This document shows positions 1 to 33,998 of a stretch of 33,998 nucleotides of DNA, piece by piece; the first letter of the stretch is position 1; every line of letters starts with the position of its first letter. The notes beneath the pieces were generated by a model. That model worked only from the letters and a program-made list of their open reading frames with translations. It ran no database searches and had not been told where the DNA came from. The position numbers and the translations under genes are program-made. Origin of the DNA: Candidatus Thalassarchaeaceae archaeon (GTDB lineage Archaea > Thermoplasmatota > Poseidoniia > Poseidoniales > Thalassarchaeaceae); the NCBI GenBank assembly GCA_030751995.1, contig JASMFB010000007.1:1-33998 (forward strand), read 5' to 3'.

Positions 1-306
1 CGAAGGCAGGCGCGGCTCTAACACCACACGATACCCCTCTGCGTTTTGCCCACGCAACACAGAACCGAACTCTAGTTGGTAGGAACCGTGATCGCCCCAG
101 ACGAGCACTTCGGTTGCAGAGATTTGTCGCAAAGGCTCCAATCCTTCAGCACGCAGTGCAACCCAATCAGCATGCGTCCAACCCTCTTCTCTGGCTACAA
201 CCCATTCACCATCAAACCCCGTAAATTCCGGTACTTCTGGCAAAGACCAGGCGCCTGAAACAGGTGCTAGCATTAGCACACACAACAACAGCACCACGCG
301 ACGCAT
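1..306 (-). CDS. Secreted protein of unknown function, N-terminal part only (runs off the window edge)
   Basis: Reverse-strand frame opens with ATG at 306: MRRVVLLLCVLMLAPVSGAWSLPEVPEFTGFDGEWVVAREEGWTHADWVALRAEG..., open to position 1; hydrophobic signal peptide. Absent from the supplied ORF track because it is truncated. Confidence 0.7.
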   Translation of the reverse strand, partial: MRRVVLLLCVLMLAPVSGAWSLPEVPEFTGFDGEWVVAREEGWTHADWVALRAEGLEPLRQISATEVLVWGDHGSYQLEFGSVLRGQNAEGYRVVLEPRLPS

Positions 307-393
307 GGCAAACCGACCTACCCGCCAATCTTCAATCATCGCCCCCCACGGCCAGACGGTGCGCTTAAACGAGAAAGGTGGGTGGGCCGGCCG

Positions 394-660
394 ATGCACG
401 CCTTCAGAGCAACCGGAACCTTCCCTAACGGAAGAGTCGTCCAGAAGTTCACACAAGACATCGTAGCGGCCGATGAAATCGACGCACGACACCGCATTTA
501 CTCCTTTTTTGGAAGCCGCCATGGCGTGAATCGTCGATTCGTTAACATCGAGAGCGTGGCAGAAATAGAGCCCACCGAATCCACAGCACCCGCTGTCGTC
601 TCAGCGTTCCGTGACACCCACGACTTCGCAGCAGCAGCTGCAACAGCAGAAGAAGAGTGA
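394..660 (+). CDS. rplX: Archaeal ribosomal protein LX (L18ae/L20a family)
   Basis: MHAFRATGTFPNGRVVQKFTQDIVAADEIDARHRIYSFFGSRHGVNRRFVNIESVAEI matches the archaeal LX pattern; located upstream of pfdA-ftsY as in other archaea. ORF track start is 382; ATG at 394 preferred. Confidence 0.8.
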   Translation: MHAFRATGTFPNGRVVQKFTQDIVAADEIDARHRIYSFFGSRHGVNRRFVNIESVAEIEPTESTAPAVVSAFRDTHDFAAAAATAEEE

Positions 661-661
661 A

Positions 662-1390
662 TCACTCCTCTTCATTACCCACCCATTGGGTCACTAAATC
701 AGGTAATATTTCGCCGGCGCGCCCCTGGTGAAACTCATCGAAAAAATCAACATTCTCAGGTGGATCTAGGTTCACTCCAATACAATAGGCGCCCCGCATT
801 TGTGCAATTGCTAACAGGCCTGCCGCAGGATATACATGACCACTCGTCCCAATCGCGATGAACACATCACATTCAAACACGGCAGCATTGATTTTCTCCA
901 TATCAAAAGGCATCTCGGTGAACCAAACGATGTGTGGGCGCAATCGACCCGTTGGACATTCTTGACAAGTGACGAAATCATCTTGGAGATGAACACCCTC
1001 CATCGCTTCGACAACCACTTCACACAATTCACAACGTAATTTTCGCAATTCTCCGTGCATGTGAATGAGATTGTTGGAGCCCGCCCTTGAATGCAAATCA
1101 TCGACATTCTGTGTAACCAACAACAGATTCTCACCAAGATACTCTTCTAGATCGACAAGTGCATCGTGGGCGGGATTGGGAAGAACATCGAGTAACTGCC
1201 GCCTTCGCCCCTGATAGAAACTCCAAACCAACTCAGGATCTCGCCTCCAACCCTCTGGTGTTGCCACATCTTCTATTCGATGTTCTTCCCACAAACCTTC
1301 AGCAGCCCTGAATGTACGGATGCCAGACTCGGCACTGATTCCCGCCCCTGTAAGGACAACAACTCTAGTGTTTGGATTCAACAATTTCAT
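662..1390 (-). CDS. cobB: NAD-dependent protein deacylase, Sir2 family (CobB-like)
   Basis: GAGISAESGIRTFR, TQNVDDLHSRAG, IHMHGEL and a CxxC...CxxC zinc site. Confidence 0.92.
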   Translation of the reverse strand: MKLLNPNTRVVVLTGAGISAESGIRTFRAAEGLWEEHRIEDVATPEGWRRDPELVWSFYQGRRRQLLDVLPNPAHDALVDLEEYLGENLLLVTQNVDDLHSRAGSNNLIHMHGELRKLRCELCEVVVEAMEGVHLQDDFVTCQECPTGRLRPHIVWFTEMPFDMEKINAAVFECDVFIAIGTSGHVYPAAGLLAIAQMRGAYCIGVNLDPPENVDFFDEFHQGRAGEILPDLVTQWVGNEEE

Positions 1391-2166
1391 TCCACCCCGA
1401 CGACATCCCGGATAGCATCCAATGTCTCGGGGGTTTTTATTCCCATCATTTCGATTTCCGTGGCGATCGGCACGCCATCAACACCCAAACCAGCAGTCAG
1501 ACAGCCACGAACCATCTCATTGGGAAAACCGAGTTCACCTGAATTCGTCGCATACCGACCTTTCTCAATATCATATAATTCATCATGCAACCCGCGCAAC
1601 ACAACATCCAGGGCCGAACGACTCACCCAGTACGCACCGATGTTAGTTTCACCATTTTCGGGCATCTCAGCCCCCTCGAGATGGGTCTCAATAGAGCCAC
1701 AAACGACACCTTCAGAATCCCTGAGTAAAGGAGCATATGGATTGTCCATAATGACGGTCGCTAATGTGAACCCGAGATCTTGTTGGATATGAACATCCAA
1801 CGACCCCTCAATTGTTTCCGTGCGCACCAACGGCTGTGTCCCAAATGACACATAGACATGTTCGATTGGAGCCAGTAGATGTTCAAGCGATTCATACACA
1901 GCATTTCCAGTACCCAAGGCGCACTCCTGGACAACGATTCGACACTCCAATCCAGATAGGGCTTCTTCGTACTCCTTTTCGCGACCTGGCGGCACTACAA
2001 CGATGAACTGTGAAAACTCCAGATTACCACCGAGCAAACCTTCGATGACAAACCGCGTCGAAGGCATTCCTCCGACCTCAAGAAGCGGTTTGTGTGTGGT
2101 CACACCACCTGCCATCATTCGACTGCCTTTGCCGCCGCATAGGAGGACAGCAGCAAGCACGGCCAT
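1387..2166 (-). CDS. Nucleotidyltransferase (sugar-phosphate NTP-transferase type)
   Basis: N-terminal LAAVLLCGGKGSRM...HKPLLEVGGMPSTRFVIEGL motif; overlaps the sir2 start by 4 bp. Confidence 0.8.
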   Translation of the reverse strand: MAVLAAVLLCGGKGSRMMAGGVTTHKPLLEVGGMPSTRFVIEGLLGGNLEFSQFIVVVPPGREKEYEEALSGLECRIVVQECALGTGNAVYESLEHLLAPIEHVYVSFGTQPLVRTETIEGSLDVHIQQDLGFTLATVIMDNPYAPLLRDSEGVVCGSIETHLEGAEMPENGETNIGAYWVSRSALDVVLRGLHDELYDIEKGRYATNSGELGFPNEMVRGCLTAGLGVDGVPIATEIEMMGIKTPETLDAIRDVVGVE

Positions 2167-2262
2167 ACCCCTCCGCTAGCGCGCCAGTCCTTCAGGATGG
2201 CGCGATACCCGCATCGACGGCTTGATGACACACGAGCGGGTCCACCGGCCCAGAGGGCCGGT

Positions 2263-2757
2263 ATGGAACAGCAAGAACTTCAGCGAATCGCGCAACTTGT
2301 CGAGATGAATCGCCAGAAGATGACTCGCATCGAAGAACAAGTCACCAAGCTGACTGAGATTAGACTAGAGCAACTAGGTGTAATCGCTGCACTCAAGACT
2401 CTTGAATCGAATCAATCCACTATGATTCCATTGGGTGCTGGCATCCAATTACCTGCATCACCAAAAGGAGATACTGTTGTGATCGACATTGGTTCAGGTG
2501 TTCAAGCGGAAAAGCCCAGGGAAGAAGCGATTACCATTCTAGAAGCCAGACTCAAAGAGGTTGATGAAGTTCTCAACACCCTGCAAAATGAATACATGGA
2601 AACTGAGAAGGTTGTCACTGAACTTGCAACCACATTCACAGAAGCCGCAAAAAATCTCCAACAGGCAACTGAACCACAAATCGAGGAAGAAGAAACCCCG
2701 ACAAAATCCAAACGGCGCCGACGGAAGCATGGCACCGAACTGACTCTAGACGACTAG
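2263..2757 (+). CDS. pfdA: Prefoldin alpha subunit
   Basis: Coiled-coil/beta/coiled-coil layout, ESNQSTMIPLGAGIQLPASPKGDTVVIDIGSGVQAEK; ORF track begins at 2197, internal ATG at 2263 preferred. Confidence 0.8.
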   Translation: MEQQELQRIAQLVEMNRQKMTRIEEQVTKLTEIRLEQLGVIAALKTLESNQSTMIPLGAGIQLPASPKGDTVVIDIGSGVQAEKPREEAITILEARLKEVDEVLNTLQNEYMETEKVVTELATTFTEAAKNLQQATEPQIEEEETPTKSKRRRRKHGTELTLDD

Positions 2758-2765
2758 GTGATTAC

Positions 2766-4139
2766 ATGGGCTTCTTCGACCGATTTCGAAAACGCGTCAA
2801 GGAAGTCGCTGACGATACGGATTTGGATGCACTAACCGCCGAGGAAGGCAGCGAAGAAGCAGAACAAATCATCACAGAAACAACACCCCCAGTTGAAGAA
2901 GAATGGGACGATATATCAGAGATTGAAACCCCGGTTGAGGAACCCGAACCCACCGATGATGAAGATTGGGATGATTGGGACGATGAGCCCGAACCCCTGC
3001 CTACAACAACATTATCCAAAAAAGAACGCAAGTTGTTGGAGCGCGAAAAAAAGCGCAAAGAGAAGGAGAAACAGAAACTCGCCAAGAAGGGTTACGACGT
3101 TGACCAAGTCACGCGACCCGACGGTTCCAAAGTCGACCTCCATGTTATGCGCTCAACCACTGGCCGCAAACTCGTCGAAGTCGAGCAAGCCCCAAGAAAA
3201 TCTGTTGGCAAGAAAACCGTTGAGACCGACAAAGGAACCGAGTTTGACATCGATCTAGGTGGCGGTGTTGTCGAAAAAGGTGGTCGAATCATCAAGGCGG
3301 GACCGGTCTTTGATGAATTATTGGAAGAACTCGAAATGGTCATGCTAGAGGCGGACATGGGCAGCCGCGCCTTGGAGGCTGTTCTGGCAGCTTTACGAAG
3401 CGAACTCATTGGCAGTAGATTGCGAAGGGGAGCAGATCTCACGAAAGTCATTGAAGCCAGTTTAAAGCGCGCACTGCGAAGCCTATTGGCGGCGGGGTAT
3501 TGGGATTTCAACGCCACAATCGACCAAATGGTTGACGCTGGTGACACCCCAGTCATTGTCATGATGGTGGGGGTTAATGGAACGGGAAAAACTACCACCA
3601 CCGCTAAGATTGCACACCGACTCAAGGACGAAGGAAAAACCGTCGTCTTGGCTGCAGCTGACACCTTCCGTGCCGGCGCAATTGATCAACTCGAGACGCA
3701 CGCCGAACGAATCGGTGTTCGATGCGTATCCAGTGAACGAGGCGGCGACTCAGCGGCCATTGCTCGTGATGCTGTAGAAAGTTCGAAAGCGCGGGGTGCC
3801 GATGTGGTTATCATTGACACAGCAGGTAGAATGACGAACAAAATCAACCTCATGAACGAATTACAGAAGGTGCACAGAGTCGCCCAACCCCATCTCGTTC
3901 TCTTCGTGGGCGATGCCCTTGCTGGCAACGACGCTGTCGAGCAAGCGGTAGAATTCCAACGCATGCTCAAATTTGATGGAGCGGTTCTGTGCAAACTGGA
4001 TACAGATGCCAAAGGCGGCGCGGCACTATCGATCGCTCACGCGACTGGTCGACCCATCGTTCTCGCTGGCGTTGGCCAGGGATACGATGACTTGCAACAA
4101 TTTGATCCCGATTGGCTTTTGCAGATGATGTTTGAATGA
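2766..4139 (+). CDS. ftsY: Signal recognition particle receptor FtsY (SRP-alpha GTPase)
   Basis: GVNGTGKTTTTAKIA, ADTFRAGAIDQL, DTAGRM, LDTDAKGGAALS; long charged N-terminal extension. Confidence 0.96.
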   Translation: MGFFDRFRKRVKEVADDTDLDALTAEEGSEEAEQIITETTPPVEEEWDDISEIETPVEEPEPTDDEDWDDWDDEPEPLPTTTLSKKERKLLEREKKRKEKEKQKLAKKGYDVDQVTRPDGSKVDLHVMRSTTGRKLVEVEQAPRKSVGKKTVETDKGTEFDIDLGGGVVEKGGRIIKAGPVFDELLEELEMVMLEADMGSRALEAVLAALRSELIGSRLRRGADLTKVIEASLKRALRSLLAAGYWDFNATIDQMVDAGDTPVIVMMVGVNGTGKTTTTAKIAHRLKDEGKTVVLAAADTFRAGAIDQLETHAERIGVRCVSSERGGDSAAIARDAVESSKARGADVVIIDTAGRMTNKINLMNELQKVHRVAQPHLVLFVGDALAGNDAVEQAVEFQRMLKFDGAVLCKLDTDAKGGAALSIAHATGRPIVLAGVGQGYDDLQQFDPDWLLQMMFE

Positions 4140-4148
4140 GGTGAAAAT

Positions 4149-4520
4149 ATGGAAGATATACTACAGAGTGAGGAAAGCCAGCGATTCTTTTCATTGATTC
4201 ACATGCTGCAGCGCAGCGCCATGATGCACCTTGGACTAATTCCTGATGAAGCGGGTATGATTCACTTCAACATGGGTGAAGCCAAGGCCGCCATCGACGT
4301 TCTGGATACCCTTGAGAGTCGTACCAAAGGCAACCTCGATGAGGTAGAAGAAACAATGCTTCGTGGCCTTATTTCAGAATTGAAAATGCTTTTTGTCCAC
4401 GCCCCCGAACGTCAGCAAGAAATCGAAGCCGAAATGAAGCGGCAAGAGGCACTGAAGGAAACATTCACCACTCCAGAAACTGCACCGTCTGACACACTCA
4501 TCGACGATGAAGAGGAATAG
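4149..4520 (+). CDS. DUF1844-like small protein
   Basis: FFSLIHMLQRSAMMHLGLIPDEAG...AKAAIDVLDTLESRTKGNLDEVEETMLRGLISELKMLFVHA resembles the DUF1844 pattern. Confidence 0.6.
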   Translation: MEDILQSEESQRFFSLIHMLQRSAMMHLGLIPDEAGMIHFNMGEAKAAIDVLDTLESRTKGNLDEVEETMLRGLISELKMLFVHAPERQQEIEAEMKRQEALKETFTTPETAPSDTLIDDEEE

Positions 4521-4567
4521 ACTGAGGGTGCGATTGATGATAAACGACCTCGGGGGAGACGAGTGAC

Positions 4568-5389
4568 ATGGTGCGCGTAACCACGACAGACGATCCCGAG
4601 GCCCAACTCGTGTTGATTGTCGACAACAATCCGATGGGAATCATGCGCCTATCACAAATCTTCACTCAGAAGGGTTGGCGAATCGAGGTCTGTGAAGATG
4701 GCGACCTCGCAGTGGACACCTATGTTCAACACCGCCCAGACTTGGTATTACTTTCACTCGACATTCCAACGATGGATGGCCACACGGCAGCATTGGAAAT
4801 GCGTGAATCAGATTCACACGCAAGAATTGCTTTCATGGCATCACGCAGCCAACGACAACTTGCGGCCGATGCAACACATTCGGCCGGGGCGGTTGCTTGG
4901 CTTGAGAAGCCAGTCACACAGTCCATCATCGATGGCAATTGGGATATGATAATGGGAGAAATTCCGGAAGCCCCCGGTCTTGAGGATCTCGACCAACTTT
5001 ATCCCGAAGATGTAGACGACATGCGAGCCAAGAGAGATGACGAAGAGGTCGTAGACGTCACCTCTGCTATGCCTCTACCCGCACCCTTACCACTACCTGC
5101 CGTTCTTCCCCCACCATCTACAAAACGTTCAGGTAAGGGCCTGAAACGATTTGGATTCCTATCATTGATAATCAGTGCAGCCAACGCTTTCGGCGCTTTC
5201 GGATTCCTCAATTCAACTTGTACCGCAATCAAGTGCACTTCAGAAGCGACCAGAATCAATTGGCTTGGAATTCATAACATTGGCAATGAAATGGGGTGGT
5301 CGCTTCCATTCCCAACAATGGGCATCCCAGATTATGTGGCACTCAGCGCCAGCCTCTTCATCATCATTTACGCATTCATTCGCAAATGA
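4568..5389 (+). CDS. Receiver-domain-like protein with C-terminal transmembrane segments
   Basis: N-terminus LVLIVDNNPMGIMRLSQIF...DLVLLSLDIPTMDG...EKPV is receiver-like; C-terminal hydrophobic stretches FGFLSLIISAANAFGAFGFL and YVALSASLFIIIYAFI. Confidence 0.8.
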   Translation: MVRVTTTDDPEAQLVLIVDNNPMGIMRLSQIFTQKGWRIEVCEDGDLAVDTYVQHRPDLVLLSLDIPTMDGHTAALEMRESDSHARIAFMASRSQRQLAADATHSAGAVAWLEKPVTQSIIDGNWDMIMGEIPEAPGLEDLDQLYPEDVDDMRAKRDDEEVVDVTSAMPLPAPLPLPAVLPPPSTKRSGKGLKRFGFLSLIISAANAFGAFGFLNSTCTAIKCTSEATRINWLGIHNIGNEMGWSLPFPTMGIPDYVALSASLFIIIYAFIRK

Positions 5390-5404
5390 AGCGATGGTGC
5401 ATAC

Positions 5405-5704
5405 TCAGTCGTGAACTAATCTGACGGGCGTCTGTGGTTCATGCACAGGAGCAGCTACAGGGGCAGGAGTCTGCACCACATTTTGCACGGGAACCATACT
5501 TGTGACCACATAGGGCACAATCACACTACCAGGCGGCGCATCCAAGACGTTTTCAACGCGTGTACCAGTACTCTCAAGCAATGTAGAATCTAACTGATCG
5601 ATTCGTTGGTCTAGGGTGCGATAGGAATTCCATTGCAACCACCCAATCCAACCGATGACGCCAGTGAGAATGAGAACCAAGAACCAACCAACAAGGGATT
5701 CCAT
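5405..5704 (-). CDS. Small single-pass membrane protein
   Basis: MESLVGWFLVLILTGVIGWIGWLQWNSYRTLDQRIDQLDS...; ATG overlaps the pyrF stop (TGATG). Confidence 0.6.
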   Translation of the reverse strand: MESLVGWFLVLILTGVIGWIGWLQWNSYRTLDQRIDQLDSTLLESTGTRVENVLDAPPGSVIVPYVVTSMVPVQNVVQTPAPVAAPVHEPQTPVRLVHD

Positions 5705-6513
5705 CAGTCTCCACTCCGTTCGAGCAGAGCTTGCCATGAGATGTCAGCGTACGCCCTTGCAACCTCGCCTTTCTGTTCAGATTTGTAAATTCCAGAACCG
5801 ACAATGATTCCATCACTACCTGCAAGCACGGCTTCTTGTGGATCACCGTATCGTTGACCCATTTCACCATCACCAACAGCCAAATTCACTCCTGGGGTCC
5901 AGATGAGTTTTCCATCACCAACTTTCTGTCGCAATTCTGCGAGTTCAGTTGCACGGCTCCCATTGCCGATGAACCCAAAGACACCGGAATTGGAGACCCC
6001 GGCGCGAACCATCTCATCGGTATATCCGGGCAACCCGAGAAGATTGCCTCTGCTGGACATTTGTGCAAGGAGAAGTACACCACCCTCGCGGCCAACGTCC
6101 GCCCACCCCGCACACAGACCATCGACAATGTCGGGCCCAGAGATACCGTGAGCCGTGACGATGTTAGCCCACGAACGAATGTCGTAGACACCAGCCATTT
6201 GACCGCGAGAAATCGGCCCAATATCGCCGAATTTCTGATCCTCAAAGATGAGCAGATCATGTGATTTTGCCTTCTCGCAGAAGGCCGCCCAACTCGCTGA
6301 CGTCCAATCATCCACAAGGTCGACGTGGGTCTTCAGTGCAGCGATGTGGGAACCGACCTCGTCAACCAAATCATTGAGTCCCACCATAGTGTTCAGGTCG
6401 GCGGCCAAGATGACTAGACTCTGCTTGCGACAAACCACTTCCATATACTGACGAGCCAATGAATTGTCACACGCATTCCAGCGCGCACCCCACACTTCCG
6501 CAGGCTCCATCAA
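5704..6513 (-). CDS. pyrF: Orotidine 5'-phosphate decarboxylase
   Basis: AALKTHVDLVDDW and LLIFEDQKFGDIG motifs; C-terminal GDPQEAVLAGSDGIIVGSGIY. Confidence 0.9.
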   Translation of the reverse strand: MMEPAEVWGARWNACDNSLARQYMEVVCRKQSLVILAADLNTMVGLNDLVDEVGSHIAALKTHVDLVDDWTSASWAAFCEKAKSHDLLIFEDQKFGDIGPISRGQMAGVYDIRSWANIVTAHGISGPDIVDGLCAGWADVGREGGVLLLAQMSSRGNLLGLPGYTDEMVRAGVSNSGVFGFIGNGSRATELAELRQKVGDGKLIWTPGVNLAVGDGEMGQRYGDPQEAVLAGSDGIIVGSGIYKSEQKGEVARAYADISWQALLERSGD

Positions 6514-6559
6514 TCACTCGGGTTGGTCACCCATTCCTCAATCCTTCGCTTGATAGCAT

Positions 6560-7597
6560 TCAGCGCCATCCCGCTTCAATAGCAGAACGAGCGCCATCCA
6601 CAATCGAGTCTTCAACCGGAATCCAGTCAAGTCCCAACTCTTCAGTTGCCGGGCTAGAATCATATTCACAGGAGGTTCCAATATTCCGTTTGACCCAACT
6701 CATAGTTAATTGTGGATGGAAGATGGACATTACGTAACTCAATGACTTAGGCAAGACCATACGCGGCCATTTTCTTTCTGGAATTTCTTTCCGCAGTACA
6801 GCATTCACTTCCGGCATCCACATCGAGGAGTTGAACACGATGTATCGCCCACCATCTTTGCCTTCTGTCAGCGCGCGCACGTGTGCAGAAGCTACATCTC
6901 GAACATCGACGATATTCATGTGCATCTTTAGCAACACAGGTGGTTTCCGCTTCAGAAGATGATCGATGATGGTCATCGAACCCTTCAGATGGCGCTTCGA
7001 CATGACCGGCCCAAAGACGATGGATGGATTAATGGAAACATATCGGGGCTTTTCAGCATCCGATTTGGATGCAACCCATTCTCTGGCCAGTCTCTCCGCC
7101 CCTGCCTTTGCGAATCCATACGCATTGGATTCAACCGATGCATTATCACACCAATCCGAGTTTGAGAACGTTTGACCGTCCTTCGTCCCATTTCGACGTA
7201 CTGCGGCCACAGAAGAAGTGTGGATGAAACGCGAAACCCCCCCAGCAGCATCGATTGCATCGAGTAGGTTTTGCGTTCCTTGTATCGAGGGATCAACCAC
7301 CTCTACTTGTGCATCCTTGGCCCCCACATAGAGAGATGCAGCACAATGGATGACATCTCCACAACCTGCGACAGCCGCATCTACAGCACCCCTCTCTAGA
7401 AGATCCATTTTCACAATCTCTAAATTTTCAGCGCCAGGTAACCCCTTCAGGTGTTCTGCATTCTCTGGATTTCGCACCGTGGCACGAACTGAATGTCCCT
7501 GTGCCAGTAGTTCACGAACAACATGTGAGCCAATGAATCCGGCGGCGCCAGTGACCAATACCGTAGCAGCCATACTTCCGACTTCGACACATCTCAC
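6560..7597 (-). CDS. NAD(P)-dependent epimerase/dehydratase (extended SDR, dihydroflavonol-reductase-like)
   Basis: VLVTGAAGFIGSHVVRELLAQGH; HTSSVAA; YGFAKAGAE (YxxxK). Likely start at internal ATG (MAATVLVTG). Confidence 0.9.
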   Translation of the reverse strand: MRCVEVGSMAATVLVTGAAGFIGSHVVRELLAQGHSVRATVRNPENAEHLKGLPGAENLEIVKMDLLERGAVDAAVAGCGDVIHCAASLYVGAKDAQVEVVDPSIQGTQNLLDAIDAAGGVSRFIHTSSVAAVRRNGTKDGQTFSNSDWCDNASVESNAYGFAKAGAERLAREWVASKSDAEKPRYVSINPSIVFGPVMSKRHLKGSMTIIDHLLKRKPPVLLKMHMNIVDVRDVASAHVRALTEGKDGGRYIVFNSSMWMPEVNAVLRKEIPERKWPRMVLPKSLSYVMSIFHPQLTMSWVKRNIGTSCEYDSSPATEELGLDWIPVEDSIVDGARSAIEAGWR

Positions 7598-7598
7598 A

Positions 7599-8873
7599 TC
7601 AATTAATCGTCACAACCCGCTCTTCCCGCATGGCCGTATCCGCGGCGTAAGCAATGAGATGACTGTTGATGGAATCAGACAAGGATGTAGTCGAGAGAGA
7701 TCCCCCTTCGCCACGGATGAGGCTGAGGAAATCAGCGACCAAGCGCACATCTCCACCCCCATGGAGATCCCCTTGAAGACCAATCTGAATCTCTTCGACA
7801 ACTGATTCAGAACCACCAACAGCACCCGGTTTTGAGATAGTAAATTTCCCTTCCATCATGTCACCACAGATGTCACCCTTGGTTCCTGTGAGTTGAATTC
7901 GACGCGTTCCATCAGCAGTATTCGTGACCATGTCATGTGTGGCTACACAACCATCCTCAAATTCGATAATGACGGATTGACGATCTACAACATCATTGTC
8001 ACAATGCCAAACACACCGCCCGTAATCAGAGGCCGCAACATGTGTTCGCATTGCATCCTCGCCAACCTCAACCCCCTGCTCATAATTCGACTCACCAGCT
8101 AGTGCATAGAATGGCCACCATCCATTGTCAACATGATGGCGTATTGCTGAATATTCACAGTCGCGCTCGATGGAACAATCGTTGCAGTGCGGGGCCGAAC
8201 CTTCTGGAGCATTGTCCAAAGTGAAGAAATGACGCCCACCGAATGAAGCAACCTTCCTTGGTCTGACTCCCGTCTTCATCCAACAGATCAAATCCAAATC
8301 ATGACAACATTTTGCTAACAACATTGGATTGGTTTCTTGACGCCTCCATTTACCACGAATGAAGGCCACCGCCATGTGGTGGTAAGAGACATTCTCAGTT
8401 GTGTGAATATGCATGATCTCACCAATTTCACCATTGGCAACTCGCTCCTTGATGGCAGCATAGAATGGTGCATATCTAAGCACGTGGCAAATAACAACTC
8501 TACGTTCCGTCCGCTCCACTGCCGCTTCAAGCAACCTCAATTGTTCCGCATCAGGTGCAATCGGCTTTTCCAACAACACATCATATCCAGCCTCGAGTAG
8601 CGGAAGCGTAGTTTCGATGTGAATCTCATCCATCGTCCCGTTGATAGCCACATCCGCAAACTGTTGCACTGCGGCCAATGATTCAGCATTCTCAAAGCAA
8701 TTCTCAGGCGGAACTCCGAACCGTTCAGCATAGCGGACACGCCGCACTTCATCTGGTTCAGCAATTCCAACAATCTGCAATTCATCCGGGTGCGAATCCG
8801 CGTAGGTTGCATACCCCACCCCACGGTGTCCAAGCCCAACCAGAACTGCAGTAATCACAGCGAACCCATACAC
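7599..8873 (-). CDS. Gfo/Idh/MocA family oxidoreductase with a cysteine-rich C-terminal segment
   Basis: VLVGLGHRGVGYATYADSHPDELQIVGIAEPD; VLLEKPIA; CCHDLDLICWM; HCNDCSIERDC and GRCVWHCDNDVVDRQ. Confidence 0.88.
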   Translation of the reverse strand: MYGFAVITAVLVGLGHRGVGYATYADSHPDELQIVGIAEPDEVRRVRYAERFGVPPENCFENAESLAAVQQFADVAINGTMDEIHIETTLPLLEAGYDVLLEKPIAPDAEQLRLLEAAVERTERRVVICHVLRYAPFYAAIKERVANGEIGEIMHIHTTENVSYHHMAVAFIRGKWRRQETNPMLLAKCCHDLDLICWMKTGVRPRKVASFGGRHFFTLDNAPEGSAPHCNDCSIERDCEYSAIRHHVDNGWWPFYALAGESNYEQGVEVGEDAMRTHVAASDYGRCVWHCDNDVVDRQSVIIEFEDGCVATHDMVTNTADGTRRIQLTGTKGDICGDMMEGKFTISKPGAVGGSESVVEEIQIGLQGDLHGGGDVRLVADFLSLIRGEGGSLSTTSLSDSINSHLIAYAADTAMREERVVTIN

Positions 8874-8983
8874 GGCACACCCACATTACCTTTCACACCC
8901 GCGTTTGAGGTCCCGCCTGAAACCGTCACCCTAGGTGACGCAGATGCGCAATCGTCAAAGGCAGTACGTCGAAGCAACCGTCG

Positions 8984-9526
8984 ATGAAGAAGTGGTTCAT
9001 GCGTCAGTATTGGCGCCTTCAACAATCCCAGACCCTCATCTCGATGGTGTTCTGGTGTACAACTCTCACACTACTTATCTGGCCCTATGTCAGTTGGAGA
9101 TTTGAAGCCGACAAAGAAACGCTTGGCGTTGCAATGACCTATTGGGGCCTTGCCTCGATTGCTGGCGGCGTTTTCGTTGTCGTTCTCAGTATAGGATACA
9201 TTTACGATCAATTCCTTGCCCTTTGGAAGGAGCAGCGAACCGTAGACACTGAGCGCAACCCATTCGGAACCTACGCACTCATTCCCGCCAACGTCGTCAT
9301 GATTGGCATGATGAATCGCATGCTCCGGGACAACGCGAACGGAGATGAGAAAGTTCTCGCCACTTGCGATTGGGTCGATGAGTGGCTTGAATGGTGTAGT
9401 TCACAGGAAATTTGGGCCCGCAGTCAGCATTTCTGGGATTCCGAGTTTGCAACGCAAGTTCCAGATCTTTTCTTCCTACCTGACGATGCAGTCGATAAGG
9501 CCCGCGCTACCAAAATTGACGATTAG
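8984..9526 (+). CDS. Membrane protein of unknown function
   Basis: Two hydrophobic segments (ISMVFWCTTLTLLIWPYV; WGLASIAGGVFVVVLSIGYIY) followed by a soluble region; clean ORF. Confidence 0.65.
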   Translation: MKKWFMRQYWRLQQSQTLISMVFWCTTLTLLIWPYVSWRFEADKETLGVAMTYWGLASIAGGVFVVVLSIGYIYDQFLALWKEQRTVDTERNPFGTYALIPANVVMIGMMNRMLRDNANGDEKVLATCDWVDEWLEWCSSQEIWARSQHFWDSEFATQVPDLFFLPDDAVDKARATKIDD

Positions 9527-9540
9527 GGTATGCGTCACCC

Positions 9541-9738
9541 TCAATCCAACAAGTAGAATTTGATGATGGTTTGCGCTTGGAAATGACCCACACCGTGACT
9601 TTCTTTCAGATACTTCTTCATGTCGCGCTTTTCCGTAAGACCTGAATCACCCAGTACCGCACACCACTCCTCAAGTGATTTTCCTGTTTTATCAACAAGG
9701 TTCCGCACAATGGCCGCTTCCATTTCCTCAGGTTTCAT
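9541..9738 (-). CDS. Small DUF4287-like protein
   Basis: KTGKSLEEWCAVLGDSGLTEKRDMKKYLKESHGVGHFQAQTIIKFYL resembles the DUF4287 pattern (KTGKsleeW...lkee.glghgxA). Confidence 0.65.
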   Translation of the reverse strand: MKPEEMEAAIVRNLVDKTGKSLEEWCAVLGDSGLTEKRDMKKYLKESHGVGHFQAQTIIKFYLLD

Positions 9739-9747
9739 GGATCAACC

Positions 9748-9852
9748 TCACATGTCTATCATGATATTAATCAAACTTCCAACCAATAGAAACCCAACAA
9801 CAACGAGTATGAAAACCATCTTTTCTCTTACTGCTTCGATAACGCCTCTCAT
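9748..9852 (-). CDS. Candidate 34-aa single-TM small protein
   Basis: Reverse-strand frame ATG at 9852 to TGA at 9748-9750: MRGVIEAVREKMVFILVVVGFLLVGSLINIMIDM; fits the gap between two minus-strand genes; below the ORF-track size cutoff. Confidence 0.4.
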   Translation of the reverse strand: MRGVIEAVREKMVFILVVVGFLLVGSLINIMIDM

Positions 9853-9885
9853 AAATGCAGAATATGCCCACAGCACACAATCACC

Positions 9886-11130
9886 TCAAGCGAACATTAT
9901 CGCGAATTGCGCGACTTCCAAAACCCCATTCGCAATTTCAAGTGCAAATTTCAACTCATTCTTCCACGATGAATACTCAGTTCGTTGTTTGTCCAGAGAA
10001 GCATCTCTGCGCGCAGTATTCGAAATATCCCATTCCTCTAAGATTGCACCAAGCTCTTCTGGTTTGAAATCAGACTGAAGCAGCACCCCACATTCATCTG
10101 TCACAATCTCCGGCATACCACCTACCGCAGTCGCGATAGCAGGAATTCCATACGAGAATGCCTCCATGATTGAGACGGGCAACCCTTCACTACTGCTTAC
10201 GTTGACAAAGACATCCGCAGAATTCTCTTCAAACCATTTCAGAACGTCTTCATGCGCGACCTGACCCATTAGGTCAACCTCAACATTTTCACCAACCTCG
10301 CCTGTTTCAACCAACACCTTCGAGAGAGTCTCACCACCACCGATGTGTGTCCATTTGATCTTACGTTGAGTATGTTTGAGTGCCGCAGCAATCAGATGCA
10401 CACGCTTGACTGGGAGTAGAGAGGATACCGATACCACATGCAAACGATCGTCATTCGACGCCGCCGCAGGTTCATGTTCATCCACACCGAGGCGCCCCAA
10501 TTCCACTTTATGGGCAAACTTAGGATATTTTTCACGAAGATGCACAACTCCTGCTTCCGAATCGGGCAAAATCGCATAGAGTTCCCTCAGCGCGAATCCC
10601 TGCATTGGCAAGTATTTCTTTCCAACTCTTTCAGCATAGATATCGCCCCCGTGCCCTCGTGAAAATGAAACGATTTTCTTGTGACGGCGGGAAAGCTCAG
10701 CAGCGACACTTGCTCCACGATTTAGCCAGAATGATACAGCCCCATCGATTTCTGAGAATCGCGAACCCAACACCTTCTCAATCGAATCACATGTAATCCG
10801 AATTTGTGCTGCCTCACCAATCACTTCTCTGGGCGCGAAAGGTCTTGAGGCAAGCACCTCTCTCAACACACCCTTCACATTGATGCCTGCACCCAAACGG
10901 CCCAGAAACCCTCTCCGATTCCATTGGCTCAACATTCTCGCATGCACATCGGTGAGCACCTCACAATTCTCGGGTATTTCTCGAGTCATTTCACCGAGTG
11001 GATTCATGGTTGTAGGCAATAGAAGAATTTTATCGAAATGCGGTGCAAGGTCACGAATTTCATTGCTGACGAACGACTCACCAGGGGGATATGGCCAATG
11101 ATCGGTGAGGTAGAGAATCGTATTGCCCAT
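9886..11130 (-). CDS. Glycosyltransferase, GT4-like (GT-B fold)
   Basis: SVSSLLPVKRVHLIAAAL; ADVFVNVSSSEGLPVSIMEAFSYGIPAIATAVGGMPEIV (ExxxxG-type motif). Confidence 0.88.
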   Translation of the reverse strand: MGNTILYLTDHWPYPPGESFVSNEIRDLAPHFDKILLLPTTMNPLGEMTREIPENCEVLTDVHARMLSQWNRRGFLGRLGAGINVKGVLREVLASRPFAPREVIGEAAQIRITCDSIEKVLGSRFSEIDGAVSFWLNRGASVAAELSRRHKKIVSFSRGHGGDIYAERVGKKYLPMQGFALRELYAILPDSEAGVVHLREKYPKFAHKVELGRLGVDEHEPAAASNDDRLHVVSVSSLLPVKRVHLIAAALKHTQRKIKWTHIGGGETLSKVLVETGEVGENVEVDLMGQVAHEDVLKWFEENSADVFVNVSSSEGLPVSIMEAFSYGIPAIATAVGGMPEIVTDECGVLLQSDFKPEELGAILEEWDISNTARRDASLDKQRTEYSSWKNELKFALEIANGVLEVAQFAIMFA

Positions 11131-11133
11131 TCA

Positions 11134-12486
11134 CTACACCTCTCTGTTTGGCCACAACGGTGACCAATTCATATCACCTTCTGGTCCCGACATGATGGAC
11201 ACGCCTTGCCCGGGGTTGTGTACGAGAACCGACTCCTGCGCTCCACGCGAGAACAGATCTTGATGATCTTCCATAGTAATCTGCAACCCCTCAAGACAAT
11301 CCTCACGGACAAGCGCCAACAAGTTTCCACCGAAACCGGCCCCCATGACTTTCACGCCCATCACACCTTCACAACCGCGACACAAATCTGCAATCTGATC
11401 CATCTGTGGGGTTCGAATTCCATACAGTTCACCAGCATCTCTCCAGGCCTGATTCATGTAACTGCCCAACGTGGTCGCCGCCCCATTAGTGTGGAGCAGA
11501 ACTTGAACTTCCTGAGACCGTTGCAATTCACCGCGTGCAAACGCCAACCAGTTATTGATTCGTAATTCACCTTCACCAGCGGAGTGAAGTGCGGGATATT
11601 TCCTCATGACTTCGTCAGAAACGTCAGCAACATCGACAACGTCGGGTAAATCGTCAGGAGAATTTGCCAACATATGGGGGATTACATCGCGTGCCGCCAA
11701 GGCACGTGCATTGAACGCCAATTGCGTCGATCGACTCTTGTCAGAGGGGTGAGTGAAGATTGTTACGAATCTGTAATCAGCCAACCGTGTAGATGAATCG
11801 AGGGATTGGGCACTAAATGGCCGAAATGTCAATCTCAACATCTGACCCTCTTCTGCGAACATCATTGTGGCATGATCCATCATCCCGCCGCGTGTGCCCA
11901 CATACCATTCTGCATTCGCAGTTTCTTCGACCAACGAACTTTGTTCTAATGACAAATCATTGGCCAGACGAATTGCAATCGAAGCACATGTTGCCAATGC
12001 CGAGGAAGATGAAGCCCCTGAAGCCGGCGGAATATTCGAATCAATCAACAGGTCGAACCCGACCTTCACATCATGATGCATCTGTGCATGATGAACAGAG
12101 CCACGCACATAATTTGACCAATGAGCAGCAGGTGTGCCACAAGCATCCAACCAATCTATCCAACCATTCTCTTCAGTAGCGAGTGGCGGCGCATTTTCAT
12201 TCAAATCTAATTCACAATCTTCGAAGTCTCCGACATTGAACAGCCGAATCATCGAATCGCTTCGGGGGGAGATTACGGCATTCATTAGAGCCGAATCACT
12301 GGCAAATGTCACCAATTCAGGGGTGAACACTTCCCAATAATCAGTATGGTCTGCGGCCAAACACAGGCGCGCAGGCACCCGAATTACCCAACAATTTCTA
12401 TTATCGAACCGCTCCGAGGCCGCCCCAACCAATTGCTGAATATCAGAACCCGTAAAATCATCCATAGGTGTTGGCGCAATCATCAT
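11134..12486 (-). CDS. GHMP kinase, galactokinase-like sugar 1-kinase
   Basis: PARLCLAADHTDYWEVFTP; PPASGASSSSALATCASIA; GTRGGMMDHATMMF; GVKVMGAGFGGNLLALV. Confidence 0.88.
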   Translation of the reverse strand: MMIAPTPMDDFTGSDIQQLVGAASERFDNRNCWVIRVPARLCLAADHTDYWEVFTPELVTFASDSALMNAVISPRSDSMIRLFNVGDFEDCELDLNENAPPLATEENGWIDWLDACGTPAAHWSNYVRGSVHHAQMHHDVKVGFDLLIDSNIPPASGASSSSALATCASIAIRLANDLSLEQSSLVEETANAEWYVGTRGGMMDHATMMFAEEGQMLRLTFRPFSAQSLDSSTRLADYRFVTIFTHPSDKSRSTQLAFNARALAARDVIPHMLANSPDDLPDVVDVADVSDEVMRKYPALHSAGEGELRINNWLAFARGELQRSQEVQVLLHTNGAATTLGSYMNQAWRDAGELYGIRTPQMDQIADLCRGCEGVMGVKVMGAGFGGNLLALVREDCLEGLQITMEDHQDLFSRGAQESVLVHNPGQGVSIMSGPEGDMNWSPLWPNREV

Positions 12487-13337
12487 GCCACCCCCATTTC
12501 AGTTTTCACAGCCCCCCAAACAGTTTCGACCATGTCCAACCATTCGCTATCTGTAGATTCAACATCCACATATCCTGAGAGATCATTTGGGTCAGCATCA
12601 ATGTGAACAATGTCAGCCCCCGAACAATTGCGAACCGCATCAGCTACTTCCGACACAGTCACCGATTGTCCCGAACCAACTGGGATGATGTTTGAAAATG
12701 GTGCAATGGAAGGTGGTTGTAGAACACACCCACCAATCACATCTAGAACAGTACCTATGCCAACGAGATCCTTGATTGAATCTCCAGCCCCCATGACAGT
12801 AATTTGACCACCAGATGCTGCTTGTCTAGCGAATACGCTGATTAAGCCTTGAGCGCGTCCATTCACACCCACACCCTGCACCGAAGAAATCCTCAGAACA
12901 GTCACTGGATGTGCATCATCAGCACAACTCAACAAGACCAATTCTGCCGCTGCTTTCCCTGCACCATACGAATCGAACGGTTCCACGGCGGAATCAACAC
13001 CGAATACACCTTCGTCACGCGAATGAACTCGAATGCTACTGGCGAAGATGATGTGGCATTGATCTAGGGTTGAAGTCGCACCAACAACCCTCTGCGCCAA
13101 TTCCAACGCAACGCTATCCGCTCCGCGATCACCCGGCAACGGCCCGGCCAAATGAACAACTGTTCGACAATCATTCTCTCGAAGGTGTGCGCTTAGCACA
13201 TCGGGTGTATCCAAGGCACGCAAATCCACCGCAAACCCAGCATCACCCAATTGAGCGAGCAAATGGGCCCCGATGAAACCGGAAGCACCGGTCACGCCAA
13301 TCATGGACATCACTCCAAACCAAGCATGACAATACAT
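12483..13337 (-). CDS. NAD-dependent epimerase/dehydratase (extended SDR)
   Basis: MIGVTGASGFIGAHLLAQLG; YGAGKAAAE (YxxxK). Probable start at one of the internal ATGs after about residue 10. Confidence 0.85.
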   Translation of the reverse strand: MYCHAWFGVMSMIGVTGASGFIGAHLLAQLGDAGFAVDLRALDTPDVLSAHLRENDCRTVVHLAGPLPGDRGADSVALELAQRVVGATSTLDQCHIIFASSIRVHSRDEGVFGVDSAVEPFDSYGAGKAAAELVLLSCADDAHPVTVLRISSVQGVGVNGRAQGLISVFARQAASGGQITVMGAGDSIKDLVGIGTVLDVIGGCVLQPPSIAPFSNIIPVGSGQSVTVSEVADAVRNCSGADIVHIDADPNDLSGYVDVESTDSEWLDMVETVWGAVKTEMGVA

Positions 13338-14305
13338 TCGCGGATGTGCTCAACAAGTTCAGCATCCTCAAACATTTCAGCGTGAGAAGAATTGTATTCA
13401 GAAAGATCCACCTTTTGCATGTTCGAAGCAGGTGACCAATCACCGACGGGTGGTGCAACAACGTAGTGCGAATCTGTTTCATACAAGCGCGCGATTTCGT
13501 CTGAAGTCACTAAATCCTCATGCAACTTTTCTGCACGAATGAGGCCGCGAACATCGACATCGAAGCCACCTTCTCGTAGATTCATACCCTTGAACACAGA
13601 GAGCAATTGACCCAAACTGAATCCTTTCATCTTGAGAACGAAAATCTCGCCACCTTCGGTCATCTCAACAGCGTCGAGTACCAGAGACGCAGCTTCTGGG
13701 ATTGGCATAGCAAATCGCGTGATTTCTTCATCGCTAATCCAAACTTGGCCGCGCTCCTTGATGCCCTTGACCATGGCCGGAATAACCGATCCTCGCGAAC
13801 CGAGAACGTTGCCAAATCGAACACACGCACAGAGCATATCACCGGTTGAATTTCCATCGAGAGTCAACTTTTCTGCAACATATTTCGAAGCACCCATTGT
13901 TGAAGTGGGTGAAACAGCCTTGTCCGTGGAGACCATGAGCATCATCTGAACACCCGCATCCTTTGCTAGATCAACGACGTTTTGCGTCCCGAGAATGTTT
14001 GTTTTCACGGCCTCAATTGGATTCTGCTCACAGATGAGAACGTGCTTCAGTGCCGCCGCATGAATCACAATATCCACATCGGTTTGAAAGGCGCGCGCAA
14101 GAGATTCGCGATCGCGCACATCTCCGATGATGAAAGTGATATCATCCTGACCGACTAATTCCTGTTGGAAATAGAAATGTTTGGAGTCATCACGGGAGAA
14201 AATGGTGATGTGTTTTGGCTTGCGGTCCATCAATTGACGGACAACTTCGGAGCCGATGGAACCCGTTCCACCAGTCACCAATACGTGCGCATCTTCAATC
14301 CGCAT
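13310..14305 (-). CDS. Polysaccharide-biosynthesis nucleotide-sugar 4,6-dehydratase (CapD/PseB/FnlA-like)
   Basis: VLVTGGTGSIGSEVVRQL; HAAALKHV; STDKAVSPTSTMGASKYVAEKL; VRFGNVLGSRGSVIP. ORF track starts at 14437; ATG at 14305 (MRIEDAHVLVTGG) is the likely start. Confidence 0.9.
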   Translation of the reverse strand: MRIEDAHVLVTGGTGSIGSEVVRQLMDRKPKHITIFSRDDSKHFYFQQELVGQDDITFIIGDVRDRESLARAFQTDVDIVIHAAALKHVLICEQNPIEAVKTNILGTQNVVDLAKDAGVQMMLMVSTDKAVSPTSTMGASKYVAEKLTLDGNSTGDMLCACVRFGNVLGSRGSVIPAMVKGIKERGQVWISDEEITRFAMPIPEAASLVLDAVEMTEGGEIFVLKMKGFSLGQLLSVFKGMNLREGGFDVDVRGLIRAEKLHEDLVTSDEIARLYETDSHYVVAPPVGDWSPASNMQKVDLSEYNSSHAEMFEDAELVEHIRECIVMLGLE

Positions 14306-14437
14306 ACATCCACCCCTACGGCCCTCGCCGACGCTTTTGGGGCAGCCCTTTCCGTCAAGAACGTTGCCTTCGCTGAAAATAAGCCCGAAATAGAGCCTAG
14401 CGACTGATTGATGGGGTAAAACGTACTCGAACACCAC

Positions 14438-16231
14438 ATGGCCTCTCGCCGGGCGGCATCTTGCCTCATCGCACTCCTGCTCATGGCCAGCCTCACCGGA
14501 TGTTTCGGTGCCGAGGAGTCAGCAAACAAGGCCATGGATGAAATGTACCCCAGTATTTGGGATCGCCACTCCATGGATTGGAACGTTTCCCACACACACA
14601 GTTTCCTTCTCAACCCAGGCCCACACCATGCACTTGATGTGCAAGAAAGCACCATTCAAGTGGACACTACCGGTGTTTGGGAGGGTGGACCAAATTCCGC
14701 CGATGTACACCTTTCCTATTGGTTGCCATCCAATACTCAAGAGGGCGAAGAAGTCCCAGTGATTGCAGTCATCAGCCCGTATTTTTCGTATGGACAACCC
14801 GGAGACGAATCTTCGCCGACCAATGTCGTTGGAGGCGGCCGTGGTGAATTCATCTACGACAATTTCATTCCTCACGGATACGCTTTTGCCCAGGTCGCGG
14901 TCTTTGCAACTGAAGATAGTACGGGCTGTTTCGATTACAGGGGTGATGGCGAAGGCCTGAGTATCCACACCGCCGTCGAGTGGTTGGGCAATCAGGACTG
15001 GAGCAATGGCAACGTCGCCATTTACGGCAAGTCGTACGAAGGCGCAACCGCTTGGGAAGCCGCAGCCCAAGGCAGCTCCCATCTGAAGACTATTGTACCA
15101 ATTTCAGGCACCACCGCGCTAGGCCCATTGCTCTACAAGAACGGCAGCGCTGAAGCAAGAAGCCAAGTCATGCACTCAAATTATGGTGGCAGCATCCTCG
15201 ATTACGACGATGACGATCTCGACAACATGTGTGCAGACGTCATCGAAGGATTCCTCGCCGGCCCCACAAGGTACGGGTTGGGCGAAGCAGATCCCTACAT
15301 GGACAATTACTACGATGAGCGCAGCCACATCGACAAGGCACTTGGGACATACAACGGCAGCATATACTGGGTCCAAGGATTGCAGGACTGGAACGTTGAC
15401 CCACACCAGGTCTTCGGGGGACCTCCGGGTACAAACTGGTATCAGGAGTACATTGACAATGGTTACGAAGTTGCTGGAATGATTGGCCAATGGGAACACA
15501 ATTACCCAGATCAGTGGACCAAACACAACAATCAGGATTCAGGTTACGGTGGAGAAGCCATTCACAACATGACTCGATGGGATTGGGCACAAGATTTGTT
15601 CGAATGGATGGAGTACTACCTCAAGGGAGTCGGTCCAGCACCCGCACTCCATGCACAGGTTCAACGCAACGATGGTGAATGGAGAATTGAGGAAACGTGG
15701 CCACCATCAGACGTTGAACGCATGTCACTAGACATGAGTGAATGTAGCAACGATGGCGCATTCCTTGGCGGTGGCGCACCCGTTGTCGGCGGAGGACAAG
15801 TCGTTACCATAGAATGTCCAGCCATGAGCAACACCAACCTTCACATCGCTGGCCTTGCAACCCTTCATCTGCAAGCAGTCCCAACTTTTGACGGAGGACA
15901 AGTCTTCGTCGAAATGCAAGATGCAGAAACAGGTCTTCGACTGGGCCATGCAACCATGGACATTCGATATCACGCCGGAGGGTATGATGCACAAACAGTC
16001 ATCCCCGGTGTTGCAGTTACGATGATGATGGAATTCCAAGCGATTGATGCCATCCTTCCAGCCGGACACGGCCTTATCTTCATCATGTCAGATCAAGGCG
16101 AGGACTATCTCGCTCCTGCGTGCGGCAACGCTTGCACCGTCCACGTCCTCCCTGCCTCTTCAACACTCGAACTTCCAATTATTGACCGCGATGGTAGCAA
16201 CGTGCTCATCACGCCGCAACCATCAGAGTAG
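14438..16231 (+). CDS. CocE/NonD-family (peptidase S15-like) alpha/beta hydrolase, predicted lipoprotein
   Basis: Signal with lipobox-like LLMASLTGCFG; nucleophile elbow YGKSYEGATAWEAAA; GLQDWNVDPHQ; GQWEHNYP; C-terminal jelly-roll-like region. Confidence 0.85.
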   Translation: MASRRAASCLIALLLMASLTGCFGAEESANKAMDEMYPSIWDRHSMDWNVSHTHSFLLNPGPHHALDVQESTIQVDTTGVWEGGPNSADVHLSYWLPSNTQEGEEVPVIAVISPYFSYGQPGDESSPTNVVGGGRGEFIYDNFIPHGYAFAQVAVFATEDSTGCFDYRGDGEGLSIHTAVEWLGNQDWSNGNVAIYGKSYEGATAWEAAAQGSSHLKTIVPISGTTALGPLLYKNGSAEARSQVMHSNYGGSILDYDDDDLDNMCADVIEGFLAGPTRYGLGEADPYMDNYYDERSHIDKALGTYNGSIYWVQGLQDWNVDPHQVFGGPPGTNWYQEYIDNGYEVAGMIGQWEHNYPDQWTKHNNQDSGYGGEAIHNMTRWDWAQDLFEWMEYYLKGVGPAPALHAQVQRNDGEWRIEETWPPSDVERMSLDMSECSNDGAFLGGGAPVVGGGQVVTIECPAMSNTNLHIAGLATLHLQAVPTFDGGQVFVEMQDAETGLRLGHATMDIRYHAGGYDAQTVIPGVAVTMMMEFQAIDAILPAGHGLIFIMSDQGEDYLAPACGNACTVHVLPASSTLELPIIDRDGSNVLITPQPSE

Positions 16232-17695
16232 GAATCCACTGAGATCATCGATGATTCTCAAGCAGTTTTCATCGTCAGGCGAATGCTCAAGCGCAGTTCG
16301 AGCCGCATCAAAGGCCGCCATCTTGTTTCCAAGTGCTTCGTGTGCGCGAGCAAGATTAGACCACGGATGCCCAGGAGCATCGTATCGTTGAGAACGAGTA
16401 GCTGCTGCTAACCACGGTACTGCGGCGGCAGGCTGCTCCATTTGCAAAAGGATCGCCCCAATATCATTCCAAGGATTCCCCAATCGCTCATCGGTTTCAA
16501 TGGCCTTGCGGCACCAACCCAGAGCACTCCATGAATCATCCATTTCAGAAAGAGCCCAACCGAGGAATGTTGCTGATTCAGCCGTGGGCGCCAATCTAAA
16601 CGCCTCACCTTGATGCTCAGATGCAAGTTCAAAGATTCCCATTTGCAAGAGAACGTGCCCCATGCGAAACAAGTCGTCAGAGATTTGTTCCCTAAGACCA
16701 ACTGACTCACTTTCAGGAACATCTGAGTGCACTGGGTCGATTGAATACCACACGCGCTCCACCATGTCCAACATCCGAGCGGGCCCGAAACGATCACGGG
16801 TCGGCATGAAATTTGATTCACACCAGGCCTTTTCTATCTCCATGCGCCCATCATCAAATTCAGGCCCTCGTTCGATTGCGCCCCCGGTTTCAAAGGCAAT
16901 CAAAACATCCTCAGGCCACGGATCAACTTCCCAACAGGCAACCGATTGTGCCATCAATTCACCCTTACCGTGGTGTTGAATGAGTTGGAGCATACTTCGA
17001 CCCTCATTTTGGATTGGTAATACAGCATAGCCCTGATCTTGTACACGCATCATGATGCTTAGGGGGAGGGATGGGAACACGCCCGTTGAGAGGATTCGAT
17101 CAAATCCAATCTCGGGCGTGCAATCATCTAACTGATCCGTACCTATGAACTCGATTTCACAATCAAAGGCCTTGGCGACCACATCTAGTCGTAATTCCTG
17201 CCAACGCTCAGCAAGTACCTCACGCCGAACCTCATCAGGTTCAAGGACAACAATTCGATCCGCACCGATATACATCAACAATTCAGTCCACCAATTTCCA
17301 CGTGGACCCATCAGCAACACACTGTCTCCTTTCTCAAGTTGTACAAGTTGCATTATCTGGCAGGTTTCAAAGAGACCCGGAAGCAATGAATGATGCATAT
17401 TGACACCAGTCCACCACGGAATCCGCAGACTAGAAGCATCGAGGTTGGAAACTTCTTCACTCAAGGGAAATGGCAACGCATGAGGACCCCGAGGACATTG
17501 CCGCATGGCATCAAGAACTTCTTCCAATTCAATGACACCAAATTGGGCAAGACGCTCCATATGCATCTCATGATTTGGGAGGAGGGGCCAGTCTTCCACT
17601 AGAGGCAGGGCACCCACATCACAAGAGGGTGCGCCAGATAGCGGGGGATTCGCACTCACGCGCAGCGAGTTTCCCAATGAGCACTTGAAGTCCAC
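16223..17695 (-). CDS. PCMT/methyltransferase-like domain fused to C-terminal TPR-like repeats
   Basis: HSLLPGLFETCQIMQLVQLEKGDSVLLMGPRGNWWTELLMYIGADRIVVLEPDE ... GFDRILSTGVFPSLP resembles protein-L-isoaspartate methyltransferases; then AFRLAPTAESATFLGWALSEMDDSWSALGWCRKAIETDERLGNPWNDIGAILLQMEQP TPR-like repeats. True start probably internal. Confidence 0.75.
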   Translation of the reverse strand: MDFKCSLGNSLRVSANPPLSGAPSCDVGALPLVEDWPLLPNHEMHMERLAQFGVIELEEVLDAMRQCPRGPHALPFPLSEEVSNLDASSLRIPWWTGVNMHHSLLPGLFETCQIMQLVQLEKGDSVLLMGPRGNWWTELLMYIGADRIVVLEPDEVRREVLAERWQELRLDVVAKAFDCEIEFIGTDQLDDCTPEIGFDRILSTGVFPSLPLSIMMRVQDQGYAVLPIQNEGRSMLQLIQHHGKGELMAQSVACWEVDPWPEDVLIAFETGGAIERGPEFDDGRMEIEKAWCESNFMPTRDRFGPARMLDMVERVWYSIDPVHSDVPESESVGLREQISDDLFRMGHVLLQMGIFELASEHQGEAFRLAPTAESATFLGWALSEMDDSWSALGWCRKAIETDERLGNPWNDIGAILLQMEQPAAAVPWLAAATRSQRYDAPGHPWSNLARAHEALGNKMAAFDAARTALEHSPDDENCLRIIDDLSGFLL

Positions 17696-17746
17696 CCTGA
17701 CTTAGACACCGGCCAAGGCGATTTACACACCCCTTTTTCTGAGCCG

Positions 17747-18535
17747 TCAGCGAAACAATTCGTCTACAGATTGAACAATCAGACTAGGTCGCTGTTCCGC
17801 CCCGTCAGGCAATGAATCTACATCTTCCACCGTCGCTTCCCCAGATAGAACGAGAATTCCCTTGACGCCAGCTCTTGTCGCCATTGCCATATCCGTGTAG
17901 AGGCGATCCCCCACCATGGCGCAACGAGCAGGTTCCAATCCCAACTCCTTGATTTTGTGCTCAATCATTCCTGGTTCAGGTTTTCCACAGACATGGATGG
18001 GCTTGACCCCCGTCGTCGCCTCAAACATGGCCATGTAAGCGCCCGTATCCGGCAATCCACCATCCGGAGAGGGGCAGACGACATCCGGATGGCTGACAAC
18101 CATGGGAATTCCATTGTGCAGGTGAATAGAGGCGGTTGAAATTTTCTCGTAGGTAATTTCTGTATCATATCCCAACACGACAATTTCAGGATTCTCTGCA
18201 TCCATAGTTAGACCAGCATTTTCAAGCATATGTCTCATGCCTTCAGTACCAACAAGATAGACACGGTCGTAATCGAATGCATGCAACCAAGAGATTAGAT
18301 CATGAGTCGAGAGAAGGACATCATCAACTGTAGCTGGAATACCCAAACCACTCAATTTATGCAGATACTGTTCAACAGACCGACTGCTATTATTGGACAA
18401 GAAAAATCTACGAATACCTCGCGATTCACATCGATTGAGGAATTCAAGAGCACCGTCAATGAGATGACTACCAAGATACATGGTACCATCAAGGTCGAGA
18501 AAAACAGCGTCAATATTTTCTAATGTAGAATCCAT
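17747..18535 (-). CDS. HAD-IIA family hydrolase (NagD-like phosphatase)
   Basis: DAVFLDLDGTMYLGSHLIDGALEFL; FLSNNSSRS; GKPEPGMIEHKIKELGLEPARCAMVGDRLYTDMAMATRAGVKGILVLSG. Confidence 0.93.
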   Translation of the reverse strand: MDSTLENIDAVFLDLDGTMYLGSHLIDGALEFLNRCESRGIRRFFLSNNSSRSVEQYLHKLSGLGIPATVDDVLLSTHDLISWLHAFDYDRVYLVGTEGMRHMLENAGLTMDAENPEIVVLGYDTEITYEKISTASIHLHNGIPMVVSHPDVVCPSPDGGLPDTGAYMAMFEATTGVKPIHVCGKPEPGMIEHKIKELGLEPARCAMVGDRLYTDMAMATRAGVKGILVLSGEATVEDVDSLPDGAEQRPSLIVQSVDELFR

Positions 18536-18544
18536 GCATAAACC

Positions 18545-19981
18545 TCAGAATAATAGTGATTTGATCATCCACCATTTGGTGTGAAATTGGCCTTGAGCTT
18601 CCTTAGAAGAAATCATATCGGTAAGGGCACGTTGCAATTCCACCTTCTTGACAGCCTTTGAGATGAAGATATTCATCAGCCACCTTCTTTTGACTAAACG
18701 TTGTAGTTTGTGTGAGTTTGTTAATTCTGGAGAGAGTTCTTCCCACAACTTATCCTGATATTCAATCGCCGATTCAGAAGTAAACCCTTCCTTGTGAATT
18801 TCTAGATCGAATATGGTAGAAGCCATCTTTGCAGATAGCAATGCATTGCCAATCCCTTCACCCGTGAATGGATCAACCAGTGACGCCGCATCTCCTACAC
18901 ACATAGCGCCTGCCATCGCTGTACGCCGGGGCTGGAATGATGGTGGATTCTTGCGTGGACTACCGAATGGTAATTGCCACCCCTTGCCCGATTTTTCTAC
19001 TACCTTCGCATTCGCAAAACGCTTACTGAATTTTGGTGATTCATTAATCACCCAATCCTGGAGTCCACGTAGTTTGACCTTCTGTTTATCCATCTCTGTG
19101 ATGACCATCCCTATTCCCACATTGACCACACCGTTACCAACAGGGAATATCCAGAAATATCCTGGAAGCACTCCATCAATGAAGTGAATTTCAATCGATC
19201 CTTTCCAATCCCCACATCCTTCCACGCCCGTCCAGTATTCACGATATGCGCCACAGTAGTGCGCTTTGTCCACCATTGGTTCATCGTGATGAGCAGTAAT
19301 TGCCCGGGCCACGGGACAATTGTACCCACCCGCTCCGATAGTCAGGGGGGCGGTATAATGCAGACTTTCACCATCGTGAATACCCGTGATACCCCTCACA
19401 GCATCACCTTCAATGTGTACCTCTTTGACCGTGAAATTCTGAATCACAGCACCACCAGATTCCAATACCTTTTCATTGGAATTTCGGAAGAGCAGCGTGT
19501 CAAACTGCCGTCGAGGTAGGCTGTAACCAGCTTCCCGATTTTCAACTTCTTCTTCTGGAAGGGGAATTCGAACTTCTCTTCCATTCGGACCACCGAAAAT
19601 AATCGAATCGACTCTGAAATGAGGGGTTTTCTCCAAGTCGACTTTCACACCCAACTCCTCGACATGCTTCAGCGATTTCCCACCAACCGCATCCCCACAG
19701 GTTTTGTCCCGTGGCCAGACAGCCTTCTCCACTAGCAGGACCTTGAGCCCATTCATTGCCATGAATCCGGCAGCCCCGCTGCCACCAGGTCCACCCCCGA
19801 CGACGATGGCATCGAACACGGAACCAGATTCTGGTACGGGACCCGAATCAATTGGCATATCCCAGTCCATCAACGCACCCAGCCGTAGGCTGGTCAATAC
19901 GGTCTTCAAGCGTTGGGGCGCTGATTTCATGGCTAGAAGCCCCATCCCCGCACTGTGAGCACCGATATTCGAATCATCCAA
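18545..19981 (-). CDS. Geranylgeranyl reductase family flavoprotein (archaeal lipid/isoprenoid saturation)
   Basis: AIVVGGGPGGSGAAGFMAMNGLKVLLVEKAVWPRDKTCGDAVGGKSL; GDAASLVDPFTGEGIGNALLSAKMA. Start likely internal, reducing overlap with cutA. Confidence 0.9.
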   Translation of the reverse strand: MDDSNIGAHSAGMGLLAMKSAPQRLKTVLTSLRLGALMDWDMPIDSGPVPESGSVFDAIVVGGGPGGSGAAGFMAMNGLKVLLVEKAVWPRDKTCGDAVGGKSLKHVEELGVKVDLEKTPHFRVDSIIFGGPNGREVRIPLPEEEVENREAGYSLPRRQFDTLLFRNSNEKVLESGGAVIQNFTVKEVHIEGDAVRGITGIHDGESLHYTAPLTIGAGGYNCPVARAITAHHDEPMVDKAHYCGAYREYWTGVEGCGDWKGSIEIHFIDGVLPGYFWIFPVGNGVVNVGIGMVITEMDKQKVKLRGLQDWVINESPKFSKRFANAKVVEKSGKGWQLPFGSPRKNPPSFQPRRTAMAGAMCVGDAASLVDPFTGEGIGNALLSAKMASTIFDLEIHKEGFTSESAIEYQDKLWEELSPELTNSHKLQRLVKRRWLMNIFISKAVKKVELQRALTDMISSKEAQGQFHTKWWMIKSLLF

Positions 19982-20269
19982 ACGACACTTCCTGATACTT
20001 GGATTGAGGCCGAGGTTGGGGCTTTTGCTCAGACGTTAGTGGAGGCAGGAGCGGCCTGTGTCCAACATTCATCCATTCAATCCACATACAAATGGGAAGG
20101 CGTGATCGAGTCGTCTGCGGAATGGAGGGTACAGTTGAAAGTCTCAGAATCTCGCTTCGATGCGGTTTTGACAACACTCGGAGAAATTCACCCCTATGAT
20201 ATTCCACAAATCATTCATTGGGTCGCAGAATCGACTCAAGAATACGCCGAATGGGTTGATTCTGACTAG
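19955..20269 (+). CDS. cutA: Divalent-cation tolerance protein CutA
   Basis: IIQTTLPDTWIEAEVGAFAQTLVEAGAACVQHSSIQSTYKWEGVIESSAEWRVQLKVSES...IHPYDIPQIIHW typical CutA1. Confidence 0.92.
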   Translation: MSTDIRIIQTTLPDTWIEAEVGAFAQTLVEAGAACVQHSSIQSTYKWEGVIESSAEWRVQLKVSESRFDAVLTTLGEIHPYDIPQIIHWVAESTQEYAEWVDSD

Positions 20270-20316
20270 ACGCCCACATCGCTTGATTGAAATGCTGGTT
20301 AAGCCGCACCTGTAGC

Positions 20317-21495
20317 ATGGCCGACGAGCATGCGGACAAACGATTCGCAACTCGCTCGGTTCATTCGGGTACACAACACATCGAGGGCGCCGTGAACACC
20401 CCAATTTTCCAATCCTCCACATACTATCTGACCGATGAGCGCTACGCGGGCTGGGCCGATGGAGCCCAACACACCCTCATCTATTCTCGATTGTCTAGCG
20501 TGAACTCTGAGGCTTGCGTTGAGAAAATCTGTGCACTTGAGGGCGCCGAGGATGGCGAATTGTTCGCCAGCGGCATGGCCGCCATTTCAACCGTCCTAAT
20601 GGGGCTACTTTCCAAGGGTGATCACGTCGTGGCAAACCCCGACATTTACGGGGGAACATACGGACTGATGACTCAGGAACTACCGCGATTCGGCATCGAT
20701 GTTAGTATGGCAGACATGCGCGACCCTCAATCGTATGAGGCAGCTATACAGGACAACACCAAGATGCTCTACATCGAGAGTTTGTCTAATCCAGTTCTGA
20801 AGGTCTGCGACATCGAAGCCATGGCTGCAATTGCTCGAGCCCACGACCTCCTGTTGGTCATCGATAATACATTCACTACCCCATGGGGCTGTCAACCAAT
20901 TGAGATGGGCTGCGATTTGGTCATTCATTCGACCACCAAGTATCTCGGCGGCCATTCAGATATTGTTGGGGGCGCAGTCGTTGGACGCAAGGATCTCATT
21001 GCCGAATTGTTCCCGAAGAAGGTTCACTTTGGGGGTTCACCCGATCCACACGCTTGCTATCTGCTTGAGCGAGGCATGCGCACACTAAGCGCCCGAATGC
21101 CAATCCATTGCGCCAACGCTGCTGAGATTGCCAAGCGATTGGAAGCCCACCCGAAGATTTCCAGCGTCATCCATCCTTCATTGGCGAGCCACCCTGATTA
21201 CGAGGTCGGCCAGCGCACCATGCCCAAGGGAACAGGAATGCTTGCGTTTGTCATCAACGGTGGAGATGATGCCGCAGCAGGCTTCATGCGTGGTCTGAAA
21301 CTTTTCTTTGAGGCCACGAGTTTGGGTGGTGTGGAGAGTTTGATTGAATGCCCATTCAACACGAGTCACATGTCTATTCCTGAAGATGTTCGAATGGCTG
21401 CGGGCGTTGTCCCTGGCTTCGTTAGAGTGAGTGTTGGAATCGAAGACGTCGATGATTTGTGGGAAGATATTGAACGCGCCCTCACCGACTCCTGA
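20317..21495 (+). CDS. Cys/Met metabolism PLP-dependent enzyme (cystathionine gamma-synthase/lyase type)
   Basis: FATRSVHSG; EDGELFASGMAAIS; IDNTFTTPWGCQPIEMGCDLVIHSTTKYLGGHSDIVGG (PLP lysine). ATG at 20317 preferred over ORF start 20287. Confidence 0.94.
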   Translation: MADEHADKRFATRSVHSGTQHIEGAVNTPIFQSSTYYLTDERYAGWADGAQHTLIYSRLSSVNSEACVEKICALEGAEDGELFASGMAAISTVLMGLLSKGDHVVANPDIYGGTYGLMTQELPRFGIDVSMADMRDPQSYEAAIQDNTKMLYIESLSNPVLKVCDIEAMAAIARAHDLLLVIDNTFTTPWGCQPIEMGCDLVIHSTTKYLGGHSDIVGGAVVGRKDLIAELFPKKVHFGGSPDPHACYLLERGMRTLSARMPIHCANAAEIAKRLEAHPKISSVIHPSLASHPDYEVGQRTMPKGTGMLAFVINGGDDAAAGFMRGLKLFFEATSLGGVESLIECPFNTSHMSIPEDVRMAAGVVPGFVRVSVGIEDVDDLWEDIERALTDS

Positions 21496-21547
21496 ACCTA
21501 ACAATGGTCGGGGATTGAATCAAAACCTCATAGGAATTCCACAAGGC

Positions 21548-23164
21548 ATGGATTGGGGCACGGACCCGGGTAATTTCCAGATTACCACTGGATACAAACG
21601 GATTCGTCGAATCAACCGGGCACTCATGGAAACTTGGTTTCGAGAAATCTCTCTAGTCGATATCGATACCTTACCAAGTGAAGGGGGTATTCTGTTCACA
21701 ACGTGGCACCCAGGGGGTATGATTGACCCTATGTTGATGATGGCCTCAATGCCAGGTAGTCTAACATTTGCAGCCAAACATACAATGTTCAAAATTCCAA
21801 TTTTTGGAAGAATCATTCGAATGGCAGGGGCCAAACCTGTTCACCGGGCACAAGACACCACATCAACAGAAGACGCATCCACCAATCGTTCAGCGAAAAA
21901 TTCCGCACTCATCGAGACATTAGGAGATTCAGTTGCAACCGGTGGGCGCGTGGTCATTTTTCCTGAAGGCGTAACCCACCTAAAACCACACCCAGTCAGG
22001 CTTCGCACGGGAGCAGCTCGGATTCTTCTTCATGCCATTAAACAAGCGAGAGAAGAAGGGTTTCCACAGCCTCACATTATTCCACTTGGTTTGCATTATA
22101 GTGATCAGCATCGATTCAGAGAACGCGTCAGCCTCCAAGTCAATCAACCGTTGCCAATTCCCCCATTGCCTGGTGAAGAAGGCGCTCCAGAACCGACAGC
22201 CGAAGAGGTTGCAGAATTTGGAGAACAAGCCAATGAAAGAGCATGGTGTGGCACGATTACAGCACTACTCAAAATGGAAATGAATCGATGCAATCAAGCA
22301 CAGGAAACATGGGAAGACAGAGAACTTGTATGGCGAGCAAGGAGAATGATTCACGTCCATCGCGCTTCAGTGAACATGGCTCCTAAAGGCCCCCTCCCCT
22401 ATGACCAAGCATTGCTGGGCTCACGCAGAGTCAGGGCGGCATGGCAATACCAATCCCTCAATGACGTCGAACGAACCGAAGAAATTGAAGGAAAGTTTCG
22501 TGAACACCACTATGACATGAACAAATTGGGATTCCGCTCATGGGAGATTTCTAATCGTGAAGAGCGCATTTCCAAACGTGCCCTTGCGAAGAATATGGTG
22601 TACTGGTTATGGTCTATTTCTTGGATGTTAGGCGTTGTGTCTTGGGGCGCTGTAATTGGCGCAATTCCACCCTATATGTTCACAAGAGTGGTGACCAATC
22701 GTTTAGCGAGAATTGAATCCAATAAAGCTGGCCTGGGAACTATGAAATTGCTTGGTTCAGTGATGGTGTATCCAATTTGGTGGACCCTCATTTCTCTACC
22801 CATTGGGTGGTTCATTTCATCCCCGAATTCGGCACTCCATGATGTGAATATACCCAGCATCATCTTGCCAATGTTGGCATCGATTCCATGGCCATTGACG
22901 GCGTTAATCGTCTTGTTATGGTGGCCTCTTTCAGCCCGATTACATCTCAAATTGTATGCTCGCGCCAGCCGTTCATGGCGCGCTCTTCGCTTGGGTTTCA
23001 AACTTCGCAGTGGTGCTGTGGATTGGGAACAATTGTTGCAGACGCACGCTTCACTGGCCAAGGAGTTGGCCACTATCGGTGACGGCCTTGTCCTTCCAGG
23101 GGATCCGGATTGGGTTAATCCTGAACCCGGCATTGATGATTGGCAAGTTGTTCGTATACGTTGA
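21548..23164 (+). CDS. Membrane acyltransferase, PlsC/Gpt2-Sct1 (GPAT)-like
   Basis: TTWHPGGMIDPMLM, VIFPEGVTHLKPHPVRLRTGAARI, IIPLGLHYSDQHRFRERVSLQVNQPLPI; two or more C-terminal TM segments. ORF track start 21431 overlaps the upstream gene; ATG at 21548 assumed. Confidence 0.82.
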   Translation: MDWGTDPGNFQITTGYKRIRRINRALMETWFREISLVDIDTLPSEGGILFTTWHPGGMIDPMLMMASMPGSLTFAAKHTMFKIPIFGRIIRMAGAKPVHRAQDTTSTEDASTNRSAKNSALIETLGDSVATGGRVVIFPEGVTHLKPHPVRLRTGAARILLHAIKQAREEGFPQPHIIPLGLHYSDQHRFRERVSLQVNQPLPIPPLPGEEGAPEPTAEEVAEFGEQANERAWCGTITALLKMEMNRCNQAQETWEDRELVWRARRMIHVHRASVNMAPKGPLPYDQALLGSRRVRAAWQYQSLNDVERTEEIEGKFREHHYDMNKLGFRSWEISNREERISKRALAKNMVYWLWSISWMLGVVSWGAVIGAIPPYMFTRVVTNRLARIESNKAGLGTMKLLGSVMVYPIWWTLISLPIGWFISSPNSALHDVNIPSIILPMLASIPWPLTALIVLLWWPLSARLHLKLYARASRSWRALRLGFKLRSGAVDWEQLLQTHASLAKELATIGDGLVLPGDPDWVNPEPGIDDWQVVRIR

Positions 23165-23168
23165 ACAC

Positions 23169-23807
23169 TCACCCAACCGTCATACATCCCATGAACCAGA
23201 GCAGTGGACTGAGCACCACTCCAACAAGTGCTCCTGTGCCTAGCGCTCTCTCCCCAAACCCGAATCCAATAATTGTAGTCAACAGTGCAGTGAGTGGCCA
23301 AAGCACGCAAATTATTTCACCAAATCCACTACTATACACAGGCCCGTAATACATACTCTCTATTGACATCGTCGAGGGTATAACCCAGAAAGTGGAAAAA
23401 CCCAATCCAAAGAAAAACCATCGCCAATAAAAGGGCTTGACTTCGATGGCAACCCACTCCCCTTCATGTTGCACAAATTTGTATTTCTCCACCCCATAGT
23501 CGGCAATCTTTGATGGAATACCTGCAAGCCCATCTTCTTCCCAACCTTCGGACCAATCTTGTTCTTGAGGGACCTCAAATCGGGTTTGACATTCTGGACA
23601 CCTCGCTCCCCCGGTATATCCAATTGGAATTCTCAATTTCACATCGTCACAAGACGGACAGGAAACTTCGTACTTTTCCTCAGAAACGAATTTCTCCCCT
23701 TCTCTAAGTCGAGCAATCAATTCCGCCTTTTTCCCTGAGACGGGCAATCCCCGTTCCTTCAATTGCTCCTTGAGTTGAGCAACTGTCATTGAGTAGAAAT
23801 CATCCAT
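23169..23807 (-). CDS. SAP-domain plus zinc-ribbon-like membrane protein
   Basis: MTVAQLKEQLKERGLPVSGKKAELIARLREG (SAP); CPSC...CPEC; hydrophobic C-terminal half (WFFFGLGFSTFWVIPS; IICVLWPLTALLTTIIGFGFG; GALVGVVLSPLLWFM). Confidence 0.8.
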   Translation of the reverse strand: MDDFYSMTVAQLKEQLKERGLPVSGKKAELIARLREGEKFVSEEKYEVSCPSCDDVKLRIPIGYTGGARCPECQTRFEVPQEQDWSEGWEEDGLAGIPSKIADYGVEKYKFVQHEGEWVAIEVKPFYWRWFFFGLGFSTFWVIPSTMSIESMYYGPVYSSGFGEIICVLWPLTALLTTIIGFGFGERALGTGALVGVVLSPLLWFMGCMTVG

Positions 23808-23858
23808 GATGCTTGAACCACCGCTGGAACAGCGATAAACAAATGCCCGGACGTTGAA

Positions 23859-25595
23859 TCAAATTTCAACAAAGTCCGACGCACCACTTCGTGTTGCAAA
23901 GGCCCGCATCGCTTCGACGTAATCATCTGAAGATCCACCTTCAGCAAGCACACCACTGGCTTCGTACAGGGCCTTCAGTGCAGGCACCCAGTCACCACCC
24001 TTGTCGCGTGCATCAGAGCCAAAGTGCCAACCCTCTGATTCGGCCCTTTCATGAACGTTAATCCAAGCCCACCCAAGTGCTTCTTGCGCCGGTGTCTTAC
24101 CTTTCTTGGCCTTCGTGATTGTACTACCGACACCATCGATTCTTGCCTTACGAACCAATTCATCTGCATGTCCACACAATCCATCCATGTCCCCTGCATT
24201 CCATGGGAATCTAGACAGCATGACGTGTTCTGCCCTCTCAGATTCCATCTTTTTGAGGAAGGCACCAAAGCCTTGTTTCCGTTTGGTTTGCTTCTCAACA
24301 ATCTTCTCTGCTTCATCTCCGGTGATGCCATAGATTTCCTCTAGGACAAGGTCTCCCCATTGAGGCCATAGTGCGACGAGATTTGCATGACAGGACGTAT
24401 CTTCAAGTTTCAACACATCATCTTCAAGTTCTTCAAACGAACCGTCACTCCGGATATGTAGCCCCCCTTCTTCCAACGCTTTGGATAATATGAGTTCCAG
24501 CGCCGCCTTTTCAGGCGGCGATCCGTTAATCGCTTCAATCATCGATTCTCTATCGTCCATGGCCCACCAACGTTCACCTATGATACAACCTTCGTTCATG
24601 TTGAGGCACAGTGTTTTGCGCAGTGCCTTAGTGAGTTGTGAATCAGTCACAGAAAGATTGAGCCATGCTTCGACGACTTCGTCCACCTTCTCTTGAGCAG
24701 CGGATGGCAATTCCTTGTCTTCAGGCCAACCCTCTGGTCGCCAATTCCATTCGACTTCCGCGAAATCAACCAATCGTGGAGGCATCATTCGAAGGGCAAC
24801 TGATCGGAGTACAGACTCTTCAACAGCAACGCCTGCTAAATCACTCTCATCAAGAATGACAAGTGAATCACCTATCCTTAGGTGGACACCCTCACTCTGT
24901 TCAGAAGTGGCCGATGGCGAACAATGAATCCCATCCTTTTGTGTGAATTTCAGGGGTGAATCAGCAAGCCCTCCTTGTAACCACCCCTCCGGTGGCGCAG
25001 GGTCGCTCCCCGTGCAAATAATTCCGTCTTCCATAGAGAAGAACCACCAGCCCGAACGTGCATGGTCTTCCCATGCCAGCAACCGCTGGCGGGGGTGACC
25101 ATGGTTCTGGAATGAGACCAGATGTGTGGGTTTGGCAAGACCACGTCGTACATATGACGAATTTCCAAAGAGGGGGTGTGTAAATGTGGCTACCATACTC
25201 CTCTCATCATCATGCGATGCATGCAGTGATCCTGCGAGCGCACGGGCGGGACCATCACCTCTTTTCTTGGTCATGCGTTTACCCAACCATTTGCGATCAT
25301 TTTTCTTCGCAATTACTTTTGCACATTCTTTCAATGAACGCTGAACAGGATCCTTTCTTGCGCGCTTCACTGTATATGCAACGATTGGCATCATGGCGTG
25401 CGGATCATCCAGTAAATCTGACAGATTCTTCTCGAGACGTTTGAGAACTCCAGCCGAGGCACGCTTGGTTCCACGCGCACGCATCCGCTGCTTCTTTTGC
25501 CCAGGGAATTCGACTTTACTTGGTCCAGCCACTATGCATCCCCTCCTGTCCGAAATCCATGCTTGGCTTGACGCCTCCGGCGAACAATTCACCAC
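23859..25595 (-). CDS. Large protein of unknown function
   Basis: Clean 578-codon ORF with no family I recognise; N-terminal start uncertain (possible internal start near MRARGTKRASAG). Confidence 0.65.
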   Translation of the reverse strand: MVNCSPEASSQAWISDRRGCIVAGPSKVEFPGQKKQRMRARGTKRASAGVLKRLEKNLSDLLDDPHAMMPIVAYTVKRARKDPVQRSLKECAKVIAKKNDRKWLGKRMTKKRGDGPARALAGSLHASHDDERSMVATFTHPLFGNSSYVRRGLAKPTHLVSFQNHGHPRQRLLAWEDHARSGWWFFSMEDGIICTGSDPAPPEGWLQGGLADSPLKFTQKDGIHCSPSATSEQSEGVHLRIGDSLVILDESDLAGVAVEESVLRSVALRMMPPRLVDFAEVEWNWRPEGWPEDKELPSAAQEKVDEVVEAWLNLSVTDSQLTKALRKTLCLNMNEGCIIGERWWAMDDRESMIEAINGSPPEKAALELILSKALEEGGLHIRSDGSFEELEDDVLKLEDTSCHANLVALWPQWGDLVLEEIYGITGDEAEKIVEKQTKRKQGFGAFLKKMESERAEHVMLSRFPWNAGDMDGLCGHADELVRKARIDGVGSTITKAKKGKTPAQEALGWAWINVHERAESEGWHFGSDARDKGGDWVPALKALYEASGVLAEGGSSDDYVEAMRAFATRSGASDFVEI

Positions 25596-26359
25596 CTCGC
25601 TAACGCAGCGGCCTCAACATCGTGTAAATTCGCGGGCACGAGGAGACAATGTATGCGCCCCCCTTTAATCCCTGAGATTTCATCTGGTGTACCTACTGAA
25701 ATTCGAGCATCTTCCGTGCCCATGTCTGAGCAGAGAACAAGAGTCCAATCCTCAACTTCAACATCCAATCTCTCCGCCATCCTCTGTAGAACGTCTACAG
25801 CAATCCAGGGTGTCATGGGACTTTGTTCTCCCTCGCCCATCCCGGTTGGATCTAGGTCGAGTAGGGCCAGAGTATGCAGGTCACGTTCCCGATTGGCAAG
25901 AATGATTTCCAAAGGTGAAGTGGGCAGGTAGTCCCCGTAGGGATAAGCAAAGGTACACTGCCTTCCAAATCGATATGATTGCAATCCAACAGCACCAGTG
26001 ACAATTGTCGTTATGGACACTCCATGTTCGACATGACATGGCACTCCCATTTCCTCACAGCGAATTTGCAGATCAACGTGAGTGGTCGCTTGAAGAGGGT
26101 CGCCAACAACCAGAAGCGCCACCTTTGCGGTTTGGGCCAATGCTAGCAAATCATGCGGCTCTTCAACTGCGGACCGCATCCTCAATTCCCAGTGACCAAT
26201 CAATCCTTCCATGTTCACCAATTCATCAGGTGGCAAGAGAGCTGTATATCCCTCGAGGAATCGATAATCTGCGCTGCGCGCAGCATCTAGTGCTGCAACC
26301 GTCATCTGTTGCAAATCTCCGGGCCCCAACCCAATCAACCAGAGACCATTTTCACCCAT
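25589..26359 (-). CDS. dphB: Diphthine synthase
   Basis: GLWLIGLGPGDLQQMTVAALDAARSADYRFLEGYTALL; VVGDPLQATTH; HGVSITTIVTGAVGLQSYRFGRQCTFAYPYGDYLPTSPLEII. Confidence 0.95.
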   Translation of the reverse strand: MGENGLWLIGLGPGDLQQMTVAALDAARSADYRFLEGYTALLPPDELVNMEGLIGHWELRMRSAVEEPHDLLALAQTAKVALLVVGDPLQATTHVDLQIRCEEMGVPCHVEHGVSITTIVTGAVGLQSYRFGRQCTFAYPYGDYLPTSPLEIILANRERDLHTLALLDLDPTGMGEGEQSPMTPWIAVDVLQRMAERLDVEVEDWTLVLCSDMGTEDARISVGTPDEISGIKGGRIHCLLVPANLHDVEAAALARW

Positions 26360-26413
26360 TGTCTCCCTCCGTCACCGTCAAGCGGGGCAGGCCCGTCGAC
26401 CCCATCGAGCGTC

Positions 26414-27460
26414 ATGCTTCATTTGAGAGTGCCGAGCCAAGATACGGATCGTATTCTCCAGCAACTCAAGGCTGCATCAGCATTACCTGAGGGCGCCAGA
26501 GTGCAAATGGATCCAAACGATTCCGAATACCGCTATATTCCATTCATTGGCAATTTACCACCATCAATAGCAGAACATTACTCCTCAGTCGACATCGAGG
26601 TGCAACCCCCCGCACCACGAACTTACAGAGATCACTTAGTTGCCCTACTCTCGTCCGAAGTTGTTTCATCGATTGAGTGGCCAACTCGTCACGAGTTTGT
26701 TGGCGACCTCATCCTCATCAAACTTGATGATGAACAACGTCAGTATGGTGGTGCGATTGGTGATGCCCTGCTTCTCCAACACTCTCGAACTCGAGCGGTT
26801 TTCGAAGATCTTGGTGTCACAGGTACATTCCGTGTTCGTGATCTCAAATTACTAGCGGTTCGTGAGGACCAAGATTCGTCGACACGAACACAGATTATTG
26901 AGAACGGCCATTATCTGTGGACCAACCCGGCCACCGTCTATTATTCGTCTAGACTTTCCCACGAGCGTGAAGGAACACTTGCTTGTGCTGAGAAATTGCG
27001 CGATGAAGTGGGACGACCATTAGTTGTCTGTGATCCATACGCGGGCGTTGGACCATCATTACTTCCCTTAATTTCTGAACCAGATTTGGTTGGTGAATTG
27101 TTTGCCGGTGACTTGAATCCTGCGGCAGTCGAGTTCCTTAGGGAGAATATCAACTACACATCAGCAACCATCGAATGCACGGATGCTCGTCTACTCAAAG
27201 ACCGCCCAGAGATGTGTGGCAAGTTTGACCTACTATTGGTCAACATCCCCCACGATACTCTCGAACATCTGCCTGACCTCCTCCCACTGGTACGAATGGG
27301 AGGAATTATCCGGGGGTGGGCAATCATCGAACAATCAGATTTCCAAACATCACAACAACTGCTTCGAGATACTCTAGGTTCGGAGGCGACTTTCGAGAGT
27401 CGACGATCCTATTCCGCCTCTGCAAACCTCTGTAGATTTGAAGCACGCAAGGCTGCGTAA
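26414..27460 (+). CDS. trm5: tRNA (guanine37-N1)-methyltransferase Trm5
   Basis: NPATVYYSSRLSHER; VCDPYAGVGPSLLPL; AGDLNPAAVEFLRENI; LLVNIPHDTLEHL. ATG at 26414 (MLHLRVPSQD) preferred. Confidence 0.9.
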   Translation: MLHLRVPSQDTDRILQQLKAASALPEGARVQMDPNDSEYRYIPFIGNLPPSIAEHYSSVDIEVQPPAPRTYRDHLVALLSSEVVSSIEWPTRHEFVGDLILIKLDDEQRQYGGAIGDALLLQHSRTRAVFEDLGVTGTFRVRDLKLLAVREDQDSSTRTQIIENGHYLWTNPATVYYSSRLSHEREGTLACAEKLRDEVGRPLVVCDPYAGVGPSLLPLISEPDLVGELFAGDLNPAAVEFLRENINYTSATIECTDARLLKDRPEMCGKFDLLLVNIPHDTLEHLPDLLPLVRMGGIIRGWAIIEQSDFQTSQQLLRDTLGSEATFESRRSYSASANLCRFEARKAA

Positions 27461-27472
27461 TTCACGTGGATT

Positions 27473-27547
27473 GGCGCCCCCGCCGGGATTTGAACCCGGG
27501 TCGGAGCCTCGACAGGGCTCCATGATAGGCCACTACACTACAGGGGC
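27473..27547 (-). tRNA. tRNA-Asp (GTC anticodon), CCA encoded
   Basis: Revcomp GCCCCTGTAGTGTAGTGGCCTATCATGGAGCCCTGTCGAGGCTCCGACCCGGGTTCAAATCCCGGCGGGGGCGCCA: acceptor GCCCCTG/CGGGGGC, anticodon stem GAGCC/GGCTC with loop CTGTCGA, T-arm CCGGG/CCCGG. Confidence 0.95.
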
Positions 27548-27573
27548 TGAGCGGACAAGCGACAGCGGACCTG

Positions 27574-27580
27574 TATTTAA
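27574..27580 (-). promoter_or_regulatory. Candidate archaeal TATA box for tRNA-Asp
   Basis: Minus strand reads TTAAATA, about 27-33 nt upstream of the tRNA 5' end at 27547, the expected TATA spacing in archaea. Confidence 0.5.
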
Positions 27581-27611
27581 TCGGTACTTGTTCCGCCGTT
27601 TGGGTGCGGCC

Positions 27612-28652
27612 GTGAGCGATGAGGTTGTTGAGGATGACGATGGCTCAGATGAGATGCTTGCAAAGGTGACAGGAGGACCCCCTTCCAGTCCCCCAAGTGG
27701 ACCGCCCAGTGGGCCACCCAGTGGGCCACCTAGTGGCCCACCCACAGGACCCCCTGGTGGTGGTGCAGGAGGCCGAGCAATGTTTGGCGGAGGGTCAGCA
27801 CCCCCAAGTGGACCACCCGCTTCTCGACCATCGGCTCCATCCGGCGCTCAATCGATGCACACTGGTTCCAGCGTCGTCATCGAAGCGAGCCAAGAGAAAA
27901 TTGAGACCGTAAAGAAAACAGTTGACGGTGATGAGAAAGTGGAATTGGAACAATTGCGTGAAGAGAATGCCACTCTCAAACAAGGAATGGCCGCTGCTAG
28001 CGAAGTCATTCAGGAGGTCGAGAACCCCCCAATGCCACCTATCGTTGGCGAAGGATACGTCGTTCCCGGGGAGATTGTGGGTTTGTTTGCAACATTGGGA
28101 CGGCAACTGCACAAAGAGCGCCTTCTCCATGGAACTGCGGGTTCATTCAGCCTTCTTTCACCAACTTCACCAGGATTAGTCCATATCACACGCGAGGGTG
28201 CCGCACTTGGATTGATGAATGAATCCGATCTCATCACGGGACGACTTGGTGATGCAGCCCCAAATCAAGCCAGTGAGGATTGGCGAATTCATAGCGTAGC
28301 GCTGGCAATCGCTAGCCTTGAAAATGAAGGGCGTGGTGCTTGTGTCCACGTCGCAGCACCCTACACAACAACTCTGAGTCTGGAGAAGGATCGATACGCC
28401 CTTGTGCCTACAGATTTTGAAGGCCGCACCAATTTTGGCAGAGCGACAATCGTCGACGTTCAGTACAATGACATGGAAGGATATCTAGTTGAGATTACAG
28501 AAGCACTCAAACAAACTGGGAACAAATTATTCGTTGCCCGGGGGAACGGTGTTTACGCATTGGGTGCTGATTTGTTGGAAGCTTGGGGCCATGCAGCGAC
28601 CTTTGAACACAGCATGCGCATTCTCTATCTCAGTGAATTGGCGGACCTCTGA
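27612..28652 (+). CDS. Pro/Gly-rich repeat and coiled-coil N-terminus with class II aldolase/adducin-like C-terminal domain
   Basis: ORF track start 27438 overlaps tRNA-Asp; GTG at 27612 (VSDEVVEDDDG) or the ATG giving MLAKVTGG is more plausible. C-terminal region parallels FucA-type aldolases (SEDWRIHSVALAI...ACVHVAAPYTTTLS...VARGNGVYALGADLLEAWGHAATFEHSMRI). Confidence 0.72.
   Translation: MSDEVVEDDDGSDEMLAKVTGGPPSSPPSGPPSGPPSGPPSGPPTGPPGGGAGGRAMFGGGSAPPSGPPASRPSAPSGAQSMHTGSSVVIEASQEKIETVKKTVDGDEKVELEQLREENATLKQGMAAASEVIQEVENPPMPPIVGEGYVVPGEIVGLFATLGRQLHKERLLHGTAGSFSLLSPTSPGLVHITREGAALGLMNESDLITGRLGDAAPNQASEDWRIHSVALAIASLENEGRGACVHVAAPYTTTLSLEKDRYALVPTDFEGRTNFGRATIVDVQYNDMEGYLVEITEALKQTGNKLFVARGNGVYALGADLLEAWGHAATFEHSMRILYLSELADL
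27691..27757 (+). repeat. In-frame ~12-nt tandem repeat encoding (GPPS)n
   Basis: ccccaagtggaccgcccagtgggccacccagtgggccacctagtggcccacccacaggacccc encodes PPSGPPSGPPSGPPSGPPTGPP. Confidence 0.85.
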
Positions 28653-28693
28653 GTTCCGCCACCTTGATTGAGCGCCAACCTCGGCGACGACCA

Positions 28694-29287
28694 ATGAGTG
28701 ACGTTGCCTTGGTCATCGATGTCGTGGACAACGGCGGACAATGGACTCACCGTGAATGGCGAATGTTACGGTATCTTGGTGTAGACACACAGATTATCGC
28801 TAATATGACTCCAATTTCAGATCTTAGGGAACTTGACGGACTAATCCTGTCAGGGGGCGCCGCGCGTGTCGGTTTGACAGGTGAACTTGGAAACTGTGGC
28901 GCCTATCTGGAATTAGATTTGCCGATATTGGGAATATGTGCTGGCCACCAGTTCATGGCTGGATTCTATGGGGGCGAGGCGGCAGAAGCACCCGCTCCAG
29001 AGTTTGGCGCAGCCAACATCAATTTGGTCAACGGCGGAGGAAAAATCTTCATTGGAACTCCAGAAAAGCAGGTTGTTTGGGAATCACACAACGATGAAGT
29101 GAGTGTAGTGCCTGAAGGATTCTTCATCACTGCGAGCAGTGAATCGTGTGAAGTTCAAGGAATGGAAAACGAAGCTGGCAACCGTTTTGGTCTCCAATTT
29201 CATCCTGAAGTGAACGACTCTGAATTTGGTCAGAACATGTTCCAGAATTTCATTCAGATATGCCGCGATTCTCGAGATTCCTCTTGA
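28694..29287 (+). CDS. guaAA: GMP synthase, glutamine amidotransferase subunit (GuaA-A)
   Basis: VIDVVDNGGQWTHREWRMLRYLGVD; LILSGGAARVG; LDLPILGICAGHQFMAGFYGG; GLQFHPEVNDSEFG. No PP-ATPase domain attached. Confidence 0.92.
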   Translation: MSDVALVIDVVDNGGQWTHREWRMLRYLGVDTQIIANMTPISDLRELDGLILSGGAARVGLTGELGNCGAYLELDLPILGICAGHQFMAGFYGGEAAEAPAPEFGAANINLVNGGGKIFIGTPEKQVVWESHNDEVSVVPEGFFITASSESCEVQGMENEAGNRFGLQFHPEVNDSEFGQNMFQNFIQICRDSRDSS

Positions 29288-29354
29288 ATCCCTCTCTTTT
29301 CTCAACCCTTCGTGGGCGACGGCTTCAAATGGGAGTGGTAGGTCGGCGGATTCG

Positions 29355-29504
29355 ATGGTCAAGTCGGTTACCTACAAGTGTCTGCGTTGTGGGCACCTCG
29401 ATGAGTTTGAGGGCACACGAACTGGAATCGCCTGCAAGGCGTGCGGATTCCGTATTTTTGTCAAACCACGTCGTCAAGGTCACAAGACCCTAGATGCGAT
29501 TTGA
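29355..29504 (+). CDS. rpoP: DNA-directed RNA polymerase subunit P (Rpb12/RpoP)
   Basis: MVKSVTYKCLRCGHLDEFEGTRTGIACKACGFRIFVKPR: CxxC...CxxCGxRI-VK signature; ATG at 29355 inside a longer ORF. Confidence 0.85.
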   Translation: MVKSVTYKCLRCGHLDEFEGTRTGIACKACGFRIFVKPRRQGHKTLDAI

Positions 29505-29544
29505 AGCGTCTTGTTGAAAGACTGCGGCACCCCCGCTATTGTCT

Positions 29545-30681
29545 ATGGCCTCGTGGCTTTCCACACACGCACCCAAGCGGTTCGATGATCTGGCCATGCC
29601 GCCACAGATTCGTGAACAATTCATTCGTGCAAGTTTGGCTGGCAACCCCCCACATATGCTGATCACCGGTCCGGCTGGTGTTGGGAAAACCGCCGCATGG
29701 CGTTTGGTTGCACGCCAAGTTCTGGGGCCTGGGTGGAAAGCAACAAGTCACGTTTTGCAGGCACGCAATCTCTCTCGCCAAGCAGGTGCCATGAAAACAT
29801 TCGAGGAATTTCTGCGCCCCGCAGGGCTCAAGTCATCAGACACACTAGCCAGTCGCACCAGTTTGGATGCTTTTGACCGGAACATGTGGGATGGAGATGT
29901 TGGCGAGGCACCCTGTGGTGAAGAAGCCCAGATGGAATTCGGCCGTGCGCCCGTGAGCCGCTTGATTGTCATTGAAGATGCCGACCATCTCGGATTTCGT
30001 AGACAACCATATCTCCGTCGCATGATGGAATCTGAATCGCACACAACCCGTTTCATTTTCACAGCCAGAGCACCCAGTCGCATCATCGATGCTCTGAGGA
30101 GCCGAATGCAACACATCAGAATTCCAGCAATCGAATCTGAAGAAATCGTCGCGACCGTCCAAAAGGTTGCATCATTGGAAGGCGTCACCATCGCAGACGG
30201 GATGGCAGAGGATCTCGCTCATATCGCGGATGGAAATCTCCGAAAGGCCCTATTTACGACTGAACTATTGGCAAGACGTAACATGACCGGCGAGCGAAAT
30301 AGATTGTACGAACTCGTTTCAGAAAGTACACTACAGCACGCTCGTCGAATGATTGAACTGGCTCTACGTGGACGTGTTATTGAGTGGCGCTGGGAGAAAC
30401 AGCGGGGCCGAAACGTCAAGACCCTCGAGGGAGCTATGGGTCAGTTGGATGAGATGATGGGTGTCCATGCATTGGATGCCGAAGATGTCGTTCATCAAAT
30501 CCACATGGAACTCGTCGGTAGTCGCCTCATGCTAGCACCCGAACTCCGTAACGAGATGCTCGACGCACTCGCAGATTGTGATGTTTCATTGCGCCGAACG
30601 ATTCATTCTCGAATTCAAATCGAACATTTCCTGCACCAAGTTTCAGATGCAGGGCGTCGTCATGGCCTCGCCATGAGTTGA
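29545..30681 (+). CDS. RFC small-subunit-like clamp-loader AAA+ ATPase
   Basis: THAPKRFDDLAMPPQIREQF; GPAGVGKTAAWRLV; LIVIEDADHLGFRRQPYLRRMMES; TRFIFTARAPSRIIDALRSRMQHIRI. Confidence 0.85.
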   Translation: MASWLSTHAPKRFDDLAMPPQIREQFIRASLAGNPPHMLITGPAGVGKTAAWRLVARQVLGPGWKATSHVLQARNLSRQAGAMKTFEEFLRPAGLKSSDTLASRTSLDAFDRNMWDGDVGEAPCGEEAQMEFGRAPVSRLIVIEDADHLGFRRQPYLRRMMESESHTTRFIFTARAPSRIIDALRSRMQHIRIPAIESEEIVATVQKVASLEGVTIADGMAEDLAHIADGNLRKALFTTELLARRNMTGERNRLYELVSESTLQHARRMIELALRGRVIEWRWEKQRGRNVKTLEGAMGQLDEMMGVHALDAEDVVHQIHMELVGSRLMLAPELRNEMLDALADCDVSLRRTIHSRIQIEHFLHQVSDAGRRHGLAMS

Positions 30682-30684
30682 ATG

Positions 30685-30761
30685 TGGCGGGCGCGGCAGG
30701 ATTCGAACCCACGGAACCCGGCTTAGGAGGCCGGTGCACTATCCAGCTATGCGACGCGCCC
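30685..30761 (-). tRNA. tRNA-Arg (CCT anticodon), CCA encoded
   Basis: Revcomp GGGCGCGTCGCATAGCTGGATAGTGCACCGGCCTCCTAAGCCGGGTTCCGTGGGTTCGAATCCTGCCGCGCCCGCCA: acceptor GGGCGCG/CGCGCCC, anticodon stem CCGGC/GCCGG with loop CTCCTAA. Confidence 0.95.
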
Positions 30762-30851
30762 ACCCATTCCTCTTGTTCGACATTCAAGGAGGTTGCGGCA
30801 GCGCCCAGCGTCACCCTGATGACCTATTGCCGACTCACCTCTCTTGTTCCG

Positions 30852-32357
30852 ATGCAAAGAGATGACGGAGGTGTGAACCTCCCCCGCCCCTATGGAGAGG
30901 GTTACGAGTTTGATGATGGATTGGAAGATTTGATTGCGAGCCGACTCAATCGAATGGAGAAAGGACGCCGATTCTGGGGGCGATTGGCGAACACTTGGTC
31001 GTGGACACTTGCTCGCAATTTCATTCCAATATTCGCCATTTTTACCGCCGTAGCCGTCATGGCGATTCCAGATACTCTCGACCCCTCATTGGCCGCTCTC
31101 GTATCGGCCTTGTTCATTCTTTGTTTCATCGGCCCGTCCGTGATTGCCAGTAATTTTTCTCTTTGGGTCGGAGTGGATCGCCTCGGAGCTAGGGGCCGTG
31201 CTCGTGGCGAAAGAGATAGCAGCATCGAGCGAATCCTCAACACGCTCACAGAATCACGTCTACACGAACATATGCGATTCAGCAATCTCCTGACATACTC
31301 CTTCCTCCTTTGGCTTGCAGATCGGTTTCCAGCAGGGGATGAGACACGAGGTCTGTTATTGGTGGCTAGCATCTTGGCAGCGAGTATTTCACTTGCCCAT
31401 TCGGTTCTAGTTGAACGACGCACCCCAAAACATTCTGACGATCTCCCCTTCCTAGTCCACCATGCACCTAGTCAACACAAGAGTACGTTACAGAATCCGT
31501 TGACTGAGATTCTAATGGCACACCTAGATCCGGAGAGCGCCACCCGCTTCGCACGATGGCGAGAAAGCATAGAGGCCAAATTCAAGAAGAGAACAAATAC
31601 AAATCATGCCATTGAACACGTTCTTCATTTGATTCATCTACACGGTCAGAATATGCTTTCACATCACCAACTCATTCAGGAATTTGAGCAACTAGTTGGC
31701 CCCAAGGAGGTTGACTCCACAATTCTCGAAAACCCCCACCTCGACCTCCCAACCCTTTCCCGACTAATGGGGCACACCCGCGCTTGGCAGAGCGATTTAT
31801 TTCGACAGATGGACCGCTTGCAATTCGGTCTGATGGATCACAATGAATCCATTGCCGGCCATTCATGGCGTTTGGATGCTAGTCTTCCACTTCGGTGTGG
31901 CGAATCTCGTGGCGATTTGTTCGTCATGGTCAACAATTTGGGGTCCGAAACAATTCCAATTGAACTTGAGGTACATGTTCCGGACGGACAACCATCTCGT
32001 CAGAGTTTCCGATTGACCCCTATCCCCCTGACTCCGCCAGATCATCCGTTACCAATGTGGTCTAACGATGAAGAAGACGTTGTAACATGGCTCAGTAATT
32101 TGGTCGACGCCGCCCACGTTCTCTGGCTCGGTGTTGCATGGGCGGATGACATCGAAGGACGTCGTCCGGTTCGTATTACAATTCGCCATGTCGATGGACA
32201 AACAATCAGTTCGGACACGCTCTGGACGGAGGTACACCCACGTTCAAGCGGTGGGGAATCATTGCGTCGAAGAATGGGCGTCGCTCGCACGGTCGCCCGA
32301 CGGTGGCAGAATCAGGCAATTGCACATAGCGACCGTTCCAAGTTCGTCGCACCGTAG
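30852..32357 (+). CDS. Multi-pass membrane protein of unknown function with large soluble C-terminal region
   Basis: N-terminal hydrophobic segments (FIPIFAIFTAVAVMAIP; LAALVSALFILCFIGPSVIAS; LLTYSFLLWLADRF; LLLVASILAASISLAHSVLV); ORF track start overlaps tRNA-Arg so ATG at 30852 or 30819 preferred. Confidence 0.65.
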   Translation: MQRDDGGVNLPRPYGEGYEFDDGLEDLIASRLNRMEKGRRFWGRLANTWSWTLARNFIPIFAIFTAVAVMAIPDTLDPSLAALVSALFILCFIGPSVIASNFSLWVGVDRLGARGRARGERDSSIERILNTLTESRLHEHMRFSNLLTYSFLLWLADRFPAGDETRGLLLVASILAASISLAHSVLVERRTPKHSDDLPFLVHHAPSQHKSTLQNPLTEILMAHLDPESATRFARWRESIEAKFKKRTNTNHAIEHVLHLIHLHGQNMLSHHQLIQEFEQLVGPKEVDSTILENPHLDLPTLSRLMGHTRAWQSDLFRQMDRLQFGLMDHNESIAGHSWRLDASLPLRCGESRGDLFVMVNNLGSETIPIELEVHVPDGQPSRQSFRLTPIPLTPPDHPLPMWSNDEEDVVTWLSNLVDAAHVLWLGVAWADDIEGRRPVRITIRHVDGQTISSDTLWTEVHPRSSGGESLRRRMGVARTVARRWQNQAIAHSDRSKFVAP

Positions 32358-32437
32358 GTGCGAAGACCAACAGGGATGCAACACAGGGGGTGCGTTTATG
32401 ATGCCCCTTCAGTTGGACAAGACCACTTGGTGATGTG

Positions 32438-33998
32438 ATGCAGGCTTGGGACGTAGTCATCGTGGGCGGAAGTGTAGCAGGCCTTCGTGCTGCCATCGCA
32501 GCATCTGACAACGGAGCCACAGTCACTGTTCTGAGTTCTGACTCTCCATCTTCTTTCTCTGATGATGCAATGAGTTGCGGCATCGCCGCTGCTTCTGGTG
32601 AGGTCGATCCCTCAAGTCATGCTGCGGATACAGAACGCGTCGGCGCAGATTTGTGTGAGAGTGATGTTGTCACAGCTTCCACCAATTCTGCGATTGATCA
32701 CCTTGCGGAATTGGAGCGTTGGGGCCTCAACCTCCGTCGTAATCGAAATGGCGCACCTCATTTGGGTCAATTACCAGGACAAACAAATCCCCGAACTGCA
32801 AGTACAGGGGATTCAACTCTCCGGGAAGTACGCTCAATCCTTGAAGAACAGTGCATTAAACGCAATATTCCTCGCAGGGGAGATGTCGAAATTCTAGACA
32901 TCGTCATGAATGATGGCATAGCAAGCGGCCTAATTGCATTGGACATTCAAACTGGCGAACTCTTCAGCATCCAATCGAAATCTATTCTCTTGGCTGGTTC
33001 TGGATTCCAGAGCGCTTGGAACGGTGATGGTATTGCAATGGGCAACTCAGCTTATCTTACACTCCGCTCCGGTATTCCTCTAGCAGACCTCGAATTCACA
33101 TCCATGCACCCCCTCACAGTCGCTGAAACAGGCCTTTGCCTTCCACTTGATTTACTTGGAGCGGGCGGCACCGTCGTTGGCTCAGACGGCCAACCAATGG
33201 CTACTGACGATGGACCGGACGCTCTAGCACATGCCATCATCTCGACAGATGGAGCATCCCTTGATCTAACAGGAATCTCCCGAACTGATTCACCTTGGTT
33301 CGCTGGAGTTGCAGCAGCTCTGTCATCACGTTGTGGCATTGATTGCACAAGGGAATCAATCCCACTCATGCCAATTGCAGGACCTACCATCGGTGGTATT
33401 CCCACAGATGCTTCAGGCAACGTCATCAATGGTTCATGGAACACCCTCCTCCCCGGCCTGTATGCTGCAGGGGATGCCGCTTGCTCTGGCTTACATGGAG
33501 CGGCTCTGAACAGTGGCGATCATCTTCTCGGCGCCCTTGCCAGCGGATCTACTGCGGGAACATCAGCCGCTGAACACGCTTCGCACTCAAAGCATTCAGC
33601 ATCGAGTGCAATTTCAATCGCGTTATCGGAAGCCCACCATCTCCATGACTCCATATTGACCGAGGCCGGTTCTGGCGGCGCTAATTTTGGCACAATTCAA
33701 TCAAGTTTAGCCAATACAATGCAATCACACATGGGAACAGAACGCGATGCAGCAGGTTTGTCCAAGGCAGCAGCAGCAATTCAGGAACTCCAAGAGACGA
33801 AATTGAGCATCACTGACACAAGTCCTGTGATGAATACTGAAATGGTCTCAATGTTACGAACACAAGGCCTCCTTTCGGTTGCTTCAGCAGCCGTTTCGGC
33901 TGCACTGGCTAGAGAAGAGAGCAGAGGAACCCATGTTCGAACTGACCAACCAGATACAGATGCAAATAAAGAAAAAAACAATCTATCGGGGAGAGATG
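32438..33998 (+). CDS. FAD-dependent succinate dehydrogenase/fumarate reductase/L-aspartate oxidase family flavoprotein, divergent; 3' end off the window
   Basis: Open frame from ATG 32438 to the window end: MQAWDVVIVGGSVAGLRAAIAASDNGATVTVLSS...LADLEFTSMHPLTV...PLMPIAGPTIGGIPTDASGNVINGSWNTLLPGLYAAGDAACSGLHGAALNSGDHLLGALASGSTAG...LAREESRGTHVRTDQPDTD. Missed by the ORF track because it has no stop in the window. Confidence 0.85.
   Translation, partial: MQAWDVVIVGGSVAGLRAAIAASDNGATVTVLSSDSPSSFSDDAMSCGIAAASGEVDPSSHAADTERVGADLCESDVVTASTNSAIDHLAELERWGLNLRRNRNGAPHLGQLPGQTNPRTASTGDSTLREVRSILEEQCIKRNIPRRGDVEILDIVMNDGIASGLIALDIQTGELFSIQSKSILLAGSGFQSAWNGDGIAMGNSAYLTLRSGIPLADLEFTSMHPLTVAETGLCLPLDLLGAGGTVVGSDGQPMATDDGPDALAHAIISTDGASLDLTGISRTDSPWFAGVAAALSSRCGIDCTRESIPLMPIAGPTIGGIPTDASGNVINGSWNTLLPGLYAAGDAACSGLHGAALNSGDHLLGALASGSTAGTSAAEHASHSKHSASSAISIALSEAHHLHDSILTEAGSGGANFGTIQSSLANTMQSHMGTERDAAGLSKAAAAIQELQETKLSITDTSPVMNTEMVSMLRTQGLLSVASAAVSAALAREESRGTHVRTDQPDTDANKEKNNLSGRD

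Follow-up and report, generated by a model that had tools for sequence, protein, structure and literature searches.

A Poseidoniales protein family joining an acidic, (GPPS)n-containing arm to an apparently non-catalytic class II aldolase domain

The window, a 33,998-nucleotide stretch of the genome of a Candidatus Thalassarchaeaceae archaeon, contains an open reading frame that combines a proline-rich extension with a domain resembling class II aldolases. The question raised by this locus is whether its product, here called ALDO, is an enzyme, a gene in decay, or an aldolase fold put to another use.

Gene layout and fold of ALDO

The ALDO reading frame is real, and it is likely to start at the GTG codon at 27612. 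Its orthologues have an ATG at the matching position ('ADETADDDDGSDEML', 'TDEAVDDDDGSDEML'). A start at the upstream TTG, position 27438, is disfavoured because a frame opening there would cross the tRNA-Asp gene on the other strand. The gene and its parts are listed below.

27612-28652, + strand: ALDO reading frame, 346 amino acids, probable GTG start (from the tRNA-Asp position and the orthologue starts)
27472-27547, - strand: tRNA-Asp(GTC), divergent neighbour of ALDO
27612-27671, + strand: acidic N-terminal segment (from the translation)
27672-27863, + strand: (GPPS)n tract, followed by a Gly/Pro/Ser-rich linker
27891-28022, + strand: 44-residue helix, predicted heptad-like coiled coil (AlphaFold2 model residues 15-58 and conserved alignment columns)
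28023-28064, + strand: conserved PPMPPIV linker from helix to domain (P63 and P64 invariant in the orthologue alignment)
28065-28649, + strand: domain of predicted class II aldolase/adducin fold (PF00596), catalytically decayed
28143-28145, + strand: Ser at the FucA N29 position (phosphate site; this and the next four from the alignment to FucA)
28278-28280, + strand: Asp at the FucA E73 position (catalytic Glu)
28347-28349, + strand: His at the FucA H92 position, kept
28353-28355, + strand: Ala at the FucA H94 position
28545-28547, + strand: Asn at the FucA H155 position (His in the nearest sister species)

The polypeptide runs from an acidic start through the (GPPS)n tract, the Gly/Pro/Ser linker, the helix and the PPMPPIV linker into the aldolase domain, which forms the C-terminal end, the protein stopping within about 8 residues of it. 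The first-pass annotation had placed an acidic segment, a GPPS tract and a coiled coil ahead of the domain. All three are conserved throughout Poseidoniales, and the AlphaFold2 model has the 44-residue helix just before the domain, in agreement with that description. The N-terminal extensions of the family have a median content of 19% Asp and Glu and 6% Lys and Arg, and complete orthologues contain between 0 and 27 GPP triplets (median 9).

Profile searches and model comparison both predict that the C-terminal region has the class II aldolase/adducin fold. PF00596 matches residues 160-338 with an E value of 8.2e-18 and 65.4 bits (cut-off 22.2 bits), and a profile of 57 ALDO orthologues matches FucA (2fk5) with an E value of 3e-12. 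The AlphaFold2 model has a pLDDT of 84.6. Its best Foldseek match is again FucA 2fk5 (E 1e-14, TM 0.82 of target, 26% identity). The adducin of the spectrin-actin complex (8iai_4) is a more distant match, at E 4.5e-9. Other matches include the pyruvic oxime dioxygenases and TqaM, which have the same fold and other chemistry. The earlier assignment of this region to the FucA-type aldolases depended on a structural match to PF00596; FucA supplies one, and the profile match and 105 orthologues agree with it. The best NCBIfam match is the archaeal aldolase model PRK08660/NF006413 at 76.7 bits, far below its cut-off of 203 bits; the MtnB model gives 22.6 bits (cut-off 137). Unlike ALDO, enzymes of the PRK08660/NF006413 type keep the N/E/HHH residues of the active site and lack a long extension.

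Active-site decay and conservation of the gene

The active site was scored in 105 distinct ALDO orthologues, with 10 Thermoplasmatota enzymes as the outgroup. The FucA row that supplies the numbering (N29, E73, H92, H94, H155) is presumed to be accurate; its site columns agree with the 10 Thermoplasmatota enzymes, and the 2fk5 alignment places the same regions. The VHAHSPYA and RGHG motifs of Thermoplasmatota aldolases are a point of likeness to ALDO, and N/E/HHH is intact in 10 of the 10 outgroup enzymes. The ALDO protein of the window reads S29, S71, E72, D73, H92, A94 and N155.

The phosphate-site Asn at position 29 is kept in one orthologue and lost in 104, while S71 and S72 are found in 12/105 and 21/105, respectively. 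The catalytic Glu is kept in 10 and lost in 95, with Asp taking its place in 85. Among the zinc ligands H92 is present in 102 orthologues, H94 in 62 and H155 in 33, all three occurring together in seven. A single orthologue, L167 (from the Guaymas_26 MAG), has the three His residues together with the Glu, and it has lost N29; it is possibly a transitional or convergent member. Positions 29, 71, 72, 93, 94 and 155 lie at variability percentiles of 63-99 within the family (87 for H94 and 94 for H155), and the structural residues G28, W74 and G156 are nearly invariant, at percentiles 0-7. H92, W74 and the RGxG loop are likewise conserved. The ALDO tree requires 13 changes at H94 and 16 at H155. 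Close relatives have A, M, Q, P, Y or F at position 94 and N, R, K, M, G, L or Y at position 155.

These results modify the earlier statement that two of the three zinc ligands are lost. The second His of the HxH pair is indeed gone, being Ala in ALDO and absent throughout the window's genus, and the catalytic Glu is Asp, as had been read. The third ligand is Asn in the window's species; the same region reads RGHG in the sister species L002, which is 97% identical, and in the rest of the genus, showing that the H155N change is recent. The statement is thus correct for the window's species, but in the family at large ligands 2 and 3 drift and ligand 1 is kept. No realignment recovers the missing ligands. 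Profile, structure and site scoring all support the pseudoenzyme reading, and ALDO, judged by the loss of these residues, is probably a non-catalytic aldolase head.

The aldolase domain has a dN/dS of 0.014 relative to the sister species, indicating strong purifying selection. ALDO is found in nearly all Poseidoniaceae genomes and in the Thalassarchaeaceae genera g1, g2 and g4, as well as in a degenerate form (about 30% identity) in g7; beyond Poseidoniales only ordinary aldolases match it. The divergent tRNA-Asp is present at 19 of the 20 loci scanned, and the remaining locus (L089) starts at a contig edge. The genera without ALDO form one clade. No aldolase-like gene was found there in the interval from this tRNA-Asp to guaAA, and several of these genera have the two genes directly next to each other. 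Genomes G010, G012 and G016 lack guaAA as well as ALDO, which makes an assembly gap the probable cause. No further PF00596 protein was found in Poseidoniales genomes, each of 59 relatives having at most ALDO itself; the sole genome with two matches (G013) has them on two contigs with equal score.

The order-wide conservation, the decay of the site, the low dN/dS and the lack of any other class II aldolase among these genomes together make a well-supported case that ALDO is a pseudoenzyme kept by selection. The dN/dS value and the order-wide conservation rule against a pseudogene. A recent gain or phage origin was also rejected, since the locus keeps its synteny throughout Poseidoniales and no viral contig matched it.

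In genus g7 the orthologues L041 and L042 occupy the same locus and still have an open reading frame, without the GPPS tract, a clear coiled coil or H92; their triad is L/H/Q.

A second protein with the GPPS tract and AF motif

The window's own genome contains DNA coding for (GPPx)3 in three places: ALDO, a gene similar to GH38 mannosidases, and an orphan gene, B (L272:193-747, contig C44). Within 11 Poseidoniaceae genomes (GPPx)3 maps only to ALDO or B among the matches listed, what looked like a third locus being the distal end of B, with YrdC and Map next to it as usual. None of 343 other proteins contains GPPxGPPxGPP. Protein B matches nothing in Pfam. Its conserved acidic beta sandwich is accompanied by a Phe-containing motif, and a (GPPS)n tract lies at the C-terminus. 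Further copies are at L228, L229, L230 and L258-L298, and at the loci examined the gene adjoins those for YrdC and methionine aminopeptidase.

The motifs of B have the forms DPLxxAF and FSGAF. The pattern [LMF]xxAF[GDSA] is found in 36 of 41 B proteins and in 55 of 81 ALDO extensions (0.44 expected for the latter by shuffling), both counts ignoring relatedness; the background is 16 matches in 118,139 amino acids, or 0.135 per 1000. Because the motif was picked after both families had been viewed, these counts describe a resemblance rather than a blind test. The ALDO protein of the window's own genus lacks the motif by this pattern. The motif lies beside the folded domain in B and near the protein start in ALDO. 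GPP counts of the two proteins are correlated (rho 0.49, p 0.003, a statistic that ignores relatedness), and both tracts are Met-rich in genus g4. The GPPS tract and motif common to ALDO and B are an unusual case of sharing between two genes.

ALDO and B are not neighbours in the genome. They have the same presence and absence at the level of genera, and B is highly diverged in g7. The genera that lack both form one clade, so that their co-absence represents a single co-loss event and, taken alone, weighs little as evidence of a link. The same clade lacks the GH38 gene. Its product, which resembles alpha-mannosidases and carries an acidic (GPPS)n extension at the N-terminus (L082:2219-5737 on contig C66 of the window's own genome; L299-L313), occurs in genera g1 and g4 and is also absent from most Poseidoniaceae.

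The model of the B sandwich has a pLDDT of about 80, and its top Foldseek matches are adaptin and GGA ears, with E values from 2e-4 to 1e-3 and a TM of about 0.6 of target for the gamma/GGA ears. Such ears bind short Phe-containing motifs of the kind that B carries. However, the identity is about 10%, confidence in the model is moderate and Ig-like topology is common, which makes the likeness weak. Literature searches gave no connection of Marine Group II with class II aldolases, or of Poseidoniales with proline-rich proteins.

A proposed scaffold role and its alternatives

Compared with FucA (PDB 2fk5, 1fua; PF00596), ALDO has the same predicted fold along the whole domain and keeps the first zinc His; it differs in the loss or drift of the phosphate site, the catalytic Glu and zinc ligands 2 and 3, and in its long disordered N-terminal arm and coiled coil. 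With the aldolase domain of adducin (PDB 8iai) it shares the fold and the loss of the metal site. In animals that domain binds proteins as a tetramer and is non-catalytic; the non-catalytic form was detected in metazoan phyla only and was proposed to have arisen at the base of the animals (PMC12599920). ALDO, in contrast, is archaeal. It is also nearer to FucA in sequence and fold searches, and its extension is N-terminal, whereas adducin has a neck and a MARCKS-related tail C-terminal to the head, a tail that ALDO lacks. The closeness to FucA and the extension at the opposite end argue for a parallel case, so that adducin may be regarded as a functional analogue of ALDO rather than a demonstrated relative. 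Separate loss of the site from this fold in an archaeal family spanning a whole order would show that the fold has been reused more than once.

The arm and the short motif common to ALDO and B suggest that a former enzyme now serves as a cellular scaffold. ALDO would be a cytoplasmic pseudoenzyme specific to Poseidoniales: its FucA-like domain would have given up substrate binding and catalysis in the common ancestor of the order, persisting as an oligomerization and protein-binding core. The core may be tetrameric like FucA and adducin, and from it the coiled coil and the acidic (GPPS)n arms would project to recruit partners. The most likely partner would be B, which combines an acidic beta sandwich with the AF motif and likewise bears a (GPPS)n tract, at its C-terminus, the two proteins forming a multivalent scaffold or adaptor comparable to the aldolase head of adducin, with no implication of adducin ancestry. 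We consider it somewhat probable that ALDO is such an oligomeric, non-catalytic hub with disordered arms that works with B. The earlier suggestion of a role like that of adducin is therefore kept in part: the tract, the motif and the co-loss with B provide circumstantial support, but the layout differs in that the extension is N-terminal.

The reading with the best claim against this is that the tracts and the AF motif arose by independent low-complexity drift, ALDO and B being functionally unrelated and ALDO having some other structural role. The tract varies widely in length and is missing in a few members of the ALDO family, and the co-absence is the event of a single clade, all as drift would have it. 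Drift accounts less well for the lack of a third gene with the tract among the matches listed in 11 genomes, for the motif lying beside a folded domain in B and near the start in ALDO, and for two tracts turning Met-rich together in g4; we consider it rather unlikely, though it deserves weight.

Two other alternatives retain a use for the old pocket, a remnant of which is possible because H92 and, mostly, an Asp at position 73 are kept. Pseudoenzymes often become sensors, and the conserved H92, W74 and RGxG loop could belong to a degraded pocket that binds a small molecule, such as a sugar phosphate, without converting it and regulates a partner by way of the coiled coil. Yet the phosphate-binding residues N29, S71 and S72 have been substituted, mostly at positions that vary, and a Pfam profile search of the protein found no fused DNA-binding or signalling domain, which leaves a ligand sensor unlikely. 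It is less likely again that ALDO is a divergent active enzyme, using Asp for Glu, other residues and a different metal or none on an unknown substrate. The near-constant H92, the prevalence of D73, the varied chemistry of this fold and the existence of L167 would suit such an enzyme, but its pocket should then be conserved, and instead the site positions are among the more variable of the family, H94 and H155 are replaced by many residues in close relatives, and even L167 lacks N29. Dead paralogues in other enzyme families commonly end as regulatory subunits. A heteromer of live and dead class II aldolases is highly improbable here, as no PF00596 protein besides ALDO was found in 59 relatives, and regulation of an active paralogue was rejected on the same ground.

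If the hub reading is carried further, a two-part cytoplasmic scaffold may be pictured, tentatively and with more doubt than the hub itself. A tetrameric dead-aldolase hub would bear four coiled-coil and GPPS arms, the ear-like sandwich of B would read the AF motif, and GPPS-tailed clients such as the GH38 mannosidase would join in some lineages, so that archaea would have evolved their own analogue of the adducin hub independently. Either form of the hub reading would name two orphan proteins as probable partners in the Poseidoniales (Marine Group II), which are among the most abundant marine archaea and still uncultured.

More specific roles were considered and rejected. A part in the archaellum or polar cap is contradicted by ALDO without archaellin in g2 and g4 and archaellin without ALDO in g5 and g6, and a chemotaxis-array scaffold by the presence of MCPs in 0 of 59 genomes. 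Across the 59 Poseidoniales genomes archaellin (PF01917) is present in 43 and methyl-accepting chemoreceptors (PF00015) in none; Poseidoniales are apparently motile archaea without standard chemoreceptors.

A functional meaning of the neighbours of ALDO was likewise rejected, these being housekeeping genes; guaAA is not co-oriented with it in Poseidoniaceae. Between guaAA and an RFC-like gene the window contains a small zinc-ribbon reading frame (29353-29504, 'YKCLRCGH...ACKACGFRIFVKPR'), which we take to resemble the RNA polymerase subunit Rpo12. This reading frame retains its position in the genera without ALDO.
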